DNA from: Acidobacteriota bacterium
Lineage (GTDB): Bacteria > Acidobacteriota > Terriglobia > Bryobacterales > Bryobacteraceae
NCBI GenBank assembly: GCA_947470805.1
Contig: CANIVU010000014.1
Location: 1 to 64,000 of the forward strand
DNA: 64,000 nt
Direction: 5' to 3'
Both the position numbers and the translations under genes were made by a program. Positions 1-64,000 of the stretch are shown here, one piece after another (the first letter of the stretch is position 1; each line of letters starts with the position of its first letter). A model generated the notes under the pieces. The model had not been told where the DNA came from. It made no database searches and was given only the letters and a program-made list of their open reading frames with translations.

Positions 1-2
1 AG

Positions 3-119
3 GGGAATAAACCGCAGTTCTTCGCCCATCACCTTTCGGCCGGCGAGAATGGATACAACGGCCACTACGCCCCGGAATACCATTCAAGCCTTACGAACCC
101 AAATCTCATTTCCCTATAA
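3..119 (+). CDS. 3' end of an unidentified CDS (cut by window edge)
   Basis: The third forward frame is open from the window edge to TAA at 117-119. It encodes 38 residues with a protein-like composition (GENGYNGHYAPEYH in the middle), while the other frames look less natural. It ends just before a hairpin that separates it from the convergent methyltransferase gene. No family is recognisable from such a short tail, so this is only a probable C-terminus. Confidence 0.3.
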   Translation, partial: GNKPQFFAHHLSAGENGYNGHYAPEYHSSLTNPNLISL

Positions 120-120
120 T

Positions 121-144
121 AAACAAGTTTAGAAGTACTTGTTT
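121..144. terminator. Bidirectional terminator hairpin between convergent genes
   Basis: AAACAAGT (121-128) pairs perfectly with ACTTGTTT (137-144) around an 8-nt loop. The stem is bounded by A and T runs, so it can serve both directions. It lies exactly between the stop of the leftmost forward frame and the stop codon of the reverse methyltransferase (144-146). Confidence 0.55.
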
Positions 145-1028
145 TATGGCTTTCGCCCCACGGCAACACAGCGAATCCCAAACGGGTACGGCACCTTGTA
201 GCGCAACGCCTCTTCCATGGACATGATCATGTCCATCATCGGATTCCCGCGGGCGATGTTTATGCTGCCTTCCACGATCTGCAGTTGTTCTTCGTCCGGC
301 AACGACAGATACTTCTTGTTCCGCTTCTTAATCATCGCGAACGCCGGATAGACAAAGAACCCGATGTGCGATTCGTCGTGCACCTCGAAGCCAGCCCCCG
401 CCAGGAGCTCGTTCAGACTCTTCTGGCTGTACCGCCGGAAATGCATCAACTGCTTGTCGTAGACGTCGAACAAGTGGGGCCCGGCCGGAACTTCGATCAC
501 CGCCACGCCCCCGGGCCGCAACATGCGGTACACCTGCTTCACCGCCATCACGTCGTCGCCGATATGCTCCAACACGTTCGCCAGCGACGCCGCGTCCAGG
601 CAGGCATCCGGCAACGGACTCGTCGTCAGGTCGAACTGAATCAACGGCCAGTCCGGATGCGCCTTCGCCAGCTTGTGCAGCGGCGCCGGCACATAGTCGG
701 CCCCAACCACCTGCGCATGCGGAAACTGCTTCTTAATATCACGCAGCAGAAACCCGGAACTGCAGCCGATATCCATAATCACCGGCCGCTCGCCCTTCAC
801 CCACTTCCGCAACCGCGAAAGGGAATTGCCTCGCGAAGCAATGTCGATATAGTGCTGATCCCCGGCCAGCGACTCGTGAAAATGCGTCAGCCCATCGGTC
901 CACCCGGACTCGGTCACCGTATAACTCAACACCGGCTCCAACCGCTGCCCGATCTGAAATCCCCGCCCGGTCCACGACGGGACCACCGGACTGGCCGGAA
1001 CAGGGGGAAGGGGGAACGGGAACGACAT
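144..1028 (-). CDS. Class I SAM-dependent methyltransferase
   Basis: A predicted soluble S-adenosylmethionine-dependent methyltransferase of 294 aa. The SAM-binding motif I reads DIGCSSGFLL near residues 86-95, followed by an acidic strand end (VVGADYVP), then LANVLEHIGDD and the LRPGGVAVIEVP segment typical of the Methyltransf_11 type. The substrate cannot be read from the sequence; a second methyltransferase starts 70 bp away on the opposite strand, which suggests linked roles, perhaps in glycan or lipid modification. On the coding strand a TACAAT box (1043 to 1038) lies about 10 nt before the ATG, leaving almost no 5' leader and no visible ribosome-binding site. Confidence 0.85.
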   Translation of the reverse strand: MSFPFPLPPVPASPVVPSWTGRGFQIGQRLEPVLSYTVTESGWTDGLTHFHESLAGDQHYIDIASRGNSLSRLRKWVKGERPVIMDIGCSSGFLLRDIKKQFPHAQVVGADYVPAPLHKLAKAHPDWPLIQFDLTTSPLPDACLDAASLANVLEHIGDDVMAVKQVYRMLRPGGVAVIEVPAGPHLFDVYDKQLMHFRRYSQKSLNELLAGAGFEVHDESHIGFFVYPAFAMIKKRNKKYLSLPDEEQLQIVEGSINIARGNPMMDMIMSMEEALRYKVPYPFGIRCVAVGRKP

Positions 1029-1097
1029 GCTCTTGTTATTGTATCGGGCCCAGCCGTTTCGGCCAAATCCGCAATCGCACAGCTATAATTGAAGCCA

Positions 1098-1832
1098 ATG
1101 GCTTCCGCCGCGAAATGGCCCAAGGTCCTCCCCCCCCTGACCACCGAACAGCGTCGCATCAGCGACGAATTCATGAAGCACTGGCACGACCGTCTGCCCG
1201 GTGCCTGGTATGGGATTGTCGAAGGCTTCAATCACAAATTCCCCGTCCGCCACTCCCGCCCCGGCTTCGTGTCCACTCTCGAAATCGGTGCCGGACTCGG
1301 TGAACACATCCGCTACGAAACCCTCACGCCAGAGCAGGAAAAGAACTACCACGCCCTTGAACTGCGCGAAAACATGGCGGCCGAAATCCGCAAGAATTTC
1401 CCGCGCATCAACGTAACTGTGGGCGATTGCCAGCAGCAGATGGACTTCCCTGAGGGCTCCATGGACCGCGTCATCGCCGTCCACGTTCTGGAGCACCTGC
1501 CCAATCTTCCCGGCGCCATCAAAGAGGCCTACCGTCTGCTCAACAAGCAGCGCGGCCAGTTCCTGATCGTCATTCCCACCGAAGGCTCCCTCGCCTACAC
1601 CATCGCCCGCAAGATCTCAGCAGAGCGCGAATACAAGAAAAAGTTCGGCGGCGATTACTCCTGGTTCTACAAGCGCGAACACATCAACCTGCCGCACGAA
1701 ATCTACGAAGAGCTGAACCCCTACTTCACCGTGGAGAGCAAGTCCACCTTCCCGCTCCCCATCCTGCCCATGCTCTTCTGCAACCTCTGCCTGGGCCTCG
1801 CGCTGAAACCCAGGCCCACTCCGCTTCTCTAG
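1098..1832 (+). CDS. Class I SAM-dependent methyltransferase
   Basis: A second SAM-dependent methyltransferase, about 244 aa from the ATG. Motif I is LEIGAGLGEH, and the post-motif region VIAVHVLEHLPNLPGAIKEAYRLL plus FLIVIPTEGS is characteristic of Methyltransf_11/23. A TTG at 1089 in frame could extend it by three residues, but a TATAAT box (1084-1089) overlaps that TTG and sits about 9 nt before the ATG at 1098, so ATG with a near-leaderless transcript is preferred. The stop TAG shares the palindrome CTAG (1829-1832) with the stop of the convergent downstream gene. Substrate unknown. Confidence 0.82.
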   Translation: MASAAKWPKVLPPLTTEQRRISDEFMKHWHDRLPGAWYGIVEGFNHKFPVRHSRPGFVSTLEIGAGLGEHIRYETLTPEQEKNYHALELRENMAAEIRKNFPRINVTVGDCQQQMDFPEGSMDRVIAVHVLEHLPNLPGAIKEAYRLLNKQRGQFLIVIPTEGSLAYTIARKISAEREYKKKFGGDYSWFYKREHINLPHEIYEELNPYFTVESKSTFPLPILPMLFCNLCLGLALKPRPTPLL

Positions 1833-4033
1833 TTCGCTTCTTTCAACAACCCTTGATACACGGCCTTCGCTTCGTCGTAGGCCGTTTTCATTTCCCCCTG
1901 CTCGGTCAGCCGGATCCGCCCAATCTTCTGGTTAAAACACTTCTCCACCGCCGCCAGGCACCATTCAATACTGTCCTTCACGCGAATGGGTTTATCGGCC
2001 ACCGTCACCCACACCGGGTTGGTATGCGACGACGGCAGAATCCGCAACGCCACCCACGCGCTCTTGTCGATCTTCACGTCGAACGCCACATCGCGCATCG
2101 CCCCATCCGCCACCACCTCCTGCGTCGCGACAACATTCCCATTCACCAATAGCTCCAGCGGCACCTTCCGCGTGTTCCCCATCCGCGCCCGTTCCAACTC
2201 CCAATACGGCTTCTGATCTACGCGCCGGTTCCGGATCACATCGTCCGGCTTCTCGCCCAACAGCGCCGCCACCTTCGCCGTCACCTTCACCTGCCCCGGC
2301 GCGGCCAGCTTCACTGTCGAATCACCCATCCCCATCTCCACGTTATTCACCTTGAAATCCAGTAAGTGGCTCTTCCCGTCGGAAACGTAATTCCGCCCAT
2401 CGCGAATCCCGTGCACCCAATCGGTGTAATCCAACTTCGGCTGCCGCACATAGCTGCGCCCTAACCCCACTTTTTCCCCGTAAATACAGGGAAAATCGGT
2501 CTCCCCGGAGATCCGCGCCTTATACCCGGCGTTCAACGTGTGATACCAGATATTCAGTTCCCACGTATACGGCGTATCCACCGTCGAAATAAAGTCGGTG
2601 AGACCCTTCGTCACAGTAACAACAAACTCATTCGCGCCAATCCCGTCAAACGGCGGCAACTCCTTCGTCGGCATCTTCGTGTCCTGCACCTGCAAGCCCC
2701 AGCCGGAGTGCGCATACCCGGTCACCGCGCCCTGCCCCTTGGCCCACTTCATAATCGGCAGCCCCCACGTCGGCCAGTCTTCAATCCGCTGCGTCCCCGG
2801 ATAGTCCTGCTCCTTCAGCCCCAGCAAAACAATATGGCCCGTGTGGCTCGACGGATGCCCGCTCACCTCCACGTCGTACCGGATCCGGTTCTCCAACGTC
2901 GACAACGCATTGTCCTTCCCTTCAAAAAACGTCTTCTGGAAATACCACCCCGGCCCCCACGTCAGCACCGAACCAATTTTCAAATCCTCGCCCGTCACAT
3001 GCCGCATCATGTCCTGCGGATACACGCCCTCCGTCGGCCGCTCGTAGTGCGCGCACCCGGCCGCGTGAATGTGGTGATCCCCCGAAATCCAACCCATCTT
3101 CGCCGGGTCAATCCACCGCTCCAACTGGAACGAAACTTCCTTCGGCTCCGGCCCCGTAATCGCCAGCTTCTTCACGCCCGTCCGGTACTCCGGCCCGCGG
3201 CCATACTCAATCGTGTACGACCCCGGCGGCAGCGTCACATGCTCCCCATCGGCCCGGTACACCTGCGGATGAAAGAAAAAATCCCCATTCAGACGCTTCG
3301 TCTGCGCCGGATACACCCGCCGCGATTCATCCCGAATCAGGAACCCCGCCGTCGTCGTCTTCCCATCGGTATCCTTTACACGAAACACCACCTTCGCCGC
3401 CGGCGACGCCGTGAACAATATGTCCACCTCGCTCCGGAACCCCAAGTCCTGCGTTCCCTGCCCCACGTCAAAAATCAACTTCGCCTCGCGCTTCCCGGCG
3501 TCTTTCGAATACAGCTGCAGAATCCGGTACTCCACCTCCAGCCCCGACAAATGCGGCTTCATCGGCTGCTTGTTGAACATCGCGTGGTCAATCCACCGCC
3601 GAGCCACACCGCCCGCCGACGTATTCGCCAACTGCCCGGAATTTGGGCTGTCCACCGCCAGCACCGCCGTAATCCCCGCTTGATTCGCCACCTTCACCAG
3701 AAACGTCCGCCACCCCTGCTCCATCAACCGCGCCGCCGCCGGCCCCTGCTGCGCCTTCACCCGGCTCTCCGGGTTAATCTCAATGCCGATCAGCACCCGC
3801 TTATCCAGAATCTTCTGGATCGCCTCCACCTGCGCCTTCCCGCCGCCCGCCGTGCCAAGCAACTTCTGCAACTCCGCCGCCTCCGCCTTCGGCAGCGGTT
3901 CCCCCACCACCTCCAGCGCCTGCACCACCCGCGCCACCTGCGCCGCCAGCGGCTGGAACTCCACCGCCGAGACCAACGGCAACTCTTCTCCAAACACGCA
4001 CAGTCCGGCGACAAGCAAAAGCAGCGGTTTCAT
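1829..4033 (-). CDS. Secreted CehA/McbA-type metallohydrolase (PHP-like)
   Basis: A 734-aa protein with a signal peptide (MKPLLLLVAGLCVFGEELP). The N-terminal ~300 residues look like all-beta accessory modules. The motif GWISGDHHIHAAG near residue 315 is the metal-binding HxH of the CehA/McbA and PHP-domain hydrolases, and later segments (VTGYAHSGWGL, ISGETDFPCIY) fit the remaining ligands. Relatives include carbamate hydrolases, but most members have unknown substrates, so only a hydrolase role is supported. The gene is divergent from padR; the roughly 75 bp between their starts holds the padR promoter. Confidence 0.75.
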   Translation of the reverse strand: MKPLLLLVAGLCVFGEELPLVSAVEFQPLAAQVARVVQALEVVGEPLPKAEAAELQKLLGTAGGGKAQVEAIQKILDKRVLIGIEINPESRVKAQQGPAAARLMEQGWRTFLVKVANQAGITAVLAVDSPNSGQLANTSAGGVARRWIDHAMFNKQPMKPHLSGLEVEYRILQLYSKDAGKREAKLIFDVGQGTQDLGFRSEVDILFTASPAAKVVFRVKDTDGKTTTAGFLIRDESRRVYPAQTKRLNGDFFFHPQVYRADGEHVTLPPGSYTIEYGRGPEYRTGVKKLAITGPEPKEVSFQLERWIDPAKMGWISGDHHIHAAGCAHYERPTEGVYPQDMMRHVTGEDLKIGSVLTWGPGWYFQKTFFEGKDNALSTLENRIRYDVEVSGHPSSHTGHIVLLGLKEQDYPGTQRIEDWPTWGLPIMKWAKGQGAVTGYAHSGWGLQVQDTKMPTKELPPFDGIGANEFVVTVTKGLTDFISTVDTPYTWELNIWYHTLNAGYKARISGETDFPCIYGEKVGLGRSYVRQPKLDYTDWVHGIRDGRNYVSDGKSHLLDFKVNNVEMGMGDSTVKLAAPGQVKVTAKVAALLGEKPDDVIRNRRVDQKPYWELERARMGNTRKVPLELLVNGNVVATQEVVADGAMRDVAFDVKIDKSAWVALRILPSSHTNPVWVTVADKPIRVKDSIEWCLAAVEKCFNQKIGRIRLTEQGEMKTAYDEAKAVYQGLLKEAN

Positions 4034-4072
4034 TCCGTTTGTTCTATCACAAGGCGCCCCGTCAAAAATACC

Positions 4073-4104
4073 TTGACACTCACTATAGTGACAAGCATTA
4101 TATT
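4073..4104 (+). promoter_or_regulatory. padR promoter with palindromic operator
   Basis: TTGACA at 4073-4078 is a consensus -35. CATTAT at 4096-4101 lies 17 bp downstream and gives a start near the padR ATG at 4108; TATATT at 4099-4104 is an alternative with a long spacer. The spacer contains the perfect 10-bp palindrome CACTATAGTG (4081-4090), flanked by CTTGAC and GTGACAAG arms, a plausible PadR autoregulatory operator. No Shine-Dalgarno sequence precedes the ATG, which suggests a leaderless mRNA. Confidence 0.55.
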
Positions 4105-4107
4105 GAC

Positions 4108-4444
4108 ATGCAAGATAAGGACGCCGACGCGCTCCTCCCCCTCCCCGCCCCGTTCTTCCAGATCCTCGTCGCCCTCGCCTCGGGCGATGCCCACGGCTAC
4201 GCCATCATGCAGGACGTCGAAGAACGCACCAACGGCAAACTCCGCCTCTCCCCCGGCACCCTCTACGGCTCCATCAAACGCATGCTCGAACTCGGCCTCA
4301 TCCAGGAAGCCCCGCGCAAAGCCGGTGAAGACGAACGCCGCCGCGCCTACAAAATCACCGCTCTCGGCAAACGCACCGCCCGTGCCGAAGCCGCCCGCAT
4401 GGCCGAAACCCTGCGATACGCCAAGGCAAGCGGCCTAACCCCCA

Positions 4445-4455
<11 letters not shown>
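4108..4455 (+). CDS. PadR family transcriptional regulator
   Basis: A 115-aa winged-helix repressor of the PadR family. The core FFQILVALASGDAHGYAIMQDVEERTNG and the recognition-helix/wing region LSPGTLYGSIKRMLELGLIQE are textbook for the family, with a short C-terminal helix. An upstream ATG at 4039 would add 23 non-PadR-like residues and place the start upstream of the promoter, so 4108 is chosen. The 3' end overlaps the following permease start by 11 bp, so the two genes are translationally linked. In Acidobacteria this regulator-permease pairing is very common; the signal it senses is unknown. Confidence 0.88.
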
Positions 4456-7042
<2,587 letters not shown>

Positions 7043-7091
7043 CTCCCGGCTATGATGGGTAGGTCGTATCTACGAGGAGAGCAATATATCT

Positions 7092-10000
7092 ATGTCTCTG
7101 CACCGATGGACCGCGGTGTTGACTTGCAGTCTCTTTTGCCTGACGGCCGCGCCCATCCCGCGCCATGCCGTTAATTTACGCGGCGCGCTCACGGATAGTA
7201 GCGCCCGCCCACCGAAGCAGATCGGTGACGACTTTACCGCCGCCCGCATGGCCGCCGCCGGCCTGCCCGCCGCCTCCGCCGCTGGATTGTATCTGGCCAA
7301 TGAATATAAGACGGACCACAACGGCGTCACCCACTTGGTCTACCGCCAGCGTTTCCAGGGCCTCGATATTCACGGCATGGAATGGCACGTCAATATTGAT
7401 CGCGATGGCCAAGTCCTCAACGCCGGCGGCCAACTCTTCGCCGCCCCCACCGCCCCGGCCGCCAACGCCGCCAAACTCACCGAAGCCGCCCGCGCCGCCC
7501 TGTCCGCCGTAAATCCCATCCTCGCCCGCCAATCCACCCTCCGCCGCTCCGGCATGACCGCCCGCGGTGACGCCCGCTTCGTCGCCGACGAAATGGGCGA
7601 ACTCACCGGCCGCCCCGTCTGGTATCCCGTCCGCGGCGTTCTCCAGCCCGCTTGGCGCTTCGTCGTCACCGATGGCGACGGCGTCTCCACCTACGACACC
7701 ATCATCGACGCCAACGCCAACACCCTCCTCGCCAAGCGTCCCTTGACGATGTTCCAGGCTACCGCCAAAGGCTCCGTCTTCACCGGCGTCAGCCCCCAGC
7801 CGCCCGTGAAGTTCGGCGTGCAGTCCACGGACGAACCGCCCTATGTCCAGCGCGTCGTCGTTCCCTTCTCCGGCTCCCCCACCGCCTCGCCCAAGGGCTG
7901 GGTCGCCGGCTCAGAAACCGTCGGCAACAACACCATCACCGGCCTCAACCCCGCCGGCGCAGTCTTCCTCGCCAACCCGCTCACCGCCCAATCTCCGTCC
8001 CGGGATTTCCAGTTCCCCCTCCTCCTCGGGCCCGACGCTCCCGTCTCCACCGCCTTCGGCGACGCCGTCACCACCAATCTCTTCTATTGGGTCAACCGCG
8101 CCCACGATCTTTTCTACGAGGTCGGTTTCAACGAAGCCGCCGGCAACTATCAGGCCCAGAACTTCACCAACTCCGGCCTCGGCGGCGACGCCATTTTCGC
8201 CTACTCCCAATTTGGCTCCCAGGCCACCACTGGCTTTGCCTCCCTCGGCAACGCCTTCTACACGACCCGTGACTACTCGGATGGCGCCCCGGCCATGATC
8301 GCCATGTATCTCACCTCTTTCGGCGGCGTCTGGGCCGATGGCTCTCTCGCCAGTGACGTGATCCTCCATGAATACGCCCACGGCGTCACCGGCCGCATCA
8401 TCCCCACCCTCGGCGGCTTCCAGGGCGATGCCATGAACGAAGGCCTCTCCGACTTCTGGGCCATGGAATTCCTCGTCCCCGAAGGCGCCTCGCCCGATGG
8501 CGTCTACCCCTTCGCCGAATACTGGTACCGCGCCTTCGGCGGCGGCCTCCGGAACCGCCCCTTCTCCACCAACATGGAGGTCAACCCGCTTACCTACGCC
8601 AATCTCGGCCGCTCTTGGCTCAACCCGGAAATCCATGAGGACGGCGTCATCTGGGTCCAGGCCCTTTGGGAAGTCCGCGCCAATCTCATCCGCCTGTTCG
8701 GCGAAACCGAAGGCCGCCGCCGCTTGAAACGCATCGTCCTCGACGGAATGAAGATGTCCCCGCCAGCGCCCTCCATGGTCGAACTGCGCGACGCCATCCT
8801 CCTCGCCGAACGCGTCGATTACAAGGGCGAAAGCCAGTCCCAGCTTTGGGAAGGCTTCGCCAAACGCGGCCTCGGCGTGCTCGCCTACAGCCCGGGCCCG
8901 GACACCATCCAGGTCTCCGCGTCGTTTGATAAACCCTCCAACACCGGCGCCATCGGCGTCCAGACCGAAACGCCCATCATCGGCCAGCCACTCCGGGTCT
9001 CTGTCGCCGATGCCAACTACACCGGCGAAACCCTCACCGTCGACGCCACCTCCAGCACCGGCGACGTCGAAACCATCGTCCTCGCCCGTGAAGACGGCCC
9101 CAACTATTCCGGCGTGCTCTTCACCACCGGCACCGGCCCGGCTCGCAAAAACAGCGGCTCCCTCTCGGTCATCGTCGGCGATGCCATCACGCTCTACTAC
9201 AACGACGCCAACTCCGGCGCCGGCCAGAAGCTCATCGAAAAAACGATGAAGGTTTCGCAAAACTACACCCTCAGCGTGAACACCACGCCCACGCCCTTCA
9301 CCTTCCCAAATGAGACGGCCACCGGCCTCCGCGCCACCGCCAGCACCACGTATCTGCGCGCCGCCCTGCCCTTCGATTTCCCCTTCTATGGCAAGAAGTA
9401 CCGCGAAGTGCGCATCCTCCCCGAAGGCATTCTCCAGTTCGATACCGCGCTCGTCCCCGGCTGTATCGATCAGCCCGGCTTCGCCAACTACACCGGCATC
9501 TCCCCTATGGGTATGTGGATGCGCACCAGCGGTGGCGCCCAACCCGGGGAGAATGTCTACATCAGCCGCGGACCCAACTCCTTCACCGTCCGTTGGGCCG
9601 GCGAAACCATTCCCTCCATCACCAACCCGCCGTACACGCCAGTTCCGGAACCGGTCAACTTCGCCGCCACGCTCTTCGAAAACGGCGAAATCCGCTTCTC
9701 CTACGGTGCCGGCAATCAGAACCTCATCAACAGCACGCCCTTCGCCGGTTGTCAGGGGACGCAACCCCTCGTCGGCATCTCCCGCGGCATCGGCGGTTCG
9801 CCACTTTTCCATTCCCTCGGCTATGAACGCGCCACCTTCAAGGACGCGCCGGGCATGGGCTTCATCCCGCCTTCCGAGAACTCCTCCATCCCCAAGGTCC
9901 GCATCGATTCCCCCGCGCCCGACGCCACCGTCACCGGCGTCCTGCCCGTCCGCGGCATCATCTACGACGAAGACACCTTCGTCGCCGCCGCTTTCATCCT

Positions 10001-10961
10001 CATCGATGGCGTCTACATGGGCGCCGCCCCGCGCGGTCTCGCCCGCCCCGATGTCTGCACCACGCCGACAACCCTCCCCGGTTGCCCCAACATCGGATTC
10101 CAGGCGAATCTAAACGTGGCCGGCCTCGGACTCAAGCCAGGCCCGCACACCCTCCAAATCCGCGCCGCCAACGCCAAAGGCGGCTTCCAGGACTACCCCG
10201 ATTCCCCCATTCCCTTCACCATCGAAGAGGGCTCCGGAACGCTCCCCGTCGCCGGCTTCGACACCCTCAAGGACGGTGACGTCTGGAAGGACTTCCTCAT
10301 TGTCCGTGGCTTCGCCTACTCCAAGGCATCCCGCGTCTCCGCCGTCGACATCATCGTCGATGGCGTCGCCAACACCCGCGCCGCCTACGGGCTCACCCGC
10401 AACGACCTCTGCGCCGCCGCCGGCCCCGCCGCCGGTTCGGCCAACTGTCCCGCCGTCGGCTGGCAGGCCTTTGTCGATACCACTGCCGACGAACCGGCCA
10501 TGCCCAACGGCGAACACAAAGTGCAACTCCGCATCACCGAAGACAACGGCCGCATATCCTTCCAACCGGAAACCCCAGTCACGGTCAAGGTCGATAACCC
10601 GGCCCGCACGCTCCCCGTGGGCGTCGTCACCGCGCCAACCAATGCCCAGCGCGTCTCCGGCGATATCACCATCTCCGGCCACGCCTGGGACCCGGACGGC
10701 CGCATCTCGCAAGTGGTGCTGTTCATTGACGAAGGCAACCGCGGCGCCATCCGCTACGGCACCGCCCGCCCCGAAGTCTGCGCAACGCTAAAGGACGTAG
10801 CCGCCTGCCCCAACATCGGCTTCGACGGCACCTTCGACTCCCGTCGCCTCTCCAACGGCCCCCACCGCCTGATGGTAGCCGTCGTCGACAACACCGGCAA
10901 CGTGATCTTCACCCCCGGCATCACCAACGGTGGCATGAACATCATCGTCAACAACCCCTAA
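7092..10961 (+). CDS. Secreted M36 (fungalysin-like) metalloprotease with Ig-like tail
   Basis: A 1289-aa exported zinc protease. A signal peptide ends near residue 25, followed by a fungalysin/thermolysin-type propeptide (about 40-210). The catalytic domain carries HEYAH at residues 426-430 and the downstream zinc ligand in NEGLSDFWAMEF. Beyond about residue 640 come beta-rich modules. The last ~350 residues are three related Ig-like repeats, each with a conserved pair of cysteines in the pattern RPDVC...CPNIGF, probably a disulfide. A GAGGAGAG ribosome-binding site precedes the ATG by about 10 nt. It probably degrades extracellular protein; a large hairpin follows the stop codon. Confidence 0.88.
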   Translation: MSLHRWTAVLTCSLFCLTAAPIPRHAVNLRGALTDSSARPPKQIGDDFTAARMAAAGLPAASAAGLYLANEYKTDHNGVTHLVYRQRFQGLDIHGMEWHVNIDRDGQVLNAGGQLFAAPTAPAANAAKLTEAARAALSAVNPILARQSTLRRSGMTARGDARFVADEMGELTGRPVWYPVRGVLQPAWRFVVTDGDGVSTYDTIIDANANTLLAKRPLTMFQATAKGSVFTGVSPQPPVKFGVQSTDEPPYVQRVVVPFSGSPTASPKGWVAGSETVGNNTITGLNPAGAVFLANPLTAQSPSRDFQFPLLLGPDAPVSTAFGDAVTTNLFYWVNRAHDLFYEVGFNEAAGNYQAQNFTNSGLGGDAIFAYSQFGSQATTGFASLGNAFYTTRDYSDGAPAMIAMYLTSFGGVWADGSLASDVILHEYAHGVTGRIIPTLGGFQGDAMNEGLSDFWAMEFLVPEGASPDGVYPFAEYWYRAFGGGLRNRPFSTNMEVNPLTYANLGRSWLNPEIHEDGVIWVQALWEVRANLIRLFGETEGRRRLKRIVLDGMKMSPPAPSMVELRDAILLAERVDYKGESQSQLWEGFAKRGLGVLAYSPGPDTIQVSASFDKPSNTGAIGVQTETPIIGQPLRVSVADANYTGETLTVDATSSTGDVETIVLAREDGPNYSGVLFTTGTGPARKNSGSLSVIVGDAITLYYNDANSGAGQKLIEKTMKVSQNYTLSVNTTPTPFTFPNETATGLRATASTTYLRAALPFDFPFYGKKYREVRILPEGILQFDTALVPGCIDQPGFANYTGISPMGMWMRTSGGAQPGENVYISRGPNSFTVRWAGETIPSITNPPYTPVPEPVNFAATLFENGEIRFSYGAGNQNLINSTPFAGCQGTQPLVGISRGIGGSPLFHSLGYERATFKDAPGMGFIPPSENSSIPKVRIDSPAPDATVTGVLPVRGIIYDEDTFVAAAFILIDGVYMGAAPRGLARPDVCTTPTTLPGCPNIGFQANLNVAGLGLKPGPHTLQIRAANAKGGFQDYPDSPIPFTIEEGSGTLPVAGFDTLKDGDVWKDFLIVRGFAYSKASRVSAVDIIVDGVANTRAAYGLTRNDLCAAAGPAAGSANCPAVGWQAFVDTTADEPAMPNGEHKVQLRITEDNGRISFQPETPVTVKVDNPARTLPVGVVTAPTNAQRVSGDITISGHAWDPDGRISQVVLFIDEGNRGAIRYGTARPEVCATLKDVAACPNIGFDGTFDSRRLSNGPHRLMVAVVDNTGNVIFTPGITNGGMNIIVNNP

Positions 10962-10966
10962 CCCCT

Positions 10967-11011
10967 CCCCGGACAATTCCTAGGTGACTGTCACCTGGGA
11001 ATTGTCCGGGG
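10967..11011. repeat. 22-bp inverted repeat with GGTGACTGTCACC core
   Basis: The left arm (10967-10988) and right arm (10990-11011) are reverse complements except for one G-T pair, separated by one base. The centre is the palindrome GGTGACTGTCACC and the outer arms carry CCCCGGACAATTCC. It sits 5 bp after the protease stop and could terminate transcription, though there is no T run. Its core matches the intergenic palindromes near 28.8, 34.8 and 51.8 kb, so it is probably a member of the same REP-like family. Confidence 0.75.
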
Positions 11012-11024
11012 GGAAACACGCAAC

Positions 11025-11477
11025 ATGATCGCCGCCCATTGGTCCGTCTGCTGGCCCGCCGGGCTGGCCGCGTTCCTGGTCCTAATCCTGGTCACTTCGC
11101 TCTGGGACGTAGACGAACTGCAAGGCCAGCTCAGCTTCCTCAGTCTACTCGCGAAAGCCGTCTATCTCCTGGTCCAGGCGGCCCTAGTCCCGCGCCTCTT
11201 CAAGAAGAATTATCGAACTTTCTTCCTCGCTGCGATCCCCGCCCCTCTGTTGCGTCTCGTCACGCTGCGGTTCATCCTCGCACAGATCCTCCTCGCGATT
11301 CTCGTTTCCATCCTCACGTTTTTCCTCTTCACCAGCGACAGCCTGGAATCACTTCGCCGTCTCACTTCACTTCTCCGCCTCGCAGAGGTACTCCTCATCG
11401 GACCCGCCGCCCTCCAGTTCGCGCTGCAAGCCAAACACGCCGACTCCGCCATCACCGCCTTCCCCCAACCCCGCTAA
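11025..11477 (+). CDS. Small integral membrane protein of unknown function
   Basis: A 150-residue protein with about four hydrophobic segments (around 8-25, 42-60, 65-80 and 88-105) and a short charged C-terminus. The segment [35 protein letters not shown] resembles small four-helix proteins such as the DUF2569 type, but the match is not firm. It lies between the hairpin after the protease gene and the cstA promoter, in the same direction as both. No catalytic motif is visible. Confidence 0.6.
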
Positions 11478-11517
11478 CGCCCCCCCGCACGGTACAATGC
11501 AGAATTCGCGTACCCCC

Positions 11518-13551
11518 ATGAAACATCTCATTTCAGCTGGATTCGGTATCACCGGTGCCCTCGCCCTCGCCGGCATCGCCATCAACCGCGGCGAACCCGT
11601 CAACTCTATGTGGCTGGTCATCGCCTCCGTCTGCATCTACATCTTTGCCTACCGCGTCTACGCCAGCTGGATCGCCGCCACCGTCATGGCCCTCAATGAC
11701 AACCGCGCCACCCCCGCCGAACGCCTCCGCAACGGTCACGACTACGAACCAACCAATAAATGGATCGTCTTCGGCCACCATTTCGCCGCCATCGCCGGCC
11801 CCGGCCCCCTCGTCGGCCCCACCCTAGCCGCCCAGTTCGGCTACCTCCCCGGGACACTCTGGATCATCATCGGCGCCGTCCTCGGCGGCTGCGTCCAGGA
11901 TTTCGTCATCCTCTTCTGCTCCATGCGCCGCAACGGCAAATCACTCGGCCAAATGTGCCGCGAGGAGATCGGCAAAGTCGGCGGCCTCACCGCCCTCGTC
12001 ACCGTGCTCCTCATCATGATCATCCTCCTCGCCGTTGTCGCCCTCGTCGTCGTCAACGCCCTCAAAGGCTCCCCCTGGGGCACCTTCACCATCGCCGCCA
12101 CCATGCCGATAGCAGTCTTCATGGGCCTCTACCTCCGCTACCTCCGCCCCGGCAAAGTCCTCGAAATCTCCGTCATCGGCTTCCTCCTCGTCCTCGGCTC
12201 CATCTTCGGCGGCGAATGGGTCGCCCACTCGCCGGACTTCGCCCCCTGGTTCACCCTCTCCGGCACCACCCTCGCCCTCTGCGTCATCGTCTACGGCTTC
12301 GCCGCCTCCGCCCTCCCCGTCTGGCTCCTCCTCGCCCCCCGCGATTACCTCTCCACCTTCGTCAAACTCGGCGTCGTCATCCTCCTGGGCGTTGGCATCC
12401 TCTTCGTCCAACCCCAACTCCAGATGCCCGCGCTCACCCGCTTCATCGATGGCACCGGCCCCGTCTTCGCCGGCAACGTCTTCCCCTTCTGCTTCATCAC
12501 CATCGCCTGCGGCGCCATATCGGGCTTCCACTCCCTCATATCCTCCGGCACCACCCCGAAGATGATCGCCAAGGAAACCCACGCCCTCCCCGTCGCCTAC
12601 GGCAGCATGTTGCTTGAAAGCTTCGTCGCCATCATGGCCATCATCTCCGCCTGCGTCCTTGACCCCGGTGTCTACTTCGCCGTCAACTCCCCCGCCGGCG
12701 TCGTCGGCGCCACCGCCGACGCGGCCGTCAAAACCATCTCCGCCTGGGGCTTCCCCGTCACCGCCGAACAGATGGCCGCCCTCGCCAAATCCGTCGGCGA
12801 AGAAACGCTCTTCTACCGCACCGGCGGCGCGCCGTCGTTGGCACTCGGCATGGCCCACATCTTCGCCAAAGGCGGCGGCGGCGAACGCCTCCTGGCCTTC
12901 TGGTACCACTTCGCCATCATGTTCGAGGCCCTCTTCATCCTGACCGTCATCGACGCCGGCACCCGCGTCGGCCGCTTCATGCTCCAGGATCTCCTCGGCC
13001 AGTTCTACGCCCCTCTCGGCCGCACCAGTTGGTGGCCCGGCGTCATTGGCACTTCCGCCGCCATCGTTATCAGTTGGGGCTTCTTCCTCTACCAGGGCGT
13101 CACGGACCCGCTCGGCGGCATCAACTCCCTCTGGCCCCTCTTCGGCATCGCCAACCAGCTACTCGCCATCATCGCCCTCTGCCTCGGCACCACCGTCCTC
13201 ATCAAGATGCACGGCAAAAAATACATGTGGATCACCATCCTCCCCATGCTCTGGCTCGGCACCGTGACGTTCACATCGGCGCTGATGAAGATCTTCTCCC
13301 CACTCCCCCGCATCGGCTTCCTCGCCGCCGCCGAAGTCCTGGAGAAGGCCCCCAAACAGACCGATGCAACAAGGACCCTCATCTTCAACAACTACCTCGA
13401 CGCCTTCGTCTGCGCTCTCTTCCTCGTCCTGGTGACAACCATCCTGATCGATTCCGTCCGCCAATGGGTCGGCATGCTCCGTGGCACCCAACCGGCCACC
13501 AGCACCGAAACCCCCTTCGTCCAATCCACGCTCGCCGTGCAGGAGATCTAG
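11518..13551 (+). CDS. cstA: CstA family peptide/pyruvate transporter
   Basis: A roughly 677-aa inner-membrane protein with 16-18 predicted helices, close to the usual length for carbon starvation protein A. The family signature region [34 protein letters not shown] is present, as are [21 protein letters not shown] and the C-terminal helices. Members import peptides or pyruvate during carbon limitation. An ATG at 11497 lies within a TACAAT -10 box (11493-11498), so the in-frame ATG at 11518 is the better start and leaves a leader of only a dozen bases. A YbdD-like partner gene follows 2 bp after the stop, as in enterobacterial cstA operons. Confidence 0.9.
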
Positions 13552-13553
13552 CT

Positions 13554-13718
13554 ATGAGATTCTGGCGAACCATTCTGGCCATTCTCCGCGAACTGGCCGA
13601 CGAAAACGCCTATAACCGCCACCTGGCGGCCCACGGCGGCACAAATACCCCCGAAGAATACCGCCGCTTCCAAACCGAGCACTTCAAAGCCAAATACCAG
13701 CGCGCCAAGTGCTGCTAA
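13554..13718 (+). CDS. YbdD/YjiX family small protein
   Basis: A 54-residue protein starting 2 bp after the cstA stop. The sequence (MRFWRTILAILRELADENAYNRHL, then HGGTNTPEEYRRFQTEHFKAKY) matches the YbdD/YjiX (DUF466) pattern of a short basic protein with a central acidic helix and an EEYxR motif. In Escherichia coli ybdD directly follows cstA and yjiX follows btsT, where the small partner supports transporter function. The tandem position and conserved motif together make this assignment secure despite its size. Confidence 0.88.
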   Translation: MRFWRTILAILRELADENAYNRHLAAHGGTNTPEEYRRFQTEHFKAKYQRAKCC

Positions 13719-14126
13719 ACAAACCACGGGTCGCGACGCCAAGTCCCCTGCAATCCCCACGGCGCACGATCCCGGCGGCCAACGCACCGGCGTCCCCGCT
13801 TGGCCATAATACGTTCACGCCAGGTACACTCGTCTTCTACCGCGGCGCCCTCCTAGTCGTCCCGGCGGAGGCTCGCCGCCACGGACGCAAACCCCATGCG
13901 CCTCCCTCCGCCGAATGATTGCCCGCCGATCGTGGAGTAGTCAACTCAATACGTGGATCCGTTCGGCGAAACCCTCGGAGTCTACCACCCCGAACTACTG
14001 TGATGACCTATATCGCAAGTGGCTCCCCCGCCCGCCCGGGACTCGGTCCGTACTTCGTCGGCGCTCCGCTGAGTCACCGCTGGCTCTCCACCTGAACCGC
14101 GTCCCCGTGACGGCCGAATTCACCCG
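13719..14126. other. Gene-poor gap, possible gene remnants
   Basis: About 400 bp between the YbdD-like gene and the convergent Lgt-like gene. Short open frames exist (for example 13709-13918 and 13915-14328 forward) but they have low-complexity Pro/Ser/Arg composition, no ribosome-binding site and no family resemblance. Codon structure drifts between frames, which is compatible with decayed coding sequence. No hairpin or repeat family was recognised. Confidence 0.4.
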
Positions 14127-14885
14127 CTACGAAACCGGCCTCTGTCTCGCCCTCATCGCCGAAGCGGAATACTCGCCACGCCAGCGCTTTCCCACCCGGC
14201 CCCACGGAAAAAACGGAAACCCAAGATGCCACCAGATACCCGCCAGCAGCACCAACACCCCCAGGACCAGGTCCGCGGTATGCATCTCAACCCGAAGCCA
14301 GTGCACCCCCACCCGCAACACCCCATAGCTCAGCAGTAGCCGCGCCATCGGCCGCTCGGAAGGCCAAACCGCCAAAGTCGCTGCCCATATCCACTCATAG
14401 ATCGCCAGATCGTGCCGCGTCCCCTCCGGATACCGCACCCCCAACCAGCAACTCGTAAATGTCCCCGCCTCGTCGTGCGAAAAAATGCACCCCAACCGCA
14501 CCACCATCCACGCCACCGGAAATGCCCGCGCCCCGGCGTCCCACCAACTCAGCCGCTCCCGCCCTCCGCTTCTCCACGTCCACACCCTCCACTCCGCCCC
14601 CATCCATCCCGCCAGTAGCCCCGGCATCGTCACCGCCCCCGCCGCCGGGTTCAGCCACTGCATCCCACTCCTCGCCCCGCCGTTCAACGCCAGATACCCC
14701 GCGTGCGCCCCCACCAGTCCGCCCACTATCACCCAGCAGGCAAACTCGTCGGCTCGCGCCCTTGATAATCCCGCGCGCGCCGTCTCCCTGACAAACAAAA
14801 CGTACGCCACCACCAGCCCGCCCATCACCGCCAGCAGATGCACCGGCACACCCCACACCTCCGGCCAGTGCCAGTACGGAATCAT
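14127..14885 (-). CDS. Divergent Lgt-like membrane protein
   Basis: A 252-aa protein with about seven hydrophobic segments, organised like prolipoprotein diacylglyceryl transferase. The Lgt signature region is recognisable as VRLGCIFSHDEAG, followed by RHDLAIYEW where Lgt has the P-x-Q-x-YE segment. Key differences from canonical Lgt are Cys where the signature Asn normally stands and MPGLLAG where the HGG motif with its essential His is expected. It may therefore be a paralogue with altered or lost activity rather than the housekeeping enzyme. Its ATG overlaps the stop of the preceding SBBP-repeat gene (ATGA), so the two are translationally coupled. Confidence 0.7.
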   Translation of the reverse strand: MIPYWHWPEVWGVPVHLLAVMGGLVVAYVLFVRETARAGLSRARADEFACWVIVGGLVGAHAGYLALNGGARSGMQWLNPAAGAVTMPGLLAGWMGAEWRVWTWRSGGRERLSWWDAGARAFPVAWMVVRLGCIFSHDEAGTFTSCWLGVRYPEGTRHDLAIYEWIWAATLAVWPSERPMARLLLSYGVLRVGVHWLRVEMHTADLVLGVLVLLAGIWWHLGFPFFPWGRVGKRWRGEYSASAMRARQRPVS

Positions 14886-17800
14886 CGCACTGCCAGCGTA
14901 ACACCCGCCGGACTGCTCGCCGTCCCCACCGTCAACACCACCGGCTGATTCCCCGCCGGCACATTCGGCGGCAGTTTAATATTCACCTGCAACAACCCAG
15001 CCACCAGCCCCGGTGCCCCGCCGGCATACAGCACCTCGGCGTCCCTGCCCGCCACCGTCACCCGCACCGGTTGCTGCGCCGCCGGCAGCGGCGTCCCGAC
15101 CAATGCCCCATCGGCCGGCGTGTTGGTCACCATTCCCTCACCGGTCCCGTAGAGCACCACCACGCTCCCCTGGTCGGCCGGGTTCTGCGGTGTATTCACC
15201 CGTCCATCCTGGTTCAAAAACGCCCCCGGCCCTCCGCCCGACGCATTCGCGGAAAACAGCCCCGGCACCGCCGCCGCCACGTTCACAGTCAACGGCGCGC
15301 TCCGCTGCCCGTCCCGCTCTACCACCACCTGCACCGTCCGCTTTCCGTTCACGTTATACGGCACAACAACGCTGCTCTGCCCGGCAGAAACATAGATCAC
15401 CGGCGCCGGTGTATCGTCAAACAATACACGCGTCCCTCCCACCGTTGTCAGGAACCGCCCGCCGGAAACCGTCCCCAGCGCCAACGCCGAAGGTCCGATC
15501 CCGCTCCCGGCCAGCGTCGCAATCATCCCCGGCGATACGGCGTTCTGCGCGTAGCTCGCCGCGTTCACCACCGCCGCCAGCGATACCCCGGCGCTCGCCC
15601 CAAACCGCGCGACAAACATATCGCCAAACGGAGTCTGCCCCGATGTGATCCCCCCATACGCTCGCTGATACACCCCGGGCGTCGTCGCCAGATCGGCCGA
15701 ACTCGTCGTCCCCAACACCGTCACCGCGCCATCCGCTCCCACCGTCAACCCCGAAAGAAACTCCCCGCCACTCCCGCCCAGGTAGGTCCCGAACTGCACC
15801 CGGCTCCCGTCTGGCGTCAGCGACACCACGAACCCGTCGCCCAGCTTCACCTTGTCCGTCACTGCGCTCGATGTGCGGTTCTGGCTCTGCGGCGCGTCCG
15901 GGGTCACCGGGAAATCTTTGGAGTGGGTATGTCCCGCCACCCATATCGTTCCCTGCCCGTCTACGCCCATCGCCGTCGCCCGATCGTCCAACGTCCCGCC
16001 CAGCAACGTCGAAAACACCGCCGCCGTTCCCCCCGGATTCAGTTTCACAATAAACGCATCCCCGGCTGGAGCAACCGGCTCCCCGCCGCTCCCGCGATAC
16101 TGGGACTGGAACGCCCCCGCGGTCACCGGAAAGTTCGTCGACAACGTGCTGCCCACCACCACCGCACTCCCCTGCCCGTCCACCGCAATCCCAAAGCCAA
16201 TCTCATCCTGGTTCCCGCCCAAATACGTCGAGTACGCCAGGCTCCCACCCCCCGGCGCCAGTTTCACCACAAACGCATCCCCCTGGCTCGGCAGGATGCT
16301 CGTCGCCGACGCGCCCGCGTACGTCGTCCGGTAGGCCCCCGCGGTCACCGGAAAATTCGTGCTCGAAGTCGCCCCCGTCAAATACACCGCGCCGGCGCCA
16401 TCCACCGCCATCGCCAGCGGCCACTCGTGCCCGCCGCCACCGATCAGCGTCGAATACAGCCGCGTCGTCCCCGTTCCGTTCAGTTTCACCACAAACAAAT
16501 CGTGCGCCACCAGCCCGGTTCCCAGTCGCAACCGCTCCTGGTAGGCGTCCGGTGTCGTTGGAAAATCGTTGCTCCCCGTGGATCCGGCCACGTAAATATT
16601 CCCCTCCCGGTCCGTCCGCACCGCCATGCACACATCCAGCCCCGTCCCGCCCAGCAGCGTGGAAAACAACACCGCGCTCCCCGCCCCATTCAGCTTCGTC
16701 ACATAGCAATTCGTCCGGTCCGGGCTCGCCGGCGGCAGCGGCGGCGGTGTCGCCTGCACCACCCCGGCCGTAGTCGGGTAGGTGTTGCTCGTCGTCACCC
16801 CGGTCACAATGATGTTCCCCTGCCCATCCAGTGTGATATCGGCCGCCCCTTCGAAGCTCTCCCCGCCAAGAATCGTCGAAAACAGCAGCTGCTTTCCATC
16901 CGCGCTCAGCTTGCTGATGATCGTGTTCGTCGGCGACACTCCGGCCGTATTCACCAGAGGCGCGCCCGGCGTTACCGGCCACGCCCCGTCATTCGTCACA
17001 CCCGTCACATACACGTTCCCCTGCGCGTCGGCCACACTGCGCGACGCCACCTCATAGCCACCCCGCCCCAGATACGTCAAATACTCAATCGCCGGGTCAA
17101 TCACCAGGGTCTCGCCCCGGCCCACCGCCCCCAGCCGGAACCCAACGCTCCCATCCCCGCGCTTCTCCCACGCCGAAGCCACCGCACGCCCCGAACCGCG
17201 CACAAAACTCCGCGGCGCCTTCCACTTCGCCACAGCCTTCCCGCTCCGCACCAGCAAACTCCCATCCGCGGCGAGTTCCACCCCCTCCGCCCCAGGAAAC
17301 ACCATCCGGATCTGCCGCCCATCCACCCCGGGAGCCACCACCCAGTCGTGCTCCAGCAACCCTTCGCTCCGGTAGTGACGCAGGTCGATCCCCGGGTACA
17401 CCCCACGGTAAGTCAACTCCTCATACAACGGCACATCCGGGATCCACCGCGATGCATCGTTCCCCAGCAGGTAATGCATCCGGCTCCGCAACCCCAGCGG
17501 TTCCGCCGCCGCCGCCCGGTTCGATCCCGCAAACTCCGCACGCACCACCCCGGTCACCTTCCCTCGCCCATCGCGCATGTCCATCACCGCGCCCGTCGAA
17601 TGAAGGAAAAGGTAAAAGCCGCGCCCCCGGCCCAGCCAGTCATAGGCCGAGTCCGTCTGCCCTCGATTGGGCTCAAATTCCGAGTGGCCAGGGCTCACCG
17701 GCGCCGGCGCATCCAAAGACTCCGTCAAATACTCCCTCAGCTGCTTCGAAGCCGGGACCCCCCAGAAGAACTCACTGACCAGATTACAAACAAAGTCCGT

Positions 17801-17890
17801 CTTCTCGACTGGGTCACCGCCTAGAATGGGCCCAGCCAGGCTGGCAACAACCACCGCAGTTAGAAAGCCGAAAAGGATACGTCGATACAT
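14882..17890 (-). CDS. Secreted SBBP-repeat protein with TIGR03437 C-terminal domain
   Basis: A 1002-aa exported protein. After the signal peptide comes an N-terminal domain with EFEPNRGQTDSAYDWLGRG, typical of the region preceding SBBP repeats. Residues ~270-740 contain about eight beta-propeller repeats of the form LGGxxxDxxxxxAVDxxGxxYVxGxTxSxxFPxT. The last ~240 residues (from about VNAASYAQNAVSPGMIATLAGSG) are the Solibacter-type uncharacterised C-terminal domain, TIGR03437, found almost only in this lineage. The role is probably in cell-surface adhesion or glycan binding; no enzyme motif is visible. It is followed by a coupled Lgt-like gene. Confidence 0.88.
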   Translation of the reverse strand: MYRRILFGFLTAVVVASLAGPILGGDPVEKTDFVCNLVSEFFWGVPASKQLREYLTESLDAPAPVSPGHSEFEPNRGQTDSAYDWLGRGRGFYLFLHSTGAVMDMRDGRGKVTGVVRAEFAGSNRAAAAEPLGLRSRMHYLLGNDASRWIPDVPLYEELTYRGVYPGIDLRHYRSEGLLEHDWVVAPGVDGRQIRMVFPGAEGVELAADGSLLVRSGKAVAKWKAPRSFVRGSGRAVASAWEKRGDGSVGFRLGAVGRGETLVIDPAIEYLTYLGRGGYEVASRSVADAQGNVYVTGVTNDGAWPVTPGAPLVNTAGVSPTNTIISKLSADGKQLLFSTILGGESFEGAADITLDGQGNIIVTGVTTSNTYPTTAGVVQATPPPLPPASPDRTNCYVTKLNGAGSAVLFSTLLGGTGLDVCMAVRTDREGNIYVAGSTGSNDFPTTPDAYQERLRLGTGLVAHDLFVVKLNGTGTTRLYSTLIGGGGHEWPLAMAVDGAGAVYLTGATSSTNFPVTAGAYRTTYAGASATSILPSQGDAFVVKLAPGGGSLAYSTYLGGNQDEIGFGIAVDGQGSAVVVGSTLSTNFPVTAGAFQSQYRGSGGEPVAPAGDAFIVKLNPGGTAAVFSTLLGGTLDDRATAMGVDGQGTIWVAGHTHSKDFPVTPDAPQSQNRTSSAVTDKVKLGDGFVVSLTPDGSRVQFGTYLGGSGGEFLSGLTVGADGAVTVLGTTSSADLATTPGVYQRAYGGITSGQTPFGDMFVARFGASAGVSLAAVVNAASYAQNAVSPGMIATLAGSGIGPSALALGTVSGGRFLTTVGGTRVLFDDTPAPVIYVSAGQSSVVVPYNVNGKRTVQVVVERDGQRSAPLTVNVAAAVPGLFSANASGGGPGAFLNQDGRVNTPQNPADQGSVVVLYGTGEGMVTNTPADGALVGTPLPAAQQPVRVTVAGRDAEVLYAGGAPGLVAGLLQVNIKLPPNVPAGNQPVVLTVGTASSPAGVTLAVR

Positions 17891-17966
17891 GGGGATCTAG
17901 GAACAGTGCGAGATCCCCGTAATCCATCACGCACCAATTGCGCAACGCGGAATAAAATCGTCCGCC

Positions 17967-18638
17967 CTACCCCCGCCGGCGCATCCAAGCCACCAACCCC
18001 GCCAGGCCCACACCCATCAACCCAAACGTCCCCGGCTCCGGGACCCCTGTCTGCGTCACCGCCAGGTTCGTGATCGACAGCTGCGGATCAAGCGACATCG
18101 CCGGGAACACGTTGTTCGTCGCCGTCAACGACAACGCGCCAAACGCGAAAGTGTTCGTTCCGTCCAACAACCCTACCGTCAAGGTCCCACTATTCGAAGC
18201 ACCCGGCAACCCTTGCCCATCCGGATAAATGATGTCCAGTACCGTTAAACTCCCATTTAACAGATAAAATAACGCCGCGGTCCCGCCCTCCTCAAAGACG
18301 CTCTCCCAGGAAAAACTCAGTTGCGAATTCACCGGCGCATTGAACCCGGCAAATCTCACCGCGGAACCCTCCACCAGGGCGTAGCCCTGCGGCGTCTGCG
18401 CCGTCAGATTCACCCCCAAATAGTTCTCTAATTCAAACACCGCCACAGTGCCCCCGCCCGGCGTCGCCACCAACCCACCCAGCGCGTCCACCGTCGCATT
18501 CCCGCACGACGACGCCACCCCGCCCGTCACACCGCTAATCGGTACAACCAAATACGTCTGATCCGGGCAGACAAACGACCCGGCCTGCGCCACCACACCG
18601 ACCGTCAAAAGCGTAAGTATTAGCCCAATGCTTCTCAT
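17967..18638 (-). CDS. PEP-CTERM sorting domain protein
   Basis: A 223-residue secreted protein. An N-terminal signal peptide (MRSIGLILTLLTVGVVAQAGS) is followed by a small beta-rich domain with two cysteines (residues ~24 and ~41). The C-terminus is a classic PEP-CTERM tail: VPEPGTFGLMGVGLAGLVAW then MRRRG, that is motif, hydrophobic helix and basic end. Such proteins are processed by exosortase and linked to exopolysaccharide production. No exosortase gene is in the window. The cargo domain is of unknown function. Confidence 0.88.
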   Translation of the reverse strand: MRSIGLILTLLTVGVVAQAGSFVCPDQTYLVVPISGVTGGVASSCGNATVDALGGLVATPGGGTVAVFELENYLGVNLTAQTPQGYALVEGSAVRFAGFNAPVNSQLSFSWESVFEEGGTAALFYLLNGSLTVLDIIYPDGQGLPGASNSGTLTVGLLDGTNTFAFGALSLTATNNVFPAMSLDPQLSITNLAVTQTGVPEPGTFGLMGVGLAGLVAWMRRRG

Positions 18639-18691
18639 AGGCCCCGATCGTACTACCTTTCAACTACAAATGCACTACCCTAAATTGAGTA

Positions 18692-18717
18692 GGGGGCACC
18701 CCTCAGTTGGTGCCCCC
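18692..18717 (-). terminator. Hairpin downstream of the winged-helix gene
   Basis: GGGGGCACC (18692-18700) pairs perfectly with GGTGCCCCC (18709-18717) around an 8-nt loop. It sits 25 bp past the stop of the winged-helix gene and about 55 bp before the PEP-CTERM gene, both on the reverse strand. It may terminate the first transcript; no strong T run follows, so an operator role is an alternative. Confidence 0.5.
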
Positions 18718-18742
18718 AATTACCGCAAGTTTGTGGTGCCGC

Positions 18743-19021
18743 TTACGAGGACCGCGTCACCCAGCAATACCCGTGGCGAAGAATCGTCTGAATCTCCCCT
18801 CCCAGGTTAAAAAGTTTCACCTTCCGGCGAAGCCGCTGGATGTGCACGTCGAGTGTGCGCGTTCGCACCCCGCCCGTGTACCCCCAGATCGTGCTCAATA
18901 GATAGTCGCGAGTCAGGCACTGGCCAGCGTGTTCGCGAAGTATCTGCAGCAACTCCGCTTCCTTCTTGGTCAGGTGGAGGGAGCCGGTGAACTCGGGAAT
19001 GGCCATGGCAGTAGATAGCAT
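18743..19021 (-). CDS. Stand-alone OmpR/PhoB-type winged-helix DNA-binding protein
   Basis: A 92-aa protein that is essentially only an OmpR-type effector domain: LTKKEAELLQILREHAGQCLTRDYLLSTIWGY, then RTRTLDVHIQRLRRKV and a beta-hairpin IQTILRHGYCWV. The receiver domain found in response regulators is absent and there is no upstream frame that could encode it. The start at 19021 is chosen because AGGAG lies 9 nt upstream; an ATG at 19039 would overlap that site. The target is unknown, though the neighbouring PEP-CTERM and Cys-rich genes are candidates. Confidence 0.82.
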   Translation of the reverse strand: MLSTAMAIPEFTGSLHLTKKEAELLQILREHAGQCLTRDYLLSTIWGYTGGVRTRTLDVHIQRLRRKVKLFNLGGEIQTILRHGYCWVTRSS

Positions 19022-19098
19022 TTGGGTACATCTCCTCATACTGTGTTACGGGGGAAACGACGAAATGGTTTCAAACTTCCGTAACAGAGGAATATTCC

Positions 19099-19350
19099 CT
19101 ACGCCGCCACGGGTTCGATCTGCACCAGTTCCCCCATCCCCAAAGCCCACACAAACGTATGCTCCATCTGCCGGCACGCCGCATGGCTGTACATCCGTTG
19201 AAACACCGCCCTCGCCCACTCCGCCGTCGGATCCCCCGTCAACGCCCGCACCGATTCGGCCGTCCGCTGCACACACCCCATACACTCCGACCCAGTCGAA
19301 TCACAATCTTCCGGATAATACGATCTCACATCGGTCATAGCTGAACCCAT
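19099..19350 (-). CDS. Small Cys-rich protein of unknown function
   Basis: An 83-residue protein beginning MGSAMTDVRSYYPEDC, with a cluster of four cysteines near the N-terminus (C-x6-C-x2-C, plus one later before RQMEHTF), suggesting metal or cluster binding. A GGGAGAAAG ribosome-binding site precedes the ATG at 19350, which is preferred over a start 72 nt further upstream. It precedes the stand-alone winged-helix gene in the same direction with a gap of about 80 bp. No family is recognised; a redox or metal sensor partner is only a guess. Confidence 0.6.
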   Translation of the reverse strand: MGSAMTDVRSYYPEDCDSTGSECMGCVQRTAESVRALTGDPTAEWARAVFQRMYSHAACRQMEHTFVWALGMGELVQIEPVAA

Positions 19351-19500
19351 GCTCTTTCTCCCCTTTGCAGGCGGATGTTTATTCAATTGGCAGGTACGTT
19401 TACATTTGTACAGTACTTTCACCTAGATGGCATAGACCGCTGAGGTGGTGTGGCTTAGGATCTTGCGTGGGGACTCGCTATCCCCTCCAACTGGGGGTAC

Positions 19501-19977
19501 TCACACCGCGCTCCCCGCAACCAACAGCAACACCCACTCCGCCACGCACACCGGCTTTCCCCCGCCCTCCGCCTCCACCGTCACCTGCCAAACCACTTCC
19601 ACGCCCCCAGGCTTCGCCCCACACCCCAACAACGCAAAATGCCCCCGCACCCGGCACCCGCTGCGCACCGGCGCCGGAAACCGCACCTTGTTCAATCCAT
19701 AGTTGATGGTTGCGCCCTGACCAAGCTGCAAAGAAAAGGCTTCCGCTGCCATCCGTGAAAGCAAACTCAGCGTCAAAAACCCGTGCGCAATCGTCGTCCC
19801 CCACGGGCTCTCCCCCCGCGCCCGCTCCTGGTCCACATGGATCCACTGCCGGTCCCCCGACACCGCGGCAAAGGAGTCGATCTTCTCCTGCGCCACCTCC
19901 ACCCATTCGCTCACCGCCACCACCGGCCCACCGGCCAGCCCCTGCAACTCGTCTAAAGAAGTGATGATTCGTTTCAC
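19501..19977 (-). CDS. MaoC-like (R)-hydratase/dehydratase
   Basis: A 158-aa hot-dog-fold protein. The hydratase-2 motif appears in VSGDRQWIHVDQERARGESPWGTTIAHGFLTLSLL, with Asp and His of the catalytic dyad, as in NodN/MaoC dehydratases acting on enoyl-CoA or enoyl-ACP. The GTG at 19977 gives the normal N-terminus (VKRIITSLDELQ); a longer frame to 20040 would run into the preceding gene. It starts 4 bp after the stop of the acyltransferase gene, so it belongs to the glycosyltransferase-acyltransferase operon and may act in fatty acyl supply. Confidence 0.85.
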   Translation of the reverse strand: MKRIITSLDELQGLAGGPVVAVSEWVEVAQEKIDSFAAVSGDRQWIHVDQERARGESPWGTTIAHGFLTLSLLSRMAAEAFSLQLGQGATINYGLNKVRFPAPVRSGCRVRGHFALLGCGAKPGGVEVVWQVTVEAEGGGKPVCVAEWVLLLVAGSAV

Positions 19978-19981
19978 CCTT

Positions 19982-21139
19982 CTACAAATACCGCAACAAC
20001 ACCGCCTTGCTCTCCCGTTTTTTGCGCGTAAACCACACACAAGCCGGGTAGGTTAACCCCAAGACCGTTACCCACACCGCATACACCCCGGCCAGCCCAA
20101 ACCCGTAATCCCCCGGCTTGGCCACCCGCCCCCACCCCGGCGCATCCGTCAGCCAATCCGCGCTGCCATACGCCAACAACGCGTAAACCACCGCGGCTCC
20201 ATGGATTAGTGGCAAATGGATCAAGTAAAAGAATAACGGCGCCCGGCCAAACAACACCACATGCCGCCACCACCCCGTCACCGTATCCGGCAACCGGCTC
20301 AGCACCACCAGCGCCGGCCCCAGCGTCATCAGCACAAACAACAACGACGGCGGATACTTCGACAGATTCAAGAACGAATAAACCCCGCCCACCCACGGCC
20401 GCGGATCCCCATACCCGCCCCAAGCCCGAATCGCCACAAACAGCCCAGTCGCCACCAACCCTACCCACAACGTCAACCGCCTCCGCCGCTCATCCTCCAT
20501 CGCATAAAACATCCCGAACCCATAGCCAGCAAAGAGGATAGACATCCATGGAAGGAGCGGATACTGCGGGAAGAAAACATACCCCGGAGCAATCTCCATA
20601 TTCTTCCGGTCGTGCAGAATCCGCCACAGCCACCACAGTGGCCCGAACTGCTCCGCCCGCCACGAATCCGTCAAATTGTGCAAAAAGATGACCAAAACGC
20701 CCAAAATTCCAGCCACCCGCGGCGGCATTTGGAACCGCACCGCCACCCCCAGCGCCACCATGGACCACCCAATCGCCCAAATCACCTGCCCCACGCTGAA
20801 GTGGTAATGGAAGTTAAAGAACCATCCCAAACACCGCACCCAAGTCAGCTCCAGAAACACTAGCCACAACCCGCGCGACACCAAAAACCAGCTCAGCTCC
20901 GCCGGCGTCTTCCGCTGCGCCTGCAGCCACGCGCTAGTCCCGGCCAGAAAAACGAACACCGGCGCGCAGAAATGCGAAATCCACCGCGTCAAAAACAGCG
21001 CCGGCCAGGTCTTCGCCGCGTCCATCGGGTCCACCGACAGGTCCCCAAAGAAATCCCGCGTATGGTCCAGCGCCATCAGCAGGATCACCACCCCGCGCAG
21101 CAGGTCAATCGAATCCAGCCGTTTCGACGTCCCGCTCAC
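19982..21139 (-). CDS. DUF1624/HGSNAT-like membrane acyltransferase
   Basis: A 385-aa integral membrane protein with roughly ten helices. The N-terminus RLDSIDLLRGVVILLMALDHTRDFF is diagnostic for the DUF1624/heparan-alpha-glucosaminide acetyltransferase-like family, with His and Asp of the first loop conserved. The GTG at 21139 overlaps the TGA of the preceding glycosyltransferase (GTGA), giving translational coupling; the longer in-frame extension is Gly-rich, reads through the neighbour and is rejected. The protein probably acylates a cell-surface sugar assembled with the upstream glycosyltransferase; the acyl donor is unknown. Confidence 0.85.
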   Translation of the reverse strand: MSGTSKRLDSIDLLRGVVILLMALDHTRDFFGDLSVDPMDAAKTWPALFLTRWISHFCAPVFVFLAGTSAWLQAQRKTPAELSWFLVSRGLWLVFLELTWVRCLGWFFNFHYHFSVGQVIWAIGWSMVALGVAVRFQMPPRVAGILGVLVIFLHNLTDSWRAEQFGPLWWLWRILHDRKNMEIAPGYVFFPQYPLLPWMSILFAGYGFGMFYAMEDERRRRLTLWVGLVATGLFVAIRAWGGYGDPRPWVGGVYSFLNLSKYPPSLLFVLMTLGPALVVLSRLPDTVTGWWRHVVLFGRAPLFFYLIHLPLIHGAAVVYALLAYGSADWLTDAPGWGRVAKPGDYGFGLAGVYAVWVTVLGLTYPACVWFTRKKRESKAVLLRYL

Positions 21140-22242
21140 GCAAACTGTTGGAAGAACTGCCAGGACCGCGCCGCGCACAGATCCCAGCGGTACTCCTGCG
21201 CCTTCACGCGTCCCGCCGCCGCCACCTCCGCCGCCACTCCCGGCGACAGCAGCAACTTGTCCAACCCATCCCGTATCCCCGCCGGGCTCCGCGGATCCAC
21301 ATGCACCGCCCCCGCCCCGGAAATCTCCGGCATGCACGAGTTGTTCGACGTCAACACCGGCACGCCCGCCGCCATCGCCTGAGCCACAGGGAACCCAAAC
21401 CCTTCATACAACGAGGGATACGCAAACACCGCCGCCGCCTTCGTCAGCCCCGGCAGGTCCGCCTCCGGCACGTAGCCCAGGTACCGCACCCCGGGCAATC
21501 CCGACAGAACCCGCTTCGATGTCGTGCTCGCCGCCCACCCCATCGGCCCCGCAAACACCAACTCCACTTCCTCCCGGACCGATTCCGGCAGCAACAGATA
21601 TGCGTCCAACAACGCGTCCAAATTCTTCCGCGGCTCCACTGTACCTACGTGCAAAATGAATGGCTTAGACAGCTTTAGCTGAGTCCGGACTCGAAGCGCA
21701 TCCGCCTCCGTCACCTGGAAATACGCATCCGGCACGCCCGAATGAATCGCCACAATCTTCTCCGGCTTCAACCCCAATACCCGGATCGCGTCCTGCCGCG
21801 TATTCTCGCTCACCGCAATCAGCCCATCGGCCTTCGTTAAAATCCGTTCCGCAAACCGTTTGTCCGCCAAAATGTTGGCCGGCGTATGGAACTCCGGCGT
21901 CAGCCAGCAGGTCATGTCATGCACCGTCGCCGTCAGCGCTATCCCCTTCACGCCCCCATGTACCTGATTGGTCACATGGAACACCTGCGCGTCCCCGGCC
22001 GCGAAGCGCCGCGTCAGCGAGAACCGGTTCGACGCCAACAGCCACGCAATGCGCGGCGCGGTGTTCAGCAAGCTCATCACCGACGACTCGTGCGTCAACG
22101 CCCCAACGTTGCCGATAAACGGATACGCGGCCACCGAATGCTCATCCGATCCCCGCTGCAACGCGTGGATCCAATGATAGAGATAATTTTTCACCCCCGC
22201 GCTGCGGAGCAACAATGGGGATGCGTCAACGGAGATGCGCAT
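21136..22242 (-). CDS. Glycosyltransferase family 4 (GT-B fold)
   Basis: A 368-aa glycosyltransferase. The GT4 features are clear: HSGVPDAYF in the linker, LHVGTVEPRKNLDALLDAY in the nucleotide-binding half, and the EX7E motif in YEGFGFPVAQAMAAGVPVLTS. These enzymes transfer mannose, glucose or similar sugars from nucleotide donors to lipid-linked or surface glycans at the inner membrane. It heads a three-gene operon with a membrane acyltransferase and a MaoC protein, which suggests synthesis of an acylated glycan or glycolipid. Confidence 0.88.
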   Translation of the reverse strand: MRISVDASPLLLRSAGVKNYLYHWIHALQRGSDEHSVAAYPFIGNVGALTHESSVMSLLNTAPRIAWLLASNRFSLTRRFAAGDAQVFHVTNQVHGGVKGIALTATVHDMTCWLTPEFHTPANILADKRFAERILTKADGLIAVSENTRQDAIRVLGLKPEKIVAIHSGVPDAYFQVTEADALRVRTQLKLSKPFILHVGTVEPRKNLDALLDAYLLLPESVREEVELVFAGPMGWAASTTSKRVLSGLPGVRYLGYVPEADLPGLTKAAAVFAYPSLYEGFGFPVAQAMAAGVPVLTSNNSCMPEISGAGAVHVDPRSPAGIRDGLDKLLLSPGVAAEVAAAGRVKAQEYRWDLCAARSWQFFQQFA

Positions 22243-22352
22243 CGTGTGGGTACCGGAGTCCTGCTATCCTACCGCATCTTGCGATTCGGTGAAGAACTAT
22301 GCCGTACGGTGGATGCTCAGAAGACGTCAACCGAACGCAGGAAGTTGCTCCC

Positions 22353-23273
22353 TTAGATCAAATTCACAGAATCCGCCGCTTCCCCAAACTTCTGGCACGT
22401 CTGCGTCGCATCAATATTCCGCAACAACCCCGTCAATACCGCCCCCGCGCCCACTTCCACCCACTGCGTCACGCCCTCCCCAATCAGCACCCGCATCGAT
22501 TCAATCCACCGCACCGGGCTCGGAACCTGCTGATACAGCCCCTCCCGCGCCTCCGCGCCTGTGGAAATCAGCCGCGCCTGCCAGTTATTTACCAGCGGAA
22601 CGGTCAAATCCGTAAAAGGCGCCGCGTCCAGGTCCACCTTCAATAACTCCTGCGCCGGCCGCATCAACGGGCAGTGGAAAGGCGCGCTCACCGGCAGCGC
22701 AATCGCCCGCTTCGCCCCGGCCGCCTTCGCCAACTCCATCGCCCGCGCCACCGCGCCCGCGTGCCCCGCAATCACAATCTGGTCCGGCGAATTCAGGTTC
22801 GCCGCCGTGACCACTTCCCCCTCGGCCGCCGCCGCCAGAATCTCGTCCAGCTTCCCCTCCGGCAGTTTCAGCAACGCCGCCATCGCCCCCACGCCCTGCG
22901 GCACCGCCTGCTGCATATACTGCCCGCGTTTCCGCACAATCCGCACCGCATCGGCAAACGGCAACGCCCCGGCCGCCACCAATGCCGAATACTCACCCAG
23001 GCTATGCCCCGCCACAAAATCCGGCCGCAGCCCCCGTTCGGTCAACACGGCAAAAGCGGCCACCGAAACCGTCAACAGCGCCGGCTGGGTATTCTCGGTC
23101 TTCTTCAGTTCCTCATCCGGCCCGCCAAAGCAGAGCTCGGAAATGGGAAACCCCAGCGCCGCATCGGCGGCATCAAACACCGCCTTCGCCGCCGCCGAAC
23201 CTTCGCAAAGGCTCTTCCCCATACCCGTAAACTGAGAACCCTGTCCCGGAAACAAAAACGCCGTTTTAGCCAT
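22353..23273 (-). CDS. fabD: Malonyl-CoA:ACP transacylase FabD
   Basis: A 306-aa transacylase that loads malonate from CoA onto acyl carrier protein in type II fatty acid synthesis. The N-terminus AFLFPGQGSQFTGMGK and the nucleophile elbow GHSLGEY (Ser91) are canonical, with the catalytic His in SAPFHCPLM near residue 200. The start MAKTAFLF at 23273 is chosen over a 14-residue extension that does not resemble FabD. No other fab genes are adjacent, which is unusual since fabD often lies with fabH, fabG and acpP. The preceding gene on this strand is of unknown function, about 40 bp upstream. Confidence 0.93.
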   Translation of the reverse strand: MAKTAFLFPGQGSQFTGMGKSLCEGSAAAKAVFDAADAALGFPISELCFGGPDEELKKTENTQPALLTVSVAAFAVLTERGLRPDFVAGHSLGEYSALVAAGALPFADAVRIVRKRGQYMQQAVPQGVGAMAALLKLPEGKLDEILAAAAEGEVVTAANLNSPDQIVIAGHAGAVARAMELAKAAGAKRAIALPVSAPFHCPLMRPAQELLKVDLDAAPFTDLTVPLVNNWQARLISTGAEAREGLYQQVPSPVRWIESMRVLIGEGVTQWVEVGAGAVLTGLLRNIDATQTCQKFGEAADSVNLI

Positions 23274-23311
23274 GAGTTCCCATTTTATCCAACCGCCGTC
23301 CGCCGCGCCGT

Positions 23312-23983
23312 TCACTCCACCGCAACGAACATCTCACACGCGTCCACAGCATCGCACCGCGCCCCTGAGATCTCGTACCGCGCCAGCAGGGCGCGAAACC
23401 GCTCGCTCACGCACCGGTACGCCGTCCGGTTGCCCCTTCCCATGAAAATATCGGCCCCATCCCACTCCGCCAGATCAACCTGCAGTTCCGCATAAACCAA
23501 TCGCCGCCCCTTCTTGTCCGGCCTCACGCGCAGCTTCCGGGCGTCCTCCTCACCGAACGTAATCTCGCGGCATCGACCCGTGACCCCCAACACAAAATAC
23601 TCGCCGGGCGGCAAAAGCGGCCCCTCAAAGCGGCACGGATACGCCTGGCACCCCTCAAACCGCTCCGACGCAATCAGCCGCCACAGCCGCTCCGAAACAA
23701 TCGGATAAAACCCATTCCAGATGACGTCCGGAAAGACACTCCCTTGAATTGCGGCAAACGCTACCGGCTCGCCCGGCTCCACCTCCCCCCGCGCCAGCGC
23801 CCATTCCGATTCGGCATTCGAAGCGCCCACTCGCCTAACCTCAACGCAGTCCGGAACTTCAGCCATTGAAAGCACAACCACCTGTCCCGCTTCAGTCACA
23901 CCAACATAATACGCCGTCGAGGCCCTGGATACGATACATGCTCTTCCTGACGTCAGCTTGGGTCCATCGAACTCCCCTGCCAT
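23312..23983 (-). CDS. Hypothetical protein, possibly immunity-like
   Basis: A 223-residue cytoplasmic-looking protein. The stretch VIWNGFYPIVSERLWRLIASERFEGCQAYPCRFEG is reminiscent of the middle part of DUF1629/Imm11-type or double-CXXCG proteins, where a SER(L/F) helix follows a beta strand, but this is a weak resemblance. The ATG at 23983 is chosen; an upstream start at 24028 would abut the divergent gene's start at 24032 with no room for a promoter. It lies upstream of fabD in the same direction. Function unknown. Confidence 0.65.
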   Translation of the reverse strand: MAGEFDGPKLTSGRACIVSRASTAYYVGVTEAGQVVVLSMAEVPDCVEVRRVGASNAESEWALARGEVEPGEPVAFAAIQGSVFPDVIWNGFYPIVSERLWRLIASERFEGCQAYPCRFEGPLLPPGEYFVLGVTGRCREITFGEEDARKLRVRPDKKGRRLVYAELQVDLAEWDGADIFMGRGNRTAYRCVSERFRALLARYEISGARCDAVDACEMFVAVE

Positions 23984-24031
23984 GGGACAATAGACAAACA
24001 CACTCAATCGCGTGAAGGAGCGAAGCATTCA

Positions 24032-25249
24032 ATGAAACTGCTGAAAAGGGCAATCCCCCTCATCCTGGCCACAGCCGCCTGGGCCCAAACCAACGTCGGC
24101 GCCCAAAAGCCCGAAGCCGCCCTGCCGTTTAATCTCACCACCACGGCCACCTTCGGCCTCCCTTGGCGCATCGCCTTCCTCCCCGATGGCCGCATGCTGA
24201 TCACCGAAAAGATCGGCCCCATCTGGCTCGTCTCCGCGCAAGGCGAAAAGATCGCCCCCCTCGGCGGCACGCCCCCCGTCTACTGGCAAGGCCAGAACGG
24301 CATGCTCGGCATCTTCGTCTCGCCCAACTTCGCCAAGGACGAAAGCGTCTACATCACCTACATCGAACCCGGTGAATACGGCGGCAGCCAGGTCCTCGCC
24401 CGCGCCAAGCTGAACACCGGCCGCGCCGCGCGCCTCATTGACCTCACCGTTCTCTGGCGCCAGATGCCCCGCGGCAAGGGCGGCCAGGCCGGCGGCCAGA
24501 TCGCCTTCTCCCCCGATGGCCAGTACATCTATATGACCATCGGCGACCGCCAGCGCATGGTCCCTGCCCAGGATCCCGACCAGCCCGTCGGCAAGATCCT
24601 CCGCCTCACCCTCGATGGCAAACCCGCCCCCGGCAACCCCAACTTCGGCAAAACCGGCGCCTCCACCATCTCGCTCATCGATCCGCCCCGCGACACCGAA
24701 GTCGCCAAGACCGCCCCGGTCGTCAGCACCTACACCTTCCCCAAGCCCAACCTCACCCCGTCGGAGACGTGGGCCAGCGGCTTCCGCGCCCCCTACGGCC
24801 TCGCCTTCTCGCCGTCGGGTGAACTCTGGGAAGTGGAACATGGCCCCCGCGGCGGCGACGAGTTGAACCTGATTGAAAAGGGCAAGAACTACGGCTGGCC
24901 CGTCGTTTCGTTCGGCAAGAACTACAACGAAGTGCCGATCCCCAGCCACGACTCCCGGCCCGAATTCACCAAGCCGGTGCTCTACTGGGTCCCCGTCATC
25001 GCCCCCGGCAATCTGATGTTCTACAAGGGAACGAAGACCTTCCCCCAGTGGGACGGCAGCGGCTTCATCAGCGGCATGGCCACGCAGTGCATCCAGCGCG
25101 TGATCTTCGACGGCAAAGGCGGCGCCAAAACCGCCGAACGCTATGAAATCGGCAAGCGCATCCGCGACATCGAACAGGCCCCGGATGGCTCGCTCTGGAT
25201 GATCGAAGACGCCAACCCCGGCGCCCTCATCCACATCACGCCCAAATAA
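24032..25249 (+). CDS. PQQ-dependent soluble sugar dehydrogenase (Asd/YliI type)
   Basis: A 405-aa periplasmic oxidoreductase with a signal peptide (MKLLKRAIPLILATAAWAQT). The six-bladed beta-propeller of the soluble glucose/sorbosone dehydrogenase family is clear from LPWRIAFLPDGRMLITEK, GGQIAFSPDGQYIYMTIGDR and the signature VEHGPRGGDELNLIEKGKNYGWP. Members oxidise aldose sugars using pyrroloquinoline quinone and pass electrons to the respiratory chain. GAAGGAG lies about 11 nt before the ATG. A perfect hairpin about 20 bp after the stop probably ends the transcript. No PQQ synthesis genes are in the window. Confidence 0.9.
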   Translation: MKLLKRAIPLILATAAWAQTNVGAQKPEAALPFNLTTTATFGLPWRIAFLPDGRMLITEKIGPIWLVSAQGEKIAPLGGTPPVYWQGQNGMLGIFVSPNFAKDESVYITYIEPGEYGGSQVLARAKLNTGRAARLIDLTVLWRQMPRGKGGQAGGQIAFSPDGQYIYMTIGDRQRMVPAQDPDQPVGKILRLTLDGKPAPGNPNFGKTGASTISLIDPPRDTEVAKTAPVVSTYTFPKPNLTPSETWASGFRAPYGLAFSPSGELWEVEHGPRGGDELNLIEKGKNYGWPVVSFGKNYNEVPIPSHDSRPEFTKPVLYWVPVIAPGNLMFYKGTKTFPQWDGSGFISGMATQCIQRVIFDGKGGAKTAERYEIGKRIRDIEQAPDGSLWMIEDANPGALIHITPK

Positions 25250-25270
25250 CTCCACACGCCCATCAGCCAA

Positions 25271-25302
25271 CCGGTCCCCAGGATGTCATTGCTGGGGACC
25301 GG
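25271..25302 (+). terminator. Perfect 11-bp stem hairpin after the sugar dehydrogenase gene
   Basis: CCGGTCCCCAG (25271-25281) and CTGGGGACCGG (25292-25302) are exact reverse complements with a 10-nt loop. It lies 21 bp after the stop codon. There is no T run, so termination may need Rho. The remaining ~230 bp up to the RND gene hold no gene-like frame, only an AT-richer stretch that presumably carries the RND promoter. Confidence 0.55.
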
Positions 25303-25532
25303 CCCAACTCCCGCTCAATCTCGAACACCTTCTGCAACCCTGCCTTCGGATCTCCTGCCAAAAGTCACCTCTGCGCGCATTGCAATCGATTTCCACACGC
25401 AAACAACGCTCGTGCCCAGTTCCGGACATCCCCCCCAAAAAGAAAACATTTCACACACACCGGAATCGGTAACCAACCCATTCCGCGATATCATCTTAAC
25501 CATTAAGCTTTAGTAGCAGGAGCCGCCTACCC

Positions 25533-28500
25533 GTGTCCCTTTCCGAAATCTGCGTTCGCCGCCCGGTCTTCGCCTTCATGCTGATCATGTTCCTGGTCAC
25601 CCTGGGCGTCTTCAGCTTCCTCGACCTCGGCGTCGACCTCTTCCCCCGCACCGACCCGGCCACTGTCTACGTCCGCGTAAAGCTCCCCGGTGCCAGCCCC
25701 GAAGAAGTCGTCTCGCAGATCGTTCTCCCCCTCGAAGAAACCGTGGCCAGCGTCAGCGGCATCGAGGAAATCCGCGCCATGGTCTCCGAAGGCGGCGCCA
25801 ACATCATCGTCACCTTCGTCCTCGAACGCGAAATCGGCGCGGCCACTGAAGACGTCCGCGAAAAGGTCTCGGCCGCCATGCGCAAGCTCCCGGTCAACGT
25901 CCTGCCCCCCACCGTCGCCAAGTCCGATCCGGACAATGACCCCATCGTCACCCTCGCCGTCCACGGCCAGCGCTCGGTCCGCGAACTCACCGAAATCGGC
26001 GACAAACAGGTCCGCCGCGCCCTCGAAACCATCGACGGCGTTGGCGCCATGGACGTCGTCGGCGGCCAACTCCGCCAGATCAATGTCTTCATGGACATCG
26101 ACAAGCTGAACGCCTACAACCTCAGCGCCCAGGAAGTCGAACGCGCCCTCCGCACGGAAAACGTTGAAACTCCCGGCGGCCGCATCGTCCGTGGCTCCGC
26201 CGAAATGGGCGTCCGCACCATGGGCCGCCTCGATCACGTCGACGAGTTCGGCGCCATCATCATCAAAAACGTGGCCGGCGCCCCCATCCGCGTCCGCGAC
26301 GTCGGCTACGCCGAAGACTCCATCGCCGAACGCCGCAGCTTCGCCATGTACCAGGGCCAGCCCGCCGTCACCCTGGAAATTCGCCGCCAGATCGGCACCA
26401 ACACCGTCAAAGTCGTCGACGGCATCCTCGCGCGCGTCGCCGACCTCCAGAAAACCCTTCCCCCCGGCGTCAAAATCTCCCTCGTCAAGGAACAGGCCAC
26501 CTACATCCGCAAGTCCGTCGAAGCCCTCGAAGAACATCTCATCCTCGGCAGCTTCCTCGCCGGCCTCATCGTCTTCCTCTTCATTCGCGACTGGCGCACC
26601 GTGCTCATCTCCTTCGTCGCCATCCCGACGTCGATCCTGGCCACCTTCACCGTCCTCCGCCTGCTCGATTACACCCTCAACTCGATGACCCTGCTAGGAC
26701 TAACCCTGGCCGTAGGCATCGTCATCGATGACGCCATCATCGTCATCGAAAACATATACAGGCACTTGGACGAATACGACGTAACCCCGATCGTCGCCGC
26801 CATCCAGGCCACCAAGGAAATCTCCCTCGCCGTCATCGCGACCACCCTCTCCCTGGTCATCATCTTCGTCCCCATCGCCTTCATCAGCGGCTTCGCCCGC
26901 AAGTACCTCAACCAGTTCGGCTGGACGATGTCGATCTCGATTCTCATCTCCATGCTCGTCGCCTTCACGCTCACCCCCGCGCTCAGCTCCCGCCTCCTCA
27001 AGCGCACCCCGAAGGACCCCACGAAGCCCAAATCCGCCGAACACGAGCATCACTACTCCATCTTCGACAAGCCCTACGCCGCCACCCTCAAATGGTCCCT
27101 CAACCACCAATGGGTCCTGCTTCTCATCTGCGGCCTCGTCTTCTACTCCACGTTCCCCATCTATAAAACCATCGGCCGCGACTGGATGCCCCAGGAAGAC
27201 CAAAGCGAGCTCGGCGTCTTCGTCGAAATGCCCGAAGGCTCCTCGCTCACCGCCACCGAAAAGGTCGCCAAGGCCCTGTCGGAGAAGTACATGAAGATCC
27301 CCGGCGTCATCGCCGTCGTTCCCGCGTCCTCCACCATGGGCGTCGAACGCGTGACAATGGCCTTCATCACCGTCCTCCTCGACCCGCCCGAGAAGCGCGC
27401 GCCCATCCTCGAAATGGGCAACAAGATCCGCGCCGCATCCATGGAATACGCCTTCGCCCGCCCCCGTATCAACTTCCCCAACGTCCTCGGCGGCCGTGAT
27501 ACCTTCGCCCCCATCCGCGCCATGCTCCTCGGGCCCGATATCCGCACGCTCGTCCAGTACGGCAAAGAGTTCAACCGCGAGATGCTCAAAGAGCCCTCCA
27601 TGACCGACGTGAAGGTCAACCTGAACCTCAACAACCCCGAACTACAAGTGAACATCGACCGCCAGCTCGCCAGCGACTTGGGCGTCCGCGTGGCCGACAT
27701 CGCCGGCGCCGTCCGCCTCTTGATGTCCGGTGAGGACCAGATCTCGACCTTCAAAGAGGGGTCCGAACAGTACCCCGTCATGATGCGCCTGCTCACCGCC
27801 CAGCGCGACAACCCCGAGGTGCTGGGGCGCCTGCTCGTGCCCTCCGCCACTCGCGGCCTCATTCGCCTGGACTCCATCGCCAAGCTCGAACACGGCCTTG
27901 GACCGAGCCGTATCGACCGTTTTGCCCGCCAGTTCGGCGTCGGCATCTACGGCAACGTGGCCAACACGTCGTCGCTGAACGAAGCCGCCGCCGCCGCCCA
28001 GCGCGTCTTCAAGTCCATCGAACTCCCCCCCGGCTACACGGTCAAATTCTCCGGCCAGGTCAAGGTGCTCGAAGAGACGACCGCCAACATGCTCATGGCC
28101 ATCGGCCTCGCCAGCATCTTCATGTACATGGTGCTGGCGGCCCAGTTTGAGAGTCTGGTCCACCCGTTCATCATCCTGACGACGCTGCCCCTCTCCATCC
28201 CCTTCGCCCTCCTCTCGCTGATGGCGACGGGCCGTTCCTTGAACCTCTTCAGCGCCCTCGGCGTGCTCCTACTCCTAGGCATCGTAAAGAAGAACGGCAT
28301 TCTGCAGATCGACTACATGAACCACCTCCGCGACACCGGCATGCCCTTGCGCGAGGCGATCATTGAGGCCAACCGTGTCCGTCTCCGGCCGATTCTGATG
28401 ACGACATTCTCGATCATCGCCGGCCTCCTGCCGACGGCCTTCGGCACCGGCGCCGGCGCCAGCCAGCGCTCTGCCATCGCGGTGACCATCATCGGCGGCC

Positions 28501-28637
28501 AGACCCTCTGCCTGCTCCTGACGCTGCTGCTGGTGCCGATCGGCTACGACATCGCCGAGAAGCTCCGCCACGCCATGGCCGCCCGCAGCGCCGCCCCTGT
28601 CGACCGCCCCGCCGCCAGCCCCGCCCACGGCGACTAA
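25533..28637 (+). CDS. RND family efflux pump inner-membrane subunit
   Basis: A 1034-aa proton-driven resistance-nodulation-division transporter, full length for the AcrB/MexB-type HAE-1 group. The N-terminus SEICVRRPVFAFMLIMFLVTLG, the LPGASPEEVVSQIVLPLEE segment and the helix-4 charged motif in LTLAVGIVIDDAIIVIENIYRHL are all present, as is the C-terminal LLGIVKKNGIL repeat. The start is GTG with AGGAG about 10 nt upstream. The periplasmic adaptor and TolC-like channel genes that normally accompany it are missing on both sides, so it must use partners encoded elsewhere. Substrates are unknown. Confidence 0.92.
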   Translation: MSLSEICVRRPVFAFMLIMFLVTLGVFSFLDLGVDLFPRTDPATVYVRVKLPGASPEEVVSQIVLPLEETVASVSGIEEIRAMVSEGGANIIVTFVLEREIGAATEDVREKVSAAMRKLPVNVLPPTVAKSDPDNDPIVTLAVHGQRSVRELTEIGDKQVRRALETIDGVGAMDVVGGQLRQINVFMDIDKLNAYNLSAQEVERALRTENVETPGGRIVRGSAEMGVRTMGRLDHVDEFGAIIIKNVAGAPIRVRDVGYAEDSIAERRSFAMYQGQPAVTLEIRRQIGTNTVKVVDGILARVADLQKTLPPGVKISLVKEQATYIRKSVEALEEHLILGSFLAGLIVFLFIRDWRTVLISFVAIPTSILATFTVLRLLDYTLNSMTLLGLTLAVGIVIDDAIIVIENIYRHLDEYDVTPIVAAIQATKEISLAVIATTLSLVIIFVPIAFISGFARKYLNQFGWTMSISILISMLVAFTLTPALSSRLLKRTPKDPTKPKSAEHEHHYSIFDKPYAATLKWSLNHQWVLLLICGLVFYSTFPIYKTIGRDWMPQEDQSELGVFVEMPEGSSLTATEKVAKALSEKYMKIPGVIAVVPASSTMGVERVTMAFITVLLDPPEKRAPILEMGNKIRAASMEYAFARPRINFPNVLGGRDTFAPIRAMLLGPDIRTLVQYGKEFNREMLKEPSMTDVKVNLNLNNPELQVNIDRQLASDLGVRVADIAGAVRLLMSGEDQISTFKEGSEQYPVMMRLLTAQRDNPEVLGRLLVPSATRGLIRLDSIAKLEHGLGPSRIDRFARQFGVGIYGNVANTSSLNEAAAAAQRVFKSIELPPGYTVKFSGQVKVLEETTANMLMAIGLASIFMYMVLAAQFESLVHPFIILTTLPLSIPFALLSLMATGRSLNLFSALGVLLLLGIVKKNGILQIDYMNHLRDTGMPLREAIIEANRVRLRPILMTTFSIIAGLLPTAFGTGAGASQRSAIAVTIIGGQTLCLLLTLLLVPIGYDIAEKLRHAMAARSAAPVDRPAASPAHGD

Positions 28638-28731
28638 GCCGCCTGGCTGGGAAGTGGGGAGGAGGGTGGCGAGACGGAAGAGGATACCGTTGGCGTTGAG
28701 TTGCAAACCCCTACCCACTAACCGCCAAAAA

Positions 28732-28939
28732 CCGCGATAGGTGCCTGGCTCCGGGCCGCTACCCCCCGCACAACCACGACACCACCCGACCGGTGCCTGG
28801 CACCGAGGAATTGATAATCAAACTCCACCGCAATCCCGCGATAGGTGCCTGGCACCGGACCGCCAGCCCCCGCACAACCACGACACCACCCGACCGGTGC
28901 CTGGCACCGAGGAATTGGTAAGCAAACCCACCCACCACC
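28732..28939. repeat. Two 104-bp tandem repeats each carrying two GGTGCCTGGCACC palindromes
   Basis: Copies at 28732-28835 and 28836-28939 are nearly identical. Each has two palindromes: 28740-28752 (imperfect in copy 1), 28792-28804, 28844-28856 and 28896-28908. The second palindrome of each copy is followed by GAGGAATTG. The arrangement fills the gap between the convergent RND and hypothetical genes; the ~90 bp before it shows nothing else. Same family as the elements at 11.0, 34.8 and 51.8 kb. Confidence 0.85.
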
Positions 28940-28949
28940 CCTCAAAAAC

Positions 28950-29714
28950 CTAAAACTTCTTCAACCCCTCCAACAAAGACCGCGTATCCCCATGCCCGGC
29001 ATGCTTCACCGAATTCACCGGCCGCCACTCATCATTCATCGCCCCGATATACCGGGCATTCTTCTGCTCGGTCCCCATCAAAATCACCGTGAAATGACGC
29101 GCCGGATACGCCAACGCCCGATACTGCAAATCCTTCCCATCACTCCATCGGTCGTTCGAAGGAGCCCCTAACTTCCGCACCACCGCGTGGTAATCGTCAT
29201 CCGCCGAAAACCCCAGATCCTCCTGCAATACCGCCTGATAAGTAATCCGGTCCCCGCGGTTATACGAGATCACCCCGTACACCACCACCAGCACCGCCAC
29301 AATCCCAGCCAGAATGTACAGGCCCATCCGCGACTCGCCCGCATCGCCAATCCGCGTCCCGCCCACCATCGCTGGCGTCGGAATATCAGCATCCTCAATC
29401 GGCGCCGCCGAAACGGGCCCTTTCGGCATCGAAATCACCCGCCGCTCATGAGGCCGCAAAATTCCCGCCGCGTACTCCAACTCGCGGTCCAACCCCACAA
29501 TCATCACCGGCTCATCCACAGCCGAAACCTTACCTAGGAACCGCCGCGGCACCCAGATCTCATTCTGGTCTTTCGTATTGTGGACCAGAATCTCCGACCA
29601 GGTGGCCTCTTGCAACAGCCACTCGTTGTGCTCAATCCCGAGAATAGGTGGGTAAAAGGAGAACGCCCGCCCGCCCAGGCCATCCAGTTCCGGAATAGGG
29701 TTCGCTGCGGACAT
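28950..29714 (-). CDS. Conserved-looking single-pass membrane protein, unknown function
   Basis: A 254-residue protein. Residues 1-105 form a compact domain (LGIEHNEWLLQEATWSEILVHN, then VMIVGLDRELEYAAGILRP). One membrane helix follows at about 131-149 (YILAGIVAVLVVVYGVISY) and a C-terminal soluble domain contains FTVILMGTEQKNARYIGAMNDEWRPVNSV. The overall look is of a real, conserved protein, but no family name can be assigned. It lies 8 bp downstream of the EamA/SMR pair and is probably in the same transcript. Confidence 0.7.
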   Translation of the reverse strand: MSAANPIPELDGLGGRAFSFYPPILGIEHNEWLLQEATWSEILVHNTKDQNEIWVPRRFLGKVSAVDEPVMIVGLDRELEYAAGILRPHERRVISMPKGPVSAAPIEDADIPTPAMVGGTRIGDAGESRMGLYILAGIVAVLVVVYGVISYNRGDRITYQAVLQEDLGFSADDDYHAVVRKLGAPSNDRWSDGKDLQYRALAYPARHFTVILMGTEQKNARYIGAMNDEWRPVNSVKHAGHGDTRSLLEGLKKF

Positions 29715-29722
29715 GCCTTATC

Positions 29723-30076
29723 TTACCGATTCCCAAGGTTCAGAATCACGACGCCAAACAGGATCATCCCCACGCCGATAAACTTGTTCTTCGTCAACGG
29801 CTCCTTAAAAATCAGCCGCGACCAAATCAGCGTCCACAGGTATCCCAACGACACCATCGGGTAGAGAATCGTCAGTTCCCCGCTCTTCACCGCCACCGTG
29901 TACATGGCAAAGGAGGTCAGGTAGATCACAATGCCCACCGGCAGTCGCCAGTTGCTGATCAAGCCCTTAATGGTACGCTCCAACCGGTCCGCCCCTGCCT
30001 TCAGGAACACCGTGCCAAACGAGCCGATAAACGAGGCAAACAGCACCAGCAGAATCGAGGAAAGCGGAGTCTTCAC
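29723..30076 (-). CDS. Four-helix EamA/SMR-like transporter subunit
   Basis: A 117-aa protein with four membrane helices, the size of one half of a drug/metabolite transporter. The third and fourth helices (SGELTILYPMVSLGYLWTLIWSRLIFKEPLT and FIGVGMILFGVVILNLG) carry the typical conserved Tyr-Pro and Glu-Pro positions. Its start overlaps the stop of the preceding paralogous gene by 4 bp, so the two probably form a heterodimer like EbrAB or the ArnE/ArnF lipid-sugar flippase subunits. Substrate unknown. Confidence 0.82.
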   Translation of the reverse strand: MKTPLSSILLVLFASFIGSFGTVFLKAGADRLERTIKGLISNWRLPVGIVIYLTSFAMYTVAVKSGELTILYPMVSLGYLWTLIWSRLIFKEPLTKNKFIGVGMILFGVVILNLGNR

Positions 30077-30522
30077 GAGTCCTTGTCCTTCCGTCCCAAC
30101 ACGGCCACGCCAAGCACAATGAAGACCAGCCCCAGGAACTTAAACAGGTTGATCGACTCGCCCAGGAACCCGACCGACAAGATCGACACCCAGACATAGG
30201 TCAACGCAATGATCGGATACAACACCGATAACTCGCCATACCGCAGCGCCAATACCAATAGAATCGTGCTGATCCCATAACAAGCCAGCCCGCCGAACAG
30301 CGGCAGATTGGTCAGGATCTTCCAGGCAATCAGCGGTGCCTGGCTCAACGCGCTGCCCCCTGTCGGGTCCAACAGCGGCGGCATCATGTTCGTGCCCTGC
30401 TTGATCAACATCTGGGCGGCCGCACCTAAGACCGTGCAACCCACCACCATGATATTGCCCTTAAACCGATTTCGTTTGGAAGGGGAGGCCGGCGCGGCGG
30501 CGGTTGTCGGAACGTTACTCAC
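30073..30522 (-). CDS. Four-helix EamA/SMR-like transporter subunit
   Basis: A 149-aa paralogue of the following gene, with a ~20-residue polar N-terminal extension and four helices. The sequence RYGELSVLYPIIALTYVWVSILSVGFLGE mirrors the partner's third helix and loop. Overlap by 4 bp with the partner supports equal synthesis and heterodimer formation. The pair could export a small amphipathic compound or flip a lipid-linked sugar; context does not decide which. Confidence 0.82.
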   Translation of the reverse strand: MSNVPTTAAAPASPSKRNRFKGNIMVVGCTVLGAAAQMLIKQGTNMMPPLLDPTGGSALSQAPLIAWKILTNLPLFGGLACYGISTILLVLALRYGELSVLYPIIALTYVWVSILSVGFLGESINLFKFLGLVFIVLGVAVLGRKDKDS

Positions 30523-30552
30523 AAAGAAACATCATATCAGCGCCCGGCACGC

Positions 30553-31500
30553 TCATCGTTTCTTTTTCTTCGGGTCCGGTTTCTTGGCCGGCTTGCCGCC
30601 ACCGATCTGGAACACCTCGACGGCGTCCGAATGGGCCGGATCGGCACCCGCCGCGGCCGGCGCGGCCGATGGTTCCGGCGGCGGCGCCAACTCGATCTCA
30701 GCCGGCGCGCACGCCCCCGCCTGCACCTGGAACGCGGCCACCGTCGTCCACTTCCCACCCTCCCGCCGCTCCACCTGATGCGCCTTGGTGGCGCCGTTGG
30801 CGTGCAGACGCCAAGCCACGCTCGGTGCCCGGTCGAACTTCACCGGCGGCGGCGCCGTGGTGATCTGCTGAATGCTCCAGCTATCCCCGCCCGTCTTCGA
30901 TTCCAGCAGCGCATACCGCCCGCCCTCGCCCGATTGCGCCCGGTCCACCAGCACCCGCCCCTCATTGGCGCTGGTGAAGTGAAACTTCTCAATGGACCCC
31001 AAGTGCGGATCGCTGAACACCGCCCGCTGGCGCCACGTCTTCCCGCCATCGTTGGTCACCAGGAAGAACGGGTCCCGCGGCAACGACGCGATCACCTGGC
31101 CGCTGATCCAGCCCGTCGCCAGATCGGCGAACTGCATCTGGTCCAGCGCCACCTGCCGGATCCGCGGATGGCTCTCCGTCCACGTCCGGCCGGAATCATC
31201 GCTCGTCAGCACGATCGACGACAGCGTAGCCGAATCGGTGTGCAGATTCCCCGCCAGATTCATCCGCGCGCCCAGCACCTCCAACCCGCTCAGTTCCAGA
31301 TACACCGGGCACGGTGAATCGGTCGAACAACTCATGCCGAGGCTCTGGATATCCTCCTCCGTGCAGGAGACCGGGACCTTCAGCGGCTTGCCCTCAAACA
31401 CCATCGCCGCCGGCGCGGCCGGAGGCGCCGAGGGGGCCGTGGGCTCCGTCTGAGCCGCCGCCGAAAAGACAAGCAGCAGAACTGCCACCAGTTGACGCAT
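30553..31500 (-). CDS. Secreted BNR/Ycf48-like repeat protein
   Basis: A ~315-aa exported protein: signal peptide MRQLVAVLLLVFSAAAQT, a Pro/Ala-rich linker, then beta-propeller-like repeats with Asp-box elements (SDDSGRTWTE, TNDGGKTWRQRA, TGGDSW) spaced by about 55 residues, as in sialidase-type or photosystem-assembly Ycf48-like folds. No sialidase catalytic arginine triad is evident. The C-terminus is Lys-rich (KKPDPKKKKR). The start at 31500 is preferred because it begins the signal peptide directly. Binding or scaffold role is inferred. Confidence 0.68.
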   Translation of the reverse strand: MRQLVAVLLLVFSAAAQTEPTAPSAPPAAPAAMVFEGKPLKVPVSCTEEDIQSLGMSCSTDSPCPVYLELSGLEVLGARMNLAGNLHTDSATLSSIVLTSDDSGRTWTESHPRIRQVALDQMQFADLATGWISGQVIASLPRDPFFLVTNDGGKTWRQRAVFSDPHLGSIEKFHFTSANEGRVLVDRAQSGEGGRYALLESKTGGDSWSIQQITTAPPPVKFDRAPSVAWRLHANGATKAHQVERREGGKWTTVAAFQVQAGACAPAEIELAPPPEPSAAPAAAGADPAHSDAVEVFQIGGGKPAKKPDPKKKKR

Positions 31501-31555
31501 CATAGATATTATGCGCATACGCGTGCGCGTCCCTCAGGACGGCGAAGAGAAACCA

Positions 31556-31942
31556 GTGGGCCTATTCGGCTGGCTCAAGGGCTTGTTTAACAGGCCCGAT
31601 CCCCCCACGCCGACAGCCGCTCCGGCGCCCGCCGGTGACAAGCGCTGGGCGCAGCACGGCTCGGCCCGCTACTTCACCGCCGGACGCCTCTGCGTCCGTA
31701 CCCGCGGCGAATGGGAGTCGGAATACCTCTTCGACGTCGACGCCAACGGCCAATCCCAGCAAATCCGCGTAGTTCTCCCGGAGTCCGACGTCGCCACCTG
31801 GGAAAAATCCAAGGACGCCCGCATGCCCGAAGCCCTGCGGCTGCGCCTGGCGAAAGAAACGCTGCACGCTCTGCTCGATCTCGAACGGTACCCGTCGGCC
31901 ATCCACGTGAACCCGCTCGAGATCGAAAACGCCAAGTTGTAA
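31556..31942 (+). CDS. Hypothetical protein
   Basis: A 128-residue protein from the GTG at 31556, which follows GAAGAG by 6 nt; an ATG at 31511 would add 15 residues but overlaps a TATTAT box (31507-31512). It starts GLFGWLKGLFNRP, an amphipathic helix, followed by a Pro/Ala linker and a compact alpha/beta domain (ARYFTAGRLCVRTRGEWESEYLFDVD, then ETLHALLDLERYPSAIHV). No family is recognised. It is divergent from the BNR-repeat gene and convergent with the CCA enzyme gene, whose stop is 2 bp away. Confidence 0.65.
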   Translation: MGLFGWLKGLFNRPDPPTPTAAPAPAGDKRWAQHGSARYFTAGRLCVRTRGEWESEYLFDVDANGQSQQIRVVLPESDVATWEKSKDARMPEALRLRLAKETLHALLDLERYPSAIHVNPLEIENAKL

Positions 31943-31944
31943 AT

Positions 31945-33255
31945 TCAGCGCCGGGCGCTGGCCACGATCGGCGCCGCCAGCACCGGAGCCGGTACCGGCT
32001 CCTCCACCACGATCTTCTTCGGCCGCGCGTCCAGCTTCTTCGACAGCAGATCCAAGCGCATCTTGGCGTATTTCGGCGTGCCGGGTTTCACGCCGGTTTC
32101 GAGCACTTCCTCTTCCGTCATCTCGTGCTCCACCATCAGGAACTTCTGCAAGTGGTTCTTCAACCGGTCCTGCACCATCCGCGCATCGCTCTTGTACAGC
32201 AGGTAGAGAATCTGCGCGCCGGTGCCTTTGGAGGCCGCGGCGTAGACCTTCGACGGCCGAGTCAGCGAGGGAGACTTCATCTCCTTCTCCAGCTTCTTGG
32301 CGCCGTCTTCCAGCTTCTTCCAGGCCGCCACTTCCGCCTCGGTCAGCGCGCAGGCCTTGGCGAGCGCCGCGCGGTCGTTCTTAGTCAGCTTCTCGGTCAA
32401 CACCGTCAGCACCAGCGACAGGTTGTCCACCGGGAACTCCAGCTCCAACGGCACGTTCAGCCGCGCCTTCTGCAGCTTCTGCAGCCCGGCGTGGTTCACC
32501 TTGTCGCCGGTCAGCGCCGAACAGAACAACGGCAGGAGCTTCTCCTCGTCCAGGAGCTTCACAATGTCGGCCGAGTTGGCTTCATTGGCCAGGTTGCGCA
32601 GTTCGCGGCCCAGCGCCTCGGCCGGGATCTTCTGCTCCAGCTTCTGCTCGCGCACGTTCTGATACTGGCTCTGCGTCTTCTCGCTCAGCGTGAAGCCCAT
32701 CCGGATCCGGTAGCGGAACAGCCGGAACATGCGCGACGGGTCGTCATAAAGCGTGTACTTGCCCGCAATCCGCAGTTCCTTGTTCTGGACGTCGCCGATG
32801 CCGTTCGCCGGGTCCACCAACAAGCCGCGCGACTGGCGGTTGAGCGAGATGGCGATGGCGTTGATCGTAAAGTCCCGGCACAGCAGGTCTTCGTGGATCG
32901 TGGCCGCGGAGATTTGCGGCTTCGACGCCGGCTTCGGATAGACTTCCTTCCGCGCCATGCCCATGCGGACGGAGACATGGCGGGGGAACATCAGCTCGGC
33001 CAGGCCCCGCCGCGTGTCGATCTCGCCCAGTTCGGCTTCGCCCTTCTTGGCCAGCGCCTTGGCAAGGGCCACCGCGTTGCCTTCCACCGTGAAATCCAGG
33101 TCCTGGATGGGGAATCCGCCCAGCATGTCGCGCAGTGCCGCACCGGTCAGATATAGCGGCAGATTGGCTTCGTTGGCTGCTTCTTGCACCTTATGGAACG
33201 CCACCATCTGGGCAGCGTTCAGGTGACTCTCAACCATGAACATGTAGTCGCTCAT
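31945..33255 (-). CDS. CCA-adding enzyme / poly(A) polymerase family nucleotidyltransferase
   Basis: A 436-aa class II nucleotidyltransferase. The head domain motif appears as YLTGAALRDMLGGFPIQDLDFTVEG (flexible loop plus catalytic DxD), followed by LLCRDFTINAIAISL and the DPSRMFRLFRYRIRMGF element typical of CCA-adding enzymes and PAP I. The C-terminal ~200 residues are helical. The enzyme repairs or adds the 3' CCA of tRNAs, or polyadenylates RNA; the two activities cannot be told apart from the motifs. The G[G/S]xxRD motif reads TGAALRD, a slight deviation from GG. Confidence 0.85.
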   Translation of the reverse strand: MSDYMFMVESHLNAAQMVAFHKVQEAANEANLPLYLTGAALRDMLGGFPIQDLDFTVEGNAVALAKALAKKGEAELGEIDTRRGLAELMFPRHVSVRMGMARKEVYPKPASKPQISAATIHEDLLCRDFTINAIAISLNRQSRGLLVDPANGIGDVQNKELRIAGKYTLYDDPSRMFRLFRYRIRMGFTLSEKTQSQYQNVREQKLEQKIPAEALGRELRNLANEANSADIVKLLDEEKLLPLFCSALTGDKVNHAGLQKLQKARLNVPLELEFPVDNLSLVLTVLTEKLTKNDRAALAKACALTEAEVAAWKKLEDGAKKLEKEMKSPSLTRPSKVYAAASKGTGAQILYLLYKSDARMVQDRLKNHLQKFLMVEHEMTEEEVLETGVKPGTPKYAKMRLDLLSKKLDARPKKIVVEEPVPAPVLAAPIVASARR

Positions 33256-33298
33256 CGATTCGCTCCAACTCCCTTTCGCGCACGCGCGCTGTTCGCGG

Positions 33299-34198
33299 TC
33301 ATGCGCGAGGATGATGCTGATCCACCACCGCCCGCAAACGGCCGCGAGCGACGTGGGTATAGATCTGGGTTGTACCTATGTCGGCGTGGCCGAGCATGGT
33401 CTGTACGCTGCGAAGGTCCGCACCACCTTCGAGCAAATGAGTCGCAAAGGTATGCCGCAACACGTGCGGGCTGAGGTTGTGGAATAGACCGCACGCCTTG
33501 CCGTGCGCGGCCAGTAGTTTCCAGAATCCTTGCCGGGTCATCTTCGATCCGCGGCTGGTCACAAACAAATACCGGCTCGCCCGCCCCGCAAGAATCGCGG
33601 GCCGGCCACCGGTGATATACGTCTCAATTGCGCTCATCGCGGACTGGCCCATGGGCACCAACCGCTGCTTATTCCCCTTGCCCGTCACCCGCAGGTAGCC
33701 GAGCGAGAGGTTCAGATCGTTCAACTCCACCCCGCACAACTCCGTCACACGCAGGCCGCTGGCGTACACCAACTGCAGCATCGCCCTGTCACGAATGCCG
33801 AGCGGTGTGTCAGCGGCCGGTGAGGCCAGCAACTTCTCCAGATCTCCGGCGTTCAGATAATGAGGTAACGCCTTGCCAATCTTCGGCGAAGCCAACAACT
33901 CTGCTGGGTTGTGATCGAAAATCTTCTCCCGTTGTAAGTGGAGATAAAAATTTCTCAGCGTCGTCAAATGGCGCGCCACGCTCCGGCCGGAGAGTTTCGC
34001 CTTGTAAAGCGAGTCGATATACGCCTGAACGTGTTCGGGTGTTTCAGGGACAGAGGCGTCCCCACCGCCGGAATAGAGAGAATAACGCTCCAAATCCCGG
34101 GCGTAAGCGGCAATCGAATTTTGAGCAAGTCCCTTTTCCATCCGGCAAAAGTCAAGAAAAAGACGGACTTGCACTCCGAGCGAACCCATACGGGCCAT
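33299..34198 (-). CDS. xerD: Tyrosine recombinase XerC/XerD
   Basis: A 299-aa site-specific recombinase of normal Xer length. The N-terminal SAM-like core-binding domain covers about 8-95. The catalytic set is complete: Arg150 (SGLRVTEL), Lys174 (TGKGNKQR), His245 and Arg248 (SPHVLRHTFATHLLEGGA), His271 (LGHADIGTTQIYTHV) and Tyr280. It probably resolves chromosome dimers with a partner Xer, although xerC and xerD cannot be distinguished here. It lies downstream of nothing obvious and upstream of the CCA enzyme gene on the same strand, 43 bp away. Confidence 0.88.
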   Translation of the reverse strand: MARMGSLGVQVRLFLDFCRMEKGLAQNSIAAYARDLERYSLYSGGGDASVPETPEHVQAYIDSLYKAKLSGRSVARHLTTLRNFYLHLQREKIFDHNPAELLASPKIGKALPHYLNAGDLEKLLASPAADTPLGIRDRAMLQLVYASGLRVTELCGVELNDLNLSLGYLRVTGKGNKQRLVPMGQSAMSAIETYITGGRPAILAGRASRYLFVTSRGSKMTRQGFWKLLAAHGKACGLFHNLSPHVLRHTFATHLLEGGADLRSVQTMLGHADIGTTQIYTHVARGRLRAVVDQHHPRA

Positions 34199-34251
34199 CC
34201 TGCCAATGATACAATAATGCAGAAAATGTTTGGAAGCGGTCTGGAAAACAC

Positions 34252-34731
34252 GTGAGTGGATCGACGAACAAACGGGTACGGGTCCTTCGTTTTGAACGCG
34301 AACCTGTAGACGGTTTCGTTCACCCGCAGACCTTCCAAACCGCGACGGGCGTAGAGATGTTGAGCCGGGATGGCAACATCATCAACCTGCCCTACCAGGA
34401 GATTAAAGTCCTTTGTTTTGTTCAGGATTTCGATGAAGAGATCCCGGACCTGAACAACCGGACCTTCGCCAGCCGGCCGAAATCGAGCGGGTTGTGGGTA
34501 CGCATGAGCTTCCGGGACGGCGCCCTGCTCGACGGCATTCTGCCCAATAATCTCATGAACATGGAGCCGCACGGCTTTACGCTCACCCCGCCGGATTTAG
34601 CGGTGACCCCACAGCGGGTGTTCGTGCCGAAGGCGGCATTGAAGAGTATGCACGTCCTGGCGGTGGTGGGTAGCGGGCTGGGCCGGACGAAGAAGCCGGA
34701 CGAACGCCAGATCTCCATTTTCGACGCCTAA
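34252..34731 (+). CDS. Conserved-looking hypothetical protein
   Basis: A 159-aa protein from a GTG start. It consists of beta-rich sequence: KRVRVLRFEREPVDGFV, GVEMLSRDGNIINLPYQEIKVLCFVQDFDEE, then FASRPKSSGLWVRMSFRDGALLDGILPNNLM. The two halves resemble repeated small barrels such as those seen in PilZ-adjacent or DUF6982-type proteins, but this is not certain. The last ~13 codons lie in the first copy of a 186-bp tandem triplication; each copy repeats this C-terminal tail (variants of RQISIFDA followed by a stop). Confidence 0.65.
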   Translation: MSGSTNKRVRVLRFEREPVDGFVHPQTFQTATGVEMLSRDGNIINLPYQEIKVLCFVQDFDEEIPDLNNRTFASRPKSSGLWVRMSFRDGALLDGILPNNLMNMEPHGFTLTPPDLAVTPQRVFVPKAALKSMHVLAVVGSGLGRTKKPDERQISIFDA

Positions 34732-35251
34732 CCACCCCCGGTACCACGGACAAACCCGAAGCCTAAGCCCAAAAATGAGGTGTCTGACACCAGTTTATTG
34801 CTTTTGTGAGACGGGAAGCAGGGAGACCTTCTGGCTGGAGGACACGGCCAGAAACGGGTAACCGTTCCGTAGGCCCAAAAGCCGGACCAGCGCCAGATCT
34901 CCATCTTCGACGCCTAACCACCCCGGGTACCACGGACAAACCCGAAGCCTAAGCCCAAAAATGAGGTGTCTGACACCAGTTTATTGCTTTTGTGAGACGG
35001 GAAGTAGGGAGATCTTCTGGCTGGAGGACACGGCCAGAAACGGGTAACCGTTCCGTAGGCCCAAAAGCCGGACCAGCGCCAGATCTCCATCTTCGACACC
35101 TAGCCGCCCCAGGTACCACAGACAAACCCGAAGCCTAAGCCCCAAAATGAAGTGTCAGTCACCAGTTTATTGCTTTTGTGAGACGGGGAGCAGGAAGACG
35201 TTCTGGGTGGAGGTAACCGCCAGCAACCGGGTACCTTTTCCGTCAAAACGC
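34694..35251. repeat. 186-bp tandem triplication spanning the ends of two convergent genes
   Basis: Three copies start at 34694, 34880 and 35066. Each contains the 3' tail of the forward hypothetical gene, a short spacer with the palindrome GGTGTCTGACACC (34779-34791, 34965-34977; altered in copy 3 at 35151-35163), and the antisense 3' tail of the M48-WD40 gene. Copies 1 and 2 are almost identical; copy 3, which joins the intact M48 gene, has diverged. About 400 bp here hold no other gene. Confidence 0.88.
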
Positions 35252-37842
35252 CCGGCCAGGACGTTGCCGTCGAGCTGCCAGCGGGCGCGCTCGGTCATTT
35301 TCACCGTTTCGTGAACCCGGATGTCGCCAGGTTCGTTCTCCACACACATCAGCTTCCCATCCGACGATGCGGCGATCAGACGGCCAAATACCCGGCCCAT
35401 GCTCTGCCCCCGGCCCAGGACGTACACGTGGACCCGGTTCTCGGCGTCCCCGACGAAGACCGTTTCCCCGTGAACCCGGATGCGCTGGGGATGGACCGCC
35501 GGCTCCTCAATGGCAATCCACCCAAGCTCCTTTCCATCCCGCGCCCCAAGCAGCCGCAGGATCCGCCCGGCCGGCTTGCGCCCCTCAAACAGCCGCTCCC
35601 GCACAGCGGGACTCCGTAGAGCCAGCCTGGCCGTCTTCGATTCGATCGGGTAAATGGTGACAACCACCTCGTCGCCGGTGAAGGTCTCGGCGGCGTCGAG
35701 CGGCAATGTGGCCTGCCAAAGAACAGCGCGGGTGGCCGCATCGCGTACCGTAATCGAATCCCGTCGCTTGTCCCCTTCCCCGGTTGCGGTGAACTGGTAG
35801 AGTACCGGCCCACGCAGGAGGTGCCGCTCCCCCTCCGGCAGCTTCCAGGTGTCGACAACGCGGGCCGACGGCCCCTCAACCACCTGAATCTGCCCAGGCG
35901 TATTGAGTTGCAACCGGCCATCGTCCCGAAACCGGGCGGAGGTGGCGGGCCCAAGCATCGCGGGGGGCTGGCTGCCGTCCAGGGTCCACACCCCGGTCCG
36001 GCTGGTGTTCGATAAGGCAATCCGGTTCAGATCGGAGGAGATGGCCGCGGCACGCACGTCGAAGAGCGCCGCGTCCGGCAGCGGAGCGCCCGAACCCGTT
36101 TCCCCCTTCCCTACGGTTTGCAGTCCCAGGCCCCCGGTCTCGCGTTCGCCCGCGATCAACGTGTCGAAGGCATCAACCGCCCCGCTCGACGGCGTCACCG
36201 AGCCATCGCGGATATCAAACAGACCCGCTGGACCGCCCTGAAAAGGCCGGAGGATCAGGTACGGCCCCTTCGCTACCCCCTCAACCGAACCCGCCGGGAG
36301 CGCCAGCGCCTGCAGCACTTCCCCGCCCGGCCAGGCGAACAACGCGGACCGCGCCGGTGCGTTGGCGCGAATGGCAGCCAGACGGTCCGCAGCGACGAAG
36401 GCAAACCCGCCCGGAAGCAAGGCGCGCACCGGTCCGGGGATGGCGACGTTGGCGCGCTTCTCCAGATCAAAGGCCCAGGGCCCATCCGGCGAGGTGTCGG
36501 TGCGGGGCGACACGACGAAGTAGCGGCCATCGGGCGAGAACGTCAACTGCGGCGTCTTCGCCCCGCCTTCAATCTCAAACTCGCGGCTGGCGATCAGCGC
36601 ATCGGTCGCCGCATCGTAAAGCCGCATCGCGTTTTCCCCCGTGCGGCAGGCCAGCGCGCGGCCGCCGGGCGCGAGCAGCGCCTCCGCGCAACCGCTGGTG
36701 CCGGTAACAACTTCGCGAACGCTCCGCCGGGTGGCGGACGGCAAGTCCCAGATCTCCAGCCGGTACGTGGGAGTCAGTAAGTGGAGCGTGCGCGAGTCGG
36801 AACCGAAGACAACCCGCCGGTTCGTCGCGCTGGGGATATGGAGCCGCACCGCGAGCGGGTCCGTAGCGAGCACCACAATGCCGGACTCATCCTGCGCCGC
36901 CAGCCATTTCCCGTCCGGGGAGAAGGTCACGTACCGCAGTTCCGGCCGGAGCCGGGGCGTTAGGGTGTGGGCCGAAGCAACGCTCGCCACGGCGCGCACC
37001 GCGGGCAAATCGGCAACCGCCTGCCGCCAGGAGGCAAAGGCCGAGGTCGGGGGCCGGGAGGCAGTATCGCGACAATTCGCCGGCAGCGAGGCGAGCGTCC
37101 GCGCCATCTCCCGCACCCGTTTACTCTCCGGGCGCGTGAGCGTAAGGAAATCGCTCATCACGCCGCCGGTGACGCCGTTGTTCTCGGTAAGCCGGTCGAA
37201 GAACGTCACCATCGCCGCCGGATCGTAGCCGGCGGCGGCGAGGGCGTAGAGGGAAAGCTGGTCGGCCGCCACCTCGTCGTCGACGTATTTGGGCGGGGCG
37301 GCAGCGCGGGAAGAACCGTCGAGAATCTGATTGTAGCGGGCGAAGACATCGGCCCGGTCGCCGATCGATTGCACGCCGAGGCCCGAGCGCAGAACCCGCG
37401 TCATGCGGCGCGAACCCTGCCGCGCCAGCACGTGGCCGAACTCATGGCCAAGGACCCCGGCCAGCTCGTCCTCACTCTGGACGAAGGCGACCAGCTTGCG
37501 CGAGATATAGACTCGGCCGCCGGGGAGAACAAAGGCGTTCGGCGTGGCGATATCAACCAGGAAGTAGCGGAAGCGAATGGCCGTGGCCGGCATATGGACC
37601 AGCAACCTCGCGCCGAGCGCTTCCAAATACGCCGTCTCCGTGCGGCTATGAACGATAGGGATCGTCCGCTGCACGTGTTCGGCAATGGCATCACCCAGGT
37701 CCGACTCCTGCGCCGGGGTGAAAAGATTGAACTCCCCCGATGCCGCCATGGCCGGGGGAGGCGGGCAGGATTGCGCAAAGGCCCGCGCAAGACACATCCC
37801 GAGTAAGACTGCGGAACGGACGGCGGCGGGCCACTTACTCAC
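35167..37842 (-). CDS. Secreted M48 metallopeptidase fused to a beta-propeller
   Basis: An 891-aa exported protein. After a signal peptide (to about residue 24) comes an M48 zinc peptidase domain with HEFGH at 133-137 and the downstream Glu ligand in DDEVAADQLSLYALAAAGYDP. From about residue 295 to the end the sequence shows WD40-like propeller repeats (RYVTFSPDGKWLAAQD, PQLTFSPDGRYFVVSP and others). It is probably a periplasmic quality-control or processing protease whose propeller binds partners. The C-terminal tail has two extra degenerate copies downstream in the 186-bp tandem repeat. Confidence 0.85.
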   Translation of the reverse strand: MSKWPAAVRSAVLLGMCLARAFAQSCPPPPAMAASGEFNLFTPAQESDLGDAIAEHVQRTIPIVHSRTETAYLEALGARLLVHMPATAIRFRYFLVDIATPNAFVLPGGRVYISRKLVAFVQSEDELAGVLGHEFGHVLARQGSRRMTRVLRSGLGVQSIGDRADVFARYNQILDGSSRAAAPPKYVDDEVAADQLSLYALAAAGYDPAAMVTFFDRLTENNGVTGGVMSDFLTLTRPESKRVREMARTLASLPANCRDTASRPPTSAFASWRQAVADLPAVRAVASVASAHTLTPRLRPELRYVTFSPDGKWLAAQDESGIVVLATDPLAVRLHIPSATNRRVVFGSDSRTLHLLTPTYRLEIWDLPSATRRSVREVVTGTSGCAEALLAPGGRALACRTGENAMRLYDAATDALIASREFEIEGGAKTPQLTFSPDGRYFVVSPRTDTSPDGPWAFDLEKRANVAIPGPVRALLPGGFAFVAADRLAAIRANAPARSALFAWPGGEVLQALALPAGSVEGVAKGPYLILRPFQGGPAGLFDIRDGSVTPSSGAVDAFDTLIAGERETGGLGLQTVGKGETGSGAPLPDAALFDVRAAAISSDLNRIALSNTSRTGVWTLDGSQPPAMLGPATSARFRDDGRLQLNTPGQIQVVEGPSARVVDTWKLPEGERHLLRGPVLYQFTATGEGDKRRDSITVRDAATRAVLWQATLPLDAAETFTGDEVVVTIYPIESKTARLALRSPAVRERLFEGRKPAGRILRLLGARDGKELGWIAIEEPAVHPQRIRVHGETVFVGDAENRVHVYVLGRGQSMGRVFGRLIAASSDGKLMCVENEPGDIRVHETVKMTERARWQLDGNVLAGRFDGKGTRLLAVTSTQNVFLLPVSQKQ

Positions 37843-37847
37843 GTAAC

Positions 37848-38627
37848 TTAGTCCGCTTTCAGGCGCTTGGCGTTGGCGGGCGGGGCGAACAAGGCCTGAT
37901 CGAGCTTGGCATTATTAATCGTCACGCTGTCGGAATACATCTCGAAGATCTTATTGCCGTCGCGGAAACGCACAATGCTCCACGGCCACATGACGCCGCC
38001 AACATCGCGGTACTTGTTATAGACGGTCATCTCCTCCACCTTGCGCTGCTTTTCCGGGTCGCGGCGGTGGTAGATCTGGCGAATGGGCAGGTGGGTAGTG
38101 CGGTGGAAGTAGACGGTGACGGTGTGGTTTTCGCCATCGGTGATGTCCACCACTTCCACCGGGTTGTTATCAAAAACGGCCGTCTCCTTAAACTCGAAAA
38201 TCATACCGAGTTCATCCATGCGGTAGCGGAGAATGTAGAAAATGTTGAGCAAAGTCGTCTCAACGTACCGCTCATACTGCCCGGCGGGCAGCGGACGAAT
38301 GCCGCGGAACGAGACCTGTACGCCTTCCTTGTCGGTGAACAGGTAGGCGTAGTCCTCTTCCTTCTTCCCGAACGACTGGCGTTCACGGATATTCAACGTC
38401 CCGCCCGGCTGTTCGTACTTCGTGTAGACCTTGGCGGTGGCCAGGCCGTTCAACTGCTCCCGGTAGAAGGAGTACAAACGGCCGTGTTCAATCCGATCGG
38501 TCATGGACAGGAATTTCTTCCCGCCCACGGCCGCCAGCGACTGGTCGACAATCGCCCGCCCGCGCACCGTTGCCGGCTGCGCGGCCAGGCCTACCGCTAC
38601 GAGTACCGCTAGTCCAAGGAACCGCAC
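37848..38627 (-). CDS. Periplasmic LolA-like (outer-membrane lipoprotein-sorting-like) protein
   Basis: A 259-aa protein with signal peptide MRFLGLAVLVAVGLAAQ. The remainder looks like the LolA/LppX/TIGR-type half-barrel: repeated strands such as RIEHGRLYSFYREQ, KVYTKYEQPGGTLNIRERQ, AVFDNNPVEVVDITDGENHTVTVYFHRTTHLPIRQIYHRR and WPWSIVRFRDGNKIFEMYSDSV. The DGENHTVTVYFHRTTHLP segment is typical of this fold. It overlaps by one base with the upstream inactive M16 gene, whose C-terminus carries a similar domain, so the two are co-translated and probably functionally linked. Confidence 0.72.
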   Translation of the reverse strand: MRFLGLAVLVAVGLAAQPATVRGRAIVDQSLAAVGGKKFLSMTDRIEHGRLYSFYREQLNGLATAKVYTKYEQPGGTLNIRERQSFGKKEEDYAYLFTDKEGVQVSFRGIRPLPAGQYERYVETTLLNIFYILRYRMDELGMIFEFKETAVFDNNPVEVVDITDGENHTVTVYFHRTTHLPIRQIYHRRDPEKQRKVEEMTVYNKYRDVGGVMWPWSIVRFRDGNKIFEMYSDSVTINNAKLDQALFAPPANAKRLKAD

Positions 38628-40750
38628 TATTTCATGATCTCCTCAGCTTTGACGCCCGCGTTCACCACGATGGTTTCGTATTTGATTTCGCTGGACTTCT
38701 TGCCGCCCTGGTTAATCTCCACAAGGAACGGCGCCTTCACGCCGTTGACGTCGCGCCAATCCTTGTAGATGTTCTCCACTTCCGACGGCCCCTGCGGCCC
38801 CATGGCCTTGTACGACAGCTTGACGAGCATGCCGGTAGCGGCGTCGACGGTGAGCTTCGCCGAGTTGCCGGACTTGTCGCTGATCTCGAATTCGGTGTCG
38901 GAGAGGGCGTTGACGGTGCGGCCTTCCAAACGATCGCTGAGCGAAAGGGTGAAGAGGTTACGGAACAGCTCCTCGTTCAACTGCTTAACGACCGGCGCGG
39001 GCATCGGCATGGGCGCGGGCACGTTCGGCGCCTGGAAGGTGCCGGTCTTCCCATCCCACTTCACCAGCACTTTGCCGAAGGGCAGTTCCTGTTCCTGGCG
39101 CAACTGATTGGGCACGACGAAGAGCACCTTCTGCTTGACAGCGAGGTTGCCGAGCGTGGCGTTAGCGGTCATGGAGACGTCCTTAACGGCAGCTAGTTTA
39201 TCGGCCCCGCCGAGCGCCGTTTGCAGCTTGCCGAGCAGCGCTTTGCCCTTGGCGAGGGAGGCAGCAGAGATCTCCGCGGCGGCCTTCGGCGGCTCCTTCA
39301 CCTTCAGTTCCAGCTTGGTGATGGGCAGCTTCAGATCCGTCAGCGGGGTCTTGAAACCGTCGATGTTGCCAATCGTCGTAATGACGAATTTGGACGGGTC
39401 AATGTACTGTTTCGCGACGCGGAGAACGTCCGCTTTGGTGACGGCGGCGATCGCTTTCTGATACTGCGCCAGGTAGTCCTTCGGGTAGGCGTAGTAGTCA
39501 TAGCGGAACAGGCGCGAGAGGGTCTTCTGCGGCTTATCGAAATTGAAGACGAAGCTGTTGATGACCTTATCCTTGGCGGTCGATACCTCTTCATCGGTCA
39601 CGCCGGAAGTGCGGATTTTGTTCACTTCTTCGAGGATGGTTTGGACTGTGGCCACGGTGGATTCGGTCTTGGTGGAGGCCGAGATGCGGAACGCGCCCGG
39701 GTGCAGGTAGCCCGCGCCCCAGCCGCCGCCAACACTGTAGGCGTAACCCAATTCGGTGCGCACCTTCTTGAACAACCGGCTGTCGAAACCGCCGCCGAGA
39801 ATGTCGGAGAGGACTTCCAGCGCGGGGTAATCCTTGTCGCTATAGAGGCCACCGAGGTGACCGATCGTTAAAAACGTCTGAGTTACTTCCTTCTTGTCGC
39901 CGGCGTAGATACCGGGCTTGGCCTGGAAAGTAACTTTCGGGAAGGTGGGGGTGGCGCCGGCGGCGGGCGTCCAATTGCCAAGCACCTGCTCCAAACGCGC
40001 CTTCATGGCGGCTTTGTCGAAATCGCCGGAGACTGCCATCATCATGTTCGCGGGATGGTAGTACTGGCGATGGAAGTTCTGCAGGTCGGCGCGGGTGATG
40101 GCGTCGAGGGTTTCGTATTCCACTTCGCGACCGAAGGGTGTGTCGCGGCCGTAGATGATTGCCTGGAATTCGCTGCGGTTAACGTCGTCGGCTTCATCAT
40201 ACCGGCGGCCAATGGCGCTGCGATACTGCGTCTTCAACAGGTCGATTTTGTCCTGGCGGAACTCGGGCTGCGAGAGCAGATCGAAATAGACGCCCAGGAC
40301 TTCGTCGATGTTCTCCTTCAGACAGTTGAAGCCAACGGTGGCCACTTCCTCGCTCAGGCTGGATTCAACGGACGCGGCGATATTCTCCAACTGTTCGTCA
40401 ATCTGGTCGCCAGTCTTCGATTTCGAACCGCCGCTGCGGAGAACGGAGGCAGCCAGTTCGCCCAGACCCGCCTTAGGTGCCGGGTCCAGCAGATTACCGG
40501 TTTTGACAAGAATGGTGCCGTTGATGAACGGCAGCGTGTGGTTCTCGAGCAGGTAAACCTTCAACCCATTCTTCAGCGTGAAGACTTCGATCTCCGGGAT
40601 CTTCACGTCGCCCAGCTTGCTGTACTTCAGGTTCTTCCACGCGCCGATCTGCATGGCGCCGGGCTTGGCCGGGGCGGCGGCGGGACGCGGAGCAGCGGCC
40701 TGCCCGAACATGGCTGCGGCGGCAAGGAGTAAGAGTGTTCCGAATCTCAT
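38627..40750 (-). CDS. Inactive M16 (pitrilysin-like) subunit with LolA-like C-terminal domain
   Basis: A 707-aa exported protein. Residues ~45-460 form an M16 peptidase fold (FTLKNGLKVYLLENHTLPFINGTILVKTG through the PANMMMAVSGDF segment), but the zinc motif HxxEH is replaced by GLGELAASVLRSGG, so it cannot hold zinc. The residues ~490-707 resemble the LolA-like protein encoded next (FEISDKSGNSAKLTVDAATGMLVKLSYKAMGPQGPSEVENIYKDWRDVNGVKAP). It starts immediately after the stop of the active M16 gene (TAAATG), a layout typical of M16B heterodimers. Confidence 0.85.
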   Translation of the reverse strand: MRFGTLLLLAAAAMFGQAAAPRPAAAPAKPGAMQIGAWKNLKYSKLGDVKIPEIEVFTLKNGLKVYLLENHTLPFINGTILVKTGNLLDPAPKAGLGELAASVLRSGGSKSKTGDQIDEQLENIAASVESSLSEEVATVGFNCLKENIDEVLGVYFDLLSQPEFRQDKIDLLKTQYRSAIGRRYDEADDVNRSEFQAIIYGRDTPFGREVEYETLDAITRADLQNFHRQYYHPANMMMAVSGDFDKAAMKARLEQVLGNWTPAAGATPTFPKVTFQAKPGIYAGDKKEVTQTFLTIGHLGGLYSDKDYPALEVLSDILGGGFDSRLFKKVRTELGYAYSVGGGWGAGYLHPGAFRISASTKTESTVATVQTILEEVNKIRTSGVTDEEVSTAKDKVINSFVFNFDKPQKTLSRLFRYDYYAYPKDYLAQYQKAIAAVTKADVLRVAKQYIDPSKFVITTIGNIDGFKTPLTDLKLPITKLELKVKEPPKAAAEISAASLAKGKALLGKLQTALGGADKLAAVKDVSMTANATLGNLAVKQKVLFVVPNQLRQEQELPFGKVLVKWDGKTGTFQAPNVPAPMPMPAPVVKQLNEELFRNLFTLSLSDRLEGRTVNALSDTEFEISDKSGNSAKLTVDAATGMLVKLSYKAMGPQGPSEVENIYKDWRDVNGVKAPFLVEINQGGKKSSEIKYETIVVNAGVKAEEIMK

Positions 40751-42238
40751 TTACTTAGCCTCTTCCTTCTTGGGCTGCACGGTAATGCCCACGGTCTTGT
40801 TATTCGCGGTCAGATAGGTCTTAGCGACGCGTTGGACGTCGGCGGGAGTAACTTTGTCGAGTTCTTCCAGATCGGTAAACAACTTACGCCAGTCGCCATA
40901 CTCCATCCACGTGGAGGCGAAGGCGCCGGCGAGGCCGGAGTTACTATCGAGCGCGCGGAGCAGCCCGGCACGCATCTTCACTTTGACCCGCTTGACGGTG
41001 GCATCGTCAACGCCATCCTTCTGAATCTTGGCCACGATCTCTTCCCAGTTCTTTTCCAGGTCCGCCACGGTCTTACCCTGATTAGGGACGCCGTAATAGA
41101 GGAACAGGTTGGGGTATTTACCGCCGGGGAACTGCGGGATGGTCTGGGTGCCGAGGGCGAGTTTCTTATCCCGCACCTGCTCCTTGTAGAGGATGCCGGT
41201 ACGGCCACTGGACAGCACGCCGTTCAAAACATCGAGCGCGGCGTCATCGGCATGGGTGCCTTCTGGGCGGTGGTAGGCGATCATCAGGAACGGCTGGGCC
41301 GGGTCGTCGATCTCGACGTGCTTAGTCCCCATCTGCCCCGGCTCCTTGGTAACCAGACGCGGCGGCAGCGGCCCGGCCGGAATGGGACCGAAGTACTTCT
41401 CCGCCAGCTTCTTGATCTCCGCCGGATTCACGTCGCCAACGACGCCGACGCACATGTTGCCGGGCACGTAATAGGTCTTGTGGAACTCGGCGCCACCCTT
41501 GGCGCGGAGGTTCTCAATGTCGCTCGCCCAGCCGATGAAGTTCCGGTAGGGGTGGGCGGTGAAGGAGGTCGTCAGCAGGGCTTCGATGAGCTTACCCTGG
41601 GTGCTGGATTCGACGCGCATGCGGCGCTCTTCGCGCACCACGTCGCGCTCCTTGTAGAACTCGCGGAACACCGGCTTCGCCGTCCACTCCGACTGCAGCG
41701 CGAACCAGAGTTCGGTACGGTTGGCCGGGAGACTGTAGAAGTAATTCGTGTAGTCCAGCGCCGTGGAGGCATTGAACCCCACCCCGCCGTTGCGCTCAAT
41801 TTCCTTGGTGAAGGCGTTGGGGTCGACATAGCTGTTGGCCTTATCGATGGCCTTCTTCAACGCCGCTTCCAGGCGCTCAATCTGCGCCTTATCAGCGCGG
41901 CGGCCTTTGACGCGTTCCTCTTCCAGCTTGTCGTAGGCCTGCTCGACGGCGGCCAGGGCTTTCTCCTCTTCGGGCCAGTTCTTGGTACCGAGGGAGGTGG
42001 TGCCTTTCCCGATCATGTGTTCGAACATGTGGGCGGTGGAGGAGGCGTTGGCCGGGTCGTTGGCGGCACCGGAATCGACGTGGAGATGGAAGGAAACCAC
42101 AGGGGCTTCGTGCCGCTCCATGACGATGAAGTGCAGGCCGTTGGCGAGAGTGAACTCGGTGACCTTCTTTTCAAAATCGGCAAGGTTTTGGCTGAACAGG
42201 CTGGCTGCCAGCAAGGGGAATAGAGCTAGGGGGCGCAT
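40751..42238 (-). CDS. Active M16 zinc metallopeptidase subunit
   Basis: A 495-aa exported protease. The start at 42238 gives a signal peptide (MRPLALFPLLAASLFSQ) and has AAGAAGAG upstream; a longer frame to 42418 has no such features. The inverted zinc motif is intact as HMFEH at 70-74. A charged helical insertion of about 50 residues (EEEKALAAVEQAYDKLEEERV...) separates it from the second half, which is unusual but seen in some M16 members. It probably forms a periplasmic heterodimer with the inactive subunit encoded next and degrades peptides. Confidence 0.88.
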   Translation of the reverse strand: MRPLALFPLLAASLFSQNLADFEKKVTEFTLANGLHFIVMERHEAPVVSFHLHVDSGAANDPANASSTAHMFEHMIGKGTTSLGTKNWPEEEKALAAVEQAYDKLEEERVKGRRADKAQIERLEAALKKAIDKANSYVDPNAFTKEIERNGGVGFNASTALDYTNYFYSLPANRTELWFALQSEWTAKPVFREFYKERDVVREERRMRVESSTQGKLIEALLTTSFTAHPYRNFIGWASDIENLRAKGGAEFHKTYYVPGNMCVGVVGDVNPAEIKKLAEKYFGPIPAGPLPPRLVTKEPGQMGTKHVEIDDPAQPFLMIAYHRPEGTHADDAALDVLNGVLSSGRTGILYKEQVRDKKLALGTQTIPQFPGGKYPNLFLYYGVPNQGKTVADLEKNWEEIVAKIQKDGVDDATVKRVKVKMRAGLLRALDSNSGLAGAFASTWMEYGDWRKLFTDLEELDKVTPADVQRVAKTYLTANNKTVGITVQPKKEEAK

Positions 42239-42302
42239 GTTACGACTCTTCTTAAGATGGTACCAGCGTCGATTCCGGTGCACTCGATATACTGTCCCCA
42301 CT

Positions 42303-43718
42303 ATGTTGCGTCGCCAATTTTTGTTTACCGCGCTCGCCGCGCTGCCCGATACGGTGGAGACCACAGCGGGCCGCGTGCGCGGAGCGCGTGCCAACGGCGT
42401 GACGGTCTTCCGCGGCATCCCCTACGCCAGCCAGCGGCGGTTCCAGGCGCCCGGGCCGGCGACGCCATGGACCGGCGTGCGGGACTGCACCCAGACGGGG
42501 GCCCGGTGCGTGCAGGGGCCGGGCAACATCTTCCTCAGCCCCACCATCGGCGAGTACTTCCGCGGGTCGGCCGGGCGGGCGGAATTGGCCGCGCAACCCG
42601 ATAGCGAGGACTGCCTGGTGGTGAACGTGCTAACGCCGTCAACCCGGGGGAAGCGGCCCGTGATGGTCTACATTCACGGCGGCGGGTTCTCGGCCGGGTC
42701 CTCACATTTAACACTTTTCGCCGACCGGTTCCCAGCGGAGCAGGACGTGGTGCTCGTCGGCGTGAACCACCGGATCAACGTCTTCGGCTATCTGCATTTG
42801 GAGACGGCCAACATCGGGCAGCTGGATCTGATCGCCGCGTTGGAATGGGTGCGGGCAAATATCGGCGCGTTCGGGGGCGATGCCGGGAATGTGACGGTGT
42901 TCGGCGAATCGGGCGGCGCGGGGAAGATCAGCGCGCTGCTCGGGATGCCGGCCGCGCGAGGCCTCTTCCGCCGGGCGATTGTCGAAAGCGGCTCCCTCTT
43001 GGCGGTGCAAACTGCCGACGAGGCGGCGGCGAACACGCGGGAGGTCTTGGCGAAGGTGCCGCTAGCACAGTTAAAATCCCTCCCGGCCGCGGAGTTGTGG
43101 AAGGCCACCAACGGCATGAAGACACAACCCGCCGTTGATGGAAAATCCATCCCTAGCCAATTGTGGGAAGCGGCCCCGGTCATCGACGTACCCCTGATAA
43201 TCGGCTGCTGCAAGGACGAGACGGCGCTGTTCACATTGAAGGAGGAGGCCCTGTATTCGCTCGACGAAAAGGGCCTGGCCGAGCGCATGCCCGCGGCGGC
43301 TGTAGCGGCCTACCACGCCGCCTATCCGAAGGCCTCTCCCTCCGATATCTGGTTCCGCTACGCAACCGACAAGGACGCCCGGGCGAAAGCGCTCCGCCAG
43401 GCGGAGTTGCAGATTCAAAAAGGAAAATCGCCGGTCTACATGTACCATTTCGAATGGAACACGCCACTGGTGGACGGCAAAATTCGAGCTTTCCACACGG
43501 CCGAGTTGCCACTGGCCATGCGCTGCGTGCGGTTCCCGGAGTCAGAGCCCGTATCGAAAGCACTGGCCCACACCTGGGCCCAATTCGCCCGCCGCGGCAA
43601 GCCCGATTGGCCGGCCTACACGCTCAACAAGCGCATGACAATGATCTTCGACGCCCCCGTCAGCGCCCCCATCCCCCTCAGACTTCCCCTGGAGCCGGGC
43701 TACCGGGGAAATCTGTAA
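42303..43718 (+). CDS. Type B carboxylesterase
   Basis: A 471-aa alpha/beta hydrolase of the carboxylesterase/cholinesterase family, with a short N-terminal signal-like segment (MLRRQFLFTALAALP). The oxyanion-hole motif HGGGF is at 125-129, the nucleophile Ser203 lies in FGESGGAGK (GESGG instead of the usual GESAG), SEDCLVVNV is the family signature, and FHTAELPLAM supplies the probable catalytic His. The ATG at 42303 is the only sensible start, since longer frames run antisense through the divergent M16 gene. It hydrolyses esters; the substrate is unknown. Confidence 0.88.
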   Translation: MLRRQFLFTALAALPDTVETTAGRVRGARANGVTVFRGIPYASQRRFQAPGPATPWTGVRDCTQTGARCVQGPGNIFLSPTIGEYFRGSAGRAELAAQPDSEDCLVVNVLTPSTRGKRPVMVYIHGGGFSAGSSHLTLFADRFPAEQDVVLVGVNHRINVFGYLHLETANIGQLDLIAALEWVRANIGAFGGDAGNVTVFGESGGAGKISALLGMPAARGLFRRAIVESGSLLAVQTADEAAANTREVLAKVPLAQLKSLPAAELWKATNGMKTQPAVDGKSIPSQLWEAAPVIDVPLIIGCCKDETALFTLKEEALYSLDEKGLAERMPAAAVAAYHAAYPKASPSDIWFRYATDKDARAKALRQAELQIQKGKSPVYMYHFEWNTPLVDGKIRAFHTAELPLAMRCVRFPESEPVSKALAHTWAQFARRGKPDWPAYTLNKRMTMIFDAPVSAPIPLRLPLEPGYRGNL

Positions 43719-43721
43719 TTT

Positions 43722-43791
43722 AGGAATTCCCCGCCCCTACTCGTGCCGCAACGCCTCCACCGGGTCCAGGCTCGCCGCCTTATTCGCCGGC
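43722..43791. repeat. 70-bp direct repeat, distal copy of the permease 3' end
   Basis: This segment matches 45786-45855 with four mismatches in 70 bp. In the intact permease gene it encodes the C-terminal residues (frame NKAASLDPVEALRHE and stop) plus 16 bp downstream. Here no permease precedes it; instead it holds the last codons and stop of the DUF4276 gene, read in a different frame. The two copies bracket a cassette of about 2.0 kb. Confidence 0.9.
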
Positions 43792-44436
43792 GAGCGCCCG
43801 AACCGTGTCTCGAAACGCGCAAAAACTCGGTGACCGATTTACCTCCACGTTCATGGAAACAGGAATCTTGTGAGCCCAATTGAACTTCTCGGTTCCCATC
43901 GCTCTCCTCCCGAGACGTTCCAGCACTTTACTCCCGCCCGGATACACAGCATCCGCCAACAGTTCCCACGTACCGCAAATGGAATCATTGACGTAGGCAG
44001 CCAAAACATCCCGCTTGGCTCGAGGAAACGTAGCGATGACGGCCTGCATATCACCCAAGAACCAAGCTTCGCCCTCTTCGATCGCAAGGCAAAACCGTGT
44101 CACGGGTGCGGGATCACAAGACTGTAGAATGGCATCTAGTTCCTTCAAAAACGCTCCCGGATCCCGATCATCCAAGTCACACACGACGATCACTGCTGCC
44201 AGTGGATCACCGACGACGCCAGCATACGACTTTCCATAACCGCGCAACGCCTTAGGCAGATTATCCAAAAGCACCCGCTTGCTAGCATCCTTTGGATCCT
44301 TTAGTCCTTTAGGAATGTGGCCAATCCCCCGGTACGAATGAATTCGATAGCTATTTCCCTCACCGACGATCTGCGGCAGGAGAATCTCCAGGGCTGCTTT
44401 ACCCGAAACATCTTCCACCAAAATCTCAAAGTGCAT
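43780..44436 (-). CDS. DUF4276 / TOPRIM-like protein of an ATPase-nuclease cassette
   Basis: A 218-aa protein. The N-terminus HFEILVEDVSGKAALEILLPQIV puts a Glu (E8) after a beta strand, and VIVVCDLDDRDPG gives D87xDD, the arrangement of a TOPRIM catalytic centre; the FCLAIEEGEAWFLGD segment fits DUF4276 proteins. Such proteins are found beside ABC-class ATPases, as here, where the ATPase stop is 3 bp upstream of this start. The presumed role is nucleic-acid cleavage controlled by the ATPase, by analogy with OLD, PARIS and AbiL systems. Its stop codon lies in the duplicated permease sequence, so its C-terminus may have been altered on insertion. Confidence 0.75.
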   Translation of the reverse strand: MHFEILVEDVSGKAALEILLPQIVGEGNSYRIHSYRGIGHIPKGLKDPKDASKRVLLDNLPKALRGYGKSYAGVVGDPLAAVIVVCDLDDRDPGAFLKELDAILQSCDPAPVTRFCLAIEEGEAWFLGDMQAVIATFPRAKRDVLAAYVNDSICGTWELLADAVYPGGSKVLERLGRRAMGTEKFNWAHKIPVSMNVEVNRSPSFCAFRDTVRALAGE

Positions 44437-44439
44437 CGG

Positions 44440-45720
44440 CTATCTCGCGTCTAAGTAGTCGCTATACCAAAGCCCACCGAGCGGCAACCCCTCAGCCACC
44501 ATGTTCGTAACTACCGGGTCATCACTTGCCCGTCGTATCGTGGAAAAACCATTTGAGCCTTTCTCCAAAATCCAGACCTCATTGGGCTCTAGTGCATCCA
44601 CCAGATAGGGTTGATGCGTGGTCACAAACACCTGAGAACCGTTCTTCTGGTTTGCCGCATGGGCTCGAAATTCGCGAGCCAGCGCTTCGAGGAGCTTATG
44701 GTACAGCCCATTTTCAGGCTCCTCGACGCAAAGAAAAGGAGGAGGATCAGGATCCTCCAATAGCAAGAGATAGGCGAACACCTTCAGCGTGCCGTCCGAC
44801 ATCTGCTGCGAATAGAATGGGTCCACAAACCCTTTATCATTGAATTTCAGAAGGAGCCGACCGTCCTTGGTCGGTTCGGTCTCGATCTTCTCAACACCCG
44901 GAATCTTTGAACCGATCCTGTCGAGAATCGCACGGAATCGCTTCGGATGCTCCCGTTCCATGAACTGAACCACGTTGCCAACATTGTCGCCGTGAACATT
45001 CAAATGCCGTTGAGGGCCAGCAAGGGGCAAACTTCGCGCCGCGTCCGGACTGAAGTAACTCAGATACCATCCTTCGATAAATCGGCGAAACGCCGAAATT
45101 CGTGGGTGCTGTCTCAGCGATCCAAGTGTCGCGATACCTAACTTTCGAGGATCGTCCAGCTCAACTACTTCCATCTCGCCACTCTCAAGGCCCTTGATTT
45201 CCGTCATCAGCCCGAAAAGATCGAACTGGCCATCCTTATCCTCGATCTGTCGGCCTTCGTTCTCGCCCGTCCACACAACACCCTTGCCAGTGTTCAAAGC
45301 CAAGAATGAAAACGGCCAACCATGCTTCTGTCCATTTCGGCGCTGCCGTAACCGCTCCCGCTGTACCAGCGGTCTCCCGGTCGCGTCCTGTCCGATCGTT
45401 AGCTCGTAGGTGATCGGACGCGAATTCCCGTCCTCTTTGTAGCTGACTTCGAACTCGATCGCACCAGACCCACCCTGTGACCGCAGACGCTCAAAACCAC
45501 CCCGCCCCCGAAGGTCACACGCCTCTTCAACACCACTCTTCAGACAGTCCGCCAGAAATCCGAACGCATCAAATAAGGTACTCTTACCAACACCGTTTTT
45601 CCCAATCACCGCAGTCATTGGGGCCAATGGCTCCGGCAACCGGTTACTCAATACCCGGCCGAGCGTAACATCCTTCAAAACGCGAAAATTCCGTATCCGA
45701 ATCCCTTCGATACGCGCCAC
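44440..45720 (-). CDS. AAA_21/ABC-class ATPase of the cassette (OLD-like)
   Basis: A 426-aa ATPase of the SMC/RecF-like ABC class. Walker A is GKNGVGKST (40-48), the signature-like motif QQMSDGT is at 305-311, Walker B FLCVEEPE at 329-336, and the switch His in VTTHQPYL at 369. The region between has no long coiled coil, as in compact predicted ATPases of this type. Start is GTG with AAGGAGG about 8 nt upstream. It is followed at 3 bp by the TOPRIM-like gene. Probably a sensor-motor for an antiphage or stress nuclease; base composition looks less GC-rich than in the neighbours. Confidence 0.82.
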   Translation of the reverse strand: MARIEGIRIRNFRVLKDVTLGRVLSNRLPEPLAPMTAVIGKNGVGKSTLFDAFGFLADCLKSGVEEACDLRGRGGFERLRSQGGSGAIEFEVSYKEDGNSRPITYELTIGQDATGRPLVQRERLRQRRNGQKHGWPFSFLALNTGKGVVWTGENEGRQIEDKDGQFDLFGLMTEIKGLESGEMEVVELDDPRKLGIATLGSLRQHPRISAFRRFIEGWYLSYFSPDAARSLPLAGPQRHLNVHGDNVGNVVQFMEREHPKRFRAILDRIGSKIPGVEKIETEPTKDGRLLLKFNDKGFVDPFYSQQMSDGTLKVFAYLLLLEDPDPPPFLCVEEPENGLYHKLLEALAREFRAHAANQKNGSQVFVTTHQPYLVDALEPNEVWILEKGSNGFSTIRRASDDPVVTNMVAEGLPLGGLWYSDYLDAR

Positions 45721-45758
45721 AGGCCGGCCTCCTTACACACCCCTCGTTGATCCTCTAG

Positions 45759-45786
45759 CTTATAGCAAACCGATCACGCCGCTCAA
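45759..45786 (-). promoter_or_regulatory. Cassette promoter
   Basis: On the reverse strand TTGAGC (45786 to 45781) and TATAAG (45764 to 45759) are separated by 16 bp, giving a start near 45752, about 30 bp before the ATPase GTG. The -35 element begins exactly at the outer edge of the 70-bp direct repeat, so the cassette carries its own promoter rather than relying on the permease operon. Confidence 0.5.
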
Positions 45787-45855
45787 GGAGTTCCCCGTCC
45801 CTACTCATGCCGCAACGCCTCCACGGGGTCCAGGCTCGCCGCCTTATTCGCCGGC
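45786..45855. repeat. 70-bp direct repeat, copy inside the intact permease gene
   Basis: Partner of 43722-43791 (66 of 70 identical). It covers the last 18 codons of the intact permease and 16 bp beyond its stop. The cassette of two genes lies between the copies, as expected if an element entered the 3' end of the permease gene and restored it with its own copy. Confidence 0.9.
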
Positions 45856-47039
45856 CAAATCCCGAAGAACAAACCCACCCCCACCGACACGCCCACCCCC
45901 GCCGCCACCGCCCACACCGGCACCGCCGTCGGCAGGTCCGGAAACACCAGCGAAGCCGCCTGCGAAATCACCCATCCCAGCCCGATCCCCAGAAACCCTC
46001 CCACCAGCGTCAACACCACCGCCTCCGTCAAAAACTGAATAATGATATCCCGCCGCCGCGCCCCCAGCGCCTTCCGCGTCCCAATCTCCTTCGTCCGCTC
46101 CGTCACGCTCACCAACATAATATTCATCACCCCGATCCCGCCCACCAGCAGCCCGATCGAGCTCAACACCACCATCACAATCGCAATCATCGCCACCACG
46201 CCCCGGAACTGCTCCACCATCTGTTCCGCCGTCGAAATCGAGAAATTGTCCGGCTTCGACAACCCCACCCGCCGCTCCATCCGCAGCACCGCCCGCGTCT
46301 CGTCCATCGCCGCCGGCACGTGCCCGGGCTTCGCCGCCACGATGATCATGTGCTCCTTCGCCGTCGGAAACAGCTTCCGCATCGTGAAGTACGGCAGCAT
46401 CATCCGCCGGTCCTCCTGCCCCGGCATCGATTGCGTCGGCCGCAACATCACCCCGATCACCTCAAACATATGCCCGTCCAGCTCCACCCACTTCCCTACT
46501 CCGCTCGTCGACTGAAACCACGCATTCCCGATATCCTCCCCAATCACCACAACCGGCAGATGATGCGAATTCTCCACATCGGTAAAGAACCGCCCTTCCC
46601 GCATCTCCACACCTGTCGACACATACCCCGGATCTGTCCCGCCAATCTGTATGTTAAACGCGTCAATTCCCTTATACTTCGCCTTATGAATCCCCCAGTC
46701 CGGAAACAAATAGGGACTAACTGACTCCACATTCGAGCTCCGCTCCTTCAGCGCCAGCGCGTTCGCCAATGTCAGTGGCTTCCGCATCCGCTCCTCCAAC
46801 GACCGCGGCCCGAAACTCATCGGCGAATCCCACTTCGTGATAATCAGATTATCCGTGCCGAAACTCCGCAAAACCCCGGTAATCGACGAATCCAGCCCCG
46901 CCAGAATCGACCCCACACCGATCACCGTGCTCGTACCAATAATCACGCCCAACACCGTCAGAAACGCCCGCAACTTATGCGCCCGCAACGTATCAAACGC
47001 CAGCTGCACGCCAAACCAGATCCGAGTGAATTCATTCAT
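45801..47039 (-). CDS. MacB-type ABC transporter permease
   Basis: A 412-aa membrane protein: N-terminal helix (AHKLRAFLTVLGVIIGTSTVIGVGSI), a ~230-residue extracytoplasmic MacB core domain, then three helices with the FtsX motif (MLVSVTERTKEIGTRKALGARRRDIIIQFLTEAVVLT). It resembles MacB's membrane half without the ATP-binding domain. Its start immediately follows the stop of a paralogous permease, so a heterodimeric exporter is likely; the ATPase must be encoded elsewhere. The last 18 codons are duplicated 2 kb downstream at 43.7 kb. Confidence 0.9.
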   Translation of the reverse strand: MNEFTRIWFGVQLAFDTLRAHKLRAFLTVLGVIIGTSTVIGVGSILAGLDSSITGVLRSFGTDNLIITKWDSPMSFGPRSLEERMRKPLTLANALALKERSSNVESVSPYLFPDWGIHKAKYKGIDAFNIQIGGTDPGYVSTGVEMREGRFFTDVENSHHLPVVVIGEDIGNAWFQSTSGVGKWVELDGHMFEVIGVMLRPTQSMPGQEDRRMMLPYFTMRKLFPTAKEHMIIVAAKPGHVPAAMDETRAVLRMERRVGLSKPDNFSISTAEQMVEQFRGVVAMIAIVMVVLSSIGLLVGGIGVMNIMLVSVTERTKEIGTRKALGARRRDIIIQFLTEAVVLTLVGGFLGIGLGWVISQAASLVFPDLPTAVPVWAVAAGVGVSVGVGLFFGIWPANKAASLDPVEALRHE

Positions 47040-48287
47040 TTACTTATCCGCCCGCAACGCTTCAATCGGGTCTAACATCGAGGCCTGCCGCGCAGGGTAA
47101 ATGCCGAAGAACAATCCCACCATCGTCGACAGTCCCACCGATATCATCACCGCGCTGAACGGCACCGCCATCGGCACCGACGTCGTATTCCGCACCACCA
47201 CCGCCACCACCCACGCAATCGCCACTCCCACCAGCCCGCCCATGGCCGACAGCACCGATGACTCCACCAAAAACTGGTTCAAAATATCCTTCCGCCGCGC
47301 CCCCACGCTCTTCCGGATCCCAATCTCGTGCGTCCGCTCCGTCACTACCGCCAGCATGATGTTCATGATCACCACCCCGCCCACCACCATGAAAACACTC
47401 ACAATCGCCACCGCCGTCGCCGCGATCGCCCCCGTCATCCGGTCCCACGCCGCCACCAGCGAATCCGACGAAAAGATCCCGAAATTGTCATCCTCCCCCG
47501 GCCGCACATGCCGCCACGCCCGCAGCAAACTCCGCACCTCGTCCTGCGCCTGCTCCAAATGCTCCCGGTCCATCGCCAGCGCCGCGTAGCCAATCCCCGT
47601 CCGCGATCCGAACATCTTGAAATACGTCTCCGCCGGAATGATCACAAACCGGTCCCGCGACTGGCCAAAGACGCTCCCCTGCTCCTTCGCCACCCCCACC
47701 ACCGTGAACGGCCGTCCCGACACTTGAATGGTCTTACCAATCGGGTCCACTCCGGGGAAGAACCGGTCCTTGATTTCACTCCCGATCACCGCCGAAAGCG
47801 TATGCAGCTTATCGTCGGACTCGCTCAGAAACCGCCCCTGGTCCACCTGCGTATTGGTGATGATTCCGACGTTCGAACTCACCCCGCGCAGCTCGATCCC
47901 GTCCACCCGCTCGGACCCATACGTCGTCACGCCCTGCCGCGAAATCTCCATGCCCACCTCGCGCAGCATCTTCGATTCGCGCTTCACAAATTCAAACTCT
48001 TCCCGGGTCAACTGCGGGTTCTTCCGCTGCATCTCCAAAAACTTCTTCGGGTCCCACTGGCCAATCATCACCATTCGCCGCACCCGGAACCCGTCCACGC
48101 CCATATCGGCCACGGTGTTGGCAATGTAGTCGTCCATTCCGCGGATCACCGACATCACCGCAATCAGCGTCGTCGTCGCCAGGATGATCCCCAACAGCGT
48201 CAAAAAGCTGCGGAGTTTACTCGCGCGCAGCGAGCGAAACGCCACCCGCGCGGCTTCCGCGAACGAGGCATTGGTTGGGCTGGCCAT
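47040..48287 (-). CDS. MacB-type ABC transporter permease
   Basis: A 415-aa paralogue of the following gene with the same layout: helix RASKLRSFLTLLGIILATTTLIAVMSVI, large extracytoplasmic domain, and an FtsX block (VVTERTHEIGIRKSVGARRKDILNQFLVESSVLS). The ATG at 48287 is chosen; an upstream start at 48314 would add nine polar residues. It directly abuts its partner (0 bp). Members export macrolides, lipoproteins or peptides, or drive envelope signalling. No ATPase or membrane-fusion gene is adjacent, though the cassette ATPase nearby is of a different, soluble class. Confidence 0.9.
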   Translation of the reverse strand: MASPTNASFAEAARVAFRSLRASKLRSFLTLLGIILATTTLIAVMSVIRGMDDYIANTVADMGVDGFRVRRMVMIGQWDPKKFLEMQRKNPQLTREEFEFVKRESKMLREVGMEISRQGVTTYGSERVDGIELRGVSSNVGIITNTQVDQGRFLSESDDKLHTLSAVIGSEIKDRFFPGVDPIGKTIQVSGRPFTVVGVAKEQGSVFGQSRDRFVIIPAETYFKMFGSRTGIGYAALAMDREHLEQAQDEVRSLLRAWRHVRPGEDDNFGIFSSDSLVAAWDRMTGAIAATAVAIVSVFMVVGGVVIMNIMLAVVTERTHEIGIRKSVGARRKDILNQFLVESSVLSAMGGLVGVAIAWVVAVVVRNTTSVPMAVPFSAVMISVGLSTMVGLFFGIYPARQASMLDPIEALRADK

Positions 48288-48329
48288 AGGTTCTACCCAC
48301 CCAGACGAGTCCAATCCCCCGTTTGTTCC

Positions 48330-49289
48330 CTACAATCCCCCGCGCCAATCCAGAATCGCTTCGTCAGCCCAGAACCGCGGCGTCTGCCGCGCCAAAAACG
48401 CCACATGTCCGCCATGCTCCGGCGCCAGCAGCGCAATCCGCGCATTCTCCGCAATCGCCCGGTGCGAATACACCGCGAACGGAACAAGCGGATCATCCTG
48501 CGCCGTTAACAGCAGCGTCGGCACCCGGATCCCCGCCAAAAACCCCTGCGAAGACTGTGTTTTGTAATAATTCGCCGCATCGCCAAAGCCAAAATGAGGC
48601 GCCGTAATCCGATCGTCAAAATCGAACACCGTCTTCACCGCATTGACATCGGTCCGTTCAAAAATCGGCGCAAACGCTTCCGGCTGCAGCCGCCGCCGCT
48701 CCGCCAGTCGCCCGCGCATCCGCGTCACAAACCGGTCCTGATAGATGAAATTGGCCCGCTTCCCCAACGCCACCACGCAAGCCGCCAAGTCCAACGGCGT
48801 CGACACGCCCACCACCGAATGCAACAACCGCGGCCCGTCCTCGCCCAACTCCCCCGCCAGCTTCAACGAAACATTCCCGCCCAGCGAATACCCCACCAGC
48901 GTCACCGGCCCGGCATCCCGCAACGACTCCAAATACGCCCGCAAATCCGACGTCAACCCCGCATGGTACAGCGTCGAACACCAGCCCTCCGTGCCCCCGC
49001 ACCCGCGAATGTTTACACGATGCACCGCGTAGCCGGCCTGCAATGCGTTCCACGCCATCGATCGCATGTACCCGCCTTCGCTCGAACCCTCCAGCCCGTG
49101 CACCAAAACGAAGGTCCCACGAAAAAGACGAGCCGGGCGTTGTTCCACCACGCGGATGGCAACTCCCGGCTCGGGTACAAAACGGTGTTCTCTGGCCGCT
49201 ACTGTTTCCAGTTCACGGAATCGCGGCCAGAAGTTGGATGCGATGGTCGCCAGGTGTGGATTGGCGATAAAAGGAACGAAGGGGCGCAA
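48330..49289 (-). CDS. YheT-family alpha/beta hydrolase
   Basis: A 319-aa alpha/beta-fold hydrolase of the YheT/EMB8/ABHD1-3 group. The N-terminus PFIANPHLATIASNFWPR is typical of the family; FVLVHGLEGSSEGGYM supplies the oxyanion region, VGYSLGGN the nucleophile Ser, AQDDPLVP the Asp and EHGGHVAF the His. Bacterial members act on short ester or lipid substrates. It lies upstream of the permease pair on the same strand, with a gap of about 40 bp, so it may share their transcript. Confidence 0.87.
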   Translation of the reverse strand: MRPFVPFIANPHLATIASNFWPRFRELETVAAREHRFVPEPGVAIRVVEQRPARLFRGTFVLVHGLEGSSEGGYMRSMAWNALQAGYAVHRVNIRGCGGTEGWCSTLYHAGLTSDLRAYLESLRDAGPVTLVGYSLGGNVSLKLAGELGEDGPRLLHSVVGVSTPLDLAACVVALGKRANFIYQDRFVTRMRGRLAERRRLQPEAFAPIFERTDVNAVKTVFDFDDRITAPHFGFGDAANYYKTQSSQGFLAGIRVPTLLLTAQDDPLVPFAVYSHRAIAENARIALLAPEHGGHVAFLARQTPRFWADEAILDWRGGL

Positions 49290-49308
49290 ACTGACAGTGT
49301 AGCCGACC

Positions 49309-50049
49309 TTAATCGGTACCCGTGCGTTTGCTCAACTCTTCGGTGAAAATAATGGCTTCCGCCAGATCCTTCATCGGCCGCCGCAACCGCCGGCTTTCGT
49401 TCCGCAGTTGCAAATAGGCGTCCTCTTCGCTCAAGCCGTGACGCCGCTGAATGATGCCCTTGGCGCGCTCAACAACTTTGCGCTCCTCCAGCTTCCGCTT
49501 CATCTCCTGCGTCTCTTCTTTGAGCCGTGCGTTCTCTTCGGCAAGCTTCGACTTGGCCACGGCGCCAGCCATCTGCTCCCCGATAAACGTAAGCAACGAA
49601 ACCTCTTCCGGCGAATGGATATGGGTCTCACGGTGGTGAACGTTGATGACACCAATCAGGTCCCCGCCCGTCGCCAATGGCACGGAAAGGAACGATTCAT
49701 AGGTGTCTTCCACCAGCCCGCGGAACTTCTTAAATCGCTTGTCTTGCGACGCGTTTTCCGACAATACGACAACGGCCTTGTGCTCGGCCACCCAACCGGT
49801 GATTCCTTCACCGATCTTCATTCGTAAATTGCCGATTTCCGCAGTGTGGGGGACCTGCGAGGCGCACAAAACAATCTCGTTGGTCTCCTTTTCAAACAAA
49901 TACACCAGACAGGCGTCACATTCGGTTACTTGTACAGCTAACCCAATGATCTCGCCGAGCATCTCGTCAAGGGATCGCTCACTCGCCACAATGCTGCTTA
50001 CGCGGTGGAGGAGCGATACTTGGGGTGGAGGAATGTCCGCAGTCGTCAT
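49309..50049 (-). CDS. GAF-ANTAR RNA-binding regulator
   Basis: A 246-aa two-domain regulator. Residues ~10-165 form a GAF sensor domain (LDEMLGEIIGLAVQVTECDACLVYLFEKETNEIVLCAS, KIGEGITGWVAEHKAVVV, SFLSVPLATGGDLIGVINVHH). A short coiled coil follows, and the C-terminal ~60 residues are an ANTAR domain (VERAKGIIQRRHGLSEEDAYLQLRNESRRLRRPMKDLAEAII), which acts by transcription antitermination on dual-hairpin RNAs. The start at 50049 leaves 33 bp to the divergent gene. The ligand and RNA targets are unknown; the tandem hairpin near 56.8 kb is worth comparing. Confidence 0.9.
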   Translation of the reverse strand: MTTADIPPPQVSLLHRVSSIVASERSLDEMLGEIIGLAVQVTECDACLVYLFEKETNEIVLCASQVPHTAEIGNLRMKIGEGITGWVAEHKAVVVLSENASQDKRFKKFRGLVEDTYESFLSVPLATGGDLIGVINVHHRETHIHSPEEVSLLTFIGEQMAGAVAKSKLAEENARLKEETQEMKRKLEERKVVERAKGIIQRRHGLSEEDAYLQLRNESRRLRRPMKDLAEAIIFTEELSKRTGTD

Positions 50050-50082
50050 AGACACAACTCCAGGGTACGGGTGCGACTCGAC

Positions 50083-51750
50083 ATGGTCCAATCGAAAAAA
50101 GTTATTGCCCTCATTGTCCTCACGCTAGGTATTGAAAGTTCTTTGAATGGAGAAACCCGGTGGACGGCGATACAGGGCGACGGGTTCAACGTGATTTCCG
50201 GCGCGGGCGGTCCAACGGCCGCCAAAATGGCGCACCGTGTTGAACAGATGCGCCAACTTCTCGGCGGGTCCAAAAAGATTTTACCTCTCCGCGTCGTCCT
50301 CGTGGCATCCGAGGATCTCTTCGCCGCCCTCCGCCCCTCGGCCACCGTCGGCGGCTTCTTCCAGTCCAGTGCCGACGATGATTGGATCGTCGTCCGCTGG
50401 GGCCACCCCGATGGCGAACGCGCCCTCTCCCACGAACTCGTCCACGCCTTCCTCGAACACTCCGGCCCCCGCCGCCCCCTCTGGCTCGAAGAAGGCCTCG
50501 CCGAGTTCTACTCCACCGCCCAACTCGACAACAAAGGTTGGACCATTGGCCGCCCCATCGAATCACACGTCCGCCTTCTTAACCAGTCCATCTGGCTCGG
50601 CGAACGCGAATTCTTCGACGCCCGGCCCGATTCGGCTCTCCGCGAAGAAGGCACCCGCATCGGCCGCTTCTACGCCCAAAGCTGGGCCGTCGTGCACTAT
50701 CTGCTAACCACCCCCGGCATCCGCGAAAAGGCTCCCGCCCTGTTCACTGCCCTCGCCGATGGCGTCCCCTTCGCCCGCGCCTCCGAAGCCACCCTCGGCA
50801 TCCGCCAGGGCCTGCTCCTCGAAGCCGCCCGCCGGTCCATCGAAACCGCCCGCTTCCTCACCGCCCGCCTCGCCGCCGAACCCATTGCCAACCCCGCCAG
50901 CGCGCCCGCCCCGCTCTCTGACGATGCCGCATCCGATCTCGTCATCTCGCTCGCCCTCGCCGCCGGCCGCCCCGAACTCGCCGCCAAAACCGCGCGCACG
51001 CCCACCCAACGCGGCCTGCTCGCCCTTGGCAAAGGCGATGTCCCCACCGCCGAAAAGTGGTTCACCGAAGCCATCACCGCCGGTACCGCGGATCCAGCCC
51101 CCTACTTCGAACTCGCCATGATCCTGCGCGAGAACCGGCGCGATGCCATCCGCTCCGCCGCTCTCCTCCGCGCCGCGCTCGAACGCAACCCCAACCACGC
51201 CGAAGCCCACTTCCTCCGTGGTCTCGACGCCGCCAAAGCCGGCAACCTCGAAGACGCCATCGATTCGTACCAGCAGGCCGCCCAAATCCTCCCCCGCCAG
51301 GCAACGTTCTCGCACGCGTTAGCCCTCGCCCTGGAACGCGCCGGAAGGACCAAGGAAGCCAGCCGCGCCGCCATCCGCTGCCGTCTCGCCGCCCGCAACC
51401 CCGCCGAGCGCGAAATAGCCGCCGCCATCAACCGCCTCGTAGAGGAGCCCGCCATGTCGAAGGCAGAAAAGAAGCCCGACGTCCAGGTCCCCGAAAGCTG
51501 GAACGGCCTCCGCGGCGACGCGTCAGCCGAAGGCGAGCTGACCGATTTCGACTGTCTCGCCACGCCCCCGATCGCCACAATTACAACCACCACAGGCCCA
51601 CTACAACTTCGAGTGGAAAAGCCGAACGCCATCGAGATCCGCGGCACCGGCGCCATCCGCCACACCCTGACCTGCGGCGAGCAAAAACTCCCCGTCCGCG
51701 TCGAGTATCAGAAGGCGTCCAACCAGCTCACCGCCATCGAGTTCCGCTAA
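50083..51750 (+). CDS. Peptidase-MA-like domain protein with TPR repeats
   Basis: A 555-aa exported protein with a signal peptide-like start (MVQSKKVIALIVLTLGIESSLNGE). Residues ~100-150 carry ALSHELVHAFLEHSG followed by LWLEEGLAEFYST, the HExxH plus EGxAE pattern of the peptidase-MA gluzincin family. The C-terminal half contains tetratricopeptide repeats (EAHFLRGLDAAKAGNLEDAIDSYQQAAQILP). The final ~90 residues form a small beta domain. The ATG at 50083 is chosen because earlier codons overlap the divergent regulator gene. Proteolytic activity is plausible but unproven. Confidence 0.78.
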   Translation: MVQSKKVIALIVLTLGIESSLNGETRWTAIQGDGFNVISGAGGPTAAKMAHRVEQMRQLLGGSKKILPLRVVLVASEDLFAALRPSATVGGFFQSSADDDWIVVRWGHPDGERALSHELVHAFLEHSGPRRPLWLEEGLAEFYSTAQLDNKGWTIGRPIESHVRLLNQSIWLGEREFFDARPDSALREEGTRIGRFYAQSWAVVHYLLTTPGIREKAPALFTALADGVPFARASEATLGIRQGLLLEAARRSIETARFLTARLAAEPIANPASAPAPLSDDAASDLVISLALAAGRPELAAKTARTPTQRGLLALGKGDVPTAEKWFTEAITAGTADPAPYFELAMILRENRRDAIRSAALLRAALERNPNHAEAHFLRGLDAAKAGNLEDAIDSYQQAAQILPRQATFSHALALALERAGRTKEASRAAIRCRLAARNPAEREIAAAINRLVEEPAMSKAEKKPDVQVPESWNGLRGDASAEGELTDFDCLATPPIATITTTTGPLQLRVEKPNAIEIRGTGAIRHTLTCGEQKLPVRVEYQKASNQLTAIEFR

Positions 51751-51816
51751 CGGCACTGCAAAGAAGCGGGGCAGGAGTTGAGAAGTACGACCTCCCGCCC
51801 CCGCAACACACCGATT

Positions 51817-51884
51817 GGTGCCTGGCACCGGGCCCGTCCGACGCAACCTCCTCGACCAAAACTCTCTCCCCGGTGCCAGGCACC
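51817..51884. repeat. Pair of GGTGCC palindromes
   Basis: GGTGCCTGGCACC (51817-51829) and GGTGCCAGGCACC (51872-51884) are followed by AGGAATTGGTAAGCA, a sequence also present after the palindrome at 28896-28908. The element fills the ~170-bp gap between two convergent genes; nothing else is recognisable there. Confidence 0.8.
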
Positions 51885-51921
51885 CAGGAATTGGTAAGCA
51901 GCCAAACCCCCAACCCCAAAA

Positions 51922-52710
51922 TCACTCCAACTCAATCAACCGCCGCCAATACCGCTCCGGCGCCTCCAGAATCCCCCGCGTAATCTGATAATGCGCCGTC
52001 TCCTCCAGCCGCATCACCGGTAACGCCGGATCATCAAAATTGACAATCCGCGCCCCCGGAAACGTCAACAAAATCGGCGAATGCGTCGCAATCACAAACT
52101 GCGTCCCGCCCGTTGCCACCAGATCGTGCATCAGCGCCAACAGCGCCAACTGCCTCTGCGGCGAAAGTGCCGACTCCGGTTCGTCCAACAGAAACAGCCC
52201 ATCCCCCATCCGGTTCTGCAACACGTCCAAAAACGATTCCCCGTGCGAACGCGCATGCAGCGACCGTCCCCCATACCGAGCAAACGGGTCTCCCAGAAAG
52301 TCCGGATCCAACGCCCGCGCGTCCAATAGCGTTGCAAAATGCGCCTGAAACTCCGCCCGGAAGAAATACCCATCCACCGGGCGGTTCCGGAACACCGGCC
52401 GCAGCACCCGCCGCAACGGGCTCTCCTGCTCCGGCCCATGTCCGGCAGCCTGCTCGTTCCGCCCGCCGCCGGAAACCGGAAAACCGCACAAGTCCGCAAT
52501 CGCCTCCAACAGCGTCGATTTTCCCGTGCCATTCTCGCCGACGAAAAACGTCACCGGCGCCGGAAACGTCAAATACAGCCGCGAAACAAACGGCAGCGAA
52601 AACGGAAACACACACTCCGCCGGCAGCCGCTCCGGCAGCGTCCGAATGGAAGACAAATAGCGAGCGGCGTCCTTCACCACACGACTATTCTCGTACAGCG
52701 TGCAGCGCAA
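51922..52710 (-). CDS. AAA family ATPase (predicted, COG3910-like)
   Basis: A 262-aa compact ABC-class ATPase. Walker A is in FFVGENGTGKSTLLEAIADL, Walker B is LFLLDEPESALS, and the switch His is in FVIATHSPILL. The region FFRAEFQAHFATLLDAR and HARSHGESFLDVLQNR is typical of small single-domain predicted ATPases found in many bacteria. No partner nuclease or methylase is adjacent. The start is not firmly fixed; the first ~20 residues might not be translated. Function unknown; DNA repair or defence roles are guesses. Confidence 0.82.
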   Translation of the reverse strand: MRCTLYENSRVVKDAARYLSSIRTLPERLPAECVFPFSLPFVSRLYLTFPAPVTFFVGENGTGKSTLLEAIADLCGFPVSGGGRNEQAAGHGPEQESPLRRVLRPVFRNRPVDGYFFRAEFQAHFATLLDARALDPDFLGDPFARYGGRSLHARSHGESFLDVLQNRMGDGLFLLDEPESALSPQRQLALLALMHDLVATGGTQFVIATHSPILLTFPGARIVNFDDPALPVMRLEETAHYQITRGILEAPERYWRRLIELE

Positions 52711-52862
52711 TCAACCGCGCCCCCACGCCAAACCCGCTCCCCGCGCAAGGCCCGCCATTCCACATCCCGTCCAGCGAATCCCCCGCCACCCCGACGTTCC
52801 AACAAGCCCCCTGTATCTCCATCCGGTAGGTCGATAGGTCCACCTTCGTCGCCGTCACCCGG

Positions 52863-53006
52863 TCAATCGAAGTACCGGTCCTTATCCGCGAGCGGCAGCG
52901 TGTCAAGTCGTTTCACGGCCGTCTGCGGCTGATCCATTTCCGCATCCGATCCTTGCCCTAAGGAAGCAATGCCAAGGAACTGGACCGCTCCATCATTTAG
53001 CTGCAT
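52863..53006 (-). CDS. Small ORF, unknown
   Basis: A 47-residue frame starting at the ATG at 53006, overlapping the end of the upstream DUF6980-like gene by 14 bp. The composition is protein-like (MQLNDGAVQFLGIASLGQG, then AVKRLDTLPLADKDRYFD), but there is no recognised family and no clear ribosome-binding site. It could be a remnant of a larger decayed gene, since the region between here and 52710 also contains a short open frame without support. Confidence 0.3.
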   Translation of the reverse strand: MQLNDGAVQFLGIASLGQGSDAEMDQPQTAVKRLDTLPLADKDRYFD

Positions 53007-53271
53007 ACCATCTGGCATCTGTAAATTCCGAAGGTATCTCATCGCCATAAGGATCAACCCCGAGCCGCTCGAGATTGTCGAACCACTCGTCTCGTAAACT
53101 ACGGGGCAACGCCTGCCCGCACCAAGGGCAGAACGTGACATTGAGATGACTGCTACCCCCGTCTAGGAGTCGGACTCCGTACTCTCGCCACTTTGGAAAG
53201 TAGTCAATTGGAAGGGCTAGATCAGCGACTGCGCTCTCCATCTCCGGGCAGCAGAAATTCATCGCGTTCAT
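52993..53271 (-). CDS. DUF6980-like zinc-ribbon small protein
   Basis: A 92-aa protein with FCCPEM near the N-terminus and FCPWCGQALPRSLRDEWFDNLERLGVDP in the second half, so four cysteines placed for a zinc ribbon. The pattern CCxxM...IxYxxKxREYGxRxxDGGSS...CPWCGxxLPxSLRxxWF is that of the DUF6980 family, small proteins of unknown role often found in accessory regions next to toxins or immunity genes. It begins the small-gene island between 52.7 and 56.7 kb. Confidence 0.78.
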   Translation of the reverse strand: MNAMNFCCPEMESAVADLALPIDYFPKWREYGVRLLDGGSSHLNVTFCPWCGQALPRSLRDEWFDNLERLGVDPYGDEIPSEFTDARWYAAK

Positions 53272-53389
53272 ATTGTGACTCTACGGCCCGGAATTACAGC
53301 CACCTGGCCACGGGCGCCCAACCCAACCAACAACGCCATCACCAAAGCAAGACAGAATCCCACGCCACCAGCATACGCCGGGCGCTAAC

Positions 53390-53623
53390 TCACTTCCCAG
53401 CCGCCGTTCCAAAATGCCGGTCCAACCGCGCCAGCGCCCGCAACCCCTTCTTCGGCGTCCCCGCCGCGGCCCGTGCACGAAAGCGCGTCTCGGCATCAAA
53501 CTGCACCAGCGCGATCGTGGCCAGCTCATCGATCAACTTGTTCATACTCACACCCTGCGACTCCGCCAACTGCCGCAGCCGCGCGTGCTTGTCATCCGCC
53601 ATCCGAATCGTAAGAGTGCTCAT
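53390..53623 (-). CDS. Ribbon-helix-helix antitoxin-like protein
   Basis: A 77-aa protein. Residues 1-45 (STLTIRMADDKHARLRQLAESQGVSMNKLIDELATIAL) are a typical ribbon-helix-helix DNA-binding domain of the CopG/HicB/Arc type; the Arg/Ala-rich C-terminus would bind and block the toxin. Its ATG overlaps the stop of the PIN-domain gene (ATGA), so the antitoxin is translated after the toxin, the reverse of the common order. It probably autoregulates the pair. Confidence 0.85.
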   Translation of the reverse strand: MSTLTIRMADDKHARLRQLAESQGVSMNKLIDELATIALVQFDAETRFRARAAAGTPKKGLRALARLDRHFGTAAGK

Positions 53624-54045
53624 CCCAGTTCCTCCAACAAACGCGCCGGGCTCACGATACGCAACCCGGAAAATCGCAATTCCGCTCGTGACAAATGGCG
53701 GTGATTGTAAGCGACGATCCGGTCGGCGGCTCCCGCCACTGCCAGTTCCACCAAATGATTATCGCCCTCATCCGGCAAATTCGGCCGCCACGAAAGGTAG
53801 ATCTTCACCCACTCGCTCACCGACAGCAGGGCATCCAACAGATCCGTGCGCTCTTGGGCATCGAGAGCACAGTCCTTGAACAGCGACTCCCTCCCCAGAA
53901 CGTCCTCATACTCGCTCAACAACGCCTGCCCAACCAGAGGTTGCACGCGCCGTTCCAGGCAAGCTCGCAACACGCGCCGGCTCTCACCGCCCGGGGAAAG
54001 CATCGAGCTCGTCAATACGTTCGTGTCAATCACAACTCGAATCAC
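53620..54045 (-). CDS. PIN-domain toxin (TIGR00305-like)
   Basis: A 141-aa PIN-domain ribonuclease. Acidic active-site residues are seen in VIDTNVLTSSML (Asp7), YEDVLGRE, LPDEGDNHLVELAVAGAADRIVAYNHRHL (DEGD and AD). This layout is that of the 'putative toxin-antitoxin PIN family' protein, which cleaves RNA and is neutralised by the adjacent RHH protein. The two genes overlap by 4 bp. The pair is complete, with the toxin upstream. No promoter motif stands out before the start. Confidence 0.88.
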   Translation of the reverse strand: MIRVVIDTNVLTSSMLSPGGESRRVLRACLERRVQPLVGQALLSEYEDVLGRESLFKDCALDAQERTDLLDALLSVSEWVKIYLSWRPNLPDEGDNHLVELAVAGAADRIVAYNHRHLSRAELRFSGLRIVSPARLLEELG

Positions 54046-54588
54046 GTCTCGACATCATGATAGCACCTGCGCTATCACGCCAGACGCGATGAAACTGCCA
54101 CTCGCAGTGCGTACCGGAAGCGCGGACACGTGAAATCGTGGAGCCGAGCGGACGGCAGGGCCGGCGCGTTCGAGCCCGCACTCCACCACGCGAAGTTCCG
54201 GCATCGCCGTACGCCGGATTTCTCCGCCACGCTCACAGCGGTCGTACCGGATTGCAGGGATTCCTCCAGAATCTGACGCTATTCTTCCATCAACCGCTTC
54301 CGCATTCGGGTCTCTATTTGACGTCCGTCTGCCGCTCTACCTGCGTTCTCCTTATCGCTCAACCTATCAAGACGCGGAGCTTCGGCCGATTACGATCCTC
54401 GAATAATTCGCCCTGAGACTTCAAATCAGCGATTAAGAGAACGCGACCGGTAGAAACGAAAGCTATTCATCGACGCCGACGCCAGCCGCGCTCTCATTCA
54501 CCGCCTCCTGGCTGCGCTCTACGCCACCCGCTCTCTGACTCACCGGCAAGTCGGCTCAGTCGGTTTTCGACATTGCCGATCACTCCAC
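54046..54588. other. Gene-poor gap with a possible tRNA-like relic
   Basis: About 540 bp without a convincing gene. The forward frame 54138-54416 has no family resemblance. Within 54138-54188 GTGGAG and CTCCAC could pair as an acceptor stem followed by CA, CCGAGCGG resembles a serine/leucine D-arm and GTTCGAG a T-loop, but the T-arm has a mismatch and no anticodon arm fits, so at most it is a decayed tRNA fragment. Confidence 0.25.
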
Positions 54589-54879
54589 CTATGCCCCCTC
54601 AACGCCTTCTTCATAGTGATAGTGCTCCTGGCTAGCGGCCGTAAATTTCCCAATAAATTCCGCCGACCTATGCCCTTCTTTCCTTGGTACGAAGTACCCG
54701 CGCCCGACAGCCCAGTCATAAGCGCTCAAGTCGACTGGATACCTCGTCAACGTCCCGGACAGCTTATGTTCGCGAATCCAGGTCGCGGCCAATTCCTTAC
54801 TCGAAAACACTGCACTTGGGAACCTTGACTGAGCACCGTTGAAGACCCAAACAGTGGGAATCTCCGACATATCAGCCAT
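54589..54879 (-). CDS. DUF7710-like small protein
   Basis: A 96-aa protein. The sequence VWVFNGAQSRFPSAVFSSKELAATWIREHKLSGTLTRYPVDLSAYDWAVGRGYF, ending in ASQEHYHYEEG, matches a small family of polymorphic-toxin-associated or immunity-like proteins (DUF7710 pattern: WVFxGxxxxFPSxVFxxxxxAxxWIxxxxLSGTLTxYP, EHYHYE tail). The ATG at 54879 has GGGAGGG 9 nt upstream; a TTG 9 bp earlier is less likely. No cognate toxin is adjacent, as is common for such orphan genes. Confidence 0.78.
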   Translation of the reverse strand: MADMSEIPTVWVFNGAQSRFPSAVFSSKELAATWIREHKLSGTLTRYPVDLSAYDWAVGRGYFVPRKEGHRSAEFIGKFTAASQEHYHYEEGVEGA

Positions 54880-54979
54880 CGTGACCAACCCTCCCTATTT
54901 CCCGTCAAAGTGGCCCCCTCGCCGCCGCAGCGGCGGTTTCCGTTAGGCCGTTGAGCAGGAACTCCAAGCATCGCGCCTC

Positions 54980-55405
54980 TCATTCAAGCGACCGAGACCC
55001 GTCATATAACCATCTTCCGCTGCTGAGAATCCATACCAACTCTTGGAGTTCCGCGCCGAGAGCCGTGCCATCTGCCGACTGGTAGTGAACTTGCGCCCTC
55101 ACTCTTGCGGACAAGCGATCAAGGCGAATGGACTTCACGTCAATTCCAGTAATGTTAAGTCCGGATCGTCGAACGTAATTCTCGAAAACTCTTTGTTGGT
55201 TCTCGTTCCCAAGCTGCAGTCTGGGCGACATTTTGGCCCACACTCCAATGTAATCCCGCTTTTTCCACGCCAGAACATACTCGTCAACTGACTTACGTAG
55301 TGTAGCTTCGTGGCTTGCAGGTTGCCCGTTCACCAGAATTGCGAAGGCAATCGCGAGAAGCGCAATAAATCGGCCCCGAGGTCTCTGCTCTCGTTTGTTA
55401 GCCAT
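54980..55405 (-). CDS. Putative secreted small protein, unknown function
   Basis: A 141-aa protein with a basic N-terminus and hydrophobic segment (MANKREQRPRGRFIALLAIAFAILVNGQPAS), probably a signal peptide or anchor. The mature part (LRKSVDEYVLAWKKRDYIGVWAKMSPRLQLGNENQQRVFENYVRRSGL, then beta strands ending YQSADGTALGAELQELVWILSSGRWLYD) resembles an NTF2-like/DUF4440-type fold. Its ATG overlaps the stop of the upstream gene by 8 bp, so the two are coupled. Function unknown. Confidence 0.62.
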   Translation of the reverse strand: MANKREQRPRGRFIALLAIAFAILVNGQPASHEATLRKSVDEYVLAWKKRDYIGVWAKMSPRLQLGNENQQRVFENYVRRSGLNITGIDVKSIRLDRLSARVRAQVHYQSADGTALGAELQELVWILSSGRWLYDGSRSLE

Positions 55406-55688
55406 CTAAAAAACGCTCAAACCACTGCAACGCCGCATAACCGCCAACAGTAAGTCGGCATTCGCCATTCTCCCACACCGCCACCAACGGACCCTGCCCC
55501 AGGCGACGCTCGATATCGGGAACAATCCGTTTGAATTCCTCAATCTGCTGACACTCGGCGATACCAAAAACATAAATCAGCGGTCTCTCCGCTGCCCGCG
55601 TCCGCCGACGAACTGCTAAGCGGTCCAGCAGCACAACCTCAGCCCGCACCCACACCGCAATCCCCACAAACAAACACCGCCCGACCAT
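55398..55688 (-). CDS. Hypothetical small protein
   Basis: A 96-aa frame. The part from about residue 35 (RPLIYVFGIAECQQIEEFKRIVPDIERRLGQGPLVAVWENGECRLTVGGYAALQWFERF) looks like a small alpha/beta domain; the first 34 residues are Arg/Val-rich and may not be translated, so the true start could be internal. It overlaps the following gene by 8 bp. No family recognised. Confidence 0.5.
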   Translation of the reverse strand: MVGRCLFVGIAVWVRAEVVLLDRLAVRRRTRAAERPLIYVFGIAECQQIEEFKRIVPDIERRLGQGPLVAVWENGECRLTVGGYAALQWFERFLDG

Positions 55689-55952
55689 CTTCGGAGGCGG
55701 CTCCGGACAGCACTAATATGCCAAATATACCACACACATACCGTGGTGACACGGCGGCGGCGCGGAGTTCCAGACTACGATTCCACAGGTCCAGGAACAC
55801 GCCCCCCGGGGTCGTCGCATCAGGCTCCGGGATTCCCCGCTCCCTCTTCGACGCATTCCCATCCGCCGCCTCATTCACGCAATCGGTTATCGGGTTCGTC
55901 GCGCTGCCCTGCTTACCTGAGATTAAATGAGTCCATTCCTTCGGGGAACGTC

Positions 55953-56213
55953 TCATCCGGAGAACGTTTCATCATGATATCGAATCGCCTCAGCCAGGCT
56001 CTCAAAGCCCTTCGATCTGGAATCCGGGGGATCCTCAACAAACAGTTCCAGAAATTGCTGGTTCAGATAGGCAGCTTGCTCTGGACTCGGCGGCACGTCC
56101 AGCCGGTCCGAACTCTGAACGCTGTACAACCCGGTGGAAAGTGATTGGAAGCATCGATAGTGCAGGACACTCGAGCTACTTAGGCGCTTCCAAACACTAA
56201 CATACTTATACAT
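55953..56213 (-). CDS. Conserved-looking small hypothetical protein
   Basis: An 86-aa protein. It begins MYKYVSVWKRLSSSSVLHYRCFQSLSTGLYSVQSSDRLD, with a middle segment SPEQAAYLNQQFLELFVEDPPDS and an end GFESLAEAIRYHDETF. The KYVSVWKRL start, the YRCF segment and the LNQQFLELF helix recall a family of small hypothetical proteins seen in Acidobacteria and other soil bacteria. It is probably a stand-alone gene of the accessory island. Role unknown. Confidence 0.68.
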   Translation of the reverse strand: MYKYVSVWKRLSSSSVLHYRCFQSLSTGLYSVQSSDRLDVPPSPEQAAYLNQQFLELFVEDPPDSRSKGFESLAEAIRYHDETFSG

Positions 56214-56292
56214 AACTTAGTCCTTTTTTTAGCTCCAATCGCCCGCCAACTCGCCCGATCCCGTCCGTTCCGGACCATCCTCGTCCAAAACC

Positions 56293-56640
56293 TCAGCCCC
56301 TTCCCCTCCCCGCCCCCCAGGCACAAGGAGCCATCAACAAAATCGCCGACCACTGCGACCACGTCGCCCCCGCGCTCTTCACCAGCGACACTGTCGCCCC
56401 CAACGCAATCAAACCCGTAACCACCCCCGCATGAACCGCACCCCGCGACGGCGCCAACCGCGCCGCCACCACCCCGCCCAACCCCGCAAACACCATCCCA
56501 TAAATCACCGCCAGGACCACGAACCACAACTCCTGAACAGCATGCGGATCCCGCCCGGCCACCTTGAACAGCAACCCACCCGACACGGCAAAAACCGCGT
56601 ATCCCAGCACAACGGCGACAACACTGCGTAGAAATGGCAC
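56293..56640 (-). CDS. Small integral membrane protein
   Basis: A 115-aa protein with four hydrophobic segments (LRSVVAVVLGYAVFAVSGGLLF; LWFVVLAVIYGMVFAGLGGVVA; GVVTGLIALGATVSLV; ILLMAPCAWGAG). The GTG at 56640 gives VPFLRSVVAVVLGY, a natural start for such a protein; a longer frame to 56685 adds 15 residues with two cysteines. No family is recognised. It may be unrelated to the neighbours. Confidence 0.6.
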   Translation of the reverse strand: MPFLRSVVAVVLGYAVFAVSGGLLFKVAGRDPHAVQELWFVVLAVIYGMVFAGLGGVVAARLAPSRGAVHAGVVTGLIALGATVSLVKSAGATWSQWSAILLMAPCAWGAGRGRG

Positions 56641-56774
56641 ACCCCAGAGTAACTCGATTCCGAGCACTCGACAAAAGTCAGTCACAGCCCGGCAAAACTT
56701 ATATCTCCCTTATTTGCAACACCGCCTTCCCGGAAAACCCCAAAAACGCTTGCGCCCCATGCTAGCTTGAAATT

Positions 56775-56830
56775 GGGGACGGAATACCGTCTCCCATAAA
56801 GGCCCACTGCCCACCAGCAGCGGGCCTTTT
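56775..56830 (+). promoter_or_regulatory. Tandem-hairpin leader with intrinsic terminator
   Basis: Hairpin 1: GGGGACGG (56775-56782) pairs with CCGTCTCC (56787-56794) around AATA. Hairpin 2: AAGGCCC, one mismatch, CTGC (56799-56810) pairs with GCAG and GGGCCTT (56817-56828), followed by TTTT. This is an intrinsic terminator 30-60 bp before the ATG of the following gene, suggesting attenuation, or the end of a short upstream RNA. Tandem hairpins of this kind are also ANTAR-type targets. Confidence 0.6.
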
Positions 56831-56858
56831 GCCTATCCATACGGAAAGAGGAACGCAA

Positions 56859-57566
56859 ATGACGAAAGAAGAAAAAGCCCGAATCGCCCGCGAAAACGGC
56901 GCCAAATCAAAAGGCCCAACCACCCAGGAAGGCAAAGACCGCTCCCGAGCCAACGGCCTCAAAACCGGCGACCGCGCCACCACCCTCCGCCACCTCGCCC
57001 AGCCCCACCCCGGCATCCTCTGCAACGAGGACAGCCACGCCTTCTTCCAGCTCTTCCACAACTTAATCAAAACCTACAAACCCATCGGTCAATTAGCCAC
57101 CGACATCGTGCGCGAAATCGCCATCGCCCGCACCGAAATCACCCGCACCCAGCACGTCAAAGCCGCCGCCTGGAACAAAACTATCCACCTCGAACAGGCC
57201 AAAGCCGCCCATCTCCCCACCGAACTCATCCCCGTCGAAACCGCCATCAACACCGGCCTCGCCATGCTCAAATCCGACGCCCAGTTCGACCGCGCCATCG
57301 ACCGCCTTTTCCGCCGCATCGTCGCCCTCGAAAAGCGCCTCATCCACGTCCAATCGCACTTCCCCGAACCCGAAGTCGATACCAACAACAACCAAACCAA
57401 CCCCGATATCCCGCAACCCGAATCAAATGAACAACATGCCGAAAACGAAGAGGAGCCGCTCTACACGGATGACCCCAGCCCCGCCACCCGCGAGGCCTAC
57501 GAATTCTTCTTCCCCGGCCGAAAACTGATCGTGGTGCCCACCAAATCGGACCTCGATCCCAACTAA
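56859..57566 (+). CDS. Terminase-small-subunit-like protein of the orphan terminase module
   Basis: A 235-aa protein from the ATG at 56859, preceded by GAGGAA. The N-terminus KARIARENGAKSKGPTTQEGKDRSRANGLKTGDRA is a motif seen in many small proteins of Acidobacteria and Planctomycetes, probably DNA-binding. A helical middle (LATDIVREIAIARTEITRTQHVKAAAWNKTIHLE, then FDRAIDRLFRRIVALEKRLIHVQ) and an acidic, disordered tail follow. It lies 6 bp before a terminase-like ATPase gene, which suggests the pair acts together like small and large terminase subunits. Confidence 0.7.
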   Translation: MTKEEKARIARENGAKSKGPTTQEGKDRSRANGLKTGDRATTLRHLAQPHPGILCNEDSHAFFQLFHNLIKTYKPIGQLATDIVREIAIARTEITRTQHVKAAAWNKTIHLEQAKAAHLPTELIPVETAINTGLAMLKSDAQFDRAIDRLFRRIVALEKRLIHVQSHFPEPEVDTNNNQTNPDIPQPESNEQHAENEEEPLYTDDPSPATREAYEFFFPGRKLIVVPTKSDLDPN

Positions 57567-57572
57567 AACGCC

Positions 57573-58385
57573 ATGCGCTACCACTGGAAAACCGTCGAAC
57601 CCAGCCAGTGGACAGCCGAAGTGTGCCCAAAAACCGAAACCCTGCCCAACCCCTCGAAGTGGGCCCAGGAAGCCTTCCACTTCACCCCCAACAAGATCCA
57701 GCGAACAGTGCTCGAAACAAAATCCAAGCGGTTAATCCTCTGCTGCAACCGCCAATGGGGCAAGAGCACAGTGATCGCTCTAAAGGCCCTCCACCACGCC
57801 CTGCAACACCCCAACGCGACCATCGTCGTCGTAAGCCGAACCGAAAAACAAGGCGGCGAATTAATCGCAAGAGCCAAGGATTTCGCCAGCCTGCTAAGGA
57901 TCCCCGACCGCCGCGTCCCCGGCTACCAGCACTCCGTGCAACTGCCCAACGGCAGCAAAATCTATGCGATCTCGCACAGCACAGAAACCGCCCCCAGCCG
58001 CACCGCCGACGTGCTGATCTTCGACGAAGCCGCCGTAGTCTCCGACGCCGTGTTTTCGGTAACGCTCCCCTTCGTAGCCAGAACCGGAGGAGCCGTCTGG
58101 ATGCTGTCCACACCCAGAGGTCAAATCGGCTTCTTCTACAACTTCTGGCACGACAAGGACCCGCAGTGGACCCGGATCTTCAGCACAGTCGAAGACTGCC
58201 CGGAAATCCCAAAGGACTTCGTGGAACTCCACCGCAAAGGAGCCCCCCACCTGTTCCGCCAGGAGTTCTACTGCGAGTTCACCCCTGCCCCCGGCAGCCT
58301 GATTTCGCGAGACCGGCTCCAGTCGATGTTCGACCCAACGCTCGACGCCCGCAAACTCCCGCCCCTCCCCACCCGGAGGACGTGA
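57573..58385 (+). CDS. Orphan terminase-large-subunit ATPase, nuclease domain missing
   Basis: A 270-aa protein with the ATPase domain of phage terminase large subunits. Walker A is CNRQWGKST (58-66), Walker B with the catalytic carboxylate is VLIFDEAA (147-154), and a coupling motif follows (LSTPRGQIG). The sequence ends at about the point where the RNase H-like nuclease domain of a full terminase (usually ~450-550 aa) would begin (FYCEFTPAPGSLISRDRLQSMF). No portal, capsid or other phage genes surround it. It may be a domesticated ATPase module rather than a prophage remnant. Confidence 0.8.
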   Translation: MRYHWKTVEPSQWTAEVCPKTETLPNPSKWAQEAFHFTPNKIQRTVLETKSKRLILCCNRQWGKSTVIALKALHHALQHPNATIVVVSRTEKQGGELIARAKDFASLLRIPDRRVPGYQHSVQLPNGSKIYAISHSTETAPSRTADVLIFDEAAVVSDAVFSVTLPFVARTGGAVWMLSTPRGQIGFFYNFWHDKDPQWTRIFSTVEDCPEIPKDFVELHRKGAPHLFRQEFYCEFTPAPGSLISRDRLQSMFDPTLDARKLPPLPTRRT

Positions 58386-58418
58386 GCAGACACCCCGCTT
58401 GTCCAAGAACGGAGCTTG

Positions 58419-58447
58419 CCCGCCAAAGCCCGAAGGGCGACGGTGGG
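58419..58447. repeat. 29-nt hairpin repeat, copy 1
   Basis: Layout 6-3-4-3-4-3-6: CCCGCC pairs with GGTGGG (one G-T pair), then aaa, GCCC pairs with GGGC around gaa, and gac closes the other side. The sequence before it (GAACGGAGCTTG) resembles that before copy 3. Confidence 0.75.
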
Positions 58448-58849
58448 TCACACGGACGCGCCACAACCGGGAAAAGGCGGAAGGCCTCAATCGACTCCCC
58501 GGAGCCGCGATCTTGCTAACACCATCGCCGCCGGCCCGGAAACGCTCTTTGAAAACTAAATATCAATAACTCTCAAGGCCAATGCTCGCCTACCCGGAGT
58601 ATCTCAAAAACCCGGGTAGGCACGGGACGGAAGGGCATTCCCCGGAACGCCCCAGTTTCATCCGCAGAGGTGTCCGCACCCGGACGGACGATAGAGTTGA
58701 CACCGGAAAAGGACACCCCGGTGGCGCGTTTTCGCGCACCGCAATCAGTGCGCAAACGACCTCAAACGACTCCGCCATACCGCCTTGAAGTACGAAAAGC
58801 CCGCAGCCCTCACCACCACCGCAGCCCGCAAGCGCAAGGACCGGGCTCG

Positions 58850-58878
58850 CCCCCCGAAGCCCAAAGGGCGAAGGGGGG
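58850..58878. repeat. 29-nt hairpin repeat, copy 2
   Basis: Same 6-3-4-3-4-3-6 layout as the other two copies, with CCCCCC pairing GGGGGG and inner GCCC pairing GGGC. The outer stem differs from the other copies on both sides in a compensatory way. It lies 16 bp before the DinB-like gene. Confidence 0.72.
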
Positions 58879-58893
58879 AACTACCATAAAACC

Positions 58894-59382
58894 ATGGAAC
58901 CCTGGCTCTCCGGCGCCCACGCCGCCCTCGCGCCCATCCCGCGCCTCCTCCGCTGCTCGCTCGACCAATCCGCAGCCGACATCCACCATTGGACCGCCAG
59001 CCTAACGAGCGAACAAATCTGGCAAACCCAATCGACAGCCGGCTCCATCGGATTCCAACTCCGCCACCTCGCCGGCTCCGTCGACCGCCTCATCAACTAC
59101 GCCAACGGCCAGCCCCTGACCGCCGAACAACTCCAATTCCTCAAAGCCGAAGCCACCCCCGGAGCCACCAAGGACCAACTGATAGACGCCCTCGAAGCAG
59201 CCTACGAAACCGCCCACCAATTCGCCCAGCAAGCCCAGGACTTCGAAGCCCCCCGCTACATCGGCCGCCAGCGCCTCGAAACCCCGCTCGGCGTCTTGCT
59301 CGCCCACATCGCCGAGCACACCCAACGCCATACCGGTCAATTGATCGTACTCTGCAAATTCGCCTATAGCTCCGATAGGTAA
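58894..59382 (+). CDS. DinB-like family protein
   Basis: A 162-aa four-helix-bundle protein of the DinB/YfiT type. The metal-binding His positions are in QLRHLAGSVDRLINY and LLAHIAEHTQRHTGQLIVL, giving a probable three-His site. Such proteins include bacillithiol- or mycothiol-type S-transferases and metal-dependent hydrolases; the substrate is unknown. A 29-nt hairpin lies 16 bp upstream of the ATG. The oxyR-like gene follows 42 bp later in the same direction, so a link to oxidative or thiol stress is possible. Confidence 0.85.
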   Translation: MEPWLSGAHAALAPIPRLLRCSLDQSAADIHHWTASLTSEQIWQTQSTAGSIGFQLRHLAGSVDRLINYANGQPLTAEQLQFLKAEATPGATKDQLIDALEAAYETAHQFAQQAQDFEAPRYIGRQRLETPLGVLLAHIAEHTQRHTGQLIVLCKFAYSSDR

Positions 59383-59424
59383 ATCGATCACCCCCGCCCG
59401 TGCATCAAAGGGAAAATAGAGACG

Positions 59425-60312
59425 ATGGATCTGCACCAGCTTCGCTACTTCCTCACCCTCGCCCGCACCGGCAGTTTCGTCCGCGCCGCCGAAGAGGAAA
59501 ACGTCGCCCAGCCGTCGCTCTCCCAACAGATCAAGAAGCTCGAAACCTCCTTGGGCGTCCCGCTGTTTGACCGCCTCGGCCGCTGCGTTCGACTCACCCA
59601 TTACGGCGAAGCCCTCGTCCCCCGCGCCGAAGACATCCTCCGCACCGTCGGCGAAACGAAGAAGGAGATGGCCAGCCTCCAATGCCCCGACAGCGGCAAA
59701 CTCGCCGTCGGCGTTATCCCGACCATCCTCCCCTACGCCATGGCCCGCCCCATGGCCGCCTTCCGCGACGCCGCCCCCCAGGTCCAACTCGACATCCAGG
59801 AAGGCACCACCGACCAACTCCTCAACCGCCTCCGTTTAGGCAAGCTCGACATCGCCATCCTCGCCCTGCCCATCAAGCAACCCGAGATCGTCTGCGCCGA
59901 GCTCTTCCGCGAACCGCTCCTGGTCGCCGTTCCCGAAGCCCATCCGCTGGCCAGCCGTCCCAGCCTCGCCGTCCCTCAGCTCCTAACCGAGCGCATGCTC
60001 CTCCTCCGCGAAGGCCACTGCCTCCGCGACGACGTGCTGACAGTCTGCAACCGCGCCAACGTCCAGTTCCAACAGGTCTTCGAAAGCGATCACCTGGCGT
60101 CGATCTTCTCCCTCGTCGCCAACGGCTTCGGCATCAGCATCGTGCCCGCCCTCGCCGCCGCCGAAGCCCGCGGCTGCGCCCTCATCCCGCTCGAGCCCAA
60201 GGGCATCCGCAAGATCGGCTACGCCCAAGTCCGAGGCCACCACGCCCTGCCCGTCCAGAAGCGCTTCATCGCCTTCCTGAAATCCACCACCTGGCTCCCA
60301 ACGAATTCATAG
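59425..60312 (+). CDS. oxyR: LysR-type peroxide sensor OxyR
   Basis: A 295-aa LysR-family regulator. The N-terminal HTH is MDLHQLRYFLTLARTGSFVRAAEEENVAQPSLSQQIKKLE. The regulatory domain contains REGHCLRDDVLTVC, placing cysteines at 199 and 208, the exact positions of the two redox cysteines of Escherichia coli OxyR, whose disulfide senses H2O2. A third cysteine is at 157. It therefore probably activates peroxide defence genes, although none (katG, ahpC) are in the window; the adjacent DinB-like gene is the only local candidate. Confidence 0.9.
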   Translation: MDLHQLRYFLTLARTGSFVRAAEEENVAQPSLSQQIKKLETSLGVPLFDRLGRCVRLTHYGEALVPRAEDILRTVGETKKEMASLQCPDSGKLAVGVIPTILPYAMARPMAAFRDAAPQVQLDIQEGTTDQLLNRLRLGKLDIAILALPIKQPEIVCAELFREPLLVAVPEAHPLASRPSLAVPQLLTERMLLLREGHCLRDDVLTVCNRANVQFQQVFESDHLASIFSLVANGFGISIVPALAAAEARGCALIPLEPKGIRKIGYAQVRGHHALPVQKRFIAFLKSTTWLPTNS

Positions 60313-60492
60313 CCCTCACCGCCCACGCAGCCAACATCGCGGGCCGCCCCAACGCGAACTCCGCTCGTCCGAGAACAGTGCTTGCCCACCCTAGCCCGCA
60401 GGGCGACGGTGGGTCCCGAGACGCGACACCAGCCCGCAGATACCACGGTGCCGGGGACCCGCCGAAGCAAATCCCCAGCCCCCCACGAACCC
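60313..60492. other. Intergenic gap with one hairpin repeat
   Basis: About 180 bp between the convergent oxyR and htrA-like genes. It holds the third 29-nt hairpin (60385-60413) and no gene-like frame. Confidence 0.5.
60385..60413. repeat. 29-nt hairpin repeat, copy 3
   Basis: CCCACC pairs perfectly with GGTGGG, inner GCCC with GGGC, in the same 6-3-4-3-4-3-6 layout. The upstream flank GAACAGTGCTTG resembles that of copy 1. Confidence 0.75.
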
Positions 60493-61641
60493 CTATAGCC
60501 CGTCGTCCGGAGCCTCGCCCAACGTCACGGTGACCTTCATGCTCCGGCCACTACGGAACACCGTCAGCTCCATGACATCACCAGCCCGCTTCTTCGCCAG
60601 CGCCGTCGCAATCGCGTCCCGCGTCTCGCACGGCCGGCCATCGATCGCCATGATCAAATCGCCGCCCACGCCCACTTCGTAGTTCCCGATAATGGCAAAC
60701 TCGCGAGGCCCTTTAATCCCGGCCCGCTCCGCCGCCGTCCCGCGCTGCACACTCTGCACCAGCAACCCGCCATCGGCCGGCAACCGCAGCGCCTGCGCCC
60801 ACTCGCCCTGCACCAGAATCGTCTGGACGCCAAAGAACGGACGCTTAAAGCTCTTCCCCGCCCTGTAGTCGGTCAGCATCGTCTTCGCCTTGGCAATCGG
60901 CATCGCAAAACCAATGCCAATGTTCCCATTCGGCCCGTAAATCGCCGTGTTAATCCCGATCACCGCACCTTGGGAATCCAACAGCGGCCCGCCCGAATTG
61001 CCCGGGTTAATCGCCGCATCGGTCTGCACCATGCCTTCCAACTCGCGGTTGCCCTCGTCCCGGATCGTCCGGTTCAGACTGCTGATGATCCCGGTCGTCA
61101 ACGTCCCGTCCAACCCGAACGGATTCCCAATCGCCAGCACCTTCTGCCCCACCTGCAGATTGTCCGACTCGCCCAGCCGCAAAAACGGCAGCTTCTTCCG
61201 CGGCGCAATCCGCAGCAAGCCCAGATCGTTCCCCGGATCCTTCGCCAGCACCTCGGCGTCGTACTTGGTTTGATCGCTGAACGTGACCACGATCTTCTGC
61301 CCGCCGGCCAGCACGTGGTTGTTGGTGAGAATAAGACCCTTCTCCCCGTCAATCACAAACCCCGACCCCGTCTCGCGGCTCGGAATCAGCTCCGAAAACC
61401 ACCCCCGCCGGTACACCGTGCTCGAGATGTTCACCGTTGCCGATCGAGCCTGCTTGTAGATGTCAATGTTGTTGAGCTCATCGGAACTCAACCCCGCCCC
61501 GCTGACCTTCGCCTCCTGGAACAACGGCGTGTCCCGCAGGCTCCCCGACGCCGGCAGAAACCGGTTCTTCGCCACGGTCGTCAGGTACACAAACGCGCCG
61601 GCGAACAGCCCGGCCATGATGAGATAACGGAAGCGCTTCAT
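60493..61641 (-). CDS. HtrA/DegP-type trypsin-like serine protease
   Basis: A 382-aa S1C-family protease. A membrane anchor spans about 6-24 (YLIMAGLFAGAFVYLTTVA), the catalytic triad is His109 (LTNNHVL), Asp139 (PGNDLGLL) and Ser216 (GNSGGP), and a single PDZ domain covers about 295-375 (GLLVQSVQRGTAAERAGIKG). The one-PDZ, anchored layout is DegS-like. It probably degrades or senses misfolded envelope proteins in the periplasm. It overlaps coaE by 4 bp, so it is the last gene of the folD-coaE transcript. Confidence 0.92.
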   Translation of the reverse strand: MKRFRYLIMAGLFAGAFVYLTTVAKNRFLPASGSLRDTPLFQEAKVSGAGLSSDELNNIDIYKQARSATVNISSTVYRRGWFSELIPSRETGSGFVIDGEKGLILTNNHVLAGGQKIVVTFSDQTKYDAEVLAKDPGNDLGLLRIAPRKKLPFLRLGESDNLQVGQKVLAIGNPFGLDGTLTTGIISSLNRTIRDEGNRELEGMVQTDAAINPGNSGGPLLDSQGAVIGINTAIYGPNGNIGIGFAMPIAKAKTMLTDYRAGKSFKRPFFGVQTILVQGEWAQALRLPADGGLLVQSVQRGTAAERAGIKGPREFAIIGNYEVGVGGDLIMAIDGRPCETRDAIATALAKKRAGDVMELTVFRSGRSMKVTVTLGEAPDDGL

Positions 61642-62237
61642 AGGCCTCTGAGTTGATTATAAACGTCCACGGTTTGCCGCCGCGAGTCGTCGAACGACAC
61701 CGACGTATCTATGACGTAATCAGCGACCTTTCGTTTCTCGGCGTCCGAAAACTGCCGCGCCAACCGCGCCTCGGTTTCCTCACGCGTCCAACCGCTGCGA
61801 GCCATCGCGCGCGCCACCTGCAACTCCCGCCCGCACACGGTCACGACGACCTTATCGAACCGCCGCCAGGCGCCCGTCTCCACGTAAATCGCGGCCTCGC
61901 AGATAACAATCGCGCCAGGATCCGCCGCCGCGATCGCCGCCACCCGCTCCTGCCGCAGAGCCTCCACCGCCGGGTGGACGATCGCATTCAGAGCCTCCAA
62001 CCTGGCCGCGTCCGGAAACACGATGGCCCCCAGACGGCGCCGGTCGATGCTGCCATCCGCGCCCAGGATCCCCTCCCCGAACAGCGCCACCACCGGCCCG
62101 AACGCCGCCGCGCCCGGCAGCAGCGTCTCATGTCCCAAACGGTCGGCCTCCAGCCGGTAACAGCCCAGCTCTTCGAAGACGGAGCCGACATAACCCTTCC
62201 CCGTCGCCATCCCGCCCGTAAGCGCCACTTGCAGCAT
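61638..62237 (-). CDS. coaE: Dephospho-CoA kinase CoaE
   Basis: A 199-aa P-loop kinase that phosphorylates dephospho-CoA in the last step of coenzyme A synthesis. The family pattern is present: RLEADRLGHE, GSIDRRRLGAIVFPD, LNAIVHPAV and SGWTREETEARLARQFSDAEKRKVADYVI. One oddity: the Walker A motif reads GGMATGKGY instead of GxxxSGKS/T, so the usual hydroxyl residue after Lys14 is Gly15. It could lower activity or be compensated elsewhere. It overlaps the htrA-like gene by 4 bp. Confidence 0.92.
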   Translation of the reverse strand: MLQVALTGGMATGKGYVGSVFEELGCYRLEADRLGHETLLPGAAAFGPVVALFGEGILGADGSIDRRRLGAIVFPDAARLEALNAIVHPAVEALRQERVAAIAAADPGAIVICEAAIYVETGAWRRFDKVVVTVCGRELQVARAMARSGWTREETEARLARQFSDAEKRKVADYVIDTSVSFDDSRRQTVDVYNQLRGL

Positions 62238-62692
62238 CAGCCCAAACCCTCCACGCTCGGCATCGGCACCACCACCCGCGCCGCGCCGCCAGCCAAGGCC
62301 TCAGCCCCGAAACAGTACCCTGTGCAGTCGCCCGCGCCCCCGCACACCGTACCGTCAGCCAACGCCGGCAACCAGCCGCCCGCACGACAGACCAAGCCGC
62401 GCAGACATCGGCCACTCACCCGGCCCCGCAGCCCGTCCGCCCGGGCCACTGCCCCGCACCCACATCCCATCCAGCCGCACCCACGACAGACCAAGCCGCG
62501 CAGCCATCGGTCTCTCACCCGGCCCCGCAGCCCGTCCTCCCGGGCCACTGCCCCGCACCCACATCCCATCCAGCCAAGTCCACCTCGATCCGAAGCGCCA
62601 GCCGGCCAGTCGCCCGCTCCGCGCACCTCGCCAACGGACCACCGGGCACCCGCGACGCGCAACTCACCGCCAACCCTGCCCGCCGCCCGCAT
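62237..62692 (-). CDS. Possible CDS between folD and coaE, unknown
   Basis: A 151-residue frame whose ATG overlaps the folD stop (TGATG) and whose TGA overlaps the coaE start (TGATG). It contains a 99-bp tandem duplication, so a 33-residue repeat (GWMGCGCGAVAR, ADGLRGRV). Composition is odd, rich in Gly, Arg, Trp and Cys, and other frames on this strand are also partly open, so it may be a spurious frame across decayed DNA. The exact overlaps on both sides are the main argument for a real gene. Confidence 0.35.
   Translation of the reverse strand: MRAAGRVGGELRVAGARWSVGEVRGAGDWPAGASDRGGLGWMGCGCGAVAREDGLRGRVRDRWLRGLVCRGCGWMGCGCGAVARADGLRGRVSGRCLRGLVCRAGGWLPALADGTVCGGAGDCTGYCFGAEALAGGAARVVVPMPSVEGLG
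62384..62580. repeat. 99-bp tandem duplication
   Basis: Two copies, roughly 62384-62482 and 62483-62580, with period 99 bp and few mismatches (gcagacatcg at 62401 versus gcagccatcg at 62500). The period is a multiple of three and preserves the reverse-strand reading frame between folD and coaE. Confidence 0.75.
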
Positions 62693-63597
62693 CAGACCTG
62701 CCGGCGCTCAGCCGCCTCCACCGTGTTCACCATCAGCATGGCGATGGTCAACGGCCCCACGCCACCGGGCACCGGCGTCCAGTGGCTCGACAACTCCGCG
62801 GCGTCATAGGGGTGCATATCGCCCACCAGCACGCTGCCCCGCTTGTCGAACGCCGCCACCTTGTCGCTGCCCTCGCCGAAGATCCGGACTACGTCCTCCC
62901 GCTTATCCAGCCGGTTGATCCCCACATCGATCATCACCGCGCCCGGCTTCATGTGCGCCCGCGTCAGCATCGCCGGCCGGCCAATCGCGCCCACCAGAAT
63001 GTCGGCCCGCTGGCACTCCGCCGCCAGGTCCGCGGTCCGCGAATGACACACCGTCACCGTCGCATGGGCATGCAGCAGCAGCATCGCCATCGGCTTGCCG
63101 ACAATGTCGCTCCGGCCCACCACCACCGCATGCTTCCCGGCCACCGGAATCCCGGCCCGCCGCAGGAGCTCCATCACGCCCGACGGCGTGCACGGCCGCG
63201 GGCTCGGCCGGCCAATCGAGAGGTTCCCGACGTTGGTCGGATGGAACCCATCGACGTCCTTCTCCGGCGAGATCGCGTCCAGCACCCGCTGGGTATCGAC
63301 GTGCTTCGGCAACGGCATCTGCACCAGAATCCCGTCGATCTCCGGCCGCGCGTTCAGCTCCTGGACGATGGCCAGTAGTTCGTCGGTCGAGATGTCAGCC
63401 GACGGGGTCAGCTTCTCGCTCACCATGCCCAGCTCCGCGCAGGTCTTCACCTTGCTGCCCACATACACTTCACTCGCCGGATCATTGCCAACCAACACCA
63501 CGGCCAAGCCGGGCTTCCGCGAGAGCTGAGCGATCCGTGGCTTCAGCTCCTCCAGAATCTCGTCGCGTACCCGCTTGCCGTCCAAAATTTGCGCCAT
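62692..63597 (-). CDS. folD: Bifunctional methylenetetrahydrofolate dehydrogenase/cyclohydrolase FolD
   Basis: A 301-aa enzyme that interconverts 5,10-methylene- and 10-formyl-tetrahydrofolate using NADP. The catalytic YVGSKVKTCAELG (Tyr45, Lys49), the GILVQMPLPKHVD signature, and PCTPSGVMELL plus VVGRSDIVGKPMAMLLL of the Rossmann half are all present, and PVPGGVGPLTIAMLMVNTV ends the protein. Length is normal. It begins the reverse-strand run folD-(ORF)-coaE-htrA and is divergent from a Tat-exported gene 65 bp away. Confidence 0.95.
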   Translation of the reverse strand: MAQILDGKRVRDEILEELKPRIAQLSRKPGLAVVLVGNDPASEVYVGSKVKTCAELGMVSEKLTPSADISTDELLAIVQELNARPEIDGILVQMPLPKHVDTQRVLDAISPEKDVDGFHPTNVGNLSIGRPSPRPCTPSGVMELLRRAGIPVAGKHAVVVGRSDIVGKPMAMLLLHAHATVTVCHSRTADLAAECQRADILVGAIGRPAMLTRAHMKPGAVMIDVGINRLDKREDVVRIFGEGSDKVAAFDKRGSVLVGDMHPYDAAELSSHWTPVPGGVGPLTIAMLMVNTVEAAERRQV

Positions 63598-63662
63598 GGC
63601 TCCATTATCGCCCCTTCCCTCCCGGCACTTCCAGGCGTATGCTGTCGGCCAAAGGCCGCTCC

Positions 63663-64000
63663 ATGAAACTCTCCCGCCGGCAGTTCCTCCCGCTCGCCCT
63701 TGCCCCGCTGGCCGCCGCGCCCAAACGCCGCAAGGACTCCTTCTTCGGGCTCCACTTTGACCTGCACGCCAACAACAACGACCTCGCCCTCGGCCGCGAC
63801 CTGACGCCCGCCATGGCCGCCCGCCTGCTCGACGCTGTTCGGCCGGATTACCTGCAGTACGACTGCAAAGGCCACGTCGGCTACATGGCCTACCCGTCCA
63901 AGGTCTCCCGGCCCGCGGCCAACATCGTCAATGACTCGCTCGCCATCTGGCGCAAGGCCACGGCCGACCGCGACATCGGCCTCTACATCCACTTCTCGGG
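63663..64000 (+). CDS. Tat-exported glycosidase-like protein (cut by window edge)
   Basis: A 112-residue open N-terminal part running off the window. It starts MKLSRRQFLPLALAPLAAAPK, a twin-arginine signal (SRRQF). The mature part (FFGLHFDLHANNNDLALGRDLTPAMAARLLDAVRPDYLQYDCKGHVGYMAYPSKV, then IWRKATADRDIGLYIHFS) resembles the barrel start of alpha-L-fucosidase-like or related glycoside hydrolases, where a His-Asp rich loop and an IHFS strand line the active site. The identity cannot be settled from this fragment. Confidence 0.68.
   Translation, partial: MKLSRRQFLPLALAPLAAAPKRRKDSFFGLHFDLHANNNDLALGRDLTPAMAARLLDAVRPDYLQYDCKGHVGYMAYPSKVSRPAANIVNDSLAIWRKATADRDIGLYIHFS

Follow-up and report, generated by a model that had tools for sequence, protein, structure and literature searches.

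In OLD nucleases, the ATPase and the TOPRIM region are part of a single chain. In PARIS, they are divided between two genes, AriA for the ATPase and AriB for the TOPRIM nuclease, and the ATPase holds the nuclease; AriB is a DUF4435 protein. The TOPRIM motif of the OLD/AriB type consists of a Glu after strand 1 and a DxD at the end of strand 3. A further two-gene family, HEC-01 (Hma-embedded candidate 1), is itself only a candidate system in PADLOC; it reportedly goes back to a 2024 preprint by Payne et al., in which it is said to be embedded in Hma. Insertion with long target duplication was reportedly described for restriction-modification genes of Helicobacter pylori by Nobusato et al. (2000, Gene 259:99). 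To our knowledge, the travel of solitary recombinase-less defence modules between unrelated chromosomes is poorly understood. According to the accessible parts of the published sources, AriB cleaves tRNA (PMC12409363), several Hma-embedded candidates are antiviral, HEC-06 being named (PMC12988326), and restriction-modification genes are inserted with long target duplications of variable length (PMC3031569, PMC1643837), with a further example flanked by direct repeats (PMC4978471). HEC-01 is not among the candidates named as antiviral in the accessible part of PMC12988326. A literature search by name found no paper on DUF4276 and none joining HEC-01 with PADLOC.

We analysed a stretch of 64,000 nucleotides from an Acidobacteriota bacterium, hereafter the window, which is part of contig C14 of an 8.7-Mb genome in 220 contigs. 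It belongs to the same genus as G010, the genome used below for comparison. The features of the locus are as follows.

42258–43718, plus strand: carboxylesterase gene, the convergent left neighbour (open reading frame and family match).
43672–43737, no strand: copy of a dispersed palindromic element; the left repeat begins in its right arm, with an overlap of ~12 bp.
43722–43791, no strand: left direct-repeat copy, comprising the last 18 codons of the permease gene including the stop and ~16 bp downstream, with patchy similarity to 43802.
43780–44436, minus strand: DUF4276 / HEC-01B gene, TOPRIM-like, 218 codons, whose end lies in the left repeat copy.
44440–45720, minus strand: ABC-class ATPase gene, HEC-01A, with a GTG start (open reading frame, profile and model evidence).
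45759–45786, minus strand: promoter-like TTGAGC-16-TATAAG, recognized by eye, its first base in the repeat.
45786–45855, no strand: right direct-repeat copy, in frame with the permease gene, with patchy similarity to 45866.
45801–47039, minus strand: MacB/FtsX-type permease gene, the one with the duplicated 3′ end (open reading frame and family match).
47040–48314, minus strand: paralogous permease gene, upstream, adjoining the first permease in 14/14 same-genus loci read (counted as partial where a contig ends).

A 70-bp repeat with four mismatches had been claimed in the first-pass annotation, and realignment of 43722–43791 with 45786–45855 confirmed it. Without gaps the repeat extends to 81 bp (43722–43802 versus 45786–45866; 73/81 identical, 90%) because CCCGAA is present on both sides there, although the similarity past 43791 is patchy. 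When one copy was used as a query against the window genome, the other was recovered with an E-value of 5.2e-24, so that a chance origin of the pair is ruled out. The permease reading frame ends within the right copy, which supplies the 3′ end of that gene, and the left copy is free-standing; the two genes are thus flanked on both sides by direct repeats of the target. The DUF4276 gene has its final three codons and its stop (43780–43791) within the 70-bp left copy, read in another frame, a detail that is new here.

The gene content between the copies was also as first described: an ABC-class ATPase gene is followed on the same strand by its HEC-01B-type partner, which starts 3 bp past the ATPase stop in the same operon. 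The GTG start of the ATPase gene is preceded by AAGGAGG, which is kept in G010. The promoter that had been proposed upstream is present in the sequence, read from 45786 to 45759, and is likewise kept in G010, but a consensus scan of 43600–46000 listed no promoter-like site. The cassette pair looks foreign by composition. Its GC content is 0.538 versus 0.634 and 0.608 in the flanks, and GC3 is 0.55–0.59 in the cassette genes versus 0.80–0.83 in three neighbours (the two permeases and the esterase). Pfam gave no recombinase family in the two genes that fill 43780–45720, a scan outside which small opposite-strand open reading frames (85 and 105 aa) lie. The locus had been read as a ~2.06-kb mobile defence-like cassette without an integrase. 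This reading is supported in part: the foreign-looking ATPase/TOPRIM-like pair, its membership of a conserved candidate family and the lack of a recombinase gene between the copies stand, whereas mobility can only be inferred.

Among the described systems, HEC-01 is matched by both proteins from end to end. The ATPase scored 641.6 bits against the PADLOC HEC-01A model PDLC04182 (residues 1–425 of 426, profile 1–402 of 406), and the DUF4276 protein 296.6 bits against the HEC-01B model PDLC04205 (residues 1–214 of 218, profile 1–211 of 213). Judged by these profiles, the gene pair is HEC-01, an already known family. The pair of the window stands alone and not within Hma. The window ATPase also matches the AriA model over its AAA_21 stretch, and the two-gene logic is that of PARIS, but the HEC-01 models score far higher, and Pfam gave no DUF4435 match at E ≤ 0.1 in the second protein. 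In Pfam, the ATPase is assigned to AAA_21. Its Walker A, SDGTLK and EEPEN residues are invariant in 39 rows of the alignment. The predicted structure of the ATPase (pLDDT 87.5) aligns to SMC/Rad50 heads with Z up to 21.8 and to retron/Septu PtuA with Z of 19.1–20.6.

The 218-aa partner had been called DUF4276/TOPRIM-like. It does match DUF4276 and its model is TOPRIM-like, but its Pfam score of 22.2 bits is below the gathering score of 30.2. In an alignment of 55 rows, E8, D87, D89, E120, E121 and E123 are invariant; with model strands at 2–7 and 80–87, E8, D87 and D89 (55/55 rows) occupy the positions of the TOPRIM motif. The predicted structure (pLDDT 80.7) has the C-terminal TOPRIM regions of OLD nucleases at ranks 1, 3, 4 and 5 (Z 8.4–10.2), the best match being 6nk8 (Z 10.2, 3.5 Å, 161 residues); rank 2 is 2p62, a protein of unknown function (Z 9.3). 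The similarity to AriB (Z 7.5 for 8ux9 and 6.9 for 8v46) and to retron Eco2 (Z 5.2) is within the background range, 8ux9 being tied with the unrelated chain 8tqc at Z 7.5. Foldseek with the same model gave no match at E ≤ 0.001, and when the DUF4276 profile was searched against PDB sequences, four matches were obtained, with E-values of 0.29 or worse and none a TOPRIM protein by name. As Foldseek alone is not significant, the assignment of the fold is based on the OLD matches together with the motif. On the basis of the model, the DUF4276 protein resembles the TOPRIM domains of OLD and PARIS; in contrast to OLD, the ATPase and the TOPRIM-like protein of the window are encoded by two genes. By family membership, the pair is a candidate for antiphage defence. 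It is plausible, by analogy with PARIS, that the ATPase senses infection, controls the TOPRIM protein and releases it, and that the latter is a metal-dependent nuclease.

The best 80 of 306 DUF4276 relatives were kept, G010 and 79 others, and according to their record titles they span acidobacteria, cyanobacteria, proteobacteria and archaea. In all 79 loci besides G010, an ATPase match directly precedes DUF4276, as in the window; in five of them it is partial, being truncated where the contig stops or where Ns interrupt the sequence. Identity to the window in these loci is 53–61% for DUF4276 and 58–81% for the ATPase. Within the class, DUF4276 relatives were found at E ≤ 1e-8 in 11 of 399 genomes, the window's own included. 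The pair is carried near mobF by a conjugative Pseudomonas plasmid (ATPase identity 79%) and in a prophage-like region by a Rahnella plasmid, and it was also found in six IMG/VR loci and two phage records, one of them partial; for the ATPase, there are 35 plasmid records. HEC-01 thus travels on plasmids and phages, and no tie of the window's copy to such elements was found. Nor does the pair recur beside other permease 3′ ends, as the first-pass annotation had proposed to look for: in the other 79 loci, with up to 6 kb on each side, neither permease of the window was matched at E ≤ 1e-5. In a survey of open reading frames of 110–1200 aa within 1.5 kb of the pair (126 of 133 scanned, seven dropped by a size limit), no Pfam family occurred in more than three members; the defence families Hma, BREX, DISARM, Dpd and MADS were found in two or three members each.

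An empty site with a single repeat copy was expected in related genomes. The permease was searched in 18 genomes of the same genus; the 14 with an orthologue were read, and G001, G002, G006 and G007 yielded only distant paralogues. G010 carries the same insertion as the window, with both copies bordering the cassette at corresponding positions. After G010 and G004, in which the contig ends inside the permease, were set aside, 12 loci remained, and at all of them the permease and its partner are present without the cassette and without a third permease. The next gene in nine of the 12 is a peptidase gene (called insulinase-like by eye, without a family search) that in the window stands past the esterase; in G014, G018 and G013 it is a different gene. 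Since the peptidase or another gene follows the permease in cassette-free relatives, the esterase, like the cassette, looks like an addition at this junction, and because that gene is not the esterase of the window, the pre-insertion state is reconstructed by inference. The expectation therefore held for cassette-free permease tails at the 12 loci but not for the exact empty allele, with the esterase, one tail and no cassette, which was not found in the same-genus genomes examined. Cassette DNA was detected in one of five genomes asked, namely G010; one of the four misses, G004, is 83% complete. The G010 assembly is broken at the left copy, between the end of the esterase contig and the start of the cassette contig. 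An exact repeat could split the assembly at this point, as could mixed populations.

Other HEC-01 loci were compared with the window. In L121 (Rhodothermales), 45 bp at 3525–3569 are repeated at 6371–6415 (39/45 identical), where an Eco57I-type methyltransferase gene has its 3′ end; the unit from copy to copy is 2846 bp long and contains the pair and a DUF4258 open reading frame. In its relative G429, the same left flank, an AbiEi gene, is joined straight to the methyltransferase with one copy (L196, 11449–11493). This is the only single-copy site with the same flank that was seen, whereas the window's relatives have one permease tail and other downstream neighbours. G429 has its own HEC-01 pair (8493–10446) about 1 kb off on the other side of AbiEi, so the single-copy relative is not pair-free and pairs came or moved there more than once. 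Beside the left copy of L121, 56 bp (3583–3638) match the end of a Fic gene near the G429 pair at 79%; judging from this match, the stretch may be the tail of a former neighbour carried along. The methyltransferase similarity of G432 ends at the L121 repeat edge, which proves little because that edge is also the gene end. A third bracketed case is possible in L090, where a 193-bp repeat (94%) comprises the end of a nucleotidyltransferase gene and the start of the following open reading frame; no empty site for it turned up among 146 genomes from the same order. L046/L047 were not counted as a bracketed case, since their repeats look like the tails of related tandem genes.

Bracketing by repeats is not a clear property of HEC-01 as a whole. 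In a wide test of 83 loci with 1500-bp flanks, seven reached at least 40 bits (L090, L117, window, L121, L047, L046 and L110), and the maximum among 382 mismatched pairs was 34.6 bits; the L117 repeat recurs elsewhere in its own locus, and the L110 repeat is 33 bp long and distant. Within-locus control placements reached this score in 11/412, from 7/72 loci. The 7/83 loci differ from the 11/412 controls with p = 0.019, but without the window and with L046/L047 counted once the value is 5/81 (p = 0.16), and per locus 5/81 versus 7/72 (p = 0.55). In a near test of 90 loci with 350-bp flanks, the window stands out with 111 bits, followed by L046/L047 as one case (43.7 bits, 75%); L133 (31.0 bits, 19 bp) and L105 (28.3 bits, 20 bp) are over the 27.4-bit top of 500 mismatched flank pairs. 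Conserved element ends were also sought and rejected, the commonest near-flank 10-mers occurring in at most 5/90 loci. In a Caballeronia insertion (L132 versus G688), ~28 bp were replaced and no duplication was left. In Nostoc G590 and G632, the pair is at another site, and similarity to L101 stops ~40 bp short of the ATPase on one side and 10 bp past DUF4276 on the other, so that the two genes make up nearly all of what is shared. The Caballeronia and Nostoc cases imply that the route of entry of HEC-01 is variable.

The feature is real and largely explained: it looks like a known defence-candidate pair inserted with target duplication. We lean, with modest confidence, towards insertion of a foreign HEC-01 module at the permease 3′ end with a duplication of ~70 bp of the target. 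Before the split of the window lineage from G010, the module would have entered between the carboxylesterase gene and the convergent MacB-type permease gene, at the 3′ end of the latter, and would have duplicated the last 18 codons of the permease and ~16 bp. The left junction would coincide with the DUF4276 gene end, possibly within the 6-mer GCCGGC that is shared there, and the last codon and the stop of this gene would then come from the copied target. No integrase or transposase was seen between the copies, and illegitimate or short-homology recombination would be the simplest mechanism, as in insertion with long target duplication. In the accessible parts of the sources on that mode, the module likewise has no recombinase of its own, and long direct repeats of the target, variable in length, stand on either side of it; the known cargo is restriction-modification genes (Helicobacter pylori), whereas that of the window is an acidobacterial ATPase/TOPRIM pair, and the likeness is in the insertion mode only. 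The window also differs in that the stop codon of the cargo comes from the copied target and in that the copies group by genome.

An integrase-type element is an unlikely source of the same structure. The repeats would then be attL and attR, the integrase would have been lost or act in trans on a cis-mobilisable element, and the element would have brought its own permease 3′ end; an element that restores the gene with its own copy, as the first-pass annotation had suggested, implies att-type integration. The gene 3′ end as a target, the frame restored in the right copy and the 70-bp repeat are what such an element would leave, and the left copy of L121 is at least as close to the gene tail of G432 (40/45) as to its own right copy (39/45), a near tie. 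Yet the two genes, neither a recombinase, occupy the space between the copies, and the left copy enters the DUF4276 reading frame, which would place the end of the element inside its cargo. Repeat lengths (70, 45 and 193 bp) and target genes vary from case to case, near-flank 10-mers are shared by few loci, and the Caballeronia insertion has no repeat, all of which argue against such an element.

The grouping of the copies by genome, a detail new here, raises the question of whether the window lineage and G010 received the same module independently at one place, with a duplication of the local permease tail each time. Left and right copies differ at 4/70 positions in the window and at 0/64 in G010, and five informative sites group the copies by genome versus none that pairs left with left. 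Copies more alike within a genome than across genomes either exchange sequence or arose twice, and two independent insertions would give this grouping without gene conversion. At 4-fold sites, the window and G010 differ at 52/203 in the ATPase, 8/107 in DUF4276 and 115/736 in four flanking genes; relative to these flanks, the ATPase is higher (p = 0.002) and DUF4276 lower (p = 0.027). With the gaf gene (12/124) left out (flanks 103/612), the p values are 0.007 and 0.013, respectively. The excess in the ATPase would fit two insertions, but the DUF4276 half is less diverged than the flanks. The coincident cassette-side borders in both genomes also speak against a repeated event, the outer edge of the G010 left copy being lost at its contig start, and four of the five informative sites cluster within 5 bp, perhaps as the trace of a single event, the fifth being near the first base of the G010 contig. 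We therefore regard a double insertion as improbable. The uneven divergence makes simple vertical descent of the whole block doubtful, and the block is a mosaic. For the single insertion with target duplication, the grouping of the copies by genome would mean that the direct repeats exchanged sequence afterwards by gene conversion.

A tandem permease duplication with the cassette inserted between the copies and one copy then deleted to its tail is the least probable origin and has little to commend it: MacB-type permeases are abundant (at least 29 matches in the window genome, 29/59 candidates scored) and two tandem paralogues stand at the locus, but the third permease, whose deletion the first-pass annotation had itself named as the competing explanation, is absent from all 12 cassette-free same-genus loci, the left copy resembles the tail of the adjacent permease (73/81) far more than that of the neighbouring paralogue (42/81) or of a paralogue on C17 (57/81), and three events would be needed where one suffices.

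If the module was inserted with target duplication, recombination between the direct repeats could delete it. We put forward, as a speculative and rather unlikely generalization, that small defence or toxin-antitoxin modules (HEC-01, zeta toxin, XisH/XisI) spread without an integrase by copying tens to hundreds of bp of their target, preferably a gene 3′ end, sometimes together with the gene tails of former neighbours, and that the repeats keep exchanging sequence while the module is reversibly lost and regained. The module between two target copies, the sister genome and the L121 case provide concrete junctions for testing long target duplication beyond restriction-modification genes, and one more HEC-01 pair is placed in an acidobacterium. 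The palindromic element at the left repeat is dispersed, with at least 30 matches in the window genome, its own copy included (E ≤ 0.001; 40/61 candidates scored).

A dispersed palindromic element supplies the start of the left 70-bp repeat as well as the last codons of the carboxylesterase gene to the left of the HEC-01 pair (an ABC-class ATPase gene and a DUF4276 gene):

Window 43672-43737: copy of the dispersed palindromic element

The element is about 55-65 bp in size, and this copy has at least 29 further matches in the genome (E ≤ 0.001; 40 of 61 candidates scored), with some copies lying close to one another. Elsewhere in the window, an ORF of 262 amino acids at 51922-52710 was judged by eye to be another ABC-class ATPase-like ORF.

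HEC-01 is also found next to repeats in Nostoc genomes, in the loci L204 (genome G605) and L207 (G590):

L204 4698-4726 and 5563-5591: 29-bp direct repeat
L207 482-623 and 1363-1504: 142-bp direct repeat, 92% identical

The L204 repeat encloses an XisH/XisI gene pair immediately upstream of HEC-01. The same gap holds different DNA in several other Nostoc genomes, which suggests a hot spot for insertions. Two ORFs of 113 amino acids each also lie near HEC-01 in this locus (193-853); judged by eye, they read like a HigB/HigA-type toxin-antitoxin pair.

In the L207 repeat, next to which HEC-01 lies, an ABC-transporter ATPase-like gene contributes its 3' end and a zeta-toxin-like ORF its first codons. 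A single copy of this sequence is present in L208 (Nostoc G632), and the first codons of the toxin are retained in it.

In G429, a relative of the Rhodothermales genome carrying locus L121, a HEC-01 pair lies beside an AbiEii gene (L196 10456-10617) that seems to have shrunk to its own start fused to its last ~20 codons. The AbiEii gene is intact in L121.
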